Source: Gemmata massiliana (GTDB lineage Bacteria > Planctomycetota > Planctomycetia > Gemmatales > Gemmataceae). Taken from it: DNA of 64,000 nt. Below the pieces are notes generated by a model. It was not told the DNA's origin. It saw only the letters and a list, made by a program, of their open reading frames with translations, and made no database searches. Positions 1-64,000 of this stretch are shown one piece after another. A program made the translations under genes and the position numbers. Positions within the stretch are counted from its first letter, which is position 1. Each line of letters opens with the position of its first letter. Location: NCBI GenBank assembly GCA_000531095.1, contig HG799462.1, positions 55,370 through 119,369 on the forward strand, read 5' to 3'.

Positions 1-557
1 TTGGAGTCAGAACCTAACCCCCCAGCCCCCTTCCCTGAGAAGGAAGGGGGAGAAGTACCTGCGTCGCGCGTTTGCTCTCCCCTCCCTGAAAAAAAGGAGG
101 ATGTGGGGAGCGATTCCCACCCGAACGCCACGGTGTCCGCGCCCGGTTTGTCCGTGAAGTCGTCCGTCACCAGCTCCGACACGCGGCGCAGTACGCCATT
201 CACAAACCCTTTGGCTTTCAGCGCGCCGACATAGGGAGCAAGCTCGACCGTTTCGTTGACGGCCGCGTGCTTGGGGACGTGTGTCAGGAACGTGAGCTGG
301 AACGCACCGAGGCGCAGCAGATCCCACACGCGCGGTTGAACCGCGTGAAACGGAAGGTGAATGAACGGCTTCAGGATCGCGTCGAGCGTTCCCGCCCGCC
401 GGGTGACGCCGAACACCAGTTGCGTGACAAATCGGCGGTCCTGGGCCGTGAGGCTCACTTTGGTGAGTACGTCGTCTATGAGTTCGGCCGCGAACCCGTC
501 GCGCGAGCGCGAGCGGTTCAGCACGTCGGCCGCGACCTGCCGGGCGGTAATCGTCAT
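1..557 (-). CDS. rsmB: 16S rRNA (cytosine-967-C5) methyltransferase RsmB/Sun, N-terminal part, cut by window edge
   Basis: Only the N-terminal NusB-like RNA-binding domain is inside the window; the SAM-dependent methyltransferase domain lies beyond base 1. The ATG at 557-555 overlaps the TGA of fmt (554-556) by 4 bp, which fixes the start and implies translational coupling. The translation begins MTITARQVAADVLNRSRSRD and contains the typical segments DRRFVTQLVFGVTRR, PRVWDLLRLGAFQL, PKHAAVNETVELA and KGFVNGVLRRV. From about base 112 down to the edge the frame passes through a low-complexity palindromic repeat (separate entry), giving Gly/Ser/Pro-rich residues with no counterpart in the family. 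No stop occurs in the visible part. The order def-fmt-rsmB matches the common bacterial operon. Identification is firm; whether the full gene is functional cannot be judged here. Confidence 0.85.
   Translation of the reverse strand, partial: MTITARQVAADVLNRSRSRDGFAAELIDDVLTKVSLTAQDRRFVTQLVFGVTRRAGTLDAILKPFIHLPFHAVQPRVWDLLRLGAFQLTFLTHVPKHAAVNETVELAPYVGALKAKGFVNGVLRRVSELVTDDFTDKPGADTVAFGWESLPTSSFFSGRGEQTRDAGTSPPSFSGKGAGGLGSDS
12..112. repeat. Palindromic repeat element inside rsmB, same family as the one that splits rnr
   Basis: The segment has two C-rich/G-rich hairpin halves: CCTTCCCTGAGAAGGAAGGG near 29-49 and CTCCCTGAAAAAAAGGAGG near 82-100, joined by a short spacer. The same architecture (CCTTCCCTAAGAAGGAAGGG, spacer, CCCCTCCCCTAAGCGGAGAG, GGGGAGGGG) occurs at 35597-35713 inside the RNase R gene. 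Here it is read through in frame on the minus strand and adds about 33 codons, including PPSFSGKG, to rsmB. Ends are approximate and I could not identify a target duplication. Confidence 0.6.
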
Positions 558-1603
558 ACCAGCACTTCCGGGCCGAACCGCATGTCGATCGTAATCGGAT
601 GACCGCGAAGGAATTCTTTGGCCGTCATCCGCTTCTTGCCTGCAGGCTGAAGCTCAAGAATTTTGAGTGTAGTGTTATCACCGCACCCAATATATAACTC
701 CTCGGCTGTTGCGCTTGGTTGGGGCGATCCTAGTAGCGCACCTGAATTGGGCGTCCACCCCCAACTTGAATCAAACAAAAGCGCGCCGGGTGTAAGCGAA
801 CCGTCTTCCTCGCGCACCGACTCCGCCTCAAGGACCGCGTTCACGATCACCCGCATCGGTTCCTTACCCGGCCGGTGCAGGAACGTGTACGCCGTCGGCC
901 ACGGCTGCATCGCGCGAACGTGGCGCTCGATGTAATCCGCGGGCCTCGTCCAGTCGATCAACCCGAACTCCTTCTTGATCTTCGGTGCCTTCGTCACCAG
1001 CGCCGGGTCTTGCTTCGTGCCCTCCACGGGTCCGCCGGCCGCGTACTTGCGTGTGGCTTCGACGGCCATTTGTGCGCCGAGCGCCGACAAGCGTGCTTCG
1101 AGGCTACCCGTGGTATCAGTCAGGAGGATATCGAGCGATTCCTGAAGGATCATGTCGCCGGAGTCGAGGCCTGGCGTCACTTTGATGATGGTCACGCCGG
1201 TTTTCTGCTCGCCGCTGAGGATCGCATACGCAACCGGCGCCGCGCCGCGGTACTTCGGCAACAGCGATGCGTGAACGTTGATCGTGCCGCGCGTGGGGAC
1301 CGTGAGTACGTCGCGTGAGAGGATCTGACCGTATGCCGCGACGACGAGCAGGTCGGGCTGCATTCCGCGGAGTTGTTCCAAGCCTTCGGAGGTGTTGATA
1401 CTCTCGGGTTGAGTCACCGGGATGTTCGCGGCACGCGCGATGTTCGCCATGCCTTTTCCGGTCTGGCGCGTGCTCCCGCGCTTGCTACCGGCATCGCGTT
1501 CCGGCTGCGTCACCAGTCCCACAACGTCGCTACCGAACGCCGCGATCAGCGCCTCGAACGTCGGCTCCGCGAACGTCCCCGTCCCCATCATCACTATTCG
1601 CAT
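554..1603 (-). CDS. fmt: Methionyl-tRNA formyltransferase
   Basis: Transfers the formyl group of 10-formyl-THF to initiator Met-tRNA in the cytoplasm. The 349-residue product begins MRIVMMGTGTFAEPTFEALI and has the formyltransferase Rossmann domain with the signature INVHASLLPKYRGAAP near residues 105-120 and TPGLDSGDM near 145, followed by the OB-fold C-terminal domain. I chose the ATG at 1603 rather than an in-frame GTG 15 bp upstream because the family normally starts directly at the first beta strand. It sits 78 bp after def and overlaps rsmB by 4 bp, so the three form one minus-strand unit. Length is somewhat above the usual 310-320 residues, mainly from an insertion near residues 270-310. 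Confidence 0.95.
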   Translation of the reverse strand: MRIVMMGTGTFAEPTFEALIAAFGSDVVGLVTQPERDAGSKRGSTRQTGKGMANIARAANIPVTQPESINTSEGLEQLRGMQPDLLVVAAYGQILSRDVLTVPTRGTINVHASLLPKYRGAAPVAYAILSGEQKTGVTIIKVTPGLDSGDMILQESLDILLTDTTGSLEARLSALGAQMAVEATRKYAAGGPVEGTKQDPALVTKAPKIKKEFGLIDWTRPADYIERHVRAMQPWPTAYTFLHRPGKEPMRVIVNAVLEAESVREEDGSLTPGALLFDSSWGWTPNSGALLGSPQPSATAEELYIGCGDNTTLKILELQPAGKKRMTAKEFLRGHPITIDMRFGPEVLV

Positions 1604-1681
1604 GCAGCACTCCGACACCTCTACCCATACAGGCAGAGCGATTCACACTCGACAGCACCACCGCATGAGCGTGGTTCACCG

Positions 1682-2236
1682 TTACATCTTGGGTTCCAGG
1701 TCCGGCGGTAGGTCGCCCTTCTTCTTGTCCTTCTCGAAGTCCGCGACGAACTTCTCCAGGTCGCGCTGGCTGCGCGAAAGGCCGAGCGAGCCCATTTTGT
1801 CGATGAACAGCGTGCCCTGGAGGTGGTCGATCTCGTGCTGCCACACGCGGGCAGCAAGATCGTGGCACACCATCTCGAACTTCTCGCCCTTCAGGTTGTA
1901 CGCTGCCACGTGTACGGTCTTCGCCCGGCGCACGTTCTGGTACAGCCCCGGGAAGCTCAAGCACCCTTCGCGGTCATTGACCGTACCGCCCTTCGATTCC
2001 AGGATCACTGGATTGATGGCGACCACTTCCTGATCGGGGCGATCGGCCTCGCCCATAAAGTTCATCACGATCATCTGGTAATCGAGCGTGACTTGCGGCG
2101 CAGCGAGGCCCAACCCCTCGCTCTTGTACATCAACTCCAGCATTTCGCCAGCGGCCTTTTGAATGTCCGCGTCGATGGCGGTTACGGGTCGCGCTTTGAC
2201 ACGGAGTGCCGGGTGCGGGTATCTCACAATCTTCAT
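1682..2236 (-). CDS. def: Peptide deformylase
   Basis: Removes the N-formyl group from nascent proteins, the step that follows the reaction of the neighbouring fmt. The 184-residue product has all three deformylase motifs: GLGLAAPQ (41-48), EGCLS (90-94) with metal-binding Cys92, and QHEIDH (133-138) with His134 and His138 as metal ligands and Glu135 as catalytic residue. The ATG at 2236 gives the expected MKIVRYPHPALR start. A charged tail (EKDKKKGD region) follows the core fold. First gene of the def-fmt-rsmB unit; the promoter should lie in 2237-2395, shared with the divergent gene at 2396. Confidence 0.96.
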   Translation of the reverse strand: MKIVRYPHPALRVKARPVTAIDADIQKAAGEMLELMYKSEGLGLAAPQVTLDYQMIVMNFMGEADRPDQEVVAINPVILESKGGTVNDREGCLSFPGLYQNVRRAKTVHVAAYNLKGEKFEMVCHDLAARVWQHEIDHLQGTLFIDKMGSLGLSRSQRDLEKFVADFEKDKKKGDLPPDLEPKM

Positions 2237-2395
2237 TTCGCGCCTGCCCAAACCTCGGTGCGTTAACGGTGATAGGTCGATTATAGCAGGCCCGACAGAA
2301 TTTAGCCGCGCGCCAACGACCGGCACGGAAAACCGTGGACACCGCTTCGCCGGCGCGGTGTCATGGGCGACGTTCCGACCCCGAAGGAGCCACCC

Positions 2396-4807
2396 ATGCC
2401 TCACCTCTTCCTCGCGCTCTTTGCGCTTTTCGCGGTCACGAGCGCCGCGGGCGCTGCGGACGTCCCCGTAATCGACGATGTCGAAGGGCAACCGCTTGCG
2501 GCGAACGCAGAGCGCCTCGTGAAGGCACTCGATTTCCTCGGCGCCTCGCTCCCCGAAGAGGCCGGGAAGCAACTGGCGAAGGCCATCGAAAACAAGGACG
2601 CAAAGAAGGTCCAGGAGGTTCTCGATAAACGGGTACTGTTCGCGATCACGATTAACCCGGAAGCGCGCCTCAAGGTCGCAAAGGGGCCGGGGGACGCCAT
2701 ACTTCAGCAGGCCGGGTGGACGCCGGTGCTCGTGAAAGTCATGAACGACAGCACCGTGAAGAAGCAACTGCGCGTCATGAGTGCCCAAGCCGGCCCGGTG
2801 TACAGTGGGCCGGGCCAGAACTCCAAAGACTCAAAGGCCGACCCGAAAATTGTCGAGCGGTTTCTCGGGGCCGAACTGTTTAGCGCGCCGCCGATGACGG
2901 ACACGCTCAGCGGGCTCAAAGTCGAGTACGCGATCGTGCTCCTCTATTCGTCGGAGAGCGGTCGGCGCGAAGCGACCATCGGGTTCGACATCGGGCAGGG
3001 CAACCAGGATCTCGGGTTCCGCGGGGAAACACCGGTGCTGTTCGAGGTGAAGTCGGCGGTCGCCGTGAAGGTAAAAATCACGGACTTCGACGGCAAACCC
3101 ACAACCGGGCGCTTCCTCATCACGGACGCGAGCGGGCACATTTATCCCCCACAAGCGAAGCGCCTCGCCCCGGACCTCTTCTTCCAGCGGCAAGTTTACC
3201 GACACGACGGCGGCACGATCCTGCTCCCGCCGGGCAAGTTTCTCGTGCAGTACGGGCGCGGGCCGGAGTACGCACTGAAGACGACGGAACTCCTCGTCCC
3301 GGAACCCCGTGAGCGCCGAACCGTGACGCTTGAAGCGAAACTCGAGCGCTGGATCAACCCTGCCGACTTCGGGTTCTTCAGCGGCGACCACCACATCCAC
3401 GCGGCCGGCTGCGCGCACTACACGAACCCCACCGAGGGTGTGCTCCCCGAGGACATGTTCCTGCACGTCAAGGGCGAGGGGCTGAACGTCGGCTGCTGCC
3501 TAACCTGGGGGCCGTGCTACGACTACCAGCGCAAGTTCTTCGAGGCGAAACCGTGGCAAAAGAGCGAGCCGTTCACCATCCTCAAGTACGACGTGGAAGT
3601 GAGTGGTTTCGGCTCGCAGGCGCTCGGCCACGTCTGCTTGCTCAACTTGCGCGACCAAACGTACCCCGGCTCTGACGGGACCAAACTCAAGGGTTGGCCG
3701 ACGTGGACGACCCCGCTGATGAAGTGGGGGAAAGATCAGGGTGCGGTGACCGGCTACGCGCACTCCGCGAACGGGCTGGGTGTGAACCCGAAGGAGGCCG
3801 CGAAGCGCTTATTTGACGCACTCGACGCCAATCAAGATGGGAGTATCAGCCCTGACGAAGCAAGAGCAGGGAAGTTGCCGCTCCCGGAACAGTTCGGCAC
3901 CATCGACACGAACAGCGACGGCAAACTTAGCGCGGCCGAACTACTCAAGAGCACCGAGAAAACAGCCAACACGCTGCCGAACTTGAACGTCCCGGAAATG
4001 AACGGCATCGGCGCACAGGAAGTCTGCGTCACCACCGCGATGGGCGTGTGCGACTTCATCTCCGCGATGGACACCGCACGCACACCCGAATGGAACTGCT
4101 GGTACCACATCATGAATTGCGGGTTCCCGCTGAAAGCGAGCGGCGAAACCGACTTTCCGTGTATTTCCGGGAGCCGTGTCGGGCAGGGGCGCGTGTACGT
4201 GCAACTCGGCAAGAAGACAGACGTGGTCGATTACAGTGCGTGGTGCAAGGGCATCGCACAGGGGCGCTCCTACGTCTCCGACGGCTACGCTCACGCCCTC
4301 GAATTCGCGGTAAACGGCACGTCCGCCGGGTTCGGTGACGTGAAGCTCGATGCCGCTGGCATGGTGAAGGTGACCGCGAAGGTCGCATTCGCGAAGGATG
4401 TGTCGCTCGGTACCGCGCCCGGCGCGCAAGCCCCCACCGGCCCCACACGAACGCTCGAACTCGTGGTCAACGGGAAAGTCGTGCAGTCGAAGGAAATCGC
4501 GGCCGACGACAAGGTCCACGACGTGAGCTTCGACGTGAACATCAGCAGTAGTTCGTGGGTCGCGATCCGGCACTTCCCGCAAATGCACACGAACCCGGTG
4601 AACGTGATCGTAGCCGGTAAGCCGATCCGTGCCAGCAAAGCGAGCGCGAAGTGGTGCATCGGCGTGATTGAACAACTGTGGCGCGTGCGCGGTCCCGGGA
4701 TTAAAGACACCGAGCGCGCGGAAGCCGAAAAGACGTTCAAGAAGGCACTGGACATGTACAAGAAGATCGCGGACGAATCCGCGGACGACTTGAGGAAAGT
4801 GGACTGA
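2396..4807 (+). CDS. Secreted CehA/McbA-type metallohydrolase with inserted EF-hand pair
   Basis: An 803-residue protein that starts with a clear signal peptide (MPHLFLALFALFAVTSAAGAA). The PHP-like metal site begins at DHHIH (331-335) in the context FFSGDHHIHAAGC, as in CehA/McbA carbaryl-hydrolase-like proteins that are common in planctomycetes. Residues about 474-530 hold two canonical EF-hand calcium loops, DANQDGSISPDE and DTNSDGKLSAAE, placed inside the hydrolase domain rather than at an end. The N-terminal ~320 residues form beta-rich regions without recognisable motif. The ATG at 2396 is chosen because it opens the signal peptide; an in-frame ATG 33 bp upstream would hide it. Substrate is unknown; phosphoester or carbamate-type hydrolysis is only an inference from the fold. 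Confidence 0.75.
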   Translation: MPHLFLALFALFAVTSAAGAADVPVIDDVEGQPLAANAERLVKALDFLGASLPEEAGKQLAKAIENKDAKKVQEVLDKRVLFAITINPEARLKVAKGPGDAILQQAGWTPVLVKVMNDSTVKKQLRVMSAQAGPVYSGPGQNSKDSKADPKIVERFLGAELFSAPPMTDTLSGLKVEYAIVLLYSSESGRREATIGFDIGQGNQDLGFRGETPVLFEVKSAVAVKVKITDFDGKPTTGRFLITDASGHIYPPQAKRLAPDLFFQRQVYRHDGGTILLPPGKFLVQYGRGPEYALKTTELLVPEPRERRTVTLEAKLERWINPADFGFFSGDHHIHAAGCAHYTNPTEGVLPEDMFLHVKGEGLNVGCCLTWGPCYDYQRKFFEAKPWQKSEPFTILKYDVEVSGFGSQALGHVCLLNLRDQTYPGSDGTKLKGWPTWTTPLMKWGKDQGAVTGYAHSANGLGVNPKEAAKRLFDALDANQDGSISPDEARAGKLPLPEQFGTIDTNSDGKLSAAELLKSTEKTANTLPNLNVPEMNGIGAQEVCVTTAMGVCDFISAMDTARTPEWNCWYHIMNCGFPLKASGETDFPCISGSRVGQGRVYVQLGKKTDVVDYSAWCKGIAQGRSYVSDGYAHALEFAVNGTSAGFGDVKLDAAGMVKVTAKVAFAKDVSLGTAPGAQAPTGPTRTLELVVNGKVVQSKEIAADDKVHDVSFDVNISSSSWVAIRHFPQMHTNPVNVIVAGKPIRASKASAKWCIGVIEQLWRVRGPGIKDTERAEAEKTFKKALDMYKKIADESADDLRKVD

Positions 4808-4894
4808 GGATAGAGAACAGGAAGCAGAGCCGCGGATAGCGCAGATCACGCGGATCAAGACCATGAATAAAGATCAGAAGGCGGAGATCAAAGT

Positions 4895-5118
4895 GCACAG
4901 GGTTCCAGGGTGCGCCCGCATCGCGGTCGACCCTGGGCTGGGTAATCTAACCCCTTCGGGGCACCGGCATTGGTAGCCCGGGCGCGCGTGGCATGTGGGA
5001 CCACCCACCGCCCTCGCGAACGGGTTCACCGGCGCCCGGTTTTGGTTTCTACCCCGAAGGGGTTGCATAACCCAGCCCAGGGTCGACCGCGATGCGGGCG
5101 CACCCTGGAACCCTGTGC
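4895..5118. repeat. 224-bp inverted-repeat element (67-bp arms)
   Basis: The left arm 4895-4961 and right arm 5052-5118 are reverse complements with about 3 mismatches in 67 bp; the 90-base centre contains a weaker secondary palindrome. The arms include CCCCTTCGGGG and the segment GGTCGACCCTGGGCTGGGT. It lies in the gap between two convergent genes (ends 4807 and 5136) and encodes nothing convincing. This looks like a non-autonomous mobile palindrome; no target duplication is obvious. It could also act as a two-way transcription barrier. Confidence 0.8.
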
Positions 5119-5135
5119 TGCTTCCTAGCAGCCCT

Positions 5136-5366
5136 CTACCGCGGTGGCGGTTTCTTGCCCGCATCTTTCCACATGCGGTCCCAGTTCGCGCGGTCAATCT
5201 CGTCGGCCGACTTGAATGTTTCCATGAACTTCTCGGGGGGCGCGGCCGGTGGTTGCGTTTCTCCCATCACGTTGTTCACCGTCCACCAGACGGAGAGGGC
5301 GCCCGCAACAAGGATCGCCCCGACCGCACTTCGCCGCCCCCACGACCAAGGGTTAGTAGTTTCCAC
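5136..5366 (-). CDS. Small single-pass membrane protein downstream of DUF1559 gene
   Basis: A 76-residue protein starting at GTG 5366 ([20 protein letters not shown] after the initiator), overlapping the end of the upstream DUF1559 gene by 14 bp, which argues for coupled translation. One hydrophobic helix (about residues 13-28) follows a short positively charged N-terminus, so the Pro-rich and Lys-rich C-terminus (GKKPPPR) is probably outside the cytoplasm. No known family is recognised. Pairing of DUF1559 genes with short exported proteins is common in planctomycetes, so the two may be functionally linked (inference). Confidence 0.6.
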
Positions 5367-6354
5367 TGACCACCTCCCCGCCGTCGCGTGTGGCCAGCGC
5401 GCGGAACATCGCCCCGGACGCATTGACGTTCACCGGTCCCCGGCTCGGGGCCGCGGTCCCGGCCGGGTACTGGTACCCGGGGGCAGCGTCGGCGTTGATC
5501 CGGTCCGTGATGAACCGCACCGACCCGTCCGCGAGCGTGAAATTGCACCCGCCGGTGTGCCCGGAGCGGAACGCATGGAAGTAGCTCCCCCAGAACACGC
5601 CAACGTTGTTAGTGACGTGGGTGTTCATCTTGTTGCCGGCCAGGGTCGCCAGCGTCGCATAGGTGTCGGTCCACGTGGGCGGGTAAATGTGCGAGGTGGG
5701 CGCGCCCGTAGTCTCGTCGCGAACAATGCCCCACTTTTCGCCGAACGCCAGGGTGTTTGAAGTGCCGTCCGCGATACTCGACAGGCTGATTACCTGACCG
5801 CCCCCGCGGTAACTGCACGACGCCGAGAAATCGAAGATCCCGTCGAAGTACTGCCGGTCCTTCGGGTAGTACACGCAGTAGTACGCGGCCGGATCGGTCC
5901 CGGCGCAGTTCCAGGCCCACCCGTAGTTAATTGACCCCGAGTTAATGCCGTATGACAGGTATGTTGCTGCGGCCCCGGTCGGGGGAATGTCGGACGGGCA
6001 GAGGTACATTGCGATCGATTTCGAGCGGATCTCCGTGTTGGTTTCGTAGTTCGGTTGCTCGATGTACGGCAGCAGAAGCATGAACGGGTTGCGCCCGGCA
6101 GGACACCCACCGGGCGTGCTCGATGCCGGGCTGAACTTCCGGAAGTGAGGTAGCGCGCCCTGTTGATCGTGGAAATTGTGGAGCGCGACGCCGAGTTGTT
6201 TGAGGTTATTCTGACACTTCATCCTCGCGGCGGCCTCGCGGACCTTCTGGACCGCGGGCAGGAGTAATCCAATGAGGATCGCAATAATCGCGATCACGAC
6301 GAGAAGTTCAATCAGTGTAAAGGCGTGACGGGGCGGGGCCGATGTTCGGCGCAT
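5353..6354 (-). CDS. DUF1559 protein with prepilin-type N-terminal helix
   Basis: A 333-residue protein with a type IV pilin-like leader: [20 protein letters not shown] at about residues 9-28, with conserved Glu five residues after the processing site. The rest is the DUF1559 (SBP_bac_10) domain: [15 protein letters not shown] near 50, Cys-rich loops in the middle, and a C-terminal [17 protein letters not shown] motif typical of the family. ATG at 6354 is preceded by GGAGAG at a good distance. DUF1559 proteins are strongly expanded in planctomycetes and are thought to be processed by prepilin peptidase and exposed on the cell surface; their role is unknown. The gene is followed, with overlap, by the small membrane protein at 5136-5366. 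Confidence 0.92.
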
Positions 6355-6538
6355 AGCAACACTCTCCAGTAGGGAAGCGGGTATCGGACCAGGAGATGCG
6401 TTGCGAACGTGGCTTGCTCGGGTGAGCGTAGCTGCGGGTGCGGAGCGATCTCGTAGCGGATTATTGAGATTTAATCTCAACACTGCGGAGATGATAATAT
6501 GCCTGACTCACCGCATTGCAAGGGTAAAAAGCACAAAG

Positions 6539-6571
6539 CGGGTGCGGATCTCCATCGATCCGCACCCGCTT
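6539..6571 (-). terminator. Hairpin terminator after the sigma-factor gene
   Basis: The stem GCGGGTGCGGATC pairs with GATCCGCACCCGC across a 6-base loop, followed on the minus strand by TTTGTGCTTTTT. It lies between the end of the sigma gene (6628) and the DUF1559 gene start (6354). Confidence 0.7.
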
Positions 6572-6627
6572 TGGTAACTACCAATCCCTTCGTGTGATGC
6601 AACTCGACCACATCACAGAGTGCCAGT

Positions 6628-9138
6628 TCAGCGCGCGGGCGGCTTCATAACCTCAGCGAGTAAAGCCTCGGTCGCAGATGCGCTCAGTTTTGCCGCAGCG
6701 AGTTTGCGCAGCTCTTTTGGTCCCTCTTCGTTTCGGCCATGAACGTTCGGAGTTGGCCGGTACAGTCCGCGCAGTTGCAGCACGAGTGTGTTGCACCGCT
6801 GGACCAGATCGCGGACAAATTTTGCCTCCCGGCGTGCTTCCATTTGGACCGCTTGTTGAGTACGTATCCGAGCCGCTTCGACCGGGTCGTTTTCCAGTTC
6901 ACGACCGATCCGGTTCACAGCGGGTAGTTCCGGGGCCTCGGCCGGCAACTCTTGAGCGAGCGCTTCGGCGAACCCGGTGAGCAACACGTCTGCCGCGAGC
7001 CGCCGGCGCTCCTCGAACGTTTTGAGTGTGCGATCGACTTCCGCGGCGCTGGCGAGGTAGCTGTACACGGTGCCGCGTGCGACGGGGTCGCGACTCTGTT
7101 CGAGTACCTTTTGGCCGTACTCACGGACCCGCGCGATTTGTGTGTCGATTCGGCTTTGCGCCGCAACGTGAACCACCTGGAAGTAGATGTGTCCGCGGTC
7201 GTCTTGTCCGGGGTACTTCTTCAGCCACTCGCCCGCGGTGCGCTCCAGTTCGGCGAATTTTTCATCGGACCCGTGGCGGAACGCTGTGTCCCACCGCGCG
7301 AGTTCGGCCTGTAAGTTGGGTTCCGGGTCGGGTACCCGGCCGAGTTTCTTCGGCGGGTCGGCAGGTTTCTTTTGCTTCTCGACCACGAGCACACGGACCT
7401 TTTGTTTTTCGAGCTTGAGCGTCAGCCCGGTCTGGTCCGCCACGTTCTTCAAGACTTGTACGGGGTCGGCGTCTTCGGCCCGCGTTTTGGGCGTAATCGG
7501 GTACCGAAGGTGGTGCCGGATCGTGACCCAAACGGTGGCCGATTTCAGATTCGACTCGTCGATGACCGGTAGCCCCAGAAATTGTGCCAGTTGCGAGGAC
7601 AATTGTCTGGTATCGGTGTAGAAGCCGCCCGCGTGCTCCTCGCGGGCCTTCGCGTAGAAATGCACGATTGCAGCGTCGTCGTGAGGTCGGGTCGGGTCCG
7701 CGGCCGGGGACACCAGCGTGTGCTTCCCGCTGATTCGCACCACTTCGTTTTCGACTTCCGCGAACTCCAAACGGAGGTCGATACCGCATTTCGCTTTCAA
7801 CTCGTCGCGCAGCGCCGGGATCAGTTTGTCGGGTGCCGTGTTTTTCTGCAGCACGACGTCTGCATCGAGTACCACGGACTCCAACAGGTGGTCCCGGTCC
7901 AGCACGTTCGCCATGTCGACGCGCAACGCATATTCGAGGAAAGCGGCGAGCGGCTTCCCGTTCTCGGTTGTGCCGGGCACTCGGCGGTCGGTGAATGCGT
8001 TCGCCGATACGGGCGTACCTGCGTTCGTGTAGACTGCCATCAGGCGCGTTTCGGACGGGGGAGAGGGCTGAAACCCTTTCGCGGCCTCGAACTTCGCGTA
8101 CAACCGGTCGCGTTCTTCCGGGAACGGCGCGCGGACGAGCTTCAGCACAGCGCCTTCCTTGAGTGCGTACTCGGATAGATTGGCGGCTTTCTTTTGATTG
8201 TCTCCCGGCGATTCACCTTTGGACAACGCAGGGCGCTCGGGGGGAGCGCTGGGGCCGCGGTCCTGGAAGGAACCGGCGGACAATCCGATCCCGCCCACGG
8301 CCAGCGCTGCGACTACAACTAGTCCAGCCAGAACGGTGGTTTTCTTGACGGTCATTGTTGTGACTCCCTCAATCAAGGCGGCGACCGCGGGCGGAATGGT
8401 GTCCGCACCTTGGCCCGCAGTCGTGAGTAAGCCGGCAATTCGTATCGTTGACGCTCCCAACGCCGAGGGCACAGTGACCTCGAAGAGAGTACCGGCCGTC
8501 AGCGCAACGGCGGGCGCGATCCCGCGGCGCGTAAGTCGGTCCTGGAGCATTTGGCGCGCTCGGGCCAACCGACTGGACACCGTGCCCTCGGTGCATGACA
8601 GTTCGATCGCTGCTTCCGGCCGCGTTCGGCCTTCGAGACAGCACAACACGAAGGTTCCGCGGAACGGTTCCGGGACGCGGGCAAGTTCTTCGTCGAGCGC
8701 GACTTGAAGTTCCGTCAGAGATGCCGCGGTTGCAGGCTCGGCGGTGAACTTCGTCGGCCGATCGGACGCAGCGAATTGCTCGTGTTTAGTACGCCGCGAC
8801 CGACTCTTGCGAGCGTTCAGTGCGACCCGGCGAGCGACCCCGTGAAGCCAACTCGCCACGGACCCAGTGTTACGAATCTCGCCCACCCTCAGCGCCAGAA
8901 ACAGGAACGTGGCCTGAAATGCGTCTTCGGCGTCCGGTCCCACGGTCAGGATTCGGCGACACACACCGAGAACCATCGAGCCGTGCCGCCGGACGAGTTC
9001 CGCGAACGCACTTTCGTCACGAACGCGAGCGAAGTGCTGCACGAGCTGTTCATCCGGAACGGCGGACAAACCCCGGACGCCCGCGCGGGCGAGTAAATCG
9101 ATAGTTGCTGCTAATCGCTGATTGGCCACGATTCGCAT
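6628..9138 (-). CDS. ECF sigma-70 factor fused to a transmembrane helix and a large C-terminal extension
   Basis: An 836-residue protein. Residues about 31-110 are sigma region 2 (DAEDAFQATFLFLALRV is the core-binding helix), residues about 140-200 are region 4 with the helix-turn-helix CTEGTVSSRLARARQML. A single membrane helix follows at about 267-286 (TTVLAGLVVVAALAVGGIGL). The remaining ~540 residues are predicted outside the cytoplasm: an alpha/beta region containing GLTLKLEKQKVRVLVVE, resembling the repeated unit of the DUF3738/TIGR03435 family, and a helical C-terminal region. ECF factors with such extensions are a planctomycete speciality; the extension probably senses an extracytoplasmic signal or tethers sigma. 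Start choice: ATG 9138 lies only a few bases from AGGAG, so GTG 9129 three codons later may be the true start. No anti-sigma gene is adjacent. Confidence 0.85.
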   Translation of the reverse strand: MRIVANQRLAATIDLLARAGVRGLSAVPDEQLVQHFARVRDESAFAELVRRHGSMVLGVCRRILTVGPDAEDAFQATFLFLALRVGEIRNTGSVASWLHGVARRVALNARKSRSRRTKHEQFAASDRPTKFTAEPATAASLTELQVALDEELARVPEPFRGTFVLCCLEGRTRPEAAIELSCTEGTVSSRLARARQMLQDRLTRRGIAPAVALTAGTLFEVTVPSALGASTIRIAGLLTTAGQGADTIPPAVAALIEGVTTMTVKKTTVLAGLVVVAALAVGGIGLSAGSFQDRGPSAPPERPALSKGESPGDNQKKAANLSEYALKEGAVLKLVRAPFPEERDRLYAKFEAAKGFQPSPPSETRLMAVYTNAGTPVSANAFTDRRVPGTTENGKPLAAFLEYALRVDMANVLDRDHLLESVVLDADVVLQKNTAPDKLIPALRDELKAKCGIDLRLEFAEVENEVVRISGKHTLVSPAADPTRPHDDAAIVHFYAKAREEHAGGFYTDTRQLSSQLAQFLGLPVIDESNLKSATVWVTIRHHLRYPITPKTRAEDADPVQVLKNVADQTGLTLKLEKQKVRVLVVEKQKKPADPPKKLGRVPDPEPNLQAELARWDTAFRHGSDEKFAELERTAGEWLKKYPGQDDRGHIYFQVVHVAAQSRIDTQIARVREYGQKVLEQSRDPVARGTVYSYLASAAEVDRTLKTFEERRRLAADVLLTGFAEALAQELPAEAPELPAVNRIGRELENDPVEAARIRTQQAVQMEARREAKFVRDLVQRCNTLVLQLRGLYRPTPNVHGRNEEGPKELRKLAAAKLSASATEALLAEVMKPPAR

Positions 9139-9443
9139 TCTCCTGCCGATCGCGAACTGCTTGCCCCGACATTTAGTGTCCCACGAAGCCGAAACCCGTC
9201 CCAGTATTTTGCCCTGTATGGCTTCCACGCTTATATGAGCGTGGACCGAATCGGGGTGGTGTGCGGCTGCTGGTCCGCGCGCCGGGTGTCAGATGCGTGT
9301 CGCGCTGGTAAGTTACCCGCGTCGATCCGAAAAAGTTCTGATAGCGGTCGGCACACGAGTTGCGACACGTCGTCGAAACCGATTGGTCGGTGCGAACGAG
9401 TACTCTCCCTACGCTGCGAATGGCCCCGTCACACGAGGAACCC

Positions 9444-10931
9444 ATGAGTACGAGTGCGAGTCCCGCACCGGAACAACCGGGCGCGCAGAAGACCACAAAG
9501 GCTCCCCACCCCACCGCTCCTTCAGCCCATCCTCGGCACGGGAAGCGGTGGATCATCGGGGGCGTGGTGCTGGTCGTGTTGGCAGTCGGGGTCGTGCTCG
9601 CCGTTCCCACGATCGAAACCGCTCTGAACACGGTTTCAACCGATGACGCTTACGTGAATGGGCACGTTACATTCGTGGCCCCGCGGGTGTCGGGGCAGGT
9701 GAAGCGGGTGCTCGTAGACGACAACGTCCGGGTCAAGACGGGCGACCTGTTGGTCGAACTGGACCCGGAGCCGTACCAGATTCAAGTCAACATCAAGCGG
9801 GCGGCCCTGACTGCAGCGGAAGCGGACCAGCGGGCGGCCGAGTCCGAGGTCCGCGGACTGCTCGCACAGCTCCGGGGCCAGCGGTGGAAGCTCCAGACAA
9901 CAATGGAGCAGGTTGACAACCAAATTGCCCTTCTGAACGCCCGTGTGTCAGCGCTCCGCAGCAAGGAAGCGATCCAGGTGCGCGCGAAGTCCGACTTCAC
10001 GCGGGTCAAAGAAACGTTCGAGAAGGGCGTCGGAAGCAAGCAGGAGTACGACGCCGCAGTCGAGTCCTTCGGAGTCTCGGAAGCCCAAGTCAAGCAAGCG
10101 CTTCAGGAGGTGTACGAGGCCCGCGTCAGCCTCGGGTTGGAGCCACAGCCCGCCAAAGGCGCTCTCACCGACGTCCCGCCCGACCTGAATCAGACGTTCT
10201 CGACGGTTCGCCAAGCGGTTGCGGACCTGATCCGCATCGCGGCCCAGGTGGGGCTCCCGCTTTCCAAGTCCGAAGCAACTCCCAAACAGGTACTCGACGA
10301 GTTCCGCGCACGCGACGCACAGCGTGACGTGGACCGCATCTTTACGGCGCTGGTCCCGGAGGCCCCCACGGTGAAACAGTCTGAAGCAAAACTGCTCCAG
10401 GCGCGCCGGGATCTCGATCAGGCCGAACTCAATCTGCGGTACTGCCGGGTGGTGGCCGAGATCGACGGTGTGGTGACGCGACGGAACGTGAACCCCGGTA
10501 ACAACGTGCAGGCCGGGCAGCAAGTATTGGCCGTCCGGTCCCTGACCGAGATCTGGATCGACGCCAACTTCAAGGAAACGCAGCTCACGCAGCTTAAGAT
10601 CGGTCAGCGGGTCGAGGTCTTCGCGGACACTTATGGGAACCGCCGCGTGTTCCACGGGCGCATCACCGGGTTCACTTACGGGACCGGCTCGACGCTGGCC
10701 TTGCTCCCAGCTCAAAACGCAACCGGGAACTTTGTCAAAGTCGTTCAGCGGCTGCCGGTTCGGGTCGAACTGGAAGACTACGACCCGGAGACCGACACAC
10801 TATACGCCGGGCTGTCGGTGACGCCCTACGTGTACTTCAAGGAGCCCCCAACGGGACCGAACGCCGGGCGCCGGCTCCAGGAACTCGCACGCTCAGGCGC
10901 GCCGACCGCACCGACCGGGGGTAAGCCATGA
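9444..10931 (+). CDS. HlyD/EmrA-family membrane fusion protein
   Basis: Periplasmic adaptor of a multidrug exporter. The 495-residue product has a Pro/Ala-rich cytoplasmic N-terminus, one membrane helix (about 36-54), a barrel-sandwich/lipoyl half (VSTDDAYVNGHVTFVAPRVSG, typical of EmrA), a long coiled-coil hairpin (about 110-330, longer than in E. coli EmrA by about 100 residues) and a C-terminal beta-barrel (WIDANFKETQL, GQRVEVFADTY). ATG 9444 with GAGGA upstream is chosen; earlier in-frame starts lack a binding site. The stop codon overlaps the next gene (ATGA), so it is co-translated with its MFS partner. No outer-membrane factor is encoded here; it may share the one at 23563 or another elsewhere (inference). 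Confidence 0.92.
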   Translation: MSTSASPAPEQPGAQKTTKAPHPTAPSAHPRHGKRWIIGGVVLVVLAVGVVLAVPTIETALNTVSTDDAYVNGHVTFVAPRVSGQVKRVLVDDNVRVKTGDLLVELDPEPYQIQVNIKRAALTAAEADQRAAESEVRGLLAQLRGQRWKLQTTMEQVDNQIALLNARVSALRSKEAIQVRAKSDFTRVKETFEKGVGSKQEYDAAVESFGVSEAQVKQALQEVYEARVSLGLEPQPAKGALTDVPPDLNQTFSTVRQAVADLIRIAAQVGLPLSKSEATPKQVLDEFRARDAQRDVDRIFTALVPEAPTVKQSEAKLLQARRDLDQAELNLRYCRVVAEIDGVVTRRNVNPGNNVQAGQQVLAVRSLTEIWIDANFKETQLTQLKIGQRVEVFADTYGNRRVFHGRITGFTYGTGSTLALLPAQNATGNFVKVVQRLPVRVELEDYDPETDTLYAGLSVTPYVYFKEPPTGPNAGRRLQELARSGAPTAPTGGKP

Positions 10932-12514
10932 GTGGCCCCACGCGCAGCCCCAACCACTGGCTGGTCGCAGTCGCCGTGGTGATCCCGACCTTCATGGAAG
11001 TTCTCGACACCACCATCGCCAACGTCGCGCTGCGGTACATGGCCGGGAGCCTCTCGGCCGCCGAAGTCGATAGCGAGTGGGTCATTACGAGCTACTTGGC
11101 CGCAAACGCGATCGTGCTCCCGATGTCCGGGTGGCTCCTCACGCGGCTCGGGCGCCGGAACTACTTTCTGCTCTCGGTCGCGGGGTTCACCTTTAGTTCT
11201 TTGCTGTGCGGATTGGCGACCAGCCTGGATCAACTGATCCTGTTCCGCGTGCTCCAGGGGCTTTTCGGCGGTGGGCTTCAGCCGTGTACCCAAGGGATTC
11301 TGCTCGACACATTCCCGAAGGAGAAACAGGGGCAGGGGCTTACGGTGTTCGCGCTGGCCGCGCTCGTGGCCCCAGTGATTGGGCCGACGCTCGGCGGGTA
11401 CATTACCGACAACTACTCCTGGCGCTGGATCTTCTTTATCAACGTTCCGATCGGGCTACTCGCTCTGGCCGCGTGTTACGTACTGGTCGAAGACCCACCG
11501 TATCTGGTTGCAGCTCGCGCCGCGGGTCGGAACAGCCCGGTTGGGTTCGACACGATCGGCTTGGGCCTTCTGGTGATTGTGATGGTGACCTGGGAGGTGG
11601 TGCTGAGCAAGGGGCAGGAGTGGGACTGGTTCGGTGACCCGTTCTACCGCGTGCAGACGCTGTCGGCCCTGTTCGTCGCGTGCCTCGTGGGGTTGGTCGT
11701 CTGGGAACTTCGGCGCCCGTCGCCGCTCGTAGATTTTCGTCCGCTCGCCGATCGCAACTTCGCAGTCGGAGCGATCGCGATCGCGTGCGCGTTTGCCGTT
11801 CTCTACGGCCAAACAGTTTCGCTCCCTGGGATGCTCCAAACGCTGTTCGGGTACGATGCCACGCACTCGGGGTTGGTGCTGTCGCCCGCGGGGATCTGCG
11901 CGGTGCTACTCCTGCCCATTGTGGCGCTCCTCTTGGGCCGCGGTGCGGACGCGCGCTGGCTGGTGGTGGCCGGCCTAGCGCTCATGGCGATCGGGAACTA
12001 CTGGCTGAGCCAGATGAACCTGGACATCGGTCCGTGGGACGTGGTGTGGCCGCGTGTGGTCACGATCGCGGGGCTTTCGCTACTGATTACCCCGTTGAAC
12101 GTGGCCGTGTACCAGAACGTTCCGCTCCACATGCGCGGGGCCGCGGTCGGACTGTTCAGCTTGCTCCGCAACGAGGGCGGGAGCATCGGCACCTCGGTCG
12201 CGCAGACAATTCGAGAGCGGCGGGAACAGTTCCACTTACTGCGGTTGAATGAGTATTTGGACCCTCTGAACCCGACGCTACAAGAGTACCTTACCGGTAT
12301 CCAGTCGGCCCTCTCCCCGCTCACCGGTGACCCGGTCACAACGAAGGCGATGAGCGCCCAAATCATTGACAATTTGCGCCAACAACAGGCGCTGTCACTG
12401 GCGTACTTCGACGTCTTTTGGGTGTTCGCCGGGGTTGCCGTCGGGCTGATCTTCCTCGCGCTTCTGATGCGCAAGTCGGTCGCCGAAAAAGGCGCGCACC
12501 TCGCGGCGGAGTGA
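10928..12514 (+). CDS. DHA2-family (EmrB/QacA) MFS drug exporter
   Basis: A 528-residue inner-membrane protein with the 14-helix DHA2 pattern. The family motif MEVLDTTIANVAL is at about residues 23-35, followed by WVITSYLAANAIVLP and the motif-A-like GWLLTRLGRRNYFL loop; motif C (GPTLGGYITDNYSWRWIFFI) is in helix 5. It overlaps the upstream HlyD gene by 4 bp, the usual EmrA-EmrB arrangement. Energy is expected to come from proton antiport. Substrate range cannot be read from the sequence. Confidence 0.93.
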   Translation: MSGPTRSPNHWLVAVAVVIPTFMEVLDTTIANVALRYMAGSLSAAEVDSEWVITSYLAANAIVLPMSGWLLTRLGRRNYFLLSVAGFTFSSLLCGLATSLDQLILFRVLQGLFGGGLQPCTQGILLDTFPKEKQGQGLTVFALAALVAPVIGPTLGGYITDNYSWRWIFFINVPIGLLALAACYVLVEDPPYLVAARAAGRNSPVGFDTIGLGLLVIVMVTWEVVLSKGQEWDWFGDPFYRVQTLSALFVACLVGLVVWELRRPSPLVDFRPLADRNFAVGAIAIACAFAVLYGQTVSLPGMLQTLFGYDATHSGLVLSPAGICAVLLLPIVALLLGRGADARWLVVAGLALMAIGNYWLSQMNLDIGPWDVVWPRVVTIAGLSLLITPLNVAVYQNVPLHMRGAAVGLFSLLRNEGGSIGTSVAQTIRERREQFHLLRLNEYLDPLNPTLQEYLTGIQSALSPLTGDPVTTKAMSAQIIDNLRQQQALSLAYFDVFWVFAGVAVGLIFLALLMRKSVAEKGAHLAAE

Positions 12515-12553
12515 GTGGTTGTGTTGTTGAGAGAGTTCCCTGGGAGAATTCGG

Positions 12554-12985
12554 ATGAAGATCAAGCGCAAAGGTTCGGCGGCGTGGCAGGGCGGGATCAA
12601 GGACGGCAAAGGTGCGCTCTCGACCGAGAGCGGCGCACTGACGGCCTACCCCTACGGCTTCGCCAGTCGATTCGAGGGGCAGCGCGGGAGTAACCCCGAG
12701 GAACTGATCGCCGCGGCCCACGCGGGGTGCTTCACAATGGCCCTGTCGCTGATTTTGGGTGAGGCCAAACTCACCGCGGAGCAGATGGACACGTCCGCAG
12801 AAGTCACACTGGAGCAAGTGGAGGGCGGGTTTGCAATCACCGCCGTTCACCTGACACTGAAGGCCAAGATTCCCGGCGCGGACCAGGCAACGTTCGAGAA
12901 ACTCACCGGTATGGCAAAGGCCGGGTGCCCGGTGTCCAAGCTTCTCAAAGCCGAGATCACCCTGGATGCGACCCTTGTGAGCTGA
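12554..12985 (+). CDS. osmC: OsmC/Ohr-family organic hydroperoxide reductase
   Basis: A 143-residue cytoplasmic peroxidase. The two redox cysteines are present at Cys59 (AAAHAGCFTMALS) and Cys125 (MAKAGCPVSKLL), the spacing of E. coli OsmC. The ATG at 12554 follows a GGAGAA stretch. It lies 39 bp after the MFS exporter and upstream of a flavin disulfide reductase, which makes a small stress-response group: an exporter, a thiol peroxidase and a reductase that could recycle thiols (the last link is inference). A hairpin at 12996-13041 separates it from the next gene. Confidence 0.92.
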   Translation: MKIKRKGSAAWQGGIKDGKGALSTESGALTAYPYGFASRFEGQRGSNPEELIAAAHAGCFTMALSLILGEAKLTAEQMDTSAEVTLEQVEGGFAITAVHLTLKAKIPGADQATFEKLTGMAKAGCPVSKLLKAEITLDATLVS

Positions 12986-12995
12986 ATCGTTCGAT

Positions 12996-13041
12996 ACCGA
13001 ACGCCCCCCGCGCCCTCAGTGCGCAGGGGCGCGTTCGGTGT
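12996..13041 (+). terminator. Hairpin terminator after osmC
   Basis: ACCGAACGC...CCCCGCGC pairs with GCGCAGGGGCGCGTTCGGT in the gap between osmC and the reductase gene. There is no long T run, so it may be a leaky terminator or an attenuating structure. Confidence 0.5.
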
Positions 13042-13097
13042 GACGGCATGTAAATCGAATTGACCATATCCGTACCAACTCCGACCGCGAGGGTACC

Positions 13098-14492
13098 ATG
13101 TCGAAGCCGGAAGAATACGACCTCGTTGTTCTCGGGAGCGGGGAACCAGGGAAGTACCTCGCCTGGACCTTCGCCGCACACGGTCAGCGCGCGGTCGTCA
13201 TCGAGCGGAAGTACATCGGCGGGTCGTGCCCGAACATCGCGTGCTTGCCGAGCAAGAACATCATTCACTCCGCGAAGGTCGCATCCTACATCCACCGGAG
13301 TGCGGAATTCGGAATCATGGCCGGCGAGTGGAAGCTCGACATGGCCGCGGTGCGCGAGCGCAAGCGGAAAATGGTGGAAGGGTTGGTTCAGGTTCACCTC
13401 GGTAAATTCAAGTCGAGTGGCGCGGAGTTGGTAATGGGACACGGCCGGTTCACCGGTCCCAAGACGGTCGAGGTGGCACTACGGGACGGCGGAACGCGCG
13501 TGTTTCATGGTACGAACGTCATCATCAACACCGGGTCGCGGGCGAAGGTCGATGCGACTCCCGGACTGAAAGAGGCCAATCCTCTCACGCACATTGAGGC
13601 CCTCGAACTGGACCGCGTGCCCGAGCACCTCATCGTTCTTGGCGGCGGGTACATCGGGCTGGAACTGGCCCAAGCGTTCCGCCGGTTCGGGAGCCAGGTG
13701 ACGGTTGTCGAGCGGAACTCGGCGCTGGTCCACCGTGAAGACGCGGACGTGTCCGAAGCGATGGAGCAACTCTTTCGCGACGAAGGGATTACCGTATCCA
13801 CCGCCACGGTTCTCGATCGCGTAACGGGAACGTCGGGGCAAGCCGTTCAGCTCCACGCCAAGCGCGCGGGGACTGAAGTGGTGATCGAGGGTACGCACCT
13901 GTTGGCCGCGGCGGGACGCACGCCGAACACGGACGGGATCAGGCTGGAAACGGCCGGCGTAGAACTGGACGCCCGCGGTTTTGTGAAGGTCGATGACCAC
14001 CTCCGAACCACGGCGGAAGGTGTTTGGGCGGTGGGTGACTGCGCTGGTAGCCCGCAATTCACGCACATCGGGTTCGATGACTTCCGCATTGTCCGGGACA
14101 ACCTCTCAGGCGGCCACCGCGTCACAACCGGGCGCCAGGTGCCGTCGTGCATGTTCACCGATCCTGAATTGGCTCGAATTGGTTTGAGCGAGCGCGAAGC
14201 GAAAGAGCGCGGCATCGCCTACCGGCTCGCGAAGATCCCGATGGGTCAAGTGTTGCGCACGCAAACGCTGTCCGAGACGCGAGGGTTCTTCAAAGCGCTG
14301 ATCGAGAAAGACGGCGACCGAATTCTCGGGTTCACCGCGTTCGGTGTCGAAACCGGGGAAGTGATGGCGGTTGTTCAGACCGCGATGAGCGCGGGGCTCC
14401 CGTACACGGTCCTTCGCGACATGGTGCTGACGCACCCGACCATCGCCGAAGGGCTGGTCATACTATTCTCGGCGGTCCCGGCCAAAACGTAA
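13098..14492 (+). CDS. FAD-dependent pyridine nucleotide-disulfide oxidoreductase (mercuric/lipoamide reductase-like)
   Basis: A 464-residue flavoprotein. The N-terminal FAD motif is VVLGSGEPGKYLAWTFAAHG, the redox-active disulfide is Cys44-Cys49 in GGSCPNIACLPSKN, the NAD(P)H motif is VLGGGYIGLELAQAF near 180, and a second FAD contact is VWAVGDCAGSPQFTH near 310. The C-terminal dimerisation domain ends with HPTIAEG, which supplies the His-Glu pair of the family. It differs from lipoamide dehydrogenase (CxxxxC context CVGC/CIPS) and lacks a mercury-binding cysteine pair at the C-terminus, so it is more likely a MerA-like paralog of undetermined substrate. No lipoyl-enzyme genes are nearby. 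Confidence 0.85.
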   Translation: MSKPEEYDLVVLGSGEPGKYLAWTFAAHGQRAVVIERKYIGGSCPNIACLPSKNIIHSAKVASYIHRSAEFGIMAGEWKLDMAAVRERKRKMVEGLVQVHLGKFKSSGAELVMGHGRFTGPKTVEVALRDGGTRVFHGTNVIINTGSRAKVDATPGLKEANPLTHIEALELDRVPEHLIVLGGGYIGLELAQAFRRFGSQVTVVERNSALVHREDADVSEAMEQLFRDEGITVSTATVLDRVTGTSGQAVQLHAKRAGTEVVIEGTHLLAAAGRTPNTDGIRLETAGVELDARGFVKVDDHLRTTAEGVWAVGDCAGSPQFTHIGFDDFRIVRDNLSGGHRVTTGRQVPSCMFTDPELARIGLSEREAKERGIAYRLAKIPMGQVLRTQTLSETRGFFKALIEKDGDRILGFTAFGVETGEVMAVVQTAMSAGLPYTVLRDMVLTHPTIAEGLVILFSAVPAKT

Positions 14493-14601
14493 GCGAGGTG
14501 CGGATCATTCGCGGGTATTGAGGCGCTGTAAATTGTCTGACCGAACGCGACCTCATCAACCCAATCGCAAGATTAGCAGCGCTCCGACGACCGGACAATA
14601 A

Positions 14602-15126
14602 TTAACGTCGCTCCGGCAGTTCTCGCAATACTTGATCGTTTGGGAAGATCGCTTGAATGGCCCGCACGAGTTCCGGGCGCATCGGCTCGAAGTACCTGTT
14701 CCTTACCTTCGTCCCGTTCAGGCTCACCGATAGTTCATCGCACTGAAAGCAGAACAATACATCAACGCGGTCGGCGCCGCGATAAAAGGAAAGGCGTACA
14801 CCCCAAACGGGCTTGCACACCTTCGCGTAACTCCACTCGTAGGAGTCGTGCGATGACAAAACAGAAACGAGCGATTCGGCAACGGCCCCAGAAACCGCGA
14901 CCGGCCCTTCCGTTACGGTCGGTCTTTGGCCAGAAGAGTGATTGAGTCGAAAGGCTTCGATCTTATCTGCTCCCCGAATCACAGCCAGCCCTTCGGGACC
15001 ACCAAACAACTTCAGCAGTTCAGGGGTCGGTCCAGAGGCATCCGGTGCGTGAGCCACAAGGGACCATAAGGCTCCAGTAGCCACAGCTGCGGCTATCCCC
15101 AAAAACATTACCGTCTTGATTTTCAT
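14602..15126 (-). CDS. Hypothetical exported protein
   Basis: A 174-residue protein starting MKIKTVMFLGIAAAVATGAL, a signal peptide or single membrane anchor. The mature part contains VCKPVWGVRLSFYRGADRVDVLFCFQCDEL, with three cysteines including a CFQC pair, and ends with a charged helix. No family is recognised. The ATG at 15126 is chosen over an in-frame ATG 18 bp upstream because it starts the hydrophobic segment. It stands alone between the reductase (convergent) and the DeoR gene. Confidence 0.6.
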   Translation of the reverse strand: MKIKTVMFLGIAAAVATGALWSLVAHAPDASGPTPELLKLFGGPEGLAVIRGADKIEAFRLNHSSGQRPTVTEGPVAVSGAVAESLVSVLSSHDSYEWSYAKVCKPVWGVRLSFYRGADRVDVLFCFQCDELSVSLNGTKVRNRYFEPMRPELVRAIQAIFPNDQVLRELPERR

Positions 15127-15237
15127 CACGCCACGCTCCGCCACCGATCAAGTAAGCTCACTGATTCGGCCAAGATACCAGCCAGTTTACACCGAGTGCA
15201 GTGAGCTATGCCGAGCACGTTACACAGCTGGGCCAAA

Positions 15238-16002
15238 TCACGCGGTGGGGACACACACCACTTCGACCCCGATTTCCGTGAGCGCCGTTACTAGAGGTTC
15301 GTTCGGGTCCGCGTCTGTGATCAAAGTTCCAACGGCGGTCGCCGGAGCGACCAGGAACGGTTCGGCGGTTCCGAGCTTGGTTCGCGTCGCTACCGCAACC
15401 ACGCTCGCGGACCGCTCTACCATTGCCGCTTTGACGAACGCCTCATTGCGGTCTGGCACCGTTAACCCGGCTTGAGGGTCGAGACTACACACCCCGAGCA
15501 CGCACACGTCGAACCGGTACCGGCGTAGCGCCTCTACCACGTCCGGTCCGACCACCGTGTGAGAAAAACCACTGACCCGTCCACCGATCTGAATCACTTC
15601 GATCTCGGTGCGGGTCGCGAGTTCAGTGGCGACCGGCAGACTCACTGTCACGACTGTTCCCCGGAACTCCGTCGGGAGCAGGCGTGCTACTTCCAACACC
15701 GTTGTTCCACCGTCCAGGCACACGGCCCGCAGAGGCGCGAGCCGACCGGCCGTTCGCGCCGCGATCCGCTGCTTGACGGCCGGTTGCTGTTCGAGCCTCT
15801 CACCATAGGGGATCGCAGCAGGGGAGCGCGGCAGCGCGCCGCCATGCACCCGCCGCACGAGCCCGTGCTCCGCGAGCGCGCGGAGGTCGCGTCGGATGCT
15901 GTCCTCGGATACTCCGAACCGCGCTGCGAGATCGGCGGGGGTAGACGGCTCGCCACTATCGACCAGCGCGACAATTTGCGTGCGGCGTTCTTTGGGAGTC
16001 AC
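15238..16002 (-). CDS. DeoR-family transcriptional regulator
   Basis: A 254-residue repressor-type protein. Residues 1-57 form the DeoR winged helix-turn-helix (LAARFGVSEDSIRRDLRALAEHGLVRRVHGGA), followed by the sugar-phosphate-sensing domain with CLDGGTTVLEVARLL near 95 and GFSHTVVGPDVVEALRRYR. The start is GTG 16002 with AAGGG upstream; no ATG fits. It is divergent from the MFS-HAD fusion gene, and the 105-bp gap holds a pair of direct repeats that are the likely operator. DeoR regulators usually respond to phosphorylated sugars, in agreement with a HAD phosphatase in the regulated gene. Confidence 0.88.
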   Translation of the reverse strand: MTPKERRTQIVALVDSGEPSTPADLAARFGVSEDSIRRDLRALAEHGLVRRVHGGALPRSPAAIPYGERLEQQPAVKQRIAARTAGRLAPLRAVCLDGGTTVLEVARLLPTEFRGTVVTVSLPVATELATRTEIEVIQIGGRVSGFSHTVVGPDVVEALRRYRFDVCVLGVCSLDPQAGLTVPDRNEAFVKAAMVERSASVVAVATRTKLGTAEPFLVAPATAVGTLITDADPNEPLVTALTEIGVEVVCVPTA

Positions 16003-16050
16003 GATTTTGGCCCTTCGCGCACTTCTCACCAAACGCGACTTGCGTCGCCC

Positions 16051-16091
16051 ATATCGGCAAGTTAAATTCCAATATAGGCAATTCAACATCC
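16051..16091. promoter_or_regulatory. Putative DeoR operator: two direct repeats in the divergent promoter
   Basis: Two 20-base copies beginning at 16051 (ATATCGGCAAGTTAAATTCC) and 16072 (ATATAGGCAATTCAACATCC) match at 15 of 20 positions. Their 21-bp period is two helical turns, so both would face the same side of the DNA. The AT-rich tract stands out from the GC-rich surroundings and lies between the DeoR start and the transporter start. Confidence 0.5.
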
Positions 16092-16107
16092 TAAATGGGA
16101 CAAAATT

Positions 16108-17910
16108 GTGGCTGCGAAAGGGGAATCGGCGGCAAAATCCAGGATGGCAGTATCCGGTTGGTTCTTGCTGAACGGGTTCGTTGTTGCTTCCTGGGTGGCT
16201 CACATCCCGCGGCAAGCGACCGCACTGGAAATACCCCCAGACACACTTGGGCTCGTACTCCTCGGTATGGCGGTGGGATCGATACTGGGAATGACCGCCG
16301 CTCCCGCTACCATCCGCCGCATCGGGGCCGATCGCGCGGCGTGGATCACCGGAATTATCTTCGCCCTGCTGATTCCGCTCCCTATTCTGGCGGGCTCGAT
16401 CACTTTTCTTGGCGTCTCGCTCGTCGTACTCGGAGCTTTTCACGGTCTGCTAGATGTCACCATGAATGCCGCAGCAGCGCGGTGCGAACGCGCCCTCGGG
16501 CGGCCGGTGATGTCCGCGTTCCACGGCTGGTTCAGTGTCGGTATGGTGGTGGGGGTAACGGGCGGCTCCGCATTACTCGCTACCGGCCTCACGCCTGTGG
16601 CGCACGCGGCGCTGGTGGTCGGCATCGGCGTGCTCTTGGTGTCCATGTGCCGCCCGGCTGCTCTTCCCCAATCCGACACCCCCGCCGTCGCGCATGTGAC
16701 TCCTCGCGACACAATCAATCACCGTGCTTACACGCTAGCGGCCATCGCGTTCGTGTGCCTGTTCCTCGAAGGGGCGATGGCGGACTGGGCCGGGCTGCTC
16801 GCGGTCGCGTTCGGGGCGGGGCCAACGGTTGCGCCGCTCGCTTACGCGGCCTTCACCGCGACTTGGGCCGGTGGGCGGTTCCTCGGGGACCGGCTGACCG
16901 CGTCGGTCGGAGATGTCGTGATCGTTCGGGCCGGAGGGCTTTTGGCAGCCGCTGGTATCGGGCTGGCTCTCCTTGCGGGTTCGCCGATCGGTGTGGCAAG
17001 CGGCTGTGCGGTTGCCGGGTTCGGGCTGGCGAACGCGGTTCCGCTCCTCTTCCGCGCCGCGGCGGGAACGGATTCGGCCGGACGCGGACTCGCCCTGGTG
17101 ACCGGAATCGGGTACACCGGCTTTCTGGTCGGCCCGCCACTCGTGGGTTTCACTGCTGCCGCGGTCGGCTTGCCTCGCGCGATGCTCTTGGTCGTTGCCG
17201 GTGGGGTGCTCTTATCCCTCGGAGCGAATGCACTCCGGCGGCGCAAAACCCTTGCGGCACCGACGCAGATCGACTGCCGGGCGGTCCTCTTCGACATGGA
17301 CGGGACGCTGGTCGATTCGACGGTCGCGTGCGAGGTGCTGTGGCGCGAATGGGCGGCCCGCGTCGGGGTCGATCCCGACCCGATCCTCGCGGTTCACCAC
17401 GGCCGGCGGCCCGAAGAAACGCTGCGCCTGACTTACCCGGAACACGCGACGCCCGAAACGGCCGAATGGGTACAGGCCCGGCAGATCGGCGTGACGGACG
17501 GCCTGAAACCCGTTGCCGGTGCGGAGGCGCTTCTGGACGCACTCGCCGGTCGGCCGTGGGCGGTTGTCACGTCGGCGTCGCGGGCACTGGCTGAAAGTCG
17601 GCTCCGAGCGGTTGGCCTATGGCGCGAGGGATTGTTGATCGGGGCAGACGATGTGATCGAAGGGAAGCCGTCACCGGAAGGATACCTGGCAGCAGCCCGG
17701 GCATTGGGCGTACCGCCCGGGGAATGTGTGGTAGTAGAAGACGCGCCGGCCGGTATCGAAGCGGGCACACGAGCGGGAATGGCCGTCATCGCGGTGGCTA
17801 CCACTCACGCGCCCGCTGCTCTTGAAACCCCGCACGTGGTACGCGACCTCGCGGCGGTCTCGGCCACACTCGGGCATACGGGCGGTATTCGTCTCGTGCT
17901 GGTCGGGTAA
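16108..17910 (+). CDS. MFS transporter fused to a HAD-family sugar-phosphate phosphatase
   Basis: A 600-residue fusion. Residues about 1-380 form a 12-helix MFS permease of the YbjJ-like type (GLVLLGMAVGSILGMTAAP, FHGLLDVTMNAAAARCERA, FLEGAMADWAGLL). Residues about 389-590 form a complete HAD phosphatase of the beta-phosphoglucomutase/2-deoxyglucose-6-phosphatase class: motif I LFDMDGTLVDST with nucleophile Asp396 and acid/base Asp398, motif II Ser in VVTSASRALAES, motif III Lys in EGKPSPEGYLAAARALG, and motif IV VVVEDAPAGIEAG. No stop or frameshift separates the two halves. The start is GTG 16108; an ATG twelve codons in is an alternative. A natural reading is uptake or export of a sugar coupled to dephosphorylation in the cytoplasm (inference). 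Divergent DeoR gene is the likely regulator. Confidence 0.87.
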   Translation: MAAKGESAAKSRMAVSGWFLLNGFVVASWVAHIPRQATALEIPPDTLGLVLLGMAVGSILGMTAAPATIRRIGADRAAWITGIIFALLIPLPILAGSITFLGVSLVVLGAFHGLLDVTMNAAAARCERALGRPVMSAFHGWFSVGMVVGVTGGSALLATGLTPVAHAALVVGIGVLLVSMCRPAALPQSDTPAVAHVTPRDTINHRAYTLAAIAFVCLFLEGAMADWAGLLAVAFGAGPTVAPLAYAAFTATWAGGRFLGDRLTASVGDVVIVRAGGLLAAAGIGLALLAGSPIGVASGCAVAGFGLANAVPLLFRAAAGTDSAGRGLALVTGIGYTGFLVGPPLVGFTAAAVGLPRAMLLVVAGGVLLSLGANALRRRKTLAAPTQIDCRAVLFDMDGTLVDSTVACEVLWREWAARVGVDPDPILAVHHGRRPEETLRLTYPEHATPETAEWVQARQIGVTDGLKPVAGAEALLDALAGRPWAVVTSASRALAESRLRAVGLWREGLLIGADDVIEGKPSPEGYLAAARALGVPPGECVVVEDAPAGIEAGTRAGMAVIAVATTHAPAALETPHVVRDLAAVSATLGHTGGIRLVLVG

Positions 17911-18576
17911 CAAAGCACAAACTGATCTGATTGCGCTTATATTCGCCCAGCAGCTCGCTTCTCATCAGCCCGAGCAAGTAAGAGTGTACAGTCACCTGGC
18001 TCCACTCTTTCAATCAAGCTCAAAAAATTACGTTCGTCGCCGCCCGCGGAGCAAATCTCTCCCTGCCCGCACACCCGCTCAAAGATCGCAGGTGTGCCAG
18101 CCTGATCGTCCAACGGCCAGCTACTTTTAGCTCGGCGCGGATCACACACAACCTAAACAATTGGCCATACCACGCCCCGTAAGCTCAGAAACTGTGCAAT
18201 CGAATCGGGTCAAAACAGAAACCACAGTTTCATGCGGGTTGGAAAAGAGAAGGGCCGAGCGACACATCATCCGGGTTCCGAAGCCCTCTTTTCGTGGCTT
18301 TCGCAAATACGGTGCGCAACACACTTGCGCGAGCAGCAGGTACCGGAAATTACCAATCGCATCTCCGTCTCAACGGGTTTCTTTATCGAATGAAATTCAA
18401 GCGAGGTGCCAGGTTTAGAAGCAGGCCGCTCGGAACAGCCGGATCGACCGTAACAAATCGCATTGGTCCGAAGATTGCATTACCCAAAACGCTTGAAACC
18501 GAATCATGGATTCCCAGAGCCTCCCTTACTCGGCGCCCGAATCGGCGCACTAGATAAGTGTGGAGGCAACTAACAA
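17911..18576. other. Long gap without a convincing gene
   Basis: This 666-bp stretch has lower GC than its surroundings and only short frames without codon bias, binding sites or family resemblance on either strand. Its 3' end must hold the promoter of the efflux operon; GGAGG at 18562-18566 is the ribosome binding site of the gene at 18577. I see no tRNA or named RNA in it. It may be decayed coding DNA. Confidence 0.5.
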
Positions 18577-19719
18577 GTGAAAAAATCTATGAAAGTTTCG
18601 CCGATTTTGGCCGTCGCCCTGGCGCTAACGTCCCTCTCCCTACCCGCCTGCCACCAAACGCACGCACAGGAAAAAGAAGAGTCCCACCACGAGCAGCAGA
18701 AGATCGTGGTTACCAGCCCCAAAGCGAAAGACGTCGTCGTCACCCAACAATACGTCTGCCAGATCCGCTCCCAGCGCAACATCGAGGTCCGGGCTCTGCA
18801 GGAAGGGTACCTCGAGCCGATCCCGATCCGGGAGGGCCAGACGGTGAAAACGGGCGACGTGTTGTTCAGCGTGGTGCCCACACTGTACAAGGCGCGGTTG
18901 GAGGCGGAGCAGGCCGAGGCCCAGTTCGCGCGGGTGGAGCGCGATAACGCCAAGAGGCTGTACGAACAGAAGGTGATCTCGATTCAGGAAGTGGCGCTGT
19001 ACGACGCCAAACTCGCGAAGGCCGAGGCCAAGGCCGCGCAGGCGCTGGCCGAACTGAACTTTACCGTGGTCACCGCGCGCTTCGACGGGATCATCGACCG
19101 CCTGTACCAGCAGCAGGGCAGTTTGGTGAAAAAAGAGGATCTCCTCACGACCCTGTCCGACAACAGCGTGATGTGGGTCTATTTCAACGTGCCCGAGGCC
19201 CGCTACCTCGACTACAAACTCCACCAGGGTAAGGCCCAGGATAACGGGCAACTCAAACTCTTGGATTCGCGCATCGAGCTCGTGCTGGCGGACGGCAGCA
19301 AGTTCGATCAGCCCGCCGGCGACACCGTTACCATCGAGGGGAAATTCAACAACGAGACCGGGAACATTCCCTTCCGCGCGGACGTTCCGAACCCGGACCG
19401 CCTGTTGCGCCACAATCAGACCGGTAACGTGTTAATTCACCAAACGGTTCACAACGCCATCGTCATCCCGCAGCGCGCGACGTTCGAGGTTCTCGACAAA
19501 CGGTACGTGTACGTCGTCGGCGAGGACCACGTGGCGCACCAGCGTCTGATCACGATCCAGCACGAAATGGACGACATCTTTATCATCAAGAGCGGGATCG
19601 GAGTGGACGAGAAAATCGTGCTCGAAGGGGTCCGGCAGGTTCACGAGGGCGAGAAGGTGGAGTACGAGTTCCACAAGCCGGAAGACGCTCTGGCGCACCA
19701 AAAAAATCACGCCGAGTAA
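18577..19719 (+). CDS. RND efflux periplasmic adaptor (membrane fusion lipoprotein)
   Basis: A 380-residue AcrA/MexA-type adaptor. The GTG at 18577 is 10 bp after GGAGG, which decides it over ATG 18589. The lipobox LPAC places the lipidated Cys at 25. The lipoyl domain halves are RSQRNIEVRALQEGYLEPI and ARFDGIIDRLYQQQGSLV, separated by a short coiled coil (about 105-155), followed by the beta-barrel (VMWVYFNVPEARYLDYKL) and membrane-proximal domain. First gene of a tripartite pump with the RND transporter (52 bp downstream) and the outer-membrane factor. Confidence 0.93.
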   Translation: MKKSMKVSPILAVALALTSLSLPACHQTHAQEKEESHHEQQKIVVTSPKAKDVVVTQQYVCQIRSQRNIEVRALQEGYLEPIPIREGQTVKTGDVLFSVVPTLYKARLEAEQAEAQFARVERDNAKRLYEQKVISIQEVALYDAKLAKAEAKAAQALAELNFTVVTARFDGIIDRLYQQQGSLVKKEDLLTTLSDNSVMWVYFNVPEARYLDYKLHQGKAQDNGQLKLLDSRIELVLADGSKFDQPAGDTVTIEGKFNNETGNIPFRADVPNPDRLLRHNQTGNVLIHQTVHNAIVIPQRATFEVLDKRYVYVVGEDHVAHQRLITIQHEMDDIFIIKSGIGVDEKIVLEGVRQVHEGEKVEYEFHKPEDALAHQKNHAE

Positions 19720-19771
19720 CCCGTCCGCCGCTCCCGGATACTACGGAACCTAACGAGACCACCTCAGAACC

Positions 19772-22700
19772 ATGTTCACACAGATCCTCCACCGGCCGGC
19801 GCTGGCGATTGTCATTTCGATCCTTCTCTTGTTCCTGGGCGTGCTGGGGATCAAGACGCTCCCGGTGGCACAGTTCCCCAACGTCGCGCCGCCGACCGTT
19901 CAGGTCTCCATTGCGTACCCGGGGGCCAGCGCCAACGTGCTGGTCGATTCGGTTCTGATTCCGCTGGAGCAGTCCATCAACGGCGTCCAGAACATGCGGT
20001 ACATGGTCTCCTCCGCCACCAGTGCGGGCGAGGCGGCGATCCTGATCTACTTCGAGCCGGGCACGGACCCCGATATCAACGTCGTGAACGTGCAGAACCG
20101 GGTCAACATCATGCTGAGCCGGCTCCCGCCGCTGGTGGTGCGGGAGGGGATCCTCGTCAGCCAGGTCGTGCCCAGCATGCTGATGTACGTGAACATTTTC
20201 AGTACCGATCCGAACGCCGACCAGAAAGACCTCTTTAACTTCACCAACGTCAACGTCATGCCCGTGCTCAAGCGGATCCCGGGCATGGGGATCCCCAGGA
20301 ACCTGGGCAACCGCACGTTCGCGATGCGCATCTGGCTGAATCCCGATCGCATGCGCGCCCGCGAGATATCCACCGAAGATGTCATGAAGGCCCTGGCGGA
20401 GCAGAGCATAATCGGCTCGCCCGGGCGAATCGGTCAGGCGACGGGCCAGACGTCGCAGTCCATCGAATACGTCCTGACCTACAAGGGGCGCTACAACAAC
20501 GCGGACGATTACGGGAACATTATTTTGAGGGCGAACGCCAACGGTGAGATCCTGCGGCTCAAAGACGTCTGCGGCATCCCGGACCCGATCAAGGCCCGCC
20601 AGGCGCTGCCGGCCGTCCTCGGCGGGACCGGGGCTGCGGCACTCCCCAAGGCCCCGCCGCCCGGCATCGAACTGGGCTCCGAGTTCTTCGACATTTACTC
20701 GGACATCAACGGGCACCCCGCGGCGTCCATCATTCTCAAGCAAAGCCCCGGCTCCAACGCCGCGGTGGTCATCGAGGAAATCAAGAAGGAACTCGAGAAG
20801 ATCAAGAAGGAATCATTCCCCCCCGGCATGGACTACGAACTCGCTTACGACGTTTCCCGGTTCCTCGACGCTTCTATCGAAAAGGTGCTGCACACGCTGC
20901 TCGAGGCGTTCATTTTAGTATCGCTGGTGGTCTACATGTTTCTCGGAGATTTGCGGTCCACGCTGATCCCGATCCTCGCGGTCCCGGTGTCCCTCGTCGG
21001 GACGTTCTTCGTTTTGCAGTTGATGGGCCTGTCGATCAACCTGATCACGCTCTTCGCACTGGTCCTCGCGATCGGGGTCGTGGTGGACGACGCGATCGTG
21101 GTGGTCGAAGCGGTACACGCGAAGATGGCCGACAAGCACCTGTCGCCGTACCGGGCGACGATGGAAGTGCTCCACGAGATTTCGGGCGCGATCATCGCCA
21201 TCACCCTGGTGATGACGGCCGTCTTCGTTCCGGTGACGTTCATCCCCGGGCCGGTCGGCACCTTCTACCGCCAGTTCGGGATCACGATGGCCACGTCCAT
21301 CGTCCTTTCCGGTCTGGTGGCCCTGACGCTGACGCCCGTACTCTGTGCGATGATCCTCAAGCCCCACGCCGGCGGCCACTCGAACCATACGAACCACGTA
21401 AAAAAGCGGCTCGGGCTGCAAGTCGTTCTGCTGTACGTTGCGGGCGGGGTGCTGGTCCTGGCGCCAATAACGTATCTCGCGTACCACCTTTGGGGAGCGG
21501 TCGGCTTCCTGTTCATTCTGCTGCCCTTTGTGCGGGGGGCGTTTGACCGCGCCGTCGAGAAGGTTACGAGCGGGTACGCCGGGTTTCTTCGGCGCATTGT
21601 GACGCGCCGCGCGTTGAGCATGGCCGTCGTCGGGGGCTTTTCCGCCGGCATTGTTGTCGTCAACACGAAGCTCCCGACCGGCTTCATCCCGGGCGAGGAC
21701 CAGGGCATCATCTACGCGGTCATCCAGACCCCGCCGGGCATGACGCTCGAGTACACCAACGCCAAGTCCCACGAACTCGAGGAGATCGCCAAGGAGGTCG
21801 AAGAAGTCACCTCCGTCACCTCGTTGGCCGGGTACGAAGTTCTGACCGAGGGCCGGGGCTCGAACGCGGGAACCTGCATTATCAACCTGAAAAACTGGAC
21901 CGACCGGAAGCGAACCGCGCGAGAGATTATTGAAGAGCTCGAGCACAAATGCCGCCGGATGTCCAACGTCAACCTCGAGTTCTTTGAGCCCCCCGCGGTC
22001 CCCGGCTTCGGTGCCGCCGGGGGCGTCTCCGTGGTGCTCCTCGACAAGACGAACACGTCCGATTACCAGCGGCTCGGAGAGGTGAACAACAAGTTCATGG
22101 CCGCCCTGAAGGAGCGCAAGGAGTTGACCAACCTGTTCACCTTCTTCGCTACCGACTATCCGCAATACGAACTGATCATCAACGACGATGTGCTCTACCA
22201 GAAGGGGCTGACGAAGGCTAAAGTGCTAGACAATCTTAATATCCAAATTGGTAGCACTTACGAGCAGGGGTTCATCCTGTTCAACCAGTTCTACAAGGTC
22301 TACGTCCAGGCGGCGCCGGAGTTCCGGCGGCTCCCCAAGGATTTGAAGGACATGTTCGTCAAGAGCGAGCGCGAGATCGAGGTCAAGAACGAAAAAACTG
22401 GGAAAATGGAAAAGGTCCGTGTGGAAGGGGAAATGGTTCCCTACTCCGCGTTCATGGAGCTCAAGAAAAAGCAGGGGCTGAACGAGATCACGCGCTACAA
22501 CCTGTACCCCTCCGCCACCATCCAGTGTGCCCCAGCTCCCGGCTACAGCAGCGGGCAGGCCATCAAAGCGATCCAGGAGGTCGCCGCCGACCCCAAAGTC
22601 CTGCCGCGCGGGTACGGGATCGACTGGGCCGGGCTCTCTTACGACGAGTCGAAAAAGGGGAACGAGGCGATTTACATCTTCCTGGTCGTCGTCGCCTTCG

Positions 22701-23338
22701 TTTACCTCGTGCTCGTCGGTCAGTACGAGAGTTTTATCCTGCCGCTGGCGGTGATCCTGTCGCTGCCGATCGGGGTCTTCGGTTCCTTTTTCTGCCTTCA
22801 GGCGATGGGGCTGGCGAACGACGTGTACGCCCAGATCGGTCTGATCATGCTGGTCGGTCTGCTCGGCAAGAACGCGATCCTGATCGTCGAGTTCGCGGTC
22901 CAGCGGCGCCAGGAGGGGCTGTCGCTCAAGGAAGCGGCCATCGAAGGGGGGAAGTTGCGCTTCCGGCCGATCCAGATGACCTCCTTCGCGTTCATCGCGG
23001 GGCTCCTTCCGTTGGTCCTCGCCACCGGCGCCGGGGCGATCGGGAACCGGACCATCGGCACCACGGGGGCCGGCGGGATGCTCGTGGGCACCGTGGTCGG
23101 GGTTCTGATTATTCCCGGCCTGTACTATTTGTTTGGCAAGATGGCCGACGGGCGCAAACTCCTCAAGGACGAGTCGGCCGGACCTCTTAGTGAGATTTTT
23201 GAGCGCACTCCGTTAGAACCGCAGCACGACGAGAGCGACCACTTGCCGTTCGATGCCGGCCCCGCCAACCCGACGCACACCGAGGCTCCGCCCCACCACC
23301 CGCCGTCGGACCCGCATTCCCCGTCGGGCGGAGTTTAA
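19772..23338 (+). CDS. RND-family inner-membrane multidrug efflux transporter (HAE1 type)
   Basis: A 1188-residue AcrB/MexF relative that exchanges protons for drugs. The proton-relay aspartates are Asp439-Asp440 in GVVVDDAIVVVEAVHA (AcrB Asp407/408), and the N-terminal helix, porter repeats (DINVVNVQNRVN; FTFFATDYPQYELIINDD) and the second-half helix motif LVGLLGKNAILIVEFAVQRRQEG are present. It is about 140 residues longer than AcrB because of two insertions: one between helices 6 and 7 (HAGGHSNHTNHVKKR) and one in the second periplasmic loop around residues 870-910 (VKNEKTGKMEKVRVEGEM), plus a His/Pro-rich cytoplasmic tail. Part of its 3' end is duplicated as a relic at 23497-23592. Confidence 0.95.
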   Translation: MFTQILHRPALAIVISILLLFLGVLGIKTLPVAQFPNVAPPTVQVSIAYPGASANVLVDSVLIPLEQSINGVQNMRYMVSSATSAGEAAILIYFEPGTDPDINVVNVQNRVNIMLSRLPPLVVREGILVSQVVPSMLMYVNIFSTDPNADQKDLFNFTNVNVMPVLKRIPGMGIPRNLGNRTFAMRIWLNPDRMRAREISTEDVMKALAEQSIIGSPGRIGQATGQTSQSIEYVLTYKGRYNNADDYGNIILRANANGEILRLKDVCGIPDPIKARQALPAVLGGTGAAALPKAPPPGIELGSEFFDIYSDINGHPAASIILKQSPGSNAAVVIEEIKKELEKIKKESFPPGMDYELAYDVSRFLDASIEKVLHTLLEAFILVSLVVYMFLGDLRSTLIPILAVPVSLVGTFFVLQLMGLSINLITLFALVLAIGVVVDDAIVVVEAVHAKMADKHLSPYRATMEVLHEISGAIIAITLVMTAVFVPVTFIPGPVGTFYRQFGITMATSIVLSGLVALTLTPVLCAMILKPHAGGHSNHTNHVKKRLGLQVVLLYVAGGVLVLAPITYLAYHLWGAVGFLFILLPFVRGAFDRAVEKVTSGYAGFLRRIVTRRALSMAVVGGFSAGIVVVNTKLPTGFIPGEDQGIIYAVIQTPPGMTLEYTNAKSHELEEIAKEVEEVTSVTSLAGYEVLTEGRGSNAGTCIINLKNWTDRKRTAREIIEELEHKCRRMSNVNLEFFEPPAVPGFGAAGGVSVVLLDKTNTSDYQRLGEVNNKFMAALKERKELTNLFTFFATDYPQYELIINDDVLYQKGLTKAKVLDNLNIQIGSTYEQGFILFNQFYKVYVQAAPEFRRLPKDLKDMFVKSEREIEVKNEKTGKMEKVRVEGEMVPYSAFMELKKKQGLNEITRYNLYPSATIQCAPAPGYSSGQAIKAIQEVAADPKVLPRGYGIDWAGLSYDESKKGNEAIYIFLVVVAFVYLVLVGQYESFILPLAVILSLPIGVFGSFFCLQAMGLANDVYAQIGLIMLVGLLGKNAILIVEFAVQRRQEGLSLKEAAIEGGKLRFRPIQMTSFAFIAGLLPLVLATGAGAIGNRTIGTTGAGGMLVGTVVGVLIIPGLYYLFGKMADGRKLLKDESAGPLSEIFERTPLEPQHDESDHLPFDAGPANPTHTEAPPHHPPSDPHSPSGGV

Positions 23339-23496
23339 AGCTGATCGGCCGGTCGGCACCCGCGCGGGAACGACCGGCTCAATGCGGACAGAGTTTCACA
23401 ATGCCCCGGGCCGACCGCGGATTGATGGATCAGCCCTAACGGTCGTCCCGGGTTCCGAATATCCCAATTATAGCGCCTGGATCGCCTAATACTGTT

Positions 23497-23592
23497 AGGC
23501 AAGATTGCCGATTAAGTATGTGGGCTTCCGACCGGGGCGCTAACTCCTCAAGGATGAGGCGGATGAACCTCTCAGTGCGATTTCTGAGCGCA
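23497..23592 (+). pseudogene. Relic of a second RND transporter 3' end
   Basis: Bases around 23497-23592 resemble 23135-23206 in the 3' end of the intact RND gene: GGCAAGATTGCCGA against GGCAAGATGGCCGA, and from 23538 CGCTAACTCCTCAAGGATGA against CGCAAACTCCTCAAGGACGA, continuing to GAGCGCA with roughly 80 percent identity. A short extra stretch separates the two matching blocks. The relic is not open in frame and runs into the first codons of the outer-membrane factor gene. Confidence 0.6.
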
Positions 23593-25170
23593 AAGCGCAA
23601 GAAGCGCGTGGTGGCGCGAGTGATCGCGTGCGGTGCGCTGCTGGTTTTGCCGTCCTGTCGGATCCCCGAACTCCGTCAAGCGGACCCGGGGCCGATTCTG
23701 CCGGCGAGCTTCACTGGGGCGATCAGCGAGGCGCCCAGCGGGACGATTAGCGGGGCGATCGGTGAGGCGGCCGGCGGGACGGTCAGCGGACTGGTCGGTC
23801 CGTCGACCAGCTCGGAAAGTTCGGGCCAGCTCGGGGTCGAAGAGTTTTACAAGGACCGAGTGCTCACGCAATTGATCGACCAGGCGATGGTCAACAATCG
23901 TGAGCTGAAGGTTCTGAACGAAGAGGTCCAGGTCGCCCGGAGCGAGGTTCTGGCGCGACAAGGGGCGTACCTCCCCTTCGTCACCGCCGGGGGCGGCACG
24001 GGCCTGGATCTGTCCAGCCGCTTCACACGCGACGGGGCCGTCGACAGCCAGCTCGACATTCGCCCCAACCAGCCCATTCACAACCCGCTGCCCGATTTCC
24101 GGATGGGTCTCAACCTGTTCTGGCGGCTGGACATCTGGCGGGCACTGCGCAACGCGCGGGACGCGGCGGCCCAGCGATACATCGCCGCCAGCGAGAAGCG
24201 GAACGACTTCGTAACCCGTCTCGTCGCCGAAATCGCCGAGAACTACTACGGGCTGGTGGCGCTCGACAAGCGCCTCGAAACGCTGAACAAAACTATCGAA
24301 CTCCAGCAGCAGAGCCTCGAAATCGCCATCGCCAAGAAGGACGCGGGGCGCGGCACCGAACTGGCTGTTCAGCGCTTCCAGGCTGAAGTGCGGAAGAACC
24401 AGAGCGAAAAGCTGATTACGCTACAGGACATCATCGAGACCGAGAACCGGATCAACTTCCGCCTTAACCGCGTGCCGATGCCGGTCGAGCGCACGTCCGC
24501 GGACTTCTACGATCTCAACATCAACACCCTGAGTGTAGGCGTACCCTCGCAACTGCTCCAGAACCGCCCCGACATCCGCCAAGCCGAGCGCGAACTACAG
24601 GCTGCGGGACTCGATGTGAAGGTCGCACGCGCCCACTTCTTCCCGGACCTGACTATCAGTGCCGGTGTCGGCTACCAAGCGTTCAATCCCAAGTACCTGT
24701 TCAACACCCCGGAAGCCCTGGCCGCTAACGTCGCCGGCGACCTGGTCACGCCGCTAATCAACAAGAAGGCGATCCGGGCCGAGTACCTCAGCGCGAACGC
24801 CAAGCAGTTGGAGAGCGTCTACAACTACCAGCGCATCGTCCTCAACGCCTTCACCGAGGTCGTCAACCGCGTGTCGATGGTGGAGAATTACCGCAAGAGT
24901 ATCGAGATCAAGAAGCAGCAGTTGGCCGCACTCGAGGCCTCGGTCGACTCCGCCAGCAAACTGTTCCAGAACGCCCGTGCGGAGTACGTCGAAGTGCTGT
25001 TGGCGCAGCGCGACTTCATGGACGCGCGAATGGTCCTGATCGAAACGAAGAGGCAACAACTGGGCGCCGTCGTAAACGCCTACCAAGCCCTCGGTGGTGG
25101 TAACTCGTTGGCGGTTCCGCCCGGACCGCCGCTGCCGCCCCACCGGTGGAGGAAGCAACCCCAACCCTAG
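23563..25170 (+). CDS. Outer-membrane efflux lipoprotein (TolC/NodT family)
   Basis: A 535-residue outer-membrane channel of the RND pump. A positively charged leader precedes the lipobox VLPSC (lipidated Cys32). The two OEP repeats follow, with typical segments VNNRELKVLNEEVQVARSEV, FVTRLVAEIAENYYGLVALD, LLQNRPDIRQAERELQAAGL and ARAHFFPDLTISAGVGY. Between the lipobox and the first repeat is a short Gly/Ser-rich tandem repeat (GAISEAPSGTISGAIGEAAG region). ATG 23563 sits directly behind GAGG; ATG 23554 two codons earlier is possible. The first ~10 codons overlap the RND relic, so the present leader was apparently assembled from it. Third gene of the operon, 224 bp after the transporter. Confidence 0.92.
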   Translation: MNLSVRFLSAKRKKRVVARVIACGALLVLPSCRIPELRQADPGPILPASFTGAISEAPSGTISGAIGEAAGGTVSGLVGPSTSSESSGQLGVEEFYKDRVLTQLIDQAMVNNRELKVLNEEVQVARSEVLARQGAYLPFVTAGGGTGLDLSSRFTRDGAVDSQLDIRPNQPIHNPLPDFRMGLNLFWRLDIWRALRNARDAAAQRYIAASEKRNDFVTRLVAEIAENYYGLVALDKRLETLNKTIELQQQSLEIAIAKKDAGRGTELAVQRFQAEVRKNQSEKLITLQDIIETENRINFRLNRVPMPVERTSADFYDLNINTLSVGVPSQLLQNRPDIRQAERELQAAGLDVKVARAHFFPDLTISAGVGYQAFNPKYLFNTPEALAANVAGDLVTPLINKKAIRAEYLSANAKQLESVYNYQRIVLNAFTEVVNRVSMVENYRKSIEIKKQQLAALEASVDSASKLFQNARAEYVEVLLAQRDFMDARMVLIETKRQQLGAVVNAYQALGGGNSLAVPPGPPLPPHRWRKQPQP

Positions 25171-25216
25171 CGACTGGGGTCGGGTGAACTTCAACTCGAC
25201 GGTACAAACCGTCTTC

Positions 25217-25242
25217 AAGACCGCCGGGTTACCGGCGGTCTT
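25217..25242 (+). terminator. Hairpin terminator after the RND operon
   Basis: AAGACCGCCGG and CCGGCGGTCTT form a perfect 11-bp stem around a 4-base loop, 46 bp after the stop of the outer-membrane factor gene. Confidence 0.75.
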
Positions 25243-25397
25243 CGCGTTGACAGGCCAGCACGGTGTGAACCCGCGCTACCGCTCCCGCGACGCTGCTTCT
25301 AATTCTGTCGCGCGTTGCACGGCACCTCGCTCCACGCTACACTCTTTACTACCCTCCCAGCGTCCACCCGCCTCTGCTCCGTAACGGAGTTCCGTCG

Positions 25398-26723
25398 ATG
25401 CTCACCGTTCTCGGCACCCCGACCCGCTACTGTGACGGAATCTCGCGCCGGTCGTTTCTCAAGGCCGGGGCGCTCGGCGTCGGCGGGCTCACGCTCCCGA
25501 ACCTCATGCGCGCGGAAGCCGCGGTCGGGAAGAAGAGCCATAAGTCGGTCATCATGGTCTACCTGACCGGCGGGATGGCGCACCAGGACACGTTCGACCT
25601 GAAGCCGAACGGACCGGCCGAACTCAGGGGCGAGTTCAAGCCGATCGCCACGAACGTGCCCGGCATCCAGTTCGGCGAGCACCTGCCCAAGCTCGCGAAG
25701 TGCGCGGACAAACTCGCCGTCCTCCGCTCACTGGTCGGGCAGCGCGACGAGCACAGTTCGTGGCAGAGCTACACCGGCACCGTGATGGACGTCGCCAAGC
25801 GCGACAACAAGCCGCACTTCGGGAGCGTTGTGGCGCGGATGCAGGGCCAAACGGACCCGACCGTGCCGAGCTTCGTCGACCTCGCGCCCACGATGCAGCA
25901 CAAGCCCTACAACACGCCCGGCCCCGCGAACCTCGGGCGCTCGGCCGCGCCCGCGAAGGTCGACGGCGACGAACTCGCGGTGATGAAGAACCTCGCCGTG
26001 ACGCCCGGCGAACTCCAGGACCGTAAGGCGCTACTCGAACGAATGGATGCGTTCCGCAAGTCCGCGGGCCAGAGCAACAGCGTCAGCGCCGACACGTTCC
26101 ACGACCGCGCGTTCGACGTGCTGACGTCGAGCAAACTGGTGGAAGCGCTCGACGTGACAAAAGAACCCGAGCGCACGCGCCAGCGGTACGGGAAGGGTTC
26201 ACCCAAGCACCTCGGGGACGGCGCGCCGCAGTGGAACGACCAGCTCCTGATGGCCCGCCGACTCGTCGAAGCGGGGTGCCGCGTCGTGACGGTCGCCTAC
26301 GGGTTCTGGGACACGCACGGCAACAACTTCAAGTACCTGAAGGACCAGCTCCCGCTGTTCGACACCGGGATCTCGGCGCTGGTGGAAGACATTTACGCAC
26401 GCGGACTGGAGAACGACGTCACGGTGTGCGTGTGGGGCGAGTTCGGTCGCACCCCGAAAATCAACAAGGACGCGGGCCGCGACCACTGGGCCAGAGTGAA
26501 CTTCGCGCTGCTCTCCGGAGGCGGCATGAGGACGGGGCAGGTGATCGGCAGCACCGACAGCGCCGCGGGCGAAGCGAAGGACGACCCGGTCCCGTACCCG
26601 AGCGTACTCGCCTCGGTGTACAAGAACCTGGGCCTCGACCCGCACGCGATGGTTTACGACGTATCGAACCGTCCCAACCCGATCCTGCCCGGCGGAATTC
26701 TTCCGATCGACAAGCTGTACTGA
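25398..26723 (+). CDS. DUF1501 family protein, Tat-exported
   Basis: A 441-residue protein of the sulfatase/alkaline-phosphatase-like fold family that is multiplied in planctomycetes. A twin-arginine signal SRRSFLKAG (residues 16-24) is followed by a hydrophobic stretch. Family motifs include VIMVYLTGGMAHQDTFDLKP, VLRSLVGQRDEHSS, RRLVEAGCRVVTVAYGFWDTH and WGEFGRTPKINKDAGRDHW. DUF1501 genes normally travel with a DUF1549/DUF1553 cytochrome-type gene; none is adjacent here, so this is a solitary copy. Enzymatic role unknown. It is followed 24 bp later by a small secreted protein that may be co-transcribed. Confidence 0.92.
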   Translation: MLTVLGTPTRYCDGISRRSFLKAGALGVGGLTLPNLMRAEAAVGKKSHKSVIMVYLTGGMAHQDTFDLKPNGPAELRGEFKPIATNVPGIQFGEHLPKLAKCADKLAVLRSLVGQRDEHSSWQSYTGTVMDVAKRDNKPHFGSVVARMQGQTDPTVPSFVDLAPTMQHKPYNTPGPANLGRSAAPAKVDGDELAVMKNLAVTPGELQDRKALLERMDAFRKSAGQSNSVSADTFHDRAFDVLTSSKLVEALDVTKEPERTRQRYGKGSPKHLGDGAPQWNDQLLMARRLVEAGCRVVTVAYGFWDTHGNNFKYLKDQLPLFDTGISALVEDIYARGLENDVTVCVWGEFGRTPKINKDAGRDHWARVNFALLSGGGMRTGQVIGSTDSAAGEAKDDPVPYPSVLASVYKNLGLDPHAMVYDVSNRPNPILPGGILPIDKLY

Positions 26724-26747
26724 GCCGCATTCCACCGAGGCTTACTT

Positions 26748-27470
26748 ATGATTCGTGCCGCGGCCGCAGTCGCGTTCGTTGTTACCGCCGTCGGTGTCAG
26801 CGCGGCGCCGGTGCCGCCACCAACCGAAAAGGAACTGCTCGCAAAGTATTGGGGCAAGACCGAGGGTCAGGGCGAGTTTGAACTCGCGGGCAAGCAACTC
26901 ACGATGCGCACGGTCGGTCAACCGGCCCGCGGAATGCTTTACGGGAAAAACGCGAACATGCCCCGCGCCACGAAGCCCGTAACCGGTGACTTTGAAGTCA
27001 CCGTAAAGATCGGGGACGCGACCCCGCCGAACCCGAAGAACCAGCACGAAGACTCTTGGCCGGGGTCGCGAGCCGGGCTGATCGTTTCGGGCGACGGGTA
27101 CAGTATCGAGTTCCACCTGTACCAGTACTACACGAAGCGCAACGGTGAGGTACAGGATAAGCTGAACCGGGTCGTGTGGGTCGACACGTGGTTCCCGGGC
27201 GGCGGGGCGGGCAGTTCGCGGGAACAGGTTCCGGTGGGCAAGTCCACCTACCTTCGGATCACGCGCAAGGACAAGACTGTCTCCGTGTCGCACAGCTTCG
27301 ACGGCAAGGAATGGTCCGTGCCACACGTGCCGCGCCAGGATCTGGCGTTCCCGGACGAAGTGTCGGTAGGCGTGTTCTACGCCCACTCTACGTACCAGAT
27401 CGCAACGGCCACGTTCGACGAATTGACCGTCACGAAACCGAAAGCAGAGCCCAAAGACGCGGCGAAGTAA
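26748..27470 (+). CDS. Secreted concanavalin-like (DUF1349/3-keto-disaccharide hydrolase-like) protein
   Basis: A 240-residue protein with signal peptide (MIRAAAAVAFVVTAVGVSAAP). The mature part has the beta-sandwich pattern GDFEVTVKI, RAGLIVSGDGYSIEFHLYQY, YLRITRKDKTVSVSHSFDGK and SVGVFYAHSTYQIATATFDEL, which resembles DUF1349 and the laminin-G-like hydrolase domains common in planctomycetes. No catalytic residues can be assigned, so carbohydrate binding is as likely as hydrolysis. It lies 24 bp behind the DUF1501 gene and ends 13 bp before the convergent WD40 array. Confidence 0.7.
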   Translation: MIRAAAAVAFVVTAVGVSAAPVPPPTEKELLAKYWGKTEGQGEFELAGKQLTMRTVGQPARGMLYGKNANMPRATKPVTGDFEVTVKIGDATPPNPKNQHEDSWPGSRAGLIVSGDGYSIEFHLYQYYTKRNGEVQDKLNRVVWVDTWFPGGGAGSSREQVPVGKSTYLRITRKDKTVSVSHSFDGKEWSVPHVPRQDLAFPDEVSVGVFYAHSTYQIATATFDELTVTKPKAEPKDAAK

Positions 27471-27483
27471 CCCGCGAGTTTTC

Positions 27484-28347
27484 TCACGGGTCCAAGTCCC
27501 ACACGACCACGCGCCCGCTATCGCCCGCGACCGCGGCGCGGGCACCGTCGGGCGCAACGGCCACCGCGCGCAGCGGACCGACGTTCCACGCGAACGACCG
27601 CTCGCACGCCCACGTCGCGGTGTCCCACACGTGCGCCGTGCCCTCCTTACCCACAGTGACCATTCGGCGCCCGTCCGGGGTGAACGCCGCGTCCGTGTAA
27701 CCCTTCGTTTCAAGTTGTAGCTGCGTCATTTCGCGGGCAGAAGTAGCGTCCCACACGAACAGCGTGCGCCCGGCCGAGTACACGAGCGTGCGCCCGTCCG
27801 GGGCGAAGGCCAGCGCGAACGTGCCACTGGAAAACGCCCGCTGAGCGTCCGTCGCGAGCACCTCGAAGCTGTGAGCCGCGAGTAGGTGGAACCGCTTGGA
27901 GCCGAGTACCGCCAGCCGTTTACCGTCCGGCGACACCACACTGCGAGTAATCGCGCCGGATTCGAGTTCGACCTCGCCGTATGCGGAACCCGTTTCCAGG
28001 TCATACCGTCGAACCAGATCCTGGTACCCACCGTCCGCCACGAACGCGGTGCGCCCGTCCGGGGCCAGCGCGAACGACTGGCACCACGCCCCGCAGCGCC
28101 GCAACTCGGCCCCCGTATTCGCCGCGCGCACCGAAATGCCGCTCTGCCGGCACAGCACCGATCCACCCGGCCCGAACGCGAGCGAGAGCCCGAACCCGCA
28201 CTTGGCGCCCACGGTCCAGAGCCTGTGCCCGGTATCCGACCGGATCACTCGGCACCCGAGGTGGTACCCGCTCAGAGCCAGCGCCCGCCCGTCCGGGGCG
28301 AACGCCAGCGCGTCGATCTTCCGCGAATACGCCTCCCAGATCAGCAT
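27484..28347 (-). CDS. WD40-repeat protein (array copy 1)
   Basis: A 287-residue beta-propeller protein without signal peptide, made of about six to seven repeats of the form LALSGYHLG, FAPDGRTLVYSAG, FTPDGRRMVTVGKEGTAHVW and VAPDGARAAVAGDSGRVVVW. The first repeat is short, so the propeller could be closed by the N-terminal strand. Last of four related minus-strand genes. No partner domain (kinase, protease, sigma) is fused. Probably a cytoplasmic scaffold; function unknown. Confidence 0.8.
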   Translation of the reverse strand: MLIWEAYSRKIDALAFAPDGRALALSGYHLGCRVIRSDTGHRLWTVGAKCGFGLSLAFGPGGSVLCRQSGISVRAANTGAELRRCGAWCQSFALAPDGRTAFVADGGYQDLVRRYDLETGSAYGEVELESGAITRSVVSPDGKRLAVLGSKRFHLLAAHSFEVLATDAQRAFSSGTFALAFAPDGRTLVYSAGRTLFVWDATSAREMTQLQLETKGYTDAAFTPDGRRMVTVGKEGTAHVWDTATWACERSFAWNVGPLRAVAVAPDGARAAVAGDSGRVVVWDLDP

Positions 28348-28401
28348 CCGCGCACCGTGAAATTCGGAATCAATCCGCTCATGATATGCGCGAAAGACCG
28401 A

Positions 28402-29340
28402 TCAGACGTCTACGTCCCACACGACAACTTTGCCGCCCTCCGTTCCGGCCGCGGCGAGGGCGCCGCCCGGAGCGAACGCAACGGACACGAGCTTCCCCGC
28501 CTTCCAGTCGAAGGTGCGGAGTTGTTCGCGCTTCTCCGCGTCCCAAAACGTGACGGTGCCGTTCGTGCGCGCACACGCCACGATCCCGCGCGGGTGGACC
28601 GCGATGCACGTGACATACGGGCGCCCGGGGTGAACCAACTCGCCCGCGGTGGCGCCGGTGGTCGCGTCGAACATTTGCACCGTGCGGCCATCCGTGCGAG
28701 CGAGTAACTTCGTGCCGTCCGCGGTGAAAGCGAGTTGCTGAATCGGGCTGGCAGCGTCGGTGGGGATCGTAACAGCCAATTTACCACTCGTCGCATTCCT
28801 GACTTCAATTTGTCGAGACGGGTGGTCACTCGATCCGGTGGCGTACCCACTGCTAACAAAAGCCGCCCCCGTGCCATCGAACGTCAGTGCTGGCGTGTGG
28901 AGTGGATGAAATGCGTGTGGGCCTTCGAGCCAGAGCCGATGGAACGCTGATCCTTCGACCGCAAAGCACTCAGCGGCCTGGTACGCTCTCGACTGGCTCG
29001 TAACAAACGCCCGCGTACCATCCGCCGACAACGCAAAATCCGGCCACCCGAGCTTCGTTTGTGTGCGCGCGGCAACCTCACGCGAATTCACGTCGATGAT
29101 GGCAATGTTCGACTCGGCCTCGCCCGCAAGTAAATAGCGCCCGTCCGGAGTGAATGCGATCGCTCTGGCCGCATTGTGTTCTGCTACCTCGTGAAGCAAC
29201 ACACGGCTCCCGCTCGCCGCGTCCCACACTTCAACGTCACTCCGCACACCGAACGCCTCGCATGCTGCGGCGACCAACCCACTTGGGCCAATTGCGAGTA
29301 TATTCAGCGGGCGCGGCTTCTCGCTCTGAATGATTCGCAT
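28402..29340 (-). CDS. WD40-repeat protein (array copy 2)
   Basis: A 312-residue beta-propeller protein starting MRIIQSEKPRPLNILAIGPS, no signal peptide. Repeats include AIAFTPDGRYLLAGEAESN, DFALSADGTRAFVTS, QLAFTADGTKLLARTDGRTV and VAFAPGGALAAAGTEGGKVV. Gap of 54 bp to copy 1 and 32 bp to copy 3 suggests one transcript. It shares the C-terminal repeat design with its neighbours but has diverged elsewhere. Confidence 0.8.
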   Translation of the reverse strand: MRIIQSEKPRPLNILAIGPSGLVAAACEAFGVRSDVEVWDAASGSRVLLHEVAEHNAARAIAFTPDGRYLLAGEAESNIAIIDVNSREVAARTQTKLGWPDFALSADGTRAFVTSQSRAYQAAECFAVEGSAFHRLWLEGPHAFHPLHTPALTFDGTGAAFVSSGYATGSSDHPSRQIEVRNATSGKLAVTIPTDAASPIQQLAFTADGTKLLARTDGRTVQMFDATTGATAGELVHPGRPYVTCIAVHPRGIVACARTNGTVTFWDAEKREQLRTFDWKAGKLVSVAFAPGGALAAAGTEGGKVVVWDVDV

Positions 29341-29372
29341 GGCGCTCGCCGTTCGTCCGCTCGTTTCGCGTT

Positions 29373-30323
29373 TCAGATGTCCACGTCCCAGACGATCACT
29401 TTACCCGTGTCGCTCCCGGCCGCGGCGAGCGTACCGTCGGGGGAGAAAGCAACGGAGCGCACGCGGCCGATGTCCCACGTGTACGTGTGCTCGACCTTCC
29501 AGGTGGTGGTGTCGTACACCTTCACGGTTGCGTCGTTACTGGTCGCCGCGAGGTACTTGCCCGACGGGTGAAACGCGGCCCCTGTAAAGTGGCGCCGGGT
29601 GTCGCTCCGGACCTCGCGCGGGGCGCTCAGAGTTTCGGTCGACCAAATGTTAATGATGTGCGCGCGGCACGTCACAAAAGTGTGCGAATCCGGCGCGAAC
29701 GCGAGCGCGGGGATCGTTCCGGCCGGGAGCTTCGCGAACCGGAGCACTTCGTCTATTTTTACGGACCGCAGGCTCACGCGGAGCGGCTGAATCGTCCACG
29801 TGATGCGGTCGCGGACGCCGGTCAGCGTCACGAACGTTTTCCCGTCCGGGCTGGTCCGAATCAGGGCCGTGTCGAGCGCCTCGCGGGACCGGGACGAGAT
29901 CCGTTCGAGTGGCGCACCCCACACCGGGTTCAGTGGCTTCTTCGCACGCCAGCGGTAGCGCCGCATCTGGTAGCCGTCGGCCGTTCGCGCGTGGGCGATG
30001 CACGACCCGCCGTCCGGAGTCATCGCCAGCGGGTTCAGCCACTCGTGGTAGGTTGAGGTGGGGTGAAGCTGGATCGTTTCCGCGTTCGTGTCGATCACCG
30101 CGAGCGAGTGATTGGCGCAGGTGAAGCACAACGGTTCGGTGGGGTGGAAGGCACTCGGCGAATCGAGGAACTGGATCTGCCCGGTGTAGCGCCCCCACTT
30201 GCGGCCGGAGTGGACTTCCCACATCTCCAGTCCGCGGTCCCCGCCCCCGGCGGCGAGGAGTTTCCCGTTCGGAGAGAACGCGAGTTCGGTTACGTCTCCA
30301 GGTGCTCCAGTTAAGACGAGCAT
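29373..30323 (-). CDS. WD40-repeat protein (array copy 3)
   Basis: A 316-residue beta-propeller protein (MLVLTGAPGDVTELAFSPNG at the start) ending in the repeats VAFSPDGTLAAAGSDTGKVI. Its 3' third is strikingly close to that of copy 4: about 70 bases around 29501-29570 differ at only about three positions from 30873-30942, and HFTGAAFHPSGKYLAATSND is shared almost unchanged, while the 5' two thirds have diverged. This uneven similarity suggests recombination between copies. Confidence 0.8.
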   Translation of the reverse strand: MLVLTGAPGDVTELAFSPNGKLLAAGGGDRGLEMWEVHSGRKWGRYTGQIQFLDSPSAFHPTEPLCFTCANHSLAVIDTNAETIQLHPTSTYHEWLNPLAMTPDGGSCIAHARTADGYQMRRYRWRAKKPLNPVWGAPLERISSRSREALDTALIRTSPDGKTFVTLTGVRDRITWTIQPLRVSLRSVKIDEVLRFAKLPAGTIPALAFAPDSHTFVTCRAHIINIWSTETLSAPREVRSDTRRHFTGAAFHPSGKYLAATSNDATVKVYDTTTWKVEHTYTWDIGRVRSVAFSPDGTLAAAGSDTGKVIVWDVDI

Positions 30324-30746
30324 GGGCGGCCTCGGTCACAGATCCATGTTCTCAGTGACAGTGTTGCGCGTCGCGCTGTCAGCGCGGTTCGCCCCGTCAG
30401 GGAGAGGATTGAATTGCGCAAAACGCGCCCGTTTCTTCTTCAACAGGCGGTGCACTGGCAAAATTTAGTTGCGCGCCCGTGTGGTGCGAACCGGGCGCCG
30501 AATAAATCAGTGCGAGTATCAGCAACCACTTCAAGTGAACGGATCGCTCCCGCGCACGTGGTGGTACTGTGACATGCGGTCCCGGAACAACAAATAGGAC
30601 GCAAGTTCCGCGCGAGTTTTTACTTCGCAACGGCCTGTTGAGGTACCAGATTAATTTCGGCGAACGGATACCGCGTGCCCGTTAATTGCGCCGTCACATA
30701 ATTGCATAGAATCGCTTTCTATTCACCGGGGCGGCTCCGCGTGCGC
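30324..30746. other. Gap between WD40 copies 3 and 4
   Basis: A 423-bp stretch with no coding potential that I can support. It has lower GC and no clear terminator hairpin. It probably contains the promoter for copies 3, 2 and 1 on the minus strand. Confidence 0.4.
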
Positions 30747-31664
30747 TCAAAGGTCCACGTCCCAAACAACGACTTTGCCCGCATCTCCCCCCGCGGCCGC
30801 AAGTGTACCATCGGATGAGAACGCGATGCTCCTCATGCGCCCGATGTTCCAGGTGAACGTGCGCGATAATTCCCAGGTGGTGGTGTCGTACACCTTCACT
30901 GTCGCGTCGTTACTGGTCGCGGCGAGGTACTTGCCCGACGGGTGGAACGCGACGCCCGTAAAATGTCTTCGGCCGCTGTTTTTCAGAACCGCGGCGGGTT
31001 TCGAGAGGTCTTCTACGGACAGAACAATGACCCGCGCGTTCAACAGCCCCACCAAGAGTTGACCATCGGGCGAAGCGACCGGCGAGAACCAATCGATTTC
31101 CGGGCCTTCAACTGCGGTCAGAACTTCACCCGTTGTGACCGAACGAACGACGTATCGGAACACGCTCCGGAGGAGATTTTGATCCCACCAACTTTCAGTT
31201 AGCACGAAGCGATCGTCTGCCACGCACGTCACACTCCCCCGCGTATGCCGTTCGAGCTCCCACGACCACAAAATGGGGTGCGAGGGTTCGCCTAACGAAC
31301 GGCACCCGACCCACCCGGCGGGCGAACCGCGGTTATTTTGTGCAACGATAAGGTGGTGCCCGTCAGCAGCCAAGTCGAAGCCGCAACTGAATCGCTCCCA
31401 CAGTTCGATCTGTTGCAACGTACCGTCGGCAACTCCCGTGACGTTCACAGTGCTGTGCGCCGTTAGAAGGTACCGACCGTCGGGAGTAATTCGCACTCGT
31501 TGCACACACCCGAGGTGCGAGAACGTTCGACGAGAGCCGGTGCCCGGCAGATCACGCCAAAGAAACGTCCCGTTGTAACTCGAAGTGAGTAATGACAGCC
31601 CGTCTGGTAAGAACGTTACCAAATCAATTCTTTCGCGCTCGCCCTTCTTTCGCAGCACGATCAC
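30747..31664 (-). CDS. WD40-repeat protein (array copy 4, nearest panB)
   Basis: A 305-residue beta-propeller protein (MIVLRKKGERERIDLVTFLP) with repeats such as FLPDGLSLLTSSYNGTFLW, ITPDGRYLLTAHSTVN, VASPDGQLLVGLLNARVIV, AFHPSGKYLAATSNDATVKV and AFSSDGTLAAAGGDAGKVVV. It begins only 8 bp after the stop of panB on the same strand, so it is likely read from the panB promoter. No signal peptide. Confidence 0.8.
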   Translation of the reverse strand: MIVLRKKGERERIDLVTFLPDGLSLLTSSYNGTFLWRDLPGTGSRRTFSHLGCVQRVRITPDGRYLLTAHSTVNVTGVADGTLQQIELWERFSCGFDLAADGHHLIVAQNNRGSPAGWVGCRSLGEPSHPILWSWELERHTRGSVTCVADDRFVLTESWWDQNLLRSVFRYVVRSVTTGEVLTAVEGPEIDWFSPVASPDGQLLVGLLNARVIVLSVEDLSKPAAVLKNSGRRHFTGVAFHPSGKYLAATSNDATVKVYDTTTWELSRTFTWNIGRMRSIAFSSDGTLAAAGGDAGKVVVWDVDL

Positions 31665-31672
31665 GACTCACC

Positions 31673-32479
31673 TCACCGGAACGTGTGCTCCGCCGCCGGA
31701 AAGCTCCCGTCGCGCACTTCGCGGCAGTACGACTCCACGGCCGTCTTCACTGCGGCACCGAGATCCGCGTAGCGCTTCGCGAACTTCGGTTTGAAGTCCG
31801 GGTACAGCCCGAGCATGTCGTGGAACACCAGCACCTGACCGTCGCAGTTCGGTCCCGCGCCGATGCCGATGGTCGGGATTGTTACTGCGGCTGTCAGTTT
31901 CGCCCCCAAATCGGCCGGGACGCTCTCCACTACCACCGCGAACCCGCCCGCTTCCTCCACCGCGGCGGTGTCGGCGAGGAGTTGGTCCGCGTCGCGTTGC
32001 ACTTTGAAGCCGCCCATCTGGTGAACGGATTGTGGCGTCAGCCCGACGTGCCCCATCACCGGGATGCCCGCTTCGACGCACGCCCGGATCGCGGGCCGCA
32101 TCCGCACGCCGCCTTCGAGCTTCACTGCATGCGCGCCGGCTTCCTTCATGAGCCGCCCTGCGCTGCGAACGGCCTGGCGCGGACTCACTTGGTACGTCAT
32201 GAACGGCAGGTCCACTACAACCAGCGCCCGCCGCGCCCCGCGCATGACACACTTAGTGTGATAAATCATCTCGTCGAGCGTGACCGGAAGCGATGTCGGG
32301 TGCCCCTGCACCACCATCCCGACCGAATCGCCGACGAGAATGCAATCGACTCCGGCTTCGTCACACAATCGGGCAGAAACGTAATCGTAAGCCGTGACAA
32401 CGGCGAGTTTTGCACCGCGTGCCTTCGCCGAACGGAATTCGGGAACGGTGATCTGCTTGGAGGGAGTCACTGCGCTCAT
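31673..32479 (-). CDS. panB: 3-methyl-2-oxobutanoate hydroxymethyltransferase (ketopantoate synthase)
   Basis: First step of pantothenate and CoA synthesis: adds a hydroxymethyl group from methylene-THF to alpha-ketoisovalerate. The 268-residue product has the TIM-barrel signatures VVTAYDYVSARLCDEAGVD, ILVGDSVGMVVQGHPTSLPV (metal-binding Asp), GAHAVKLEGG (Lys), PVMGHVGLTPQSVH and VESVPADLG (catalytic Glu). Length matches E. coli PanB. No other pantothenate gene is adjacent; a WD40 gene follows on the same strand. Confidence 0.95.
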   Translation of the reverse strand: MSAVTPSKQITVPEFRSAKARGAKLAVVTAYDYVSARLCDEAGVDCILVGDSVGMVVQGHPTSLPVTLDEMIYHTKCVMRGARRALVVVDLPFMTYQVSPRQAVRSAGRLMKEAGAHAVKLEGGVRMRPAIRACVEAGIPVMGHVGLTPQSVHQMGGFKVQRDADQLLADTAAVEEAGGFAVVVESVPADLGAKLTAAVTIPTIGIGAGPNCDGQVLVFHDMLGLYPDFKPKFAKRYADLGAAVKTAVESYCREVRDGSFPAAEHTFR

Positions 32480-32666
32480 GAGAAGCTCCAGAAATACCCA
32501 CCGCCCAGTTCCCGGAAAGGGGAAGAGAGTAACTTCGGTCCGCGCCTGGGCTTGTGAAGGCGCGGGGCGGTTGGGTCTTCGCGTTCTTGCCCCATTGTAC
32601 TGTGTTGGATTTCCCCCGCCTCGGCGGTATCTGGGGTAGAATGCTCTTGTTCACTGGGAGAACGCC

Positions 32667-33149
32667 ATGAGCATCGCCGAAGCCCCCGTCACACCGAAGC
32701 CCTCCACCGTTGATCCCGCGCCGGGCAAAGGCATTGTGCTTTACGACGGCATGTGTGCGTTGTGCCAGCGCGGGGTTCGCATGCTGAAGGGACTCGACTG
32801 GCTCAACCGATTGCACTTCCAGGATTGCCGCGACAAAGCGCACTGGCCGCCGTCCGCGGTACCGCTCGAAATGAAGCGGTTGCTCGAAGAAATGCACGTC
32901 GTGACGCCCGATCGTCAGCGCGCTCCGGCCGGGTACCGGGCGTTTCAGTGGATGGCGTGGCGCCTGCCGCTCACGATCCCGTTCGCGCCACTCATGTACA
33001 TTCCCGGCGTAACCTGGCTCGGGAACAAGATTTACCTGTGGGTAGCCCGGAACCGTTACGACCTGGTGCCGTGTCACGACGGCGCGTGCCAGCTCGATTT
33101 GAAGAAAATGGCGGCCCAAAAGGGGGCGGAATCGGGAGACAGAAAGTAA
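32667..33149 (+). CDS. DCC-family thiol-disulfide oxidoreductase (DUF393)
   Basis: A 160-residue protein of the DUF393/DCC family. The name-giving motif is present as VLYDGMCALCQRGVRMLKGLD near residue 30, with the paired cysteines of a thioredoxin-like fold. The middle has RAPAGYRAFQWMAWRLPLT and YIPGVTWLGNKIYLWVARNRY, as in typical members. The C-terminus adds CHDGACQLDL with two more cysteines. Cytoplasmic or membrane-associated; substrate unknown. Confidence 0.85.
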   Translation: MSIAEAPVTPKPSTVDPAPGKGIVLYDGMCALCQRGVRMLKGLDWLNRLHFQDCRDKAHWPPSAVPLEMKRLLEEMHVVTPDRQRAPAGYRAFQWMAWRLPLTIPFAPLMYIPGVTWLGNKIYLWVARNRYDLVPCHDGACQLDLKKMAAQKGAESGDRK

Positions 33150-33233
33150 CAGGTGTGGGAAGATACGTTAGCCCGCGCCGTATGTTGACTCTTCTGGCTT
33201 TCTGTTTTCCGACTTCTGATAAGGCTCCTCCAA

Positions 33234-34238
33234 ATGTCCCGCCGTTTTGTCGATCAGCTCCGCGACGGAGATAACCTCGAAGACGTCTATTTGGTCACGG
33301 ACAAGCAACTCCGCGCGAACCGGAACGGCAATCCCTACCTCCTTTTGGAACTGCGGGACCGCACCGGGGGGATTCAGGGGCGTATGTGGAACGCGGGCGA
33401 CCACATCGCCCGGGGGTTCGATCCGGGCGACTTCCTGTTCGCCACCGGCAAAGTGCAGATGTTCCAGGGCGCGCTCCAGGTGATCCTCACCTCGGTGGAG
33501 CGAGTGGAATCGCAAAAGGTCGAGTTCACTGACTTCCTGCCGCAAACCGAGCAGAGCATCCCGAAGCTCACGGAGCGGCTCCGAAATTACCTGCTGCGGC
33601 TCGGTAACCCGCACCTGCGGGCGCTCGCCGAGTGCTTCCTGATGGACGACGCTTTCATGCGTGCGTTCTCCACCTGTCCGGCCGGGGTGAAGTTGCACCA
33701 CGCCTACGTAGGCGGGTTGCTCGAACACACGCTCTCCATGATGGACGCGGCCGACAAGGTGTTGCCGCTCTACCCCGTTGTGGACCGCGACCTCGTGCTG
33801 ATGGGGATCTTCCTGCACGACGCCGGAAAGACTCGGGAGCTGACGTTCTCCCGCGCCTTCGGGTATTCCGATGAGGGACAGTTGGTCGGCCACATCCCCA
33901 TCGCGGTGGCGATGCTGGCGGAAACCGCAACGCGGGTGCCGGACCTGACCGGAGAACCGTTCCCGCGGGAACTAATGCTCCGCATCCAGCACATGATTTT
34001 GAGCCACCACGGGGAACTGTCCTACGGCAGCCCAAAGGTGCCGATGACCCCGGAAGCGATGCTGTTGCACCTGATCGATCTCATGGACACGCGGATGCAC
34101 ATGGTGCTGCGCGACCTGAAGGACGACCGCAACAACCCGACCGCGTGGACGCCGTACAACCACAACCTCGGCCGCCGCATTTACAAGGGCGGCGCCCACG
34201 GCGACCTCTACGGCGAGGGCGGCGGGGGTTACGACTAA
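33234..34238 (+). CDS. 3'-5' exoribonuclease YhaM-like (OB fold plus HD domain)
   Basis: A 334-residue protein. Residues about 15-95 are an OB-fold nucleic-acid-binding domain (PYLLLELRDRTGGIQGRMWN). Residues about 140-300 are an HD metal-dependent hydrolase domain with KLHHAYVGGLLEHTLSMM, GIFLHDAGKTREL and MILSHHGELSYGSP. This is the order of Bacillus YhaM, which trims RNA and DNA 3' ends. It lies upstream of RNase R in the same direction, making a local RNA-decay pair; the gap between them is bounded by REP-like palindromes. Confidence 0.88.
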   Translation: MSRRFVDQLRDGDNLEDVYLVTDKQLRANRNGNPYLLLELRDRTGGIQGRMWNAGDHIARGFDPGDFLFATGKVQMFQGALQVILTSVERVESQKVEFTDFLPQTEQSIPKLTERLRNYLLRLGNPHLRALAECFLMDDAFMRAFSTCPAGVKLHHAYVGGLLEHTLSMMDAADKVLPLYPVVDRDLVLMGIFLHDAGKTRELTFSRAFGYSDEGQLVGHIPIAVAMLAETATRVPDLTGEPFPRELMLRIQHMILSHHGELSYGSPKVPMTPEAMLLHLIDLMDTRMHMVLRDLKDDRNNPTAWTPYNHNLGRRIYKGGAHGDLYGEGGGGYD

Positions 34239-34243
34239 ACACT

Positions 34244-34274
34244 GGCAAACGACCGGCGCGAGCCGACCGGTTGT
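34244..34274 (+). repeat. REP-like palindrome, copy a
   Basis: GGCAAACGACCGGCGCGAGC followed by CGACCGGTTGT. Starts 6 bp after the YhaM-like gene and is inverted relative to copy b at 34396, so the two bracket the gap before rnr. Confidence 0.65.
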
Positions 34275-34395
34275 ACTTCTGAAGCGGTGAGATTTGACTT
34301 CGCGACACGGGTTAGAAGCCGTGTTACGATAAAAAAGACTTCCACCGTTTCGGTACACCGGCGAGCCCTTGTACTCTGCCGCAGTCGTTCGCCTT

Positions 34396-34423
34396 ACCAG
34401 CCGGCTCACGCCGGCCGTTCGCC
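34396..34423 (-). repeat. REP-like palindrome, copy b, immediately before the rnr start
   Basis: ACCAGCCGGCTCACGCCGGC followed by CGTTCGCC, the reverse complement of the copy a consensus. It ends 6 bp before the ATG of rnr, in the place where a ribosome binding site would be expected. Confidence 0.7.
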
Positions 34424-34429
34424 AAATCT

Positions 34430-36752
34430 ATGTCTGATCTGCTCTCAAAAGTTCTGCACGCTGTCACCGCAAAGAGCTACGTCCCGCTCAAGGCCAAGCC
34501 GCTGTTCAAGCGGCTGAACCTGCCCGACGACGAGTACCCAGCGTTCCGTAAAACGGTGCGTGAACTCGTTCGCACGGGGCGACTCGCGCTCGCCCGAAAC
34601 AACACGCTCCGCGCCGCGGACATCCACGGCACGGTCACCGGCGTGTACCGGCGCGCGACGTCCGGGCACGGGTTCGTCCGGCCGCACGCGGTCGACGGCA
34701 TCTTTAAACCCGAAATTTTCATCCGCGAGGACAAGGGCCTCGACGCCGCGACCGGCGACGAGGTCATGGTTCGCGTCACGCGCGAGGCCACGCGCCTCAA
34801 GGACGCCGCGGGCGAAATCGTGCGCGTACTGGAGCGCGCGACCCGCACGTTCGTCGGCACCTACTTCGAGCGCGACCGGCAGACGCTCGTCCGCGTAGAC
34901 GGCAACGCCTTCACGCACAGCATCGCGGTCGGGGACGCGGGCGCGAAGGGCGCGAAGCCACAAGACAAAGTCGTCATCGAGATGCTGCGGTTCCCCACGC
35001 AGGACAGCCGCGGCGAGGGCGTCGTCACGGAGGTGCTCGGCGCGCACGGTCAGCCCGGCGTGGACACGCTCTCGGTGATCCGCGCGTTCGGACTGCCGGA
35101 AGCGTTCCCCGAATCCGCACTGAACGAAGCGCGGCAGGTCGCGAGCCAGTTCTCCGAAACCGATCTCCACGGGCGTGACGACTTCACGAACGAACTCGTC
35201 GTCACCATCGACCCGCCCGACGCGAAGGACTACGACGACGCGGTCAGCGTCACCATCGACCCGAAGACGAAGCACTGGGTGCTGACCGTCCACATCGCGG
35301 ACGTGGCCGCGTTCGTGAAACCAGGCGGCGCGCTCGACACGGAAGCCCGCAAGCGCGCGACGAGCGTCTATTTGCCGCAGAAGGTCATTCCGATGTTCCC
35401 GGAAGTGATCTCGAACGGCCTCGCGTCACTGCAAGAGGGCAAAGTTCGCTACGTGAAGACCGTGCGGATGGAATTCACGCCGGGCTTGCAGAAGGGCCAC
35501 GTCACCTTCGCTAACGGCGCGATCCGCAACCGCAAGCGCTTCACCTACGACGAGGTGCAAGAACAGTTAGACGCGATGGAGGGGAAGAAGCAACCTACCC
35601 CCTAACCCCTTCCCTAAGAAGGAAGGGGGAACAGAGCCAAACGCAGCAGACACGAAACGATCTGCGACGGTTTTAAGCCCCTCCCCTAAGCGGAGAGGGG
35701 TTGGGGAGGGGTTGCAACCTGAGTTACTCCCCGAACTCCTGGCGATGCTCCGGCGCATGCGAGACCTCGCACTGTTGCTTCGCAAGAAGCGGTTCCGGCG
35801 CGGGGCGCTGGAACTGACGATGCCCGAGGCCGTACTCGAATACGATGCCGACGGGCGCGTCAGCGGGGCACACTTCGCCGAAAACAATCTCAGCCACCAG
35901 ATCGTCGAAGAGTTCATGCTCGCGGCGAACGAGGCGGTGGCAGAACACTTCACGCGGTACGAAGTGCCGTTCCTGCGCCGCGTTCACCCCGCACCCAACG
36001 AAGAAAAACTCGAAGCCTTCGGCCAGTTCGCGGACCTGCTCGGCTACCCCATCAAGCGGGTACAGGACCGGTTCGAGCTTCAGCGTGTACTGACCGAAAC
36101 CGCCGACAAACCGGAGCGAGCCGCGGTCCACTTCGCGCTGTTACGCAGTTTAAAGCAGGCCACGTACTCGCCCATCCAGGACGAACACTACGCGCTCGCG
36201 AGCCAGCACTACTGCCACTTCACCTCGCCGATTCGCCGGTACCCGGACTTGCAAGTTCACCGGTTGCTGGACAAGTGGATCAAAACCGGCTCCGCGAGCG
36301 CGAATACCGAGGAGCTGGTCGCACTCGGGGAGCACTGCTCGAAACTGGAGCGCCGGGCCGAAACCGCCGAACGCGAACTGGTGAAACTGCGGCTCCTGAC
36401 ATACCTGAGTTCGCGCATTGGCGAAGCGCTCGACGCGGTGATTACCGGCGTCGCAGATTACGGGTTCTTCGCTCAGGCCGAACGTTTCCCCGCTGAAGGA
36501 TTGGTTCACATTTCGTCGCTAGTGGACGACTACTACTGGTTCGATGAGAGTTCGCACACGCTCGAAGGCCGGCGCACGAAACGCCGGTTCCGCCTGGGGG
36601 ACCGCGTGCGGCTGGTCGTCGCGCGCGTCGATTTGCAGCGGCGAATGCTCGATCTGCGTCTGGCCGACACCCACCCAAAAGCAGAAGATGACCGGGGCGA
36701 CGCCCTCCCCAACTACGGCCGCGTTCCGAAATCCGGGAGGCGCCGGAAGTAG
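34430..36752 (+). pseudogene. rnr: Ribonuclease R, interrupted by a small palindromic insertion
   Basis: RNase R degrades structured RNA processively from the 3' end. The 5' part (34430-35605, 391 codons) has an N-terminal winged helix, cold-shock domains (TSGHGFVRPHAVDG) and the first half of the RNB domain with the four catalytic aspartates in DPPDAKDYDDAVSV. It stops at TAA 35603-35605 inside the inserted element. The 3' part resumes in another frame from 35712 with the rest of RNB (FTSPIRRYPDLQVHR) and an S1 domain (VADYGFFAQAERFPAEGLVH). Removing 35597-35720 joins codon 389 (Pro) directly to the Glu codon at 35721 and gives one 732-residue protein. As it stands the enzyme is split inside its catalytic domain. 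Re-initiation near 35712 or 35743 could still give two fragments. Confidence 0.88.
35597..35713. mobile_element. MITE-like palindromic element (117 bp) inside rnr with 7-bp target duplication
   Basis: The element is flanked by GCAACCT at 35590-35596 and again at 35714-35720. It starts ACCCCCTAACCCC and ends GGTTGGGGAGGGGTT, giving imperfect inverted ends, and each half is itself a hairpin: CCTTCCCTAAGAAGGAAGGG on the left and CCCCTCCCCTAAGCGGAGAG with GGTTGGGG on the right. It has no coding capacity, so it must be moved by a protein encoded elsewhere. A relative lies in rsmB at 12-112. Confidence 0.85.
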
Positions 36753-36772
36753 TCGCCCGCGGAGCGAGTGCA

Positions 36773-37570
36773 ATGCCTGTTTGTACGTTACCCGGTGGCC
36801 AGACGATCGGTTACGACGACGCGGGGAGCGGTCCGCCGCTCGTGCTGGTGCATGCGTTCCCGTTCGATCGGACCATGTGGGCGCCGCAACTCGCGGCCCT
36901 CGCCGCCAGCGCCCGCGTGCTCACGCTCGATGTCCCCGGCTTCGGCGAATCACCTGCTGCGCCCGAACTCACAATAGACGGTGTTGCGAAGACCGTGAGC
37001 GATTTCCTCGCGGCCCTCAACATTCCGAAGGCGATCGTCGGCGGACTGTCGATGGGCGGCTACGTCGCGCTCGCGTTCGCCCGCAACTTCGCGGACAAAC
37101 TCAACGGGCTGATTCTCGCCGACACGCGCGCCGGTGTGGACGACACGAACGCGCGGGCGAACCGCACGAAGTCCATTGCGCTTGTGAACGAAAAGGGGAG
37201 CGCCGCGCTGTTCGAGTCAATGGTACCGAAGGTACTGAGCGATTCGACGCGCGAGGTGAAGCCCGAAGTGGTCGAGCGCGCGAAATCAATCGCCGCACGT
37301 CAACCGGCTTCGAGTGTGGCCGCGGCTCTCGCAGCGCTCCGTGACCGCCCGGACGCGAACCCCGGTCTGAAGGCCATCACCGTGCCGACGCTCATCCTCG
37401 TCGGTGAGTTCGACGCCGTGACGCCGCCGCTCTCGTCCGCGAACCTCGCCGCACAAATCCGCGGGAGCAAGCTCGTTCACATTCCGGGCGCGGGGCACCT
37501 CTCGAACATCGAGAACCCGGACTCCTTCAACAATGCCGTGCGTGTGTTTCTGGGTGAACGGCCGGTGTGA
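36773..37570 (+). CDS. Alpha/beta-fold hydrolase
   Basis: A 265-residue alpha/beta hydrolase. Oxyanion region VLVHAFPFDRTMW near residue 25, nucleophile elbow GGLSMGGYVA (Ser near 90), acid in VGEFDAVTPP near 205, and catalytic His in IPGAGHLSNIENP near 245. The profile resembles 3-oxoadipate enol-lactone hydrolase-like proteins, but no beta-ketoadipate genes are near, so substrate is undetermined. Begins 20 bp after rnr. Its last codons and stop (CGGCCGGTGTGA) are formed by REP-like copy c. Confidence 0.85.
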   Translation: MPVCTLPGGQTIGYDDAGSGPPLVLVHAFPFDRTMWAPQLAALAASARVLTLDVPGFGESPAAPELTIDGVAKTVSDFLAALNIPKAIVGGLSMGGYVALAFARNFADKLNGLILADTRAGVDDTNARANRTKSIALVNEKGSAALFESMVPKVLSDSTREVKPEVVERAKSIAARQPASSVAAALAALRDRPDANPGLKAITVPTLILVGEFDAVTPPLSSANLAAQIRGSKLVHIPGAGHLSNIENPDSFNNAVRVFLGERPV

Positions 37571-37622
37571 GCCGGTCGGTACACAGCCCTTTCCACCAGC
37601 CGGTTCACACCGGCCGTTCGCC
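37553..37622. repeat. Inverted pair of REP-like palindromes (copies c and d) between the hydrolase and pyrF
   Basis: Copy c (37553-37581, GGTGAACGGCCGGTGTGAGC then CGGTCGGTA) overlaps the end of the hydrolase gene. Copy d (37595-37622, ACCAGCCGGTTCACACCGGC then CGTTCGCC) is its inverse and ends 10 bp before the ATG of pyrF. Both match copies a, b and the one at 52483. Confidence 0.7.
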
Positions 37623-37632
37623 GGGTGCTCTC

Positions 37633-38529
37633 ATGCCTGCGTTTTCCGACCGCCTCGCCGAAGCCGTTTGTCAAAAAGGGCCGCTCTGTGTCGGTATCGA
37701 CCCGCGCTGGGAATCGCTCCCGAAGGCGATTCGCGAGGGCGTGCGCGACGAAGAGGCTAACGAGCGCGCGGCCATTGCCTTCTTCGAGTTCGGGCGCAAG
37801 GTACTGGAACTGGTCCGCCCTTACGCGGGCGTTGTGAAGCCGCAGGCGGCGTTCTTTGAACTCCTCGGCCCGAACGGAATGGAGATGCTCCAACAGCTTC
37901 TCCAAGAGGCCAAACAACAAGGCTTCGTCACCATCCTCGACGCGAAACGCGGCGACATCGCGTCCACCGCGACCGCTTACGCCGACGCCGCGTTCGGTGG
38001 GTGTGCCATCGACGGCGAAACGTTCCCCGTGTGGAACGCGGACTCGCTGACGATCAACCCCTACCTCGGGCGCGACGCGGTGGAGCCGTTCCTCACTGCG
38101 GCCAAAGCGAACAAGCGCGGTACGTTCGTGCTCGTGCGAACGAGCAACCCCGGTGCGGGACTGTTTCAGGATTTGGTGTGCGACGGGAAACCGGTATACC
38201 GGCACGTGGCCGAAGAAGTAGCGAAGTGGAACGCGGCTACCATCGACTCGTGTGGCCTGGGTGATGTGGGCGCGGTTGTGGGAGCCACGCACCCGAGAGA
38301 ACTGGTCGAACTGCGCGGGGTGATGCCGGACGTGTGGTTCCTGGTGCCCGGTTACGGGGCGCAGGGCGGAAACGCGGCCGATGTGAAAGCGGCTTACCGC
38401 GCGGACGGGTTGGGAGCGATCGTGAACAGCTCGCGCGGGATCACGTTCCCGTTCCACCCCGATGATGCAGATTGGGAAGCGAAGATCGTCGCCGCGGCGC
38501 AGAAAGCCCAGTCCGAATTGAAGCCGTAA
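37633..38529 (+). CDS. pyrF: Orotidine 5'-phosphate decarboxylase (PyrF subfamily 2)
   Basis: Last step of UMP synthesis. The 298-residue length and sequence fit the longer subfamily-2 enzymes found in actinobacteria and planctomycetes. The catalytic Asp-Lys-Asp set is in ILDAKRGDIASTATAYADA (Asp103, Lys105, Asp108). Other family segments are CVGIDPRWESLP, VKPQAAFFELLGPNGM, NPYLGRDAVEPFL and FLVPGYGAQGG, plus the phosphate-binding INSSRG-like NSSRGITFPF. ATG 37633 is chosen because the protein then starts as family members do; the region just upstream is a REP copy rather than a normal binding site. Confidence 0.95.
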   Translation: MPAFSDRLAEAVCQKGPLCVGIDPRWESLPKAIREGVRDEEANERAAIAFFEFGRKVLELVRPYAGVVKPQAAFFELLGPNGMEMLQQLLQEAKQQGFVTILDAKRGDIASTATAYADAAFGGCAIDGETFPVWNADSLTINPYLGRDAVEPFLTAAKANKRGTFVLVRTSNPGAGLFQDLVCDGKPVYRHVAEEVAKWNAATIDSCGLGDVGAVVGATHPRELVELRGVMPDVWFLVPGYGAQGGNAADVKAAYRADGLGAIVNSSRGITFPFHPDDADWEAKIVAAAQKAQSELKP

Positions 38530-38567
38530 ACGACGTGAGCCGGGTTGTTGCCCGGCTCACGTCGTTT
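38528..38567. terminator. Bidirectional terminator after pyrF
   Basis: AAACGACGTGAGCCGGG and CCCGGCTCACGTCGTTT form a perfect 17-bp stem with a 6-base loop and flanking A and T runs. It separates pyrF from the convergent gene ending at 38589. Confidence 0.9.
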
Positions 38568-38588
38568 TTGTGCTCAGTTCTTTTTCTT

Positions 38589-39245
38589 CTAGTCGTCCGG
38601 TTTGGCGTCAGCGTTTGTGGCATCTTTCGGCGGAGTCGGAGCTTTGCCGAGGATGACCGCGTACTTGATTCGGAGGTCGTCTTCGGTGGCTTTTGTGGCC
38701 GAAATCGACCTGTCACGGATCAAATGCAATTCGACGATCGTACCCGCAACCAGGTCCGATTTGCTCGCGGCGTAGCCCGTAGCGCCTGCCGGCGCCCGCA
38801 GTTCGTCGATTTCCTTCTGCGTGTGGAGAACCTTCTTTCCCTTATCGTCCAACTTCGGCGGCAGCGACTTGCTGCGCACGAGCGACGGCGGGAGGTATTC
38901 CAGTTCGTAGTCGTGGTGTTGTTCCTTGAGCTGGATCTGGTTCTGTCGACCCGTGTTGCGTTGGAGCGGGTTAGAAAAATTCCGATTGTTTTGCGAGAGC
39001 CGCGGGCGCCCGTTCTTGTTGCCGTTCTTTTGTTGCGGTTCGAGCCATGTGACTCGCAGCGTCACGCTTTTGTCGTCGGCCTTCACCACTTCGCCAATCA
39101 CATCGGATACGAAGACGTAACCGGACCAGTTCGACGGGCTGGCAGAGTCTTTGGCTGGTTTTGGGTCTTCGGCCGAAAGTGAGAATGCGCCCGCGCCCAA
39201 GCTGAGTGCGAACGCTAATCCCGCCCGAAATGCCACTCGCCTCAT
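38589..39245 (-). CDS. Hypothetical secreted protein
   Basis: A 218-residue protein with signal peptide (MRRVAFRAGLAFALSLGAGA then FSLSAED). The mature part opens with a small beta domain (WSGYVFVSDVIGEVVKADDK, SVTLRVTWLEP), then a basic Asn/Gln-rich linker (KNGNKNGRPRLSQNNRN), then YELEYLPPSLVRSKSLPPKL, and ends acidic. No family is recognised. ATG 39245 is chosen as start of the signal peptide. Ends in the shared terminator with pyrF. Confidence 0.65.
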   Translation of the reverse strand: MRRVAFRAGLAFALSLGAGAFSLSAEDPKPAKDSASPSNWSGYVFVSDVIGEVVKADDKSVTLRVTWLEPQQKNGNKNGRPRLSQNNRNFSNPLQRNTGRQNQIQLKEQHHDYELEYLPPSLVRSKSLPPKLDDKGKKVLHTQKEIDELRAPAGATGYAASKSDLVAGTIVELHLIRDRSISATKATEDDLRIKYAVILGKAPTPPKDATNADAKPDD

Positions 39246-39322
39246 GTGCGTCTCCTGATGTGCGACAAAGCGGGATCGCCACACATTTATGAAACGCGAG
39301 TGGGAACAAAAGGGTTCCCGGA

Positions 39323-39364
39323 AAACGAAAACGGCCCGCGCCGGAGCGCGGGCCGTTTTCGTTT
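39323..39364 (-). terminator. Terminator of the small secreted-protein gene
   Basis: AAACGAAAACGGCCCGCG and CGCGGGCCGTTTTCGTTT make a perfect 18-bp stem with a 6-base loop and T-rich end, 13 bp after the stop at 39377 on the minus strand. Confidence 0.85.
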
Positions 39365-39376
39365 CTGCCGAGAGCA

Positions 39377-39733
39377 TTAGCGCCGGTTAACCGGTTGCAT
39401 GATCGGCATGACTGGGGTGTTGTAGCTCTGATACTTCGTCGACTGGTACGTGTTCGGCGACGGCAGCGAACTCGGCCCGGCCTGGAACTTCGGCTCGGTC
39501 TTTTTGATGCTGAAGATGTTGTTCAACGTCTTGATCCAGCCGTTGTTGTCCAGTGAGCTTGCGGTCGACTGGCCGACCAGGTTGATCGTGCCCGCGGCGA
39601 GGTTCGCCGCAGTTTTGCTCGGCTGGACCACGAGTTTCTTCGTGTCAACCGGGCGGAACTCGATGTCCCCGGCGGTCGCGGGGGCGCCCATTACGAGCGC
39701 CGCCGTTACCAAGCCGCAAATAACCCATTTCAT
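39377..39733 (-). CDS. Small secreted protein, unknown function
   Basis: A 118-residue protein with a clear signal peptide (MKWVICGLVTAALVMGAPAT then AG). The mature protein is basic and Ser/Thr/Pro-rich (DIEFRPVDTKKLVVQPSKTA, PSSLPSPNTYQSTKYQSYNT) and ends PVNRR. No known family. ATG 39733 opens the signal peptide. Monocistronic, with its own terminator. Confidence 0.65.
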   Translation of the reverse strand: MKWVICGLVTAALVMGAPATAGDIEFRPVDTKKLVVQPSKTAANLAAGTINLVGQSTASSLDNNGWIKTLNNIFSIKKTEPKFQAGPSSLPSPNTYQSTKYQSYNTPVMPIMQPVNRR

Positions 39734-39952
39734 CGCGAGTCCCCCATTTCGCGCGGCAGTCGGCCCCCCGCCGCTGGTTCCCCAAGTGACCGACGGAGGC
39801 ATAACGTCGGCTCTCGTGCTGTCAACGGAATTCTGCCCCGGCGCAAGTGTTTTCCTGCTTCGCGCTCGGTGGGTCAGTCGATCTTTCGCGAACGCGGGGT
39901 GCGAACTAAGATTCAGGAACCACCCCGCTTACCCAACTCACAAGCCCGAACC

Positions 39953-40480
39953 ATGAAAACGCTCATCTTGGTGGCCGACGGTTTTGAAGACCTGACCCTG
40001 TTTCTGCCGTGGTACCGGCTCCGCGAAGCCGGGGTGGACGTGCGGCTCGCGTGCCCGCTGATGCACGCGATCACCGGGGCACACGGCTACGCGGTGGAAC
40101 CGGACTTCGCGATCCACGAAGTGAACCCGGCCGAGTACGACCTGCTGCTGATCCCCCACGGCTCGGCCGTCGAGCGGTTGCGGCAGCGCGAAGAGGCCGT
40201 GGACGTGACCCGCACGTTCATTGAGGACGGTAAGCTGGTGGCCGCGATCGGTCACGGCGCGCAACTGCTCATCAGCGCGGGCACCCTCGACGGCCGCCGC
40301 GTCACCTGCTCGCCCGGCATTCGTGATGATGTGCGCGCCGCGGGAGCTCTCTACCGCGACGAGGCCGTTGTGACCGACGGGAACCTGCTCACGTGCCGCG
40401 GCGCGGACGACCTGCCCGCGTTCTCGCAAGCGATGATGAAACTGCTCGCCGCCCCGCAGCGGATCAAAGTCGAAGGGTGA
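39953..40480 (+). CDS. DJ-1/PfpI superfamily protein without the nucleophilic cysteine
   Basis: A 175-residue member of the class I glutamine amidotransferase-like DJ-1/PfpI fold. It starts MKTLILVADGFEDLTLFLPW, with conserved Glu12, and has LIPHGSAVERLRQ and GIRDDVRAAGALYRDEAVVT as in yeast and bacterial DJ-1 homologs. The nucleophile elbow, normally AICHG, reads AIGHG: residue 100 is Gly, so protease or glyoxalase chemistry through this cysteine is not possible. His101 is kept. It may act as a binding or chaperone protein, or use another residue. Confidence 0.85.
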   Translation: MKTLILVADGFEDLTLFLPWYRLREAGVDVRLACPLMHAITGAHGYAVEPDFAIHEVNPAEYDLLLIPHGSAVERLRQREEAVDVTRTFIEDGKLVAAIGHGAQLLISAGTLDGRRVTCSPGIRDDVRAAGALYRDEAVVTDGNLLTCRGADDLPAFSQAMMKLLAAPQRIKVEG

Positions 40481-40508
40481 GGGCGCAAAGCGCCAAAAGT
40501 GAAAACGG

Positions 40509-40550
40509 GAGCCGGGGCCGACCTTCATTGAGTGAGGTCGGTTCCGGCTC
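40509..40550. terminator. Bidirectional hairpin between the DJ-1-like and ClpS-like genes
   Basis: GAGCCGG...GCCGACCT pairs with AGGTCGG..CCGGCTC around a 9-base loop, between two convergent genes. Confidence 0.75.
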
Positions 40551-40565
40551 TCTGCGTAGGAGCTT

Positions 40566-40865
40566 CTACGCCGGTTCGATACTCGTCGGCAGCCCGCGGG
40601 CCGCGAACTGCTCGACGAACAGCTCCGCGCGCTCCAGGTGCGTGACGAGTACCAGCGAGCGCCCGCGGTGGTGCGCTTCCCACATCCGGTACTCGGCCTC
40701 GGCCGAACCGAACCGCGTAATGTCCATCACGGCGCGCGTGACGAACATCAAATCTTTACTAGCGGTTCGGTGCAGGACAACTTTGAACCGGCGGGGTGGC
40801 AAATAGCCGCCGAGAGCGAAGAAGCTCAGGCGGTCGTTCCGCCGGGATGGGGGGCGGATGGACAT
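40566..40865 (-). CDS. Divergent ClpS-like adaptor
   Basis: A 99-residue protein with the ClpS fold pattern: RRFKVVLH, then FVTRAVMDITRF, SAEAEYRMWEAHHRGRSLVL and THLERAELFVEQFAARGLP. In ClpS the LHNDD motif and a His bind the N-terminal residue of N-degron substrates. Here the Asn-Asp-Asp positions are replaced by Arg-Thr-Ala (LHRTASKD), while the His of AHxxG is kept (His65). ClpA docking is plausible, but canonical N-degron recognition is doubtful. No clpA or clpC is adjacent. ATG 40865 is the first start that does not extend into the upstream low-complexity region. Confidence 0.75.
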   Translation of the reverse strand: MSIRPPSRRNDRLSFFALGGYLPPRRFKVVLHRTASKDLMFVTRAVMDITRFGSAEAEYRMWEAHHRGRSLVLVTHLERAELFVEQFAARGLPTSIEPA

Positions 40866-41059
40866 GGCGGCCTCGTGTTGCACCGGCTGGCCTTGCGGCA
40901 CCGGGCGACGCGGCCTGGGGGAAGAGGCACCCAGGCAGCCTGTGGTCCCGAACTACCTCCACCGTACCGCGCCGGTCCCGTCGGGGTCAAATCGGGAAGG
41001 GGGTTGATGTGAAGGTGGAGAGAAACTACGGGGCGAACGTACCGATTATTCCTTCTGAG

Positions 41060-41605
41060 TAATCCCGGATGGGTCGGCCGGCCGGCCTGTAAGCCGGGTT
41101 TTGTCCCCGCCCTTTCGGACGGTGACGGTCATTTATCTAGCCCCGCCGTTGCCGACGGGATCGAGCGGTCTACCCGGGGATCGTAACGGGTCGGGCCGAC
41201 CCTGTCCCCTGCTTGACCTTGCTTCCGGTGGGGTTTGCCGAGCCGACGAGTCACCTCGCCGCTGGTGCGCTCTTACATTAAGGGCTCGCGCCCCGCACCT
41301 TTTCACCCTTACCAACGAGTAAAGGAAAAGGAAAAAGTCGGAAGGCAAAAGGGAAAAATTAGGAAGACCAAATGACCGACGCCGTTCGCAGCCATCTCTT
41401 GCTTTTCCTTTTATCTTTGCCCTTTTTCCTTTTTACTTTTCCTTTACTCGTTGGCGGTACACTTTCTGTTGCACTTTCCCGCCCGTTGGCGGTGCGAGCC
41501 GGGAAGCTCGCGACCGTTACCGGGGGTGGACGTTATCCACCACCGCGCCCTATGAAGCCCGGACTTTCCTCCCGAACAAGATCCCGAGGTTGGGATTCGG
41601 CCCGA
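41060..41605 (-). ncRNA. rnpB: RNase P RNA (class A) with greatly extended P12 helix
   Basis: Read on the minus strand, the conserved elements appear in order: GAGGAAAGTCCGGGC (41557-41571), GGGAAAGTGCAACAGAAAG, GGTAAGGGTGAAAAGGTGCG, TAAGAGCGCACCAG, GGCAAACCCCACCGGAAGCA and, near the 3' end, ACAAAACCCGGCTTACAGGC. These are the class A RNase P core. The P12 position (41312-41454) holds a 143-base hairpin whose outer 19 bp, CCAACGAGTAAAGGAAAAG and its complement, pair perfectly; normal P12 helices are far shorter. The total of about 540 nt exceeds the usual 350-400. Ends are approximate because P1 pairing is not clear. Confidence 0.92.
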
Positions 41606-42021
41606 AGACGCCGCACGCGGAATCTACCCCGAGTGCCTGCGTTCCGACGAACCGAGTCCCGACCCCGGAACCTTGTCCCGGCGACCGTCCGGCCGACCGA
41701 CAGACCCAATTGCATCGTAGCTCGCGGCGGCCCAGAAAAGAAGGGGCGCAGAGTGTCTGGTATTGGGGATCATTGTTCTGGCACTCGCCCAATTCTCATG
41801 ATACCTTCGCCATTCTCGCGCCCCTAACACGAAGCGGGATCTCGTTCCGGGCCGTTGATCCGTACCGGAACCGCGCGGACTCCATAGATCAAAGCGAGAG
41901 TCAACAGCGACCGGCCGTTCGGCCCAATAACACGGGCCCCGGTCCCAACGCGGCGCCGCACCGCGAATTCGTACAATGTCCGCTCCCGTAACCACTTAAT
42001 CACCACGCAAAGGGCACCACA
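41606..42021. other. Gap between rnpB and gnd
   Basis: About 416 bp, with the rnpB promoter expected at its left end (minus strand) and the gnd promoter at its right end. Small frames on both strands have no supporting features. I see no repeat, tRNA or other RNA gene in it. Confidence 0.4.
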
Positions 42022-43494
42022 ATGGCCGCACCGACCGCCGACATCGGACTCGTTGGACTCGCCGTGATGGGCGAAAACCTCGTCCTCAACATGGAGTCGC
42101 GCGGGTACACCGTTGCGGTGTACAACCGCAGCACCGACAAGGTGGAGAAGTTCGTCAACGGGCGCGGGAAGGGCAAGAAGTTCGTCGGGGCCATGTCGCC
42201 CCAGGAGTTCGTCGCCAGCATCAAGCGCCCGCGCAAGGTGGTGATGCTCGTGAAGGCCGGGAAAGCCGTGGACGATACGATCGCGACGATCGCCCCGTTC
42301 CTCGAAGCCGGCGACATCCTCATCGACGGCGGGAACACGCACTTCCCGGACACCACCCGGCGCGCGAAGGAGCTCGAACCGAAGGGCATCCTCTACGTCG
42401 GCTCCGGCGTCAGCGGGGGCGAAGAGGGGGCGCTCAAGGGGCCGAGCATCATGCCGGGCGGCAACGCCGCCGCGTGGCCCGAGATCAAGCCGATTTTCCA
42501 GGCCATCGCCGCGAAGGTGAAGGACGCGAACGGGGCCGAGGCGCCGTGCTGCGACTGGGTCGGGCCGGAAGGGGCCGGGCACTTCGTGAAGATGGTCCAC
42601 AACGGCATCGAGTACGGCGACATGCAGCTCATCTGCGAGTCGTACAACCTGCTCAAGGACATGTGCGGGCTGTCCCCGACCGAGCTGAGCGGCGTGTTCG
42701 GCAAGTGGAACAAGGGCGTGCTCGACAGCTACCTCATCGAGATCACGAGCGAGATCCTCGCGTACACCGACCCGGAAACGAAGAAGCCGCTGGTCGACTT
42801 CATCCTGGACACGGCCGGGCAGAAGGGCACCGGCAAGTGGACCATCGACGCGGCCACCGATAACGGCGTGGCCCTCACGCTGATCGCGGAGGCCGTGTTC
42901 AGCCGGTGCATCTCGGCGCAGAAGGACGAGCGCGTGGCCGCGAGCAAGGTGCTGGCCGGCCCGGAAGTGCAAAAGGTGAGCGACCGCAACCAGTTCGTCG
43001 CGGACGTGGAGATGGCGCTGTACGCCTCGAAGATCGTGAGCTACGCCCAGGGGTACGCGCTGATGGCGGCCCAGGCGAAGGCGAACGGGTGGGAGCTGAA
43101 CAACGGGGGCATCGCCCTCATGTGGCGCGGGGGCTGCATCATCCGCAGCGCGTTCCTCGGGAAGATCAAGGAGGCGTTCGACAAGAACCCGAAGCTCGTG
43201 AACCTGCTCGTGGACCCGTTCTTCGCGGGCGAACTGGGCAAGGCCCAGAGCGGTTGGCGGCGCGTGGTCGGCGCGGCCGCGGCGAGCGGCATCCCGGTGC
43301 CGGCGATCTCCAGCGCGCTGGCGTACTACGACGGGTACCGCACCGCCCGGCTCCCGGCCAACCTGCTCCAGGCCCAACGCGACTACTTCGGCGCGCACAC
43401 CTACGAGCGGCTCGACAAGCCCCGCGGCCAGTTCTTCCACACCAACTGGACCGGGCGCGGCGGCGACACCGCTAGCACCACCTACAACGTGTGA
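42022..43494 (+). CDS. gnd: 6-phosphogluconate dehydrogenase, decarboxylating
   Basis: Oxidative pentose-phosphate enzyme producing ribulose-5-phosphate and NADPH. The 490-residue product has the NADP motif GLAVMGENLVLNMESRGYTV with VYNRSTDK (Arg consistent with NADP), the substrate region GSGVSGGEEGALKGPSIMPG, and the catalytic Lys in GAGHFVKMVHNGIEYGDMQL. C-terminal GRGGDTASTTYNV is the typical substrate-contacting tail of the homodimer. Full length for the long (E. coli-type) class. The next gene begins 3 bp after the stop. Confidence 0.97.
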   Translation: MAAPTADIGLVGLAVMGENLVLNMESRGYTVAVYNRSTDKVEKFVNGRGKGKKFVGAMSPQEFVASIKRPRKVVMLVKAGKAVDDTIATIAPFLEAGDILIDGGNTHFPDTTRRAKELEPKGILYVGSGVSGGEEGALKGPSIMPGGNAAAWPEIKPIFQAIAAKVKDANGAEAPCCDWVGPEGAGHFVKMVHNGIEYGDMQLICESYNLLKDMCGLSPTELSGVFGKWNKGVLDSYLIEITSEILAYTDPETKKPLVDFILDTAGQKGTGKWTIDAATDNGVALTLIAEAVFSRCISAQKDERVAASKVLAGPEVQKVSDRNQFVADVEMALYASKIVSYAQGYALMAAQAKANGWELNNGGIALMWRGGCIIRSAFLGKIKEAFDKNPKLVNLLVDPFFAGELGKAQSGWRRVVGAAAASGIPVPAISSALAYYDGYRTARLPANLLQAQRDYFGAHTYERLDKPRGQFFHTNWTGRGGDTASTTYNV

Positions 43495-43497
43495 CCG

Positions 43498-44133
43498 ATG
43501 CCGTTCACCCTGGCGCGGTTCGCCGCCCTGCGGCCCGCGCTGTTCCACATCACCCGCCCGGCGAACCTGGAGTCGATCCGGGCGCGCCGGCGGTTGATCT
43601 GTGCCGCGGAGCTGTTCACCGAAGCGGGTGAGCCGCACCGGGTTCGTGAGCCACGCGGCGCGAGCGCCGTTCCAATCCGAATCGCGGACCGCACGGTTCT
43701 CGTGAACGACCAGCGCCCGCTCCGCGCGGAGTGGATCGACTTTGAAGACGGCTGGGATCTCCCGCGATTGGTGGCGCATCTCAACAGCCGGGTGTTCTTC
43801 TGGCCCGGCGCGGAACACGGCCCCAACAAGTACGGTCAGAACCACACCGCCTCTTACGAGCGGCACGGGGCCGTTATTCTTCGTGTGAACACGCAGCAGC
43901 TACTCGCCGCGAATCCGGGTGCGGAGCCGGAGTTCTGTCGGTACAACTCGGGTGCACCCAGCCCGCGCCGGCGCCCGAACCCGCGCGGCCCGCACACGTT
44001 CCTATCCACCAGCGCGTTCGATCTGCCCGTGTCGCGTGTCGCAGAAGTGACGTTCCCGGGTCACGTCGCCCTGCCAGACGACACACTGGTCCGCATCGGC
44101 GGCAATTCGCGCTGGGCGCCACTATTCGGGTGA
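43498..44133 (+). CDS. Conserved hypothetical protein (DUF7002-like)
   Basis: A 211-residue soluble protein starting MPFTLARFAALRPALFHITR. The order FHITRPANLESIRARRRLIC, then FEDGWDLPRLVAHLNSRVFF, then YNSGAPSP and FLSTSAFDLPVSRVAEVTFP, recalls small families with an ADP-ribosyltransferase-like layout (a His near the N-terminus and a later aromatic/acidic segment). I cannot assign activity, so this is an observation about pattern only. Start 3 bp after gnd suggests co-transcription. No toxin-antitoxin partner is evident. Confidence 0.55.
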   Translation: MPFTLARFAALRPALFHITRPANLESIRARRRLICAAELFTEAGEPHRVREPRGASAVPIRIADRTVLVNDQRPLRAEWIDFEDGWDLPRLVAHLNSRVFFWPGAEHGPNKYGQNHTASYERHGAVILRVNTQQLLAANPGAEPEFCRYNSGAPSPRRRPNPRGPHTFLSTSAFDLPVSRVAEVTFPGHVALPDDTLVRIGGNSRWAPLFG

Positions 44134-44275
44134 CCTCCGCAGTGCCCGTGACGTGGCTAATGCGACCTCACATGTGGCTTCCTCCGACTTTGCTTCCGGC
44201 TCCGATCGGAAATGAGCCGCGTGGCATCACACGTGCTCACATGCGATTCGGCCGCACCACAAGGGAACTCACGAA

Positions 44276-44632
44276 ATGTCGGACAACGACCCGCGCGTGT
44301 TCTTTGCAGCCGAACGGACGCTACTGGCGTGGGTGCGGACCGCGTTGGGGCTGATCGGATTGGGATTCGTGGTGGCGCGGTTCGGGCTGTTCGTGAAACT
44401 GATCCGGCCGGAGGTGCACCACCCGACCCACGGATGGTCGGCGGTTGTTGGTGTGGTTCTGGCCGCGTTAGGTGGAGGAATCACCGCGGCCGCGTCGTGG
44501 CAGCACCGACGCTTTTGCCGCACACTCGCTGCAAACGAACTTCCTCCGCGGTACCGCACGGATCTGGCACTTTGGCTCGGTTTCGCCGTGGCGCTCGCGG
44601 GGGCGGCACTGGCCGTGGTGCTCGCAGAATGA
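44276..44632 (+). CDS. DUF202/YidH-family membrane protein
   Basis: A 118-residue inner-membrane protein with three predicted helices. The DUF202 signature FFAAERTLLAWVRTALGLIG, followed by LGFVVARFGLFV, is intact. It carries no catalytic motif and its role is unknown in all members. It lies 142 bp after the previous gene in the same direction. Confidence 0.88.
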   Translation: MSDNDPRVFFAAERTLLAWVRTALGLIGLGFVVARFGLFVKLIRPEVHHPTHGWSAVVGVVLAALGGGITAAASWQHRRFCRTLAANELPPRYRTDLALWLGFAVALAGAALAVVLAE

Positions 44633-44665
44633 AGCCGATCGCAACAAACTCCGAACGCCGGTCCG

Positions 44666-45313
44666 TTACTCGACGTTGCCGACGCCGAACTTTTCGTTGA
44701 GGCGCCGAATGATCTCGTCGGAGTAATCGACCGACGAATCGAGGTAGAACGGTTGCAGCGCGGGCGGCTTGAGCCGCAATTCTTTGATGAGCGGGTTGTT
44801 CATTTCTTCCCGCGTGACCGCGTCGGGGTAGGCGTGTACCGCGACGAGTCCGTTTTCGTGCGCCACGTCCGTAACGACCGCGCGCAATTCGTCGTGTAGC
44901 TCCGTGCAAATCGTGGCAGTTCGTGCCGCCAAATTCTTGTTGATCTCGCGCTCCGTGTCCTCGATCTGCCGGGAGAGGTCCAGCGCTTTCTGGGCGAGTT
45001 GTTGCTTCTCGGCGGCGTCCTTCGATTTCTGGATGTCGTTCCGAAACTGTAGGTGCGCGGACCGCATCTCGTTCAGTTCTTCGGACAGCTTCGCGCGCTG
45101 CCTGTTGAGCTGTTCGGCGCGGATCTGTGCCTTCTTGTACTCGCGCAGCACCTTGGCAATGTTGAAGTAACCGTTCTTCTGGCCGATCACGACAATGGAC
45201 TTCGTGTGTTCGGGCTTCGCGCTCGTTGGCCCGGTGGGAACGGTGGCACCCGTTACGAACGCGGCGCCCGCGACGACCGTCGCACACCCGGCCAATACGC
45301 TCCAGCGCACCAT
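44666..45313 (-). CDS. OmpH/Skp-like periplasmic coiled-coil protein
   Basis: A 215-residue exported protein. After a signal peptide (MVRWSVLAGCATVVAGAAFV), the segment IVVIGQKNGYFNIAKVLREY corresponds to the Skp start (VDMNKVF-type), followed by a long coiled coil at about 65-125 (QLNRQRAKLSEELNEMR, DLSRQIEDTEREINKNLA) and a C-terminal domain ending in DEIIRRLNEKFGVGNVE. Skp binds unfolded outer-membrane proteins; membership is by architecture, so the specific chaperone role is an inference. No bamA or lpxD is adjacent. Confidence 0.7.
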   Translation of the reverse strand: MVRWSVLAGCATVVAGAAFVTGATVPTGPTSAKPEHTKSIVVIGQKNGYFNIAKVLREYKKAQIRAEQLNRQRAKLSEELNEMRSAHLQFRNDIQKSKDAAEKQQLAQKALDLSRQIEDTEREINKNLAARTATICTELHDELRAVVTDVAHENGLVAVHAYPDAVTREEMNNPLIKELRLKPPALQPFYLDSSVDYSDEIIRRLNEKFGVGNVE

Positions 45314-45517
45314 ACAGCCCCTCCGTGAATCGGCACGCTCCTGGGGGAAGGAGGGTAATCGCGCCCGCACGATCGTGACAAGGCCAAGTGCGAATTAATC
45401 CAATTAATTAGAGATTGATATTCAATAATTGGGAATTCAAATCCGCGCGCCAGGCTCATCCTTTTGCCGCGCTGCCGCGTCGTTATTGAAGACGCTTCTC
45501 CCAATCGAGGTAGTCTT

Positions 45518-46075
45518 ATGCGTGCGGCACTCGCTCTGGCGGCCCTTCTTTCGGGAAGCACGGTCGCGGCCGACGGGGACCGGCAGTTGAAGGTCCATAC
45601 ACAGCGCGGGCTCCCGCCGATCGAAACGGTGACCGTTTACCAAACAAAGGGCACGAAGCGCGAGCGGGTCGCCGAGTCAGCGAAGTTCGATACCGCGCTC
45701 ACGTTACCGAGCGACGGCCCATTTGAGGTGTGGGTGAAGCCGAAGAACGGAATCGCGGTGAAGGCACTCGACAAACTCGCTGTGAAATCCGGGCAAACGC
45801 ACGACCTGAAACTCGGGGATGTGCTCGGCACGGTCGAGGTGTTCGGGGACAACTTCCCGCGTGCCGACAAGGTCGTGTTGACCGATCCACGCGATCCAGG
45901 ACCGGGTGAAAAGGGGCACATGGCTCTGCAAGTCGCGACCGACTACCGCGTGGACATGTGCGTGCCGCCGGGCACCTACGCGGTGTGGGTAATGCCCGCC
46001 AACGGCGCCAAACCGCAACGGGTGGAAGACAACGTGCGTGTGCAGGCCGGGCGCAGCACCTGCGTCGGTGGCTGA
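45518..46075 (+). CDS. Hypothetical secreted protein
   Basis: A 185-residue protein with signal peptide (MRAALALAALLSGSTVAADG). The mature part looks all-beta: VYQTKGTKRERVAESAKF, LPSDGPFEVWVKPKNGI, and MCVPPGTYAVWVMPANGAK, the last similar to carboxypeptidase-regulatory-like or transthyretin-type strands. Two cysteines remain in the mature protein. No family is assigned. Followed 102 bp later by tRNA-Ala. Confidence 0.6.
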   Translation: MRAALALAALLSGSTVAADGDRQLKVHTQRGLPPIETVTVYQTKGTKRERVAESAKFDTALTLPSDGPFEVWVKPKNGIAVKALDKLAVKSGQTHDLKLGDVLGTVEVFGDNFPRADKVVLTDPRDPGPGEKGHMALQVATDYRVDMCVPPGTYAVWVMPANGAKPQRVEDNVRVQAGRSTCVGG

Positions 46076-46177
46076 GTGTGCGAAACTCCCCCTTGCCGCC
46101 CCGCGTTCGCGCTTTAATATGTGTAGGTCGGGCGCGAACCGCAAATGAACTCGTGGTGTCGCTTAAACAGAAGATTC

Positions 46178-46250
46178 GGGGCGATAGCTCAGCTGGTAGA
46201 GCGCTTCGTTCGCAACGAAGAGGTCGGGAGTTCGACTCTCCTTCGCTCCA
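46178..46250 (+). tRNA. tRNA-Ala (anticodon CGC)
   Basis: A 73-base cloverleaf. The acceptor stem GGGGCGA pairs with TCGCTCC and contains the G3-U70 pair that identifies alanine tRNAs. The anticodon stem CTTCG/CGAAG encloses TTCGCAA, giving anticodon CGC for codon GCG. The T arm contains TTCGA. The discriminator is A at 46250 and CCA is not encoded. A hairpin terminator follows at 46259. Confidence 0.96.
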
Positions 46251-46552
46251 CTCCGTGAACCTCAGTGACACCAGATGTCACTGAGGTTTTTTCGTTGACA
46301 TTTCCAGTGTTTTCGCACAGTTCCCGTTCCTCGTTCAAACGTGCCGTCATTCTGCCCATAGTGTCAGGGAACGCCAGAACTTGCCCCTCCAGGCCACTGG
46401 TTTCTGCACTTTCGTGGGCACTTTCCGAAGCCAGCTTTTCGGGTCGAACGCCCGCGATTTCCGTTTGTTCGACTGGTTTCGCTCCACTCGCAGCGAATTT
46501 CGGCAACCGTTCGAGAGCTTGTCGCACCTCTAATAACTTCGGGCCCGTGTAA
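46189..46552 (-). pseudogene. C-terminal remnant of a tyrosine-type integrase next to tRNA-Ala
   Basis: Read from the IS5 border on the minus strand, the open frame begins YTGPKLLEVRQALERLPKF, which matches the segment following the active-site tyrosine region of many planctomycete site-specific recombinases. It continues for about 85 codons of integrase-tail-like sequence, then runs antisense through the terminator and the tRNA, where it is meaningless (RRVELPTSSLRTKRSTS). Everything upstream, including the catalytic residues, has been removed or displaced by the IS at 46553. Position beside a tRNA gene fits an integrated element. Assignment rests on a short segment. Confidence 0.45.
46259..46292 (+). 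terminator. Terminator after tRNA-Ala
   Basis: ACCTCAGTGACA and TGTCACTGAGGT form a near-perfect stem around a short loop and are followed by a run of T. Confidence 0.88.
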
Positions 46553-47422
46553 GAGTGCGTTTTGAAACCTACCGTTTCGGGTGAAGGTGTCGGAGCATGC
46601 GGTGGGTCATGGCGGCTTGGATCATGGCCTCGCTGGTTTCGGTGTGGTACTCATAATCGACCACGAGGCGCCGGTATCGCACGAACCAGGCGAACGTGCG
46701 TTCCACCACCCAGCGCCGCGTGTGGACCTTGAAACCGTCTTTCGCGTTGGCCGTGATGGTCACCTTCCACCGACACGTCTTGTGGACGAACTCCTGGAAC
46801 CGCTTGGAGAACCCGCTGTCGGCGATCACCTCACGCACCCGCGGGAGCAGGCGCCGGACCGCCCCGAGCAGCCCGCACCCGCCGTCCCGGTCCTGCACGT
46901 CGGCGGTCACCACCGACAGGGCCCAGACCAATCCGAGCGAATCGACCCCGATGAACCGCTTGCGCCCGTTCACCTTTTTTCCCCCCGTCGTACCCCTTGG
47001 GGCCGCCGCGGTGGGTGATCTTGACGGTCTGGCTATCGACCCGCAGGGTTCCCGGGGTCGGCGGGGCGCCGGCCCCGATCCGCACGTCCTCGCGAAGCGT
47101 GGCGTGAACCCGGTCCCAAACTCCGGCCAGGCGCCAGTCCCGGAACAGGCCGTAGACCGTTTGCCACGCCGGGAAGTCGTGGGGCAACATGCGCCACGCG
47201 CCCCCGGCCCGCAGGTGATAGAAGATCGCGTTGACCACCTCCCGCCGATCCACGACGACCGGATGGCCACCCTTGGGGGTACCGGATTTGGACCGCGGCA
47301 GCAGTGGGTCCAGGCGGTCCCATTGCTCGTCGGTCAGGTCGGTCGGGTACGGGTTCCTACTCATGGCCGCCATGAGTAACCGGCACCACATTCCAAATCC
47401 AGACCAGTTTCAAAACACACTC
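46553..47422. mobile_element. IS5-family insertion sequence (IS427-like), 870 bp
   Basis: Terminal inverted repeats are GAGTGCGTTTTGAAAC (46553-46568) and GTTTCAAAACACACTC (47407-47422), differing at one position. The target duplication TAA is at 46550-46552 and 47423-47425. The minus strand encodes one DDE transposase in two overlapping frames. Sharp ends and intact TSD indicate a fairly recent insertion, into the border between the integrase remnant and the next element. Confidence 0.92.
46569..47364 (-). CDS. IS5-family transposase in two frames (orfA/orfB)
   Basis: The first frame starts MSRNPYPTDLTDEQWDRLDP and includes LPRSKSGTPKGGHP, WRMLPHDFPAWQTVYG and the first catalytic Asp in TLRVDSQTVKI. 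The second supplies GRKRFIGVDSLGLV, ADVQDRDGG, VIADSGF and the catalytic Glu in VERTFAWFVRYRRLV, ending at 46569. The frames join at a G6A6 run (46975-46986), where one base too many separates GGKK from VNGRKRF. The homopolymer could allow transcriptional slippage or ribosomal frameshifting, or it may be a disabling insertion. Both halves are otherwise complete. Confidence 0.88.
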
Positions 47423-47424
47423 TA

Positions 47425-47930
47425 AGCTCGACTGGTGCCGATTCTGAGTGCGCTCAAGCGGCCGGGGCGAGCGCCGTGAGTAGCAATTCCCGCACGCGGT
47501 CGGGGAGTTTATTGAGAGTGGTGCCGTCTCCGGCCTGTGGCAAAAGGGCCTGGTCCCAAAGCCACCGGCGCACGGCGGCGTCCGGAACGATGTGATCCAG
47601 CACGAACCGCATCAACGCGCACCCGAGCGCGAGCCCGGACCAGGGCGCGCGGGAGAGCACCCGGCGGTAGTCGGTGGGGTGCCCAGGTGCCGGAGCGTGC
47701 GCAGCAGGTTCGCCACGGTGCGCCGACCGGTGCTCACAAGCGCACCGACCAACAGAACCGAGAACCGCTGGTACGTGGGGCTCGTGAAGTGCAGCGCGAG
47801 CACCTGCACCAGCGCGTGCGCCTCGGGTGGTAGAATCATGGCGGCCGTCCGTGGGCGAGGGCCACGGGAGCTTCAGCAACCCCATGATACCTCACCACGG
47901 ACGGCCCTGAGAATCGGCACCAGTCGAGCT
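47425..47930. mobile_element. Internally deleted insertion sequence with intact 21-bp inverted repeats
   Basis: AGCTCGACTGGTGCCGATTCT at 47425-47445 is exactly repeated in inverse orientation at 47910-47930. The 506 bp between hold, on the minus strand, only the N-terminal segment of a transposase (ALHFTSPTYQRFSVLLVGAL, then GRRTVANLLRTLRH and LSRAPWSGLALGCALMRFVL, with a frame break near 47680) joined to a C-terminal tail. The catalytic centre is missing. The N-terminal pattern is that of IS701-like transposases (inference). A related full-length IS could still mobilise it. Confidence 0.75.
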
Positions 47931-47989
47931 CAGTATCTTCAAACCCTTTGGCCGATACACTACGACCGAGTCGCGCCATCGAAAATTGC

Positions 47990-49054
47990 GCTACAACCCT
48001 ATTTATGAAGGCACTCTTTGTTCGTGAGTTGACAGAAGCCGAGCGCGGAGCGCTCCGCGTGAGCTCCGCAGCCGGCCGGTCCGGACCCTTCGGCGCGCCC
48101 AAATCCTCCTGGCCAGCGCCGAACACCAAACCCGGTCCCGGATTGCGGGTCGGGTGCGCGTCGCAAACGGTCCGTAACGCGATCCACGCCTTCGAGAACG
48201 AGGGCACCGGTCGCAGAGCTTCAGGCCGCGCGTCACCAAAGGGGCGCCGTCGTCCGTCAGCGCGCTCCGCACGGCCGAGCAGTACCCCGCGATCACTTCG
48301 GCTTGGGCATCCCTGCGCGCCTCGACCGACCTCTCGATGGCGCGCACGCCCCGCACCTTCTTCTTGAGTTCCTTCTTGGCGTGCCGATCGGCCTCGTAAA
48401 TGGGTCGAGCGGCCTCGCGCAGGAAGTGGAACGGACACAACTGGTGCGGCACGTCCGGGAGCGCGGCCTTAACCGCCTTGCGGATCGAGTGCTGTCCGTC
48501 GGACACGACACCGGGCCATTCGTCTTCACCTGCTCCAACAGCGCCGCCAAATCTTGGTTGCGGGCCGACAGCAGACTCTTCGCCAGGAGGATCTCGCCAC
48601 TGAGCACGTCGCGCAGAACCCACAACACCTCGTGACCCACATCAGGTTGGAGCCCGTCGATCGCTAGGACCACGCCCGTGCTGCCGAAGAACCGCGTGGA
48701 GCCGGTCGTCATCGACCCGCGTGACGGCGAGCAACTCGTCGTCACGCGGGTCGAGCAAGTTTGTAACCGTGCGCTCGGCCAGTGTCACGCCGAGTTGCGT
48801 GCGGTGGGCGTGGATCTCGGGAACGGACCGATGCTCGGTGTACCGCAACCGGCCGACGCGCGAGGACGCCGAGGGCGAACTCGTGGTGCGGGAGCGCCAG
48901 TCGCCCCTCGGCCTCGGGTCGGAACAGGTCGCACGGGCGGTGCCGGCATCGGGAGCTGCGAAGCGAGTACCGGTTGACGGCGGTTAGCGACGTGAGCGTA
49001 CGGAAGTTGGAGTAATCAGAGTACAACCGATTCCCGCACGCCGGGCAGGTCACC
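47990..49054 (-). pseudogene. Degraded transposase gene
   Basis: Pieces of one protein appear in order on the minus strand but in changing frames: a zinc-ribbon-like start (MTCPACGNRLYSDYSNFRTL, 49053 downward), RYTEHRSVPEIHAH and AERTVTNLL (about 48840), the first catalytic-type Asp in GVVLAIDGLQPDVGHEVLWV (about 48670), VVSDGQHSIRKAVKAALPDV (about 48500) and KKELKKKVRGVRAIER. At least three frame changes interrupt it. The IS family is not one I can name with certainty. Together with the two neighbouring elements it marks an IS-rich, decaying region. Confidence 0.7.
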
Positions 49055-49497
49055 GAAACCGGTACCCGTGTGACCTCAGCAGTCGGGTGCGACGAGCCAC
49101 AAGCAACCCTCCTGGGGTCGGAACATTATCCCACCACGGCTCGTGTGGCACCAGTCAGGCTTGCCGGCCTAGTTTTTTGGGTGTAGGACCGCATTTGCAG
49201 AGCGTCGGAGAGCGGCACGAGATGTTTGGCACAACTCGTGACTGAGCTAATGATCCGATCACGAGTTCGCGGCATCTGTCAGCGCGTTGCTGCAACAATT
49301 CCCAGAATCGCTACTCACACCAGCATCGAAAACCCACTTGGAAACTCACCGTGCGTCTTCGCCCGCGCGCAAACCCGGTACTACACCCGTTTTTTTGTCG
49401 CCGCGCTTTACGAACGTAACGGTTCCACACTTCATAGCCCGAGCGCGGTATCATCGGTTGCGAAACAATTCGGTTCACGTTTCGCGAGGTGATACCA
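49055..49497. other. Gap between the IS-rich region and the next gene
   Basis: About 440 bp with no gene I can support; it probably contains the right border of the accessory region and the promoter of the gene at 49498. No direct repeat of the tRNA-Ala 3' end is visible in it. Confidence 0.4.
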
Positions 49498-50569
49498 TGC
49501 TCACGCGCGTCGTTCCCACGGCCGTTCTGGTCGCGGTTGTCGGGTGGACCACGTCGAGCGCGCAACCGCCGGTTCCTGGAAGCCAGCCCTCCAAGGAAAG
49601 CAAACCGGACGGGGGAAGGGCCAACGGACCGGCCGCGAAAATCGAATCCAAGAACGATCTCGTGCTGTTCGAGATCCGCATGGTGGACGACACGGTGATG
49701 AATGTGTCGCTGATGGAACCGGCGCTGGCAATCGCCACGAAATACGGCAAATTAATGGTTCCGGTGGCCGAGGTCCGGCGCCTGGAGTTCGGGTTCCGTT
49801 ACCCGGACGGAATGGAAGCGAAGATCGACAAGGCAGTCGCCGATCTCGCCGCACCCGAGTTTCGCACGCGCGAGGACGCGGAACAAACACTTGCCAACAT
49901 CGGCCAATTCGCGGTTCCCGCACTGCGCCGCGCGTCCAAAAGTGAGGACGCGGAAATGAACCGGCGCTCAAAGGCGGTTCTCAAGCTCCTGGAAAGCAAG
50001 CTCGCACCCGACCAACTGGAACTGCGCGACCACGACTCGATCGAAACGGCCGAATTCACCACCAAGGGCCGGATGGACCTCAGCGCGCTAAAGGTGCGCA
50101 CCAAGTATTTCGGCGACGCGACCGTGAGGCTCTCGGACATCCGCACGTTCCGGTCGGTCGGGTCCGCGCCGGCCTCGGAATTCGCGCTGGACGCGGCCAA
50201 GTACGCGAAAATGAATCAGGCCGACTGGCTGGAAACGGCCATCGAAGTCAGTGCCGGGCAGCAACTGGAAGTGACCGCGACGGGCAAGATTGACCAGTGG
50301 CCGCAGGGACCGGGGCAGTACATGTCCGAGCCGGGCGGACTACCCGGTCACGCCGGTGGGGGAGTGGTGGTGGGTGGGATGCCGCGAATCGGTGTCCGGG
50401 TCAGGTGGTTGGGCGCATCGGCGCGAACGGAACCCCGTTCGTCATCGGCGCGTCGTATAAGGGGAAGATCACCGAGAACGGAAAACTCTACATGCGGATT
50501 TCCCCCAGCCCGTGGAACTGCGACTCGACCGGGGCGTACAAAATCAGCGCCAACGTCACGACCCCGTGA
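49498..50569 (+). pseudogene. Secreted protein with HEAT-like segment, frameshifted near its C-terminus
   Basis: Starts MLTRVVPTAVLVAVVGWTTS, a signal peptide. Residues about 100-165 carry a HEAT-like helical pair (FRTREDAEQTLANIGQFAVP, RRSKAVLKLLESKL) often seen in Gemmataceae. The C-terminal region should end with a galactose-binding-lectin-like motif, and that motif is found one frame over: PGQVVGRIGANGTPFVIGAS through LYMRISPSPWNCDSTGAYKI to TGA 50567-50569. The first frame leaves sense near 50380-50405, in a G-rich stretch, and needs one base skipped to rejoin. Either a true frameshift mutation or an assembly error. Without repair the protein ends in unrelated residues at 50651. Confidence 0.7.
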
Positions 50570-50605
50570 CCGCACCGGAGTTCGGTTCATAAACTTGACC
50601 TTCGA

Positions 50606-50627
50606 CGGGGGCCGCGCGCGGCCCCCG
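50606..50627 (+). terminator. GC-rich palindrome, probable terminator
   Basis: A perfect 22-base palindrome (CGGGGGCCGCG and its complement) 37 bp after the stop at 50569 and 20 bp before the next gene. Confidence 0.5.
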
Positions 50628-50647
50628 CGTTCGTTCCTACCTCTTCA

Positions 50648-52456
50648 ATGAGTGACGTTCCACTGTCACAGTCTTCACCCGCCGCCGTTTACACCGACCG
50701 ATTGGCCGCGCGCCGGGCGATTGTGGCCACCCTCACCGCGCGCCTCGACACGCTCAGCTACGCGCGCCTCGGAGCGTTTCTTGTGGCGCTCGTTGTCGCG
50801 GGACTGGCATTCGGCGCGGGGCTCTTTTCCCCGTGGTTTACGCTGCTCCCGGCGCTCGTGTTCGTGTATTTCGTCGCGACGTTCGAGGCGACGCGCCGGC
50901 GCCGAACGTGGGCCGATCGCGCGGCGCGGTTCTACACGGGCGGCCTCGACCGGCTCGCGGGCAAACCGAGCGGAGTGGGGCAAGGCGAACGCTTCGCGAA
51001 CGACGCGCACCCCTACGCCGCGGACCTCGACCTCTTCGGGGCGGGATCGGTGTTCGAGCGCGTGACCGCGTGCCGCACGCGGGCCGGTGAAGATACACTG
51101 GCCGCGTGGTTACTCGCGCCGGCCGCGCCCGCGGAAGTAAAAGCGCGCCAGGAAGCCGTCGCCGATCTGACCCCGCGCCTCGATTTGCGAGAAGCGCTCG
51201 CGGTGGCCGGGGCCGAGGCTCCCGCCGCCGATTACCACGCGCTCGCGGATTGGGGAACGGGCCAGATCGAGTCCCCACCACCGTGGAAGTGGTGGACGGT
51301 CGAACTCCTCGGCTGGGCGAACGTGCTCGCGTGGGCCGGGTGGTTCTTCGTCGGCACGTCCGCCTTGCCGGTGCTCGTGTTCGGGCTACCGTCGCTCGTA
51401 CTGGCGCTCCCACTCGTGTCGTGGGCACGCGGGGTACTCGCGCCGCTCGATCGGGCGACCGAGAATCTGTCGCTGTTTGAGGCCGCCCTCGGTCGACTGG
51501 AACGCGAAGCATTCAACGCGCCGCGGCTCAAAGAGCTCCAAAGCGCGATGCGGGCGGGCGGGCACTTACCGTCCGAGCAGATTCACCAACTCCGGGTGCT
51601 CCTCGACGGCTATAACGCCCGGCGCAATGCGTTCTTTATTCCGATTGCGGTGCTCCGCGTGTGGAACGTGCGGTTCGCGTTCAAGCTCGAAGCATGGCGC
51701 GCACGTTCCGGTCCGGCAATCGCGCAGTGGTTGCGCGCGGTCGGCGAAGCGGAAGCGCTCTCATCGCTCGCGGGCTACGCTTACGAGAACCCCACAGCCA
51801 TTTACCCAACGGTGGAAGCCGGCCCGGTGCAACTCACGGCAACCGGAGTGGGGCACCCGCTCATTCCCGCCGAGAAGTGCATCCGGAATGACGTCACACT
51901 CGGCGGCGAATCCGGCCCGCGCGTGCTGATCGTGAGCGGGTCGAATATGTCGGGTAAGAGCACGATGTTACGCGCGGTCGGCGTGAACGCGGTGCTAGCC
52001 CTCGCGGGCGGAGTGGTGCGCGCGACCAGCTTCGCGCTCACGCCGCTCGCTCTCGGGGCGACGATGCGAGTACAGGACTCGCTCCAGGAGGGTAAGTCGC
52101 GCTTCTTCGCGGAAGTCACGAAGGTCCGGCTCTTGCTCGACATCGCGACCCGCGAGGGCGGACTTCCGCTCTTGTTCCTGCTCGACGAACTGTTCGCGGG
52201 CACCAACTCGGCCGACCGCGTCGCTGGCGCAGAGGGTGTAACGCGCGCGCTTCTGACTGCCGGTGCGATCGGCTTCGTGACGACGCACGACCTGAGCCTG
52301 ACCGCGGTGACCGACACGATCCCCGGGGCCGTGAACGTTCACTTCTCCGACGGCTTCGGGGGCGGCGAGTTGCAGTTCGACTACACGATGCGCCCGGGCG
52401 TCGTGCCGCACGGCAACGGTCTCGCACTCATGCGGGCCGTCGGGTTGACGGTTTAG
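50648..52456 (+). CDS. Membrane-anchored MutS-family ATPase
   Basis: A 602-residue protein with the C-terminal MutS ATPase domain: Walker A GSNMSGKSTMLRAVGVNAVL (about 430-449), LQEGKSRFFAEVTKVRLLL, Walker B LLFLLDELFAGTNSADR and the switch GFVTTHDLSL. Unlike mismatch-repair MutS it has hydrophobic segments near the N-terminus (ARLGAFLVALVVAGLAFGAG, TLLPALVFVYFVATFEA) and another pair around residues 225-260 (VLAWAGWFFVGTSALPVLVF). It lacks the mismatch-recognition domain and the MutS2 Smr domain. This subgroup is widespread but uncharacterised; DNA binding at the membrane is an inference. Confidence 0.85.
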   Translation: MSDVPLSQSSPAAVYTDRLAARRAIVATLTARLDTLSYARLGAFLVALVVAGLAFGAGLFSPWFTLLPALVFVYFVATFEATRRRRTWADRAARFYTGGLDRLAGKPSGVGQGERFANDAHPYAADLDLFGAGSVFERVTACRTRAGEDTLAAWLLAPAAPAEVKARQEAVADLTPRLDLREALAVAGAEAPAADYHALADWGTGQIESPPPWKWWTVELLGWANVLAWAGWFFVGTSALPVLVFGLPSLVLALPLVSWARGVLAPLDRATENLSLFEAALGRLEREAFNAPRLKELQSAMRAGGHLPSEQIHQLRVLLDGYNARRNAFFIPIAVLRVWNVRFAFKLEAWRARSGPAIAQWLRAVGEAEALSSLAGYAYENPTAIYPTVEAGPVQLTATGVGHPLIPAEKCIRNDVTLGGESGPRVLIVSGSNMSGKSTMLRAVGVNAVLALAGGVVRATSFALTPLALGATMRVQDSLQEGKSRFFAEVTKVRLLLDIATREGGLPLLFLLDELFAGTNSADRVAGAEGVTRALLTAGAIGFVTTHDLSLTAVTDTIPGAVNVHFSDGFGGGELQFDYTMRPGVVPHGNGLALMRAVGLTV

Positions 52457-52482
52457 GCGCACAGCCGATGTGGAGTGCTATT

Positions 52483-52510
52483 GGCGAACGGCCGGCGCGA
52501 GCTGGCTGGT
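52483..52510 (+). repeat. REP-like palindrome, copy e
   Basis: GGCGAACGGCCGGCGCGAGC followed by TGGCTGGT, 26 bp after the MutS-like gene. Same family as the copies at 34244, 34396 and 37553-37622. I do not see an inverted partner before the next gene. Confidence 0.65.
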
Positions 52511-52671
52511 AAAAACGCGCCGTCTATTCACGCAATTCCACTCCCCAACTCGCGCCAATCGTTTACTCAACTCGCCGATTGCTCACTTCGATTTATCTCG
52601 TTTTTCCTCCTTGAACCTCACGTAACGTCAGGATGTACCATGCCCGCGTCGGGTGACTTGGGGAGGTTGTC

Positions 52672-53442
52672 ATGCCGGAACAGCGGTGGAAGGTCGGCGA
52701 ACTGGCCGCACGCACGGGGCTGACGGTGCGCGCACTTCACCATTACGACGCCATCGGGCTGCTGTGCCCGTCGGACCGGAGCGGGTCGGCGCACGGTTCC
52801 GGGCACCGGCGGTACACCGCCGCGGACGTGACCAAGTTGCACCAGATCATGTGTTTGAAGCAGCTTGGGTTCAGCCTGGAGCAGATCAAAGAGTACATGA
52901 CGCGGGCCGACTACGACCCGCGCGAAGTGGTCCGGCTCCACCTAGCAAAAGTGCGCGAGCAAGCCGCGGAACTGGCTCAACTGGGCGACCGGCTCGAAGG
53001 GCTCTCTCAGACACTCGACGCGGCGGGCGCCGTATCCGCCGAGACGTTTCTCCAAACGATCGAGGTGATGACAATGATCGAAAAGTATTACACTCCGGAG
53101 CAACTGAAGCAGATCGAGGACCGGCGCAATGCCGGCGGACCCGAGATGGAAGAGGCCATCCAAAAGGGGCCGCAAATGTGGGCGGATCTGTTCGCGGATG
53201 TGCAAGCCGCGATGGACGCGGGCATCGATCCGGCTGATCCGAAGGCGCGGGCACTCGCGGAGCGGTGGCTCGCACTGGTAATGGGGTTTACCGGCGGCGA
53301 TCCGGGCATTTTCAATTCTCTGAAGAAGATGTACGAAAACGAGGACAACGTGCGTGGCATGGATGTCAAGGCGATGCGCCCGCTGAACGAGTACCTCGAA
53401 AAAGCACGAACTGCTGCCGGGATCAAGCACCCGGGGCAATAG
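52672..53442 (+). CDS. MerR-family regulator with TipAS-like effector domain
   Basis: A 256-residue regulator. Residues 5-75 are the MerR winged helix (WKVGELAARTGLTVRALHHY, HRRYTAADVTKLHQI), followed by a dimerising coiled coil (about 85-120). The C-terminal half (YYTPEQLKQIEDRRNAGG, WADLFADVQAAMDAGIDPAD, ARALAERWLALVMGFTGGDP) is the TipAS antibiotic-recognition fold, which traps thiopeptide-like ligands in TipAL. MerR proteins activate promoters with long spacers and often their own gene; no such promoter is confirmed here. Confidence 0.9.
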   Translation: MPEQRWKVGELAARTGLTVRALHHYDAIGLLCPSDRSGSAHGSGHRRYTAADVTKLHQIMCLKQLGFSLEQIKEYMTRADYDPREVVRLHLAKVREQAAELAQLGDRLEGLSQTLDAAGAVSAETFLQTIEVMTMIEKYYTPEQLKQIEDRRNAGGPEMEEAIQKGPQMWADLFADVQAAMDAGIDPADPKARALAERWLALVMGFTGGDPGIFNSLKKMYENEDNVRGMDVKAMRPLNEYLEKARTAAGIKHPGQ

Positions 53443-53536
53443 CAAAAGTGAGTGCCCGGTGGTCGGCTCGTCGGGTATCACAGTGGGTGAGAGTCGTGCC
53501 GCTTTTACTCACTACCCGTCGAGACGAGGATTCGCC

Positions 53537-54328
53537 GTGAACTTGGGCCTGAAGGACAGCGCCGTTGTTGTGGTCGGTGGAGCGCGCGGGTTGGGGCGCG
53601 CGATCGCGTCCACGTTTGCTGAAGAAGGTTGTCGCATCGGAATCTGGGACGTGTCCCCGGACGCACAAACGGCCGGTGCCGAACTCGGCGGCACGGGTTG
53701 GCAAGTCGATGTCACCGACGATTCGGCCGCTCGCGCCGCGACCACCGAAACGTGGACGAAGTTCGGCGCGGTGGATCACGTCGTGTTCGCGGTGGGGATC
53801 GGTTCCGGCAAGTTCGGATTCCCGTTCTGGGAAATCGACCCCGGCGTTTGGGCGCGCGTGCTTCAAGTGAACCTCATCGGCGCCGCAATCGTGGCGCACA
53901 ACTTCGCCCCGCGCCTCGCGGATCGCAAGAAGGGAACGATACTATTCCTCTCATCCGTTGCCGGGCAAATCGGCTCGCAGACAGACCCGCCGTACAGCGC
54001 GTCAAAGGCCGGGCTCATCAACTTCTCTCAGTGCGCGGCCAAGGATCTCGCGCCGTTTGGTGTGCGTGTGAATTGCCTGTGCCCGGGGATGATTAAGACC
54101 CCACTTAATCGTTCGGTGTGGCAATCGTGGGCGGACCGTCAACCACCTGAAGCGCGCATCGACTACGAAACGTGGGCTGCGGACAAGATCGCGAAAATCG
54201 TTCCACTGAACCGCTGGCAAACCCCAGAAGACATCGCGGCGATGGCGGTGTTCCTCGCCAGCGACCGCGCCGCGAACGTCACCGGCCAGACGGTCAACGT
54301 GGACGGCGGGTACGTGATGCACTGGTGA
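53537..54328 (+). CDS. Short-chain dehydrogenase/reductase
   Basis: A 263-residue NAD(P)-dependent oxidoreductase of the classical SDR type. Cofactor motif GGARGLGRAIA near residue 14, the Asp of VDVTDD, the active-site Ser in LFLSSVAG, and Tyr/Lys in PPYSASKAG (YxxxK). C-terminus has PEDIAAMAVFLASDRAANVT and GQTVNVDGGYVMHW, as in FabG-like enzymes. The start is GTG 53537 with GAGGA upstream. Substrate unknown. Confidence 0.9.
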   Translation: MNLGLKDSAVVVVGGARGLGRAIASTFAEEGCRIGIWDVSPDAQTAGAELGGTGWQVDVTDDSAARAATTETWTKFGAVDHVVFAVGIGSGKFGFPFWEIDPGVWARVLQVNLIGAAIVAHNFAPRLADRKKGTILFLSSVAGQIGSQTDPPYSASKAGLINFSQCAAKDLAPFGVRVNCLCPGMIKTPLNRSVWQSWADRQPPEARIDYETWAADKIAKIVPLNRWQTPEDIAAMAVFLASDRAANVTGQTVNVDGGYVMHW

Positions 54329-54379
54329 TTCCGTTCGCTATGCTGTCTTTGCGATTCCCCACCTTACGATGCCACACCC

Positions 54380-55081
54380 ATGAAACACCTCTTTGTTCCC
54401 GCTGTTGCCGTTCTGCTGTTTGCTGCTCCCCATGCCGGTGCGTTCGAGCCCAGCGAAAACTACAAGAAGCGCGAGATTCAAGGGTTCACCGTACTCGTAC
54501 ACCCCGAGGTGGAGAAACACGCGCACGAGGCGAAAGTCGCGTTCGAGGAGTTGGACAGCCAGCTCAAGAAGTTGTGCGCGGTCGTGCCCGAGAAGCCGCT
54601 CGCGGCACTCAAGAACGTCAAGTTCTGGGTGGAGTGGCAAACGAAGAAGAACGGAGCCGCAGAGTTTCACGTCTCGAAGGGGTGGCTCAAGAACAACGGC
54701 TACAACCCGGAGAAAGCCGGCGGCGTGGAGATCAACAACCTCAAGAACTTCGTCGATTGGTCGCGCCGGGCACAGCCGTGGATGGTGCTTCACGAACTGG
54801 CCCATGCGTACCACTTCCTCACGCTCGGCGACGCTTACGAGCCACTCGAATCCGCGTACAAGCAGGCCATCGAACGGAAACTCTACGAGAGTGTCGAGTA
54901 CGTCGGGGGCGGTAAGAAAAAGGCTTACGCGACCACCAACCGGGCGGAATACTTCGCCGAGCTGAGTGAAGCGTACTTCGGCAAGAACGACTTCGCCCCG
55001 TACACGCGAAGCGAACTGGAGAAGCACGATCCCGTCGGCTTCGAGCTGATGCAGAAGGCGTGGGGCACACCGACGAAGTGA
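54380..55081 (+). CDS. Secreted zinc metallopeptidase (HExxH)
   Basis: A 233-residue protein with signal peptide (MKHLFVPAVAVLLFAAPHAG). The zinc site is HELAH (138-142) in PWMVLHELAHAYHF, and the third ligand is probably a Glu in NRAEYFAELSEAYFG (Glu190 or Glu194), a gluzincin-like spacing as in the anthrax lethal factor/Mtfa class. Highly charged helices surround the site. Substrate unknown. The next gene begins 53 bp later, same strand. Confidence 0.78.
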   Translation: MKHLFVPAVAVLLFAAPHAGAFEPSENYKKREIQGFTVLVHPEVEKHAHEAKVAFEELDSQLKKLCAVVPEKPLAALKNVKFWVEWQTKKNGAAEFHVSKGWLKNNGYNPEKAGGVEINNLKNFVDWSRRAQPWMVLHELAHAYHFLTLGDAYEPLESAYKQAIERKLYESVEYVGGGKKKAYATTNRAEYFAELSEAYFGKNDFAPYTRSELEKHDPVGFELMQKAWGTPTK

Positions 55082-55134
55082 ACTCGGTTCCCGCGTGCGG
55101 TGTCTCAGTCGACAATCGCACGCGGAGTTCACCG

Positions 55135-55674
55135 ATGACGTCCAGTTTACTTGAGCGCGGCTCCATTCGGCTCGTGACCGATTTTCTGCCCGGTAGCCAT
55201 GCTCTCTACGAACACCTCGCGACGTCGATTGTGTGGGACACGCGCATTCGTGCCCGGAAGTCAGCCAGTTTCGGCGTGCCATACAATTACTCGGGTATCG
55301 AGTGGCCTCACGCCCCAATCCTTCATGCAATCCAATCGTTACTCGCCCGCGTTGCAGAAGAAATCAGGTTCGAGCCGAACAATTGCCTCGTGAACTATTA
55401 TCCCGACGGCAAATCCTCGATGGGCTTTCATTCCGATTCGACCGAGGCCCTCGAACCGGGAACCGGCATCGCGGTCGTCTCGCTCGGCGCCGAACGCACC
55501 ATCACGTTTCACCGCATCAGTGACAAGACAGTAACCGAGAGCTACCGCCTGTCTTCCGGTTCGCTGCTATGGATGTGCCCCGAAATGCAGGCCGAATGGC
55601 GGCACGCGGTTCTCGCGGACCGGGACGTCAGTGGTGGTCGAATCAGCCTCACATTTCGTCGCGTAAAAGCGTGA
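55135..55674 (+). CDS. AlkB-like 2-oxoglutarate/Fe(II) dioxygenase
   Basis: A 179-residue protein of the AlkB fold. Iron ligands are His99 and Asp101 in MGFHSDST and His157 in EWRHAVL; the 2-oxoglutarate-binding arginine is Arg169 in GGRISLTFR, followed by Arg175. NNCLVNYYPDGKSSMGFHSD is the standard AlkB entry to the site. Family members remove alkyl groups from nucleic acids; this short type with PYNYSGIEWP as lid may act on DNA, RNA or another methylated target. ATG 55135 fits the conserved start. Confidence 0.88.
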   Translation: MTSSLLERGSIRLVTDFLPGSHALYEHLATSIVWDTRIRARKSASFGVPYNYSGIEWPHAPILHAIQSLLARVAEEIRFEPNNCLVNYYPDGKSSMGFHSDSTEALEPGTGIAVVSLGAERTITFHRISDKTVTESYRLSSGSLLWMCPEMQAEWRHAVLADRDVSGGRISLTFRRVKA

Positions 55675-55731
55675 ACCTCGGCTGCTGCTCCGGTGTCCGA
55701 GGGACAGGCCCACTCCCCAATCGAGCCAAAC

Positions 55732-55863
55732 ATGGCGCGCGATCAAAAGCCCCAAAAGGCCAACAAAAAAAGTACGCGGACCCGAAAACCGGCGAGTTCC
55801 GGCACGCGGACGGCGACCGCAGACACCGGCACGGGGCCAGCGCGAAGCAAGCGATCAAAATAA
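55732..55863 (+). CDS. Possible small, highly basic protein
   Basis: A 43-codon frame, MARDQKPQKANKKSTRTRKP, rich in Lys, Arg and Thr, ending at TAA 55861. It may be a small DNA- or RNA-binding protein. In the next frame, from the A7 run onwards, the same bases read KKYADPKTGEFRHADGDRRH, which looks at least as natural, so a frameshift in the A run is possible. No ribosome binding site is obvious. Confidence 0.3.
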   Translation: MARDQKPQKANKKSTRTRKPASSGTRTATADTGTGPARSKRSK

Positions 55864-55921
55864 AAGATCATTCGCGAGTTCGACGGCGGCGCACCGGTCG
55901 ATGAACCGCCGGGTGACGCGA

Positions 55922-56320
55922 ATGAGTGAACTGTCGGTTCCTATTCGTCAGCGCGGTGCGGTCGTGAAGATCGTGGTCCGTATTGCCGGCGCGCCCAACG
56001 AATTCGGCCCGTTCCCGGCGTACCTCGATACGGGCGCGAGCGTCACTGTTCTTGATCCCGGGGTGATTCACGCGCTCGGTGCCGAACCGATAGCTGAAGC
56101 CGGGCTACACGTACTCGGGCGCGACACAGTTAGCCACCACGGTGTGTTCGCGGTGGAAGTCGCTCTCGCGGATGCCGGTGAAAAGCGGTGGTTCGCTCTG
56201 GAAGCGCTCGATGGACCGATCAACCCCAAGGGCACGGCGGGTGCCTTGGGGCGCGACTTCCTCGAACACTTCGTCTTCACCTACGACGGCCCCGGTAACC
56301 GCGTTCGCCTGCGTTGGTGA
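55922..56320 (+). CDS. Retropepsin-like aspartic protease
   Basis: A 132-residue protein with a single aspartic-protease lobe: AYLDTGASVTVLDPG (Asp36-Thr-Gly) is the active-site loop, and GALGRDFLEHFVFTYDGPGN corresponds to the second conserved psi-loop. Proteins of this size work as homodimers like retroviral protease. No signal peptide is present. Start could be ATG 55901 seven codons earlier. The natural substrate is unknown. Confidence 0.75.
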   Translation: MSELSVPIRQRGAVVKIVVRIAGAPNEFGPFPAYLDTGASVTVLDPGVIHALGAEPIAEAGLHVLGRDTVSHHGVFAVEVALADAGEKRWFALEALDGPINPKGTAGALGRDFLEHFVFTYDGPGNRVRLRW

Positions 56321-56447
56321 AGGCATCCCACGCGATTCGCCCACACCATTTCGTGGACCCGAGGACGTGTTACTGTGCCACTGCTGCTCACTTGATACAG
56401 CAAGTGGTACGACGTTCGCCTTCGCCCCACTTGCTTCCACAGCTCTC

Positions 56448-57161
56448 ATGCAGTTACTCGATCTCACGTTACCCGGTCCGGAAATGAACCTCGCGCTCGA
56501 CGAAGCGCTACTCACGGCCGCGGAAGAAGGAACCGGGGGCGAGGTGTTGCGCCTCTGGGAACAGCCGACGTACACGGTCGTGGTCGGGTCCGGTGGGTCA
56601 GTCGTGATCGACGTGAACTTGTCTGCGTGCGCGGCCGCCGGGGTGCCCGTACTCCGGCGCGCGAGCGGCGGCGGAACGGTGCTGCTCGGCCCCGGATGTC
56701 TATGTTTCAGCCTCGTACTGAGTTACGACCGTGCCCCGGGATTGAACGAAATCCCCGCCAGCAACCGGTACATTCTCGCGCGTGTCATCAGCGCGCTGAA
56801 GCCCGTGGCCATTGCGTCGGTGGAGGGCACGAGTGACCTGGCAGTGAATGGCGTGAAATTTTCGGGAAACGCCCAGCAGCGCAAGCGCAAATACTTTCTC
56901 CACCACGGCACTCTTCTCTGCGGGTTCGACCTCGCTCTTGTCTCGCAGTATCTGAACCCGCCGGAGCGCCAGCCCGAATACCGTCGGGACAGACCTCACG
57001 GGGATTTCATCACGAATTTGCCCGTTCGCCCGGAGGAAGTGAAGCAGTTACTCGTCAACGAGTGGTGCCCGGAGGGTGACTACGCCCCGGTGCCGCTCAT
57101 CCGGGCGCACGCGCTGGTCGCCGAAAAGTATTCCCGGGCCGAGTGGAACCGGCGCCGCTAG
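56448..57161 (+). CDS. Lipoate-protein ligase A family protein
   Basis: A 237-residue BPL/LplA/LipB-fold protein. The lipoate-binding motif RRASGGGTVLLGPG is at 70-83 and the catalytic Lys at 137 in DLAVNGVKFSGNAQQ, followed by KYFLHHGTLLCGFDL. It lacks the C-terminal adenylation-assisting domain of E. coli LplA (about 338 residues), so it may be an octanoyl or lipoyl transferase or need a partner (LplB-type). No lipoyl-acceptor gene is near. Confidence 0.85.
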   Translation: MQLLDLTLPGPEMNLALDEALLTAAEEGTGGEVLRLWEQPTYTVVVGSGGSVVIDVNLSACAAAGVPVLRRASGGGTVLLGPGCLCFSLVLSYDRAPGLNEIPASNRYILARVISALKPVAIASVEGTSDLAVNGVKFSGNAQQRKRKYFLHHGTLLCGFDLALVSQYLNPPERQPEYRRDRPHGDFITNLPVRPEEVKQLLVNEWCPEGDYAPVPLIRAHALVAEKYSRAEWNRRR

Positions 57162-57353
57162 CTATCAGATTTGCGGCATACGAATTGCTCACCGAATTCA
57201 CTTCTTGTGGGTCGTGAACCATAGAGCGAACCTATTGATTCTGTTGGTTCGTCATCATTCACCCCTCTTCCGATCTGTGGTACAACTCGCACCAGGCGTG
57301 CGCCCGCACCGGCGCGGTGCCGGTCAGCGCGCGCCCCTTCGAGGTAACTCCCC

Positions 57354-58784
57354 ATGAGTCGCGTTCGTAATTCGGGCTGGACTCTGCCGGCGATCGCCGC
57401 CGGGAGTCTCATCGCGCTCGCGGCGTGGCAGCTCGTGCCCGCCAACCAGCCGCCCGCCACGAAGCCGGATCAACCACTGGGCGCGGAACCGGCCGCCCAA
57501 CCGCCGGCCAACGATCTCGCCGCGGTGATGGCGAAAATGAAGGCCGCGAAAGCTGACATCGCGAAGAAGCACAACAACATGCTGGCCGCGCGGTACGACC
57601 TCGCGGAGCGCGCCGCGGCGGACGGGAAGATGACACGCGGTAAGGCCGTGCAACAAGGCCCGCGCGCGAAACTGGCCGCCGGGACCACGTGGGCCGCGCT
57701 CGCGGACATGAAGCCGGAAGAGATCCGCGAGAAGGGGCTCTTCCCCGCCGGGTACCTTCCGCTGCCGCACCCGAACCACCCCGAAGGCGGGATGCTGTTC
57801 CCGAAGTTCCACATCGACGAAATCAAGAAACAAGAGGCGCGCGACCTGACGCGATTCGACCTCGATTTCGACCTGCCGGATCACTTCCTCCCCGAGTTCC
57901 CGCCGCCGATCTTCCTGACCACCCGACTGGACCTCGGCGACGTGTCGAAGGGGAAACTCGTCACTATCGACAACTTCGAGGAACTGTTCAAAGACGCGCT
58001 GAACCCGAAACAACTGGAAGGGTTGCGATTGCTCGTCACGCCGTTCCCGCAACAACAATTCAACATGACCGCGGACCGGCGGAGCGAGAAGGCGCACCGC
58101 GGCGTCACCTGCTTCGACTGTCACGTGAACGGCCACACGAACGCGGCCACGCACCTCGTCGGCGATATTCGGCCGCAAGAGTTCCGGCACCGCATCGATG
58201 TGCCCTCGCTGCGTGGCGTAAACGTGCAGAGGCTGTTCGGTTCGCAGCGCGCTCTCAAGAGCATCGAGGACTTCACCGAGTTCGAGCAACGGGCTGCGTA
58301 CTTCGACGGCGATCACACGCAGGCCGCGCGGAAGGGTGTCAACCCGCTGGATCGCGGCAGCCAGGTCCACTTCATGGCGGAGTTCCAGGACTTGCTCGAC
58401 TTCCCGCCCGCACCGAAATTAGATTTGTTCGGGAAACTCGATCAGTCGAAGGCGACCGACAGCGAGAAGCGGGGAGAAGCCCTCTTCAACGGGAAGGCGA
58501 AGTGCGCAACGTGCCACCCCGGGCCGTACTACACCGATAACACGCTGCACAATTTGCAGACCGAACGGTTCTTTAAGCCGGTGACGGTGCTCGGGCGGAC
58601 GGCGAGCGTGGACGGCCCAATTAAGACGTTCCCGCTTCGCGGTATCAAGGACAGCCCGCCGTACCTGCACGACGGCCGGTTGCTCACGCTGGAAGATACG
58701 GTCGAGTTCTTCAACTTGATCCTCGAAACGAAACTCACCGAGGACGAGAAGAAGGATTTGGTCGCGTTTATGAAGTGCCTGTAG
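57354..58784 (+). CDS. Diheme cytochrome c peroxidase/MauG-like protein
   Basis: A 476-residue exported protein with a signal or membrane anchor (VRNSGWTLPAIAAGSLIALA). Two c-type haem motifs are present: CFDCH (253-257) and CATCH (384-388). The C-terminal PLRGIKDSPPYLHDGRLLTL and DTVEFFNLIL are characteristic of the diheme peroxidase/MauG family. The N-terminal half contains a long Lys/Ala-rich region and FHIDEIKKQEARDLTRFDLD, not seen in simple CcpA. Role may be electron transfer or peroxide reduction; no partner gene is adjacent. Confidence 0.85.
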   Translation: MSRVRNSGWTLPAIAAGSLIALAAWQLVPANQPPATKPDQPLGAEPAAQPPANDLAAVMAKMKAAKADIAKKHNNMLAARYDLAERAAADGKMTRGKAVQQGPRAKLAAGTTWAALADMKPEEIREKGLFPAGYLPLPHPNHPEGGMLFPKFHIDEIKKQEARDLTRFDLDFDLPDHFLPEFPPPIFLTTRLDLGDVSKGKLVTIDNFEELFKDALNPKQLEGLRLLVTPFPQQQFNMTADRRSEKAHRGVTCFDCHVNGHTNAATHLVGDIRPQEFRHRIDVPSLRGVNVQRLFGSQRALKSIEDFTEFEQRAAYFDGDHTQAARKGVNPLDRGSQVHFMAEFQDLLDFPPAPKLDLFGKLDQSKATDSEKRGEALFNGKAKCATCHPGPYYTDNTLHNLQTERFFKPVTVLGRTASVDGPIKTFPLRGIKDSPPYLHDGRLLTLEDTVEFFNLILETKLTEDEKKDLVAFMKCL

Positions 58785-58802
58785 TTACTGAGAAGAGGAG
58801 AT

Positions 58803-58876
58803 CAGAGATCAGAGGACAGAGGTCAGAAGACACAGATCCAAACCAGTGCCTTCTGGTTTCTGTCCTCTGATCTCTG
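58803..58876. terminator. Bidirectional hairpin between the cytochrome and flotillin genes
   Basis: CAGAGATCAGAGGACAG (58803-58819) and CTGTCCTCTGATCTCTG (58860-58876) are perfect complements around a 40-base loop, in the gap between two convergent genes. Low-complexity GATCAGAG sequence of this kind may itself be a genomic repeat. Confidence 0.6.
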
Positions 58877-58895
58877 ACTTCTGGCCACTGTTCGC

Positions 58896-60626
58896 TCACC
58901 CGATTTTCGCGTGCGTGCCGTTCGTGCTCGGCGGCTTGCTCTCTGTGAGTGAATCGCTGGTGAGCTTCGCGAGGTACTCGGGCACTTCCACGCCGCCGAT
59001 GTCCTTCATCACTTGCATCATCGGCGGCATCATTCGGGCCATGTTCTGAAGGAACGAAGCCGTGCTCGACGCACCGGCGGCTCCGTTCCCTCCCCCACCA
59101 CCTTCCCACACCACCACTTTGTCGAACTTGATGTTCGAGATGGCCTTCGCGGAGGCGTCCGCGAGCGCGTCCATGTGTTCGAGCATGAGCAACTGGAACG
59201 CGGCCTGTGGACTACCGCACGCCTCAATGATCTTCTTCAACCCCTCACCCTTCTTCGCCAGAATCTCGAATTGCCCGCGCGCCTCGGCTTCGAGTTTGGC
59301 GTAGATGGTCGCGGCGGCAGCTTGTGCTTCGAGCTTCACGCGCTCCGCAGCGGCCTCGGCGTCCACGATTATTTTTGCCTTCTGTGCCTTCGCAGGGGCT
59401 TCGAGGGCCGCACGCTGTTCGGCTTCGATCTTCTCGGCCTGGGCGAGCGCGGCTTTCGCCATCGCCTTATTCTGTGCTTCCAGAACTGCGGCCTCGGCTT
59501 CGCGCTTCTTCGTTTCGGAGACCTGGTACGCTTCGGCGTTCTTCACCGCGAGCGTGGCCTGCGCCCCCGCGATGCTGGCTTGCGCGGTGGCCTCACCACC
59601 GATCGCCGTGGCGTTGGCTTCGGCCAGGCGCACGCGCTTGTCGCGTTCGGCCTCGGCGATGCGTGATTCCCGCTCGAACGCCGCTTGTTGCTCGCCGACC
59701 TTCTGGTCGCGGTCGAGTTCGGCGATGCGGATCGCTTGCTGGCGCTGCGATTCCTTGATGAGCGTTTCCTGTTCGAGCAGCGCGGTCTGCTCGCCGACCT
59801 CCCGGTCTTTGTCGAGCTGGGCGACCTTGATGGCCTGCTCGCGGGTCGCTTCGCGGGTACCGATCTCGCGCACCTTCGTCGCGTTCGCGACCGAGATGGC
59901 TCGCTCGCGCTCGGCCTCGGCGACACCGATCTGCCCGCGCTTCTCCTGTTCCGCCACGTCGACCTTCGCCTGCTGGATCGCGATCGCGGCGGCCTTCCGA
60001 CCGATGGCCTCGATGTACCCGCTCTCGTCCGTGATATCGGTGATGTTCACGTTGATGAGCACGAGCCCGATCTTCTTCAGCTCCGGTTCGAGCGACTTTT
60101 GCACGCTCTCCAGGAACTGGTCGCGGTTACGGTTGATGTCTTCGATCCGCATCGACGCGATCACCTGTCGCAGTTGGCCGAAGATGATGTCCCGGGCCTG
60201 TTCCTTGACCTCCTGGGTACCCAACCCAAGGAGCCGGATCGCGGCGTTTTGCATCGTTTCGGGGTCGGTGCCGATGGCGACCGTGAACACGCTCGGCACG
60301 TTCACGCGGATGTTCTCGATCGAGAGAGCGCCCTTGAGCGGCACCTCGATCTGGATCGGGTCGAGGTTGAGGTAATCGTAGTCCTGGACGAGTGGCAGGA
60401 CGAACGCCGCACCGCCGTGGACGCACTTGGCCGCGTTCCCGCCGCCGGTCTTACCGTAGATCACGAGAATGCGGTTCGAGGGGCAGCGTTTGTAGCGCCT
60501 CACGAGCAGCATGAGGAGACTGAAGAGAACCAATCCGGCAGCCAGTGCGGTGACCACGGGCCACGGGACTTCGGCGAGGTTCGGGTCGCCAGATTTCGAT
60601 TGAGCGAGGAGCGCGAGCGACAACAT
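58896..60626 (-). CDS. Flotillin-family membrane scaffold protein
   Basis: A 576-residue protein with an N-terminal membrane helix (VVTALAAGLVLFSLLMLLVR, about 25-44), an SPFH/band-7 domain (about 60-260: RILVIYGKTGGGNAAKCVHG, FTVAIGTDPETMQNAAIRLL, IGLVLINVNITDITDESGYI), a long Ala/Glu/Arg coiled coil (about 225-480) with many AEAER-type repeats, and a C-terminal Met/Gly-rich tail (MARMMPPMMQVMKDIGG). Organises membrane microdomains. It lies 25 bp behind an NfeD-like gene on the same strand, the conserved FloT-NfeD arrangement. ATG 60626 is chosen over a start 45 bp upstream without a binding site. Confidence 0.92.
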   Translation of the reverse strand: MLSLALLAQSKSGDPNLAEVPWPVVTALAAGLVLFSLLMLLVRRYKRCPSNRILVIYGKTGGGNAAKCVHGGAAFVLPLVQDYDYLNLDPIQIEVPLKGALSIENIRVNVPSVFTVAIGTDPETMQNAAIRLLGLGTQEVKEQARDIIFGQLRQVIASMRIEDINRNRDQFLESVQKSLEPELKKIGLVLINVNITDITDESGYIEAIGRKAAAIAIQQAKVDVAEQEKRGQIGVAEAERERAISVANATKVREIGTREATREQAIKVAQLDKDREVGEQTALLEQETLIKESQRQQAIRIAELDRDQKVGEQQAAFERESRIAEAERDKRVRLAEANATAIGGEATAQASIAGAQATLAVKNAEAYQVSETKKREAEAAVLEAQNKAMAKAALAQAEKIEAEQRAALEAPAKAQKAKIIVDAEAAAERVKLEAQAAAATIYAKLEAEARGQFEILAKKGEGLKKIIEACGSPQAAFQLLMLEHMDALADASAKAISNIKFDKVVVWEGGGGGNGAAGASSTASFLQNMARMMPPMMQVMKDIGGVEVPEYLAKLTSDSLTESKPPSTNGTHAKIG

Positions 60627-60651
60627 GATGTAACTCCGGTTGGGTGCGGCA

Positions 60652-61215
60652 TCAGGCCGCTTCGACTTCAACGGTGTCCGAGTTGATTACGGCGACGACT
60701 TTGATTGGTTTGCCGGTCGCGAGTTCGGTGCCCGCGGTCAGAGCCTGGCACTCAACGGTGCGGTTTTGCAACATCAGATGCACCTTCCCCGAGCCCTCTT
60801 TCGCAGCGGGCACGCGCAGGTACACGGTGCCAGTACAACCGACCGCGCGCTCGACGCGGGCCGTGCCGTCGGCCTTGAGTTGCTTCAGCGCGTTCATCGC
60901 GGTCGCGACGAAGTAGAGGGTGGCTGCGCCCGAGGCCAGGGCCGCACTAAAAGCGGCGAGATCGTCCGCACCGTAGTAACGCGCCGTTAGCCCGCCGAGT
61001 CCAAAGAACAGCAGCGCGGACGTGAGCGTCCGGACGGATAACATTCCGAAGAACCAGTTCCCGACACCTTTCTCGTGCGGTCCGTCGTGAGTGATCTCGT
61101 GCCCCGTGTCGTGATCGGTATCGTGATCGCCGCCGAACCCGATCATCCCCGCGACGAGGAGGCAAACAACGAGTGTGCCGCCCGTAATCGCACAAACCAG
61201 GAAAACGGTTTCCAT
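60652..61215 (-). CDS. NfeD-like membrane protein, partner of flotillin
   Basis: A 187-residue protein with one N-terminal membrane helix (FLVCAITGGTLVVCLLVAGM), a His/Asp-rich loop (GGDHDTDHDTGHEITHDGPH) that could bind metal, a second pair of hydrophobic segments (TLTSALLFFGLGGL, LAAFSAALASGAATLYFVAT), and a C-terminal OB-fold domain (GCTGTVYLRVPAAKEGSGKV, IKVVAVINSDTVEVEA) typical of NfeD. Upstream of the flotillin gene in one unit. The His/Asp loop is not general in NfeD proteins. Confidence 0.85.
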   Translation of the reverse strand: METVFLVCAITGGTLVVCLLVAGMIGFGGDHDTDHDTGHEITHDGPHEKGVGNWFFGMLSVRTLTSALLFFGLGGLTARYYGADDLAAFSAALASGAATLYFVATAMNALKQLKADGTARVERAVGCTGTVYLRVPAAKEGSGKVHLMLQNRTVECQALTAGTELATGKPIKVVAVINSDTVEVEAA

Positions 61216-61444
61216 AACGGCCTCCGACGGAGATTTTCGCTCGCATCCGGACGAAAGTGATGCGCTTCTACCGGAGCATTCGTTGGAACACCTTGATGAT
61301 TTGAGAAGTTCGGGAGGGAGTCAACGAAAACCCGCAATTCGCCCGATCGCACGCGGGATTGCGACCAAGCGAGAACCGTGCCCGGAGCTTTGCCTTCGGA
61401 TCGGCGCGTTGGTTCGCACTGCGCACCGTGATATCCTGTCTGCC

Positions 61445-63688
61445 ATGAAAACTACCCTCGCGCTCATCTTAACCCTGTCCTGTGCCGCACTCGCGCACGC
61501 GGCCGAACCTACACCCAATAAAGCTGTGGATACGTCGTTCCTGAAGCAGTTCGCAGAAACGCGGCGGTTCATGCTGGGCCGCCCTCAAAACCCCAAAATC
61601 GCGCCCGACGGCAAGACGGTGCTGTTCCTCCGCGCCGAGGCCGATAAGCCCACACTCAAGCTCTTCGAGTTCGATGTGGCGACCGCGCAGACGAAAGAAA
61701 TTCTCTCGCCGGAATCGTTGCTCAAGGGAGGGACAGAGAACCTCACGCCCGAAGAAAAGGCCCGGCGCGAGCGGATGCGGCTCTCCGCTGGCGGCTTCGC
61801 GGACTTCCACTTCGACAAGGACGGCAAAAACGTCCTTCTGCCGCTCTCGGGTAAGCTGTTCGTGTACGAGCGCGCGACCGGCAAAACGACACAACTGAAG
61901 ACCGGCGAGGGCGGATCGATTGTCGATCCGAAGTGGTCCCCGGACGGGACCAGGGTCGCATACGTGCGCGGGTTCGACGTGTTCGTGTGCGACCTCGCCA
62001 CAAACACCGAAGCTGCGGTCACGAAGGGCGGCACCGCGATCAAAACGCACGGGCTGGCCGAGTTCGTTGCGCAAGAAGAAATGGGCCGATTCACCGGGTA
62101 CTGGTGGGCGCCCGACGGCAAGCACATCGCATACGAGGAAGCCGATCACACCGGCGTCGAAACGTGGTTCGTCGCGGACCCGTTCAAACCGGACACGAAA
62201 CCGGCCAAGCAGTTCTACCCGCGCCCGGGCAAGAAGAATGTGAGCGCGCGGTTGGGCGTGGTCTCGGTTGATGGGGGCGAAACGGTGTGGCTCGACTGGG
62301 ATCACAAAACCTACGAGTACCTCACGGCCGTCCGGTGGGACGAGTTCGTCCCGCTCACGCTCCAAGTGCAGAGCCGCAAGCAACAGAAGTTACTCTTGCT
62401 CGCGGCCGATACCAAGACGGGCAAAACGAAAAAGCTGCTCGAAGAGAAGGACGCGGCGTGGATCAACCTCACACCCGAGACGCCGAAGTTTAACAGCGCG
62501 CTAGGTGGGTTCGTGTGGCTCGGAGCGGACGCGGACGGCGAATCCGAGATCCAACACCGCAACGCGGACGGCGTTCTGAACAACGTGCTTGTTCCCGCGA
62601 AGCGCCGACCCGAAGCGGTCGTGAGCGTGTATTCATCGCGTGCCGATACGTTCGTGATCTACGCGGGGAGCACGGACCCGACCCAGCGGCACATCTATCG
62701 GCACAAAACACCGAGCCTTCTCGTAAACCCAGAGTCGGACAAAGACACCGCGCTTACCACGGAACCGGGAACGCACACGGCGGTGTTCGGTAAATCCGGC
62801 GGACCGTATGTGATTACGTCCACAACTACGAGCGCGATGCCAAAGAGCTTCGTGTTCGGCCGCGACAGTGCGAAACTCGGCGAGTTGCCGTCCGTGGCGT
62901 CCGAGCCAGAAATCAAACCGGACGTAACAGTGCTCCGCATTGGTGAGGAACCGGGTTATTACGCAGCGATCGTGCGCCCCCGCAACTTCGACCCGAAGAA
63001 GAAGTACCCGGTGATTGTGGACGTGTACGGCGGGCCGAAGCACCTGCACGTCGTCCAGGCGATGCGGAACTGGCTCGTCCCGCAATGGCTCGCGGATCAG
63101 GGATTCATTGTGGTCGCAGTCGACAATCGCGGTACGCCCGGCCGGGGCCGCGAGTGGGAGCGAAGCATCTATCAGAAGTTCGGCACGGTGCCGCTGGAAG
63201 ATCAGGTGAAGGGGCTGAACCTCCTATGCGCCAAGTTCCCGGAACTGGACAAGGACCGCGTGGGGATCGTGGGGTGGTCGTTCGGCGGATACATGGCCGC
63301 GAACGGCGTGCTCCGCGCGCCGGAAGTGTTCAAGGCGGCTGTAGCGGGTGCGCCGGTCACCGACTGGGAAGACTACGACACGCACTACACCGAACGCTAC
63401 ATGGGATTGCTCCCCGAATCCAAGAAACAATACGACGACGCGAGTCTGCTCCCGCTCGCGAAAGACCTGACGCGCCCGCTGTTGCTGGTCCACGGCACCG
63501 CAGACGACAACGTGTACTACCGCCACACGCTGAAGCTCTCGAACGCGCTGTTCCGCGCCGGCCGCGACTTTGAATCTCTGCCACTGTCGGGCGTCACGCA
63601 CATGTACACGTCCGACCCGGTGGTGATGGAGCGCCTGTGGGCAAAGACCGCCACGTTCTTCAAGGCGCACCTGGGCGAACCGAAATGA
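61445..63688 (+). CDS. S9 family prolyl oligopeptidase / dipeptidyl-peptidase IV-like
   Basis: A 747-residue secreted peptidase with signal peptide (MKTTLALILTLSCAALAHAA). Residues about 50-500 form the beta-propeller, including the DPP-IV Glu motif AQEEMGRFTGYWWAPDG. The alpha/beta-hydrolase domain has the catalytic triad Ser612 (GWSFGGYMAAN), Asp687 (HGTADDNVYY) and His719 (GVTHMYTSD). Expected to cut dipeptides after proline or alanine in the periplasm. The start ATG 61445 opens the signal peptide. Its TGA overlaps the next ATG by 4 bp. Confidence 0.93.
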   Translation: MKTTLALILTLSCAALAHAAEPTPNKAVDTSFLKQFAETRRFMLGRPQNPKIAPDGKTVLFLRAEADKPTLKLFEFDVATAQTKEILSPESLLKGGTENLTPEEKARRERMRLSAGGFADFHFDKDGKNVLLPLSGKLFVYERATGKTTQLKTGEGGSIVDPKWSPDGTRVAYVRGFDVFVCDLATNTEAAVTKGGTAIKTHGLAEFVAQEEMGRFTGYWWAPDGKHIAYEEADHTGVETWFVADPFKPDTKPAKQFYPRPGKKNVSARLGVVSVDGGETVWLDWDHKTYEYLTAVRWDEFVPLTLQVQSRKQQKLLLLAADTKTGKTKKLLEEKDAAWINLTPETPKFNSALGGFVWLGADADGESEIQHRNADGVLNNVLVPAKRRPEAVVSVYSSRADTFVIYAGSTDPTQRHIYRHKTPSLLVNPESDKDTALTTEPGTHTAVFGKSGGPYVITSTTTSAMPKSFVFGRDSAKLGELPSVASEPEIKPDVTVLRIGEEPGYYAAIVRPRNFDPKKKYPVIVDVYGGPKHLHVVQAMRNWLVPQWLADQGFIVVAVDNRGTPGRGREWERSIYQKFGTVPLEDQVKGLNLLCAKFPELDKDRVGIVGWSFGGYMAANGVLRAPEVFKAAVAGAPVTDWEDYDTHYTERYMGLLPESKKQYDDASLLPLAKDLTRPLLLVHGTADDNVYYRHTLKLSNALFRAGRDFESLPLSGVTHMYTSDPVVMERLWAKTATFFKAHLGEPK

Positions 63689-64000
63689 GTGACGAAACAA
63701 AAGGTGGTGTCCCCCCGCCACGATATCGCGACGGCGAGGGGCATCACCGCCTCATTATGGATGAGCAAGAGTGGCTCGCGCGCCCCGCGATATGGGGAAC
63801 CGACAAACTGCCCGAAGAGATTCGTGAGCGCAAGCGGAACCTTTTTGACTACTACCGCTGCACGAGACTGGCTCAGTTCGTTCCCTGCGAAGTATGTCGG
63901 CGCGCTTTCACAGCAGTGATTTCCGAAGAGCGCGCCGTCTTCGGGGGTAACGAAGCAGAACTTCAGCAGCGCTACACGGACAGTCACTCGGCTGGCGCTC
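63685..64000 (+). CDS. Hypothetical protein, C-terminus beyond the window
   Basis: Starts with ATG overlapping the stop of the peptidase gene (ATGA), so it is translationally coupled. The visible 105 codons (MSDETKGGVPPPRYRDGEGH to TDSHSAGA) are soluble and charged and contain RLAQFVPCEVCRRAF, a possible single CxxC metal site. No family recognised. The end is outside the window. Confidence 0.55.
   Translation, partial: MSDETKGGVPPPRYRDGEGHHRLIMDEQEWLARPAIWGTDKLPEEIRERKRNLFDYYRCTRLAQFVPCEVCRRAFTAVISEERAVFGGNEAELQQRYTDSHSAGA

Follow-up and report, generated by a model that had tools for sequence, protein, structure and literature searches.

We assume, with a probability of about 0.7, that the rnr gene of Gemmata massiliana (genome G000) harbours a coding palindrome, that the short arm of this palindrome is an assembly error at the repeat, and that a single full-length RNase R bearing an extra loop is produced. 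The insert in rnr is a copy of a dispersed, apparently non-autonomous palindromic repeat. A copy of such an element that comes to lie in a tolerant protein loop and in the right phase would add about 40 residues (PNPLTPFPKKEGGTEPN...VLSPSPLRGGVGEGL) and leave the gene unbroken, because the consensus of the repeat features exactly one stop-free frame per orientation. In the assembly, a left arm two bases short creates a TAA codon and a change of frame.

The gene lies in the window, the 64,000-nucleotide stretch of contig HG799462.1 that was analysed, and is interrupted as assembled. Its N-terminal part (34430-35605, plus strand; 391 residues and a stop in the list of open reading frames) covers positions 5-381 of the 711 positions of TIGR02063 and ends, by sequence and translation, at a TAA (35603-35605, plus strand), past which rnr goes on in a different frame to 36752. 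A frame scan with translation places the C-terminal part (393 codons and a stop; TIGR02063 positions 389-710 of 711) at 35571-36752 of the plus strand, its frame being open back across the entire element. The in-frame stop, the change of frame, the two copies of GCAACCT and the surplus of 124 bp noted in the preliminary description of this DNA are all present, and removal of 35590-35713 arithmetically leaves 732 codons. The same description took the insert for a non-coding element, which does not hold: read in the C-terminal frame, the insert is wholly free of stop codons from 35571 onwards. The site of the loop is placed by alignment with the G006 protein between residues 382 and 392 of Bacillus subtilis RNase R (8cdu), and by the Pfam match between RNB positions 138 and 143. 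Upstream of rnr, as had been proposed, a YhaM-like 3'-5' exonuclease gene is present in the list of open reading frames (33234-34238, plus strand); Pfam OB-fold and HD domains were found in it, and its match to NCBIfam NF010007 has an E-value of 5.9e-59, which is below the family cut-off. A second rnr elsewhere in the genome was considered and rejected, since a Pfam RNB search of the 96.5% complete genome returned two matches, both of them halves of the present gene. The named relatives of the RNase R include Gemmata metagenome genomes.

The ends of the element are set by the family alignment and consensus, and from the match of the consensus to the window the element therefore spans 35592-35713 (plus strand), that is 122 bp in this assembly as compared to a family consensus of about 124 nt. 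The preliminary description was right in calling it a small palindromic element. The region is rich in hairpins (z = -3.27 for the RNA fold and -3.43 for the DNA fold; between -3.3 and -3.6 when the rnr copies of G. massiliana and its nearest relative, G008, are taken together), it is repeated in the genome, and it contains a first hairpin at 35606-35628 and a second at 35677-35712 (both plus strand, from the DNA fold, the second also from alignment with G008). The core of the second hairpin, CCCCTCCCCTAAGCGGAGAGGGG, reads by eye as the reverse complement of its counterpart in G008, and this inverted core would fit a flipping of the palindrome between the two genomes. The right arm at 35692-35711 (GGGGAGGGGTTGGGGAGGGG in the consensus, GGAGAGGGGTTGGGGAGGGG here) shows the pattern of a candidate G-quadruplex. 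No Rfam family reaches its threshold at the insert; the best match, mir-2954 with 22.8 bits against a cut-off of 96, was rejected.

The consensus was built from 40 copies, taken from 39 fetched loci of the G. massiliana genome, and the two rnr copies. It begins with AACCTAACCCCCTAACCCCCTTCCC, continues through a hairpin, a variable centre and a second hairpin, and ends with GGGGAGGGGTTGGGGAGGGGTT. AACCT stands near the start in 37 of the 42 aligned copies and the full GCAACCT in 15 of them; the left part of the supposed target duplication (35590-35596, plus strand) is therefore mostly the element's own 5' end. The right GCAACCT (35714-35720, plus strand) is located immediately outside the element and reads GCAAACT at the right flank of the same insertion in G008. 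The exact target duplication of the preliminary description is thus given up. In total the element has 51 matches in the G. massiliana genome, with partial and reverse-arm matches counted, and matches in 18 of the 59 genomes searched, the best of them in G008 and G012. At one orthologous site the entire element is reversed in orientation between G. massiliana and G008 (L084 versus L169, by eye), and partial copies of the rnr-type repeat and of a related one are located at the left edge of the window (11-101). An origin as a MITE with target duplication was rejected on account of the two flanks just described and of the single empty site examined, in HpnE of G012, where no target-site duplication is visible. 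An origin from a RAYT was rejected likewise, as the repeat is not tied to Y1 transposases: Y1_Tnp had no match in G008, and a copy lies nearby at only one (L283) of the six Y1_Tnp loci in G. massiliana and G012.

The nearest relative, G008, features the same element copy at the same site of rnr, 92% identical and in frame, within an 814-codon open frame that runs across the element, where the element reads as a putative loop extension within the RNB domain. Between the hairpins G008 differs from the window by one base. Its left arm has an additional in-frame repeat of six bases and, besides, two extra single bases; these two single bases alone account for the difference in frame. The extra sequence that was described as disrupting the gene is hence, in a close relative, an in-frame part of the protein. 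Judged from the sequences, the rnr copy would have arrived before the split of the G. massiliana and G008 lineages. The gene was open through the loop in all 16 congeners whose loop was read (G018, whose contig starts beside the loop, and G015, which gave no match, were left out); the rnr loops of G011 and G017 are short.

For G008 we also sampled the best 20 element-peptide matches after rnr by score, regardless of the surrounding frame. In 13 of these 20 copies both flanks code best in the frame of the element, two of them (L262 and L273) only weakly on the right; landing by chance in coding DNA with the right orientation, phase and length was put at about 1 in 18, which is a rough estimate. 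A Pfam scan covered 16 of the 20 open reading frames (the 13 and three others) and found different domains before and after the element in six of them: RecD2, MoeA, a SMUBP-2-type helicase, a phosphoribosyltransferase plus NAD-kinase frame, RecO and a type III polyketide synthase. In a further four, a single Pfam family matches in two stretches, the place of the second not being given, and the remaining ones have Pfam domains on one side or none. In G. massiliana, RecD2 and the helicase likewise have different domains around the element, and in MoeA one domain spans it. Sixteen frames of the G. massiliana genome span the element with at least 60 codons on both sides; several of these, with low coding scores, are probably due to chance. 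Among the matches listed, and with rows containing internal stops left out, frames of at least 300 codons surround 36 of 50 copies in G008 and 27 of 40 in G012 but 14 of 33 in G. massiliana. Long frames therefore enclose fewer of the copies in the latter genome, and this is compatible with genuine decay as well as with faults of the assembly. We infer that the element is translated.

The loops themselves appear to be shared by different palindromes. In G006, the insert in rnr is of another palindrome family, which matches 88 times in that genome, often on both strands of one place. This family also matches inside the G006 RecD2, as well as in the rnr sites of both G002 and G007. Palindrome-like peptides are present in rnr of G001, G005 and G014 (by eye, at the peptide level). 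The HpnE site holds differing inserts in G. massiliana, G008 and G001 and none in G012, G004 not being included in this comparison. As read from these sequences, corresponding loops of RNase R, RecD2 and HpnE carry different in-frame palindromes, depending on the Gemmata species.

The in-frame TAA and the frame change of the window arise because the left arm (35592-35614, plus strand; two C runs) is 2 nt shorter than in G008, according to the alignment with G008 and the arm lengths of other copies. The shortfall can be written as the loss of one A and one C, or as an A-to-C change together with two C runs that are each one base short. Arm lengths were counted for arms fitting a fixed pattern: 36 arms from the 39 G. 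massiliana loci (40 copies, the rnr copy excluded), 15 from 14 G008 loci (rnr included) and 10 from 7 G012 loci. All 15 arms of G008 and all 10 of G012 have 24 nt. In G. massiliana this holds for 20 of the 36 arms, and the other 16 have 22 or 23 nt (Fisher p = 5e-5). Twelve of the 16 short arms are explained by shortened C runs, with A-to-C allowed, and four carry other changes too. Among ten orthologous pairs compared by eye, the G. massiliana arm was shorter in three and equal in seven. The G5 run of the first hairpin is short in few aligned copies (by eye). A gene for an AMP-binding enzyme is open in G012 with the element in frame (720 codons), and one Pfam stretch at 56-556 spans the element at 328-370; in G. 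massiliana it is broken at its 22-nt arm, with further differences downstream. A ModF-like gene that carries the element has an open frame in G008; in G. massiliana it is shifted by one C just past the element.

Runs outside the element behave differently. Compared to G008, 1 of the 33 C or G runs of at least five bases in the window is short, namely that of the rnr arm, as are 3 of 151 runs of four; in seven other locus pairs with G008, 0 of 25 runs of at least five are short, and when G012 is the partner, this applies to 3 of 5 runs of five. General homopolymer error as the sole cause was therefore rejected, and a fault would have to be specific to the repeat. 454 sequencing is known for errors in homopolymer runs. 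The assembly used here consists of 22 contigs with 9,269,192 bases in all. Gaps of N fall within or next to three of the G. massiliana copies that were fetched, and the stretches of G008 and G012 that were checked have no N. The draft described for G. massiliana is similar in size and number of pieces, with 22 scaffolds and 9,249,437 bp, and was built from 454 reads at 22.4x (PMC4672568). Other differences of the window from G008 (2250, just upstream of a deformylase-like start, 16306, 30943 and 45503) lend no support to a generally poor assembly. At 16306 a transporter-like frame is open in the window and shifted by one base in G008, which looks like the broken side.

The most direct alternative takes the sequence as assembled: two bases were recently lost, RNase R is truncated or made in two pieces, and YhaM or other exonucleases compensate. 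The single pair of RNB matches in the 96.5% complete genome, the YhaM-like gene upstream and the accuracy of homopolymers outside the element are in favour of such a real break, which we nevertheless consider unlikely. The dN/dS between G. massiliana and G008 is 0.080 for the N half of rnr and 0.024 for the C half, and there is no excess of change on the G. massiliana side (12 residues against 16 for G008 to G012 in the C half, 27 against 26 in the N half). A pseudogene under relaxed selection is thus not borne out, although a very recent break would leave no trace. The same shortness moreover recurs at many unrelated copies and in a second gene, and is absent from all 25 arms sampled in G008 and G012. 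Since arms are short in 16 of 36 cases in G. massiliana against 0 of 25 in the relatives, and the draft is of the 454 type, a fault of the sequence is likelier than a loss of RNase R, and purifying selection on both halves agrees with this. An element-specific contraction in the G. massiliana lineage would yield identical data. By our estimate an artefact is two to three times as likely as a genuine change of the strain, and we infer that the shortness of the left arm is an artefact and that RNase R with its loop would be active.

Slippage in the C runs could also act as a phase-variation switch that toggles element-bearing genes, rnr having been caught in the off state. Arm length varies in G. 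massiliana only, with other runs stable, and two genes are hit at the same point. Runs of five to six bases are short for a slippage tract, none of the 25 arms varies in G008 and G012, and the assembly is possibly a 454 one, so that we give this explanation little credence. Two cell-size populations have been described in G. massiliana, a lead only; a genetic cause is absent from the account as far as seen (PMC4672568). Similarly doubtful is the wider notion that the coding palindromes of Gemmata are contingency elements, C-run slippage toggling RNase R and the AMP-binding enzyme, and that the loops are standing landing sites on which species-specific families replace one another. Removal of the insert from the message by splicing, or skipping by the ribosome between the GCAACCT copies, would make use of direct repeats and hairpins around an in-frame stop. 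However, G008 has not kept the repeat and needs no more than ordinary translation there, the element itself is open in the C-terminal frame, and Rfam has no match there at threshold; this is hardly credible. The loss, splitting or splicing of RNase R suggested earlier is unsupported, the stop existing only through an arm that is 2 nt short, as at many unrelated copies.

The Gemmata element behaves like protein-coding palindromes known from other bacteria. Rickettsia palindromic elements were reportedly described by Ogata et al. in 2000 and 2002. They are 100-150 bp long, form stable hairpins, have a conserved open frame and lie in frame in many conserved genes that are unrelated to one another and that tolerate them (PMC10969869, PMC2229807). 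The Gemmata element is likewise palindromic, hairpin-forming and dispersed, has one frame, and sits in frame inside unrelated conserved genes of which homologues without insert exist (HpnE of G012; the short rnr loops of G011 and G017). It differs in that its host is a GC-rich planctomycete and in that the same loops hold different families by species. By analogy, it may work like the Rickettsia elements, as a selfish or neutral repeat whose frame permits it to sit in protein loops. Intragenic REPs with GTAG or CGTC tags are palindromes inside genes, many of them in replication and repair genes; they occur in O. terrae, a member of the PVC group, and different REPs lie at about the same recB site in two Xanthomonas species (PMC3733652). 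REP units, however, have 20-40 bp and a tag at one hairpin end, whereas the Gemmata unit has about 124 nt and two hairpins, and its consensus has neither tag beside either stem (by eye); in copies that have the ACCTAC variant, the opposite strand shows GTAG close to the outer end. The ERIC/RU-1 and YPAL/RU-2 MITEs with open frames, small repeats with terminal inverted repeats, reportedly form in-frame fusions to host ORFs (PMC2229807, PMC2759123). The Gemmata element differs from these by showing no target-site duplication or parent transposase, at the one empty site and for the one transposase family examined. Among the matches listed for the open-licence literature, none described coding palindromes from Gemmata; further work may have been published elsewhere.

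What was taken for a broken exonuclease thereby becomes an example of probably translated repeat DNA from a planctomycete of high GC content. Coding palindromes are best known from Rickettsia, and the present case suggests that they are also common in several genomes of Gemmata. The 16 RNase R loops, some with different repeat families, represent a natural experiment on loop tolerance. The case is also a warning that, when genomes of this kind are assembled to draft level, false pseudogenes may arise precisely where these repeats lie. Elsewhere in the window, the RNase P RNA (41079-41613, minus strand; class A, 214.7 bits) features an insertion of about 120 nt that extends one helix, which we take to be P12. 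The insertion contains long purine and pyrimidine tracts, and the region differs from G008 by several indels.
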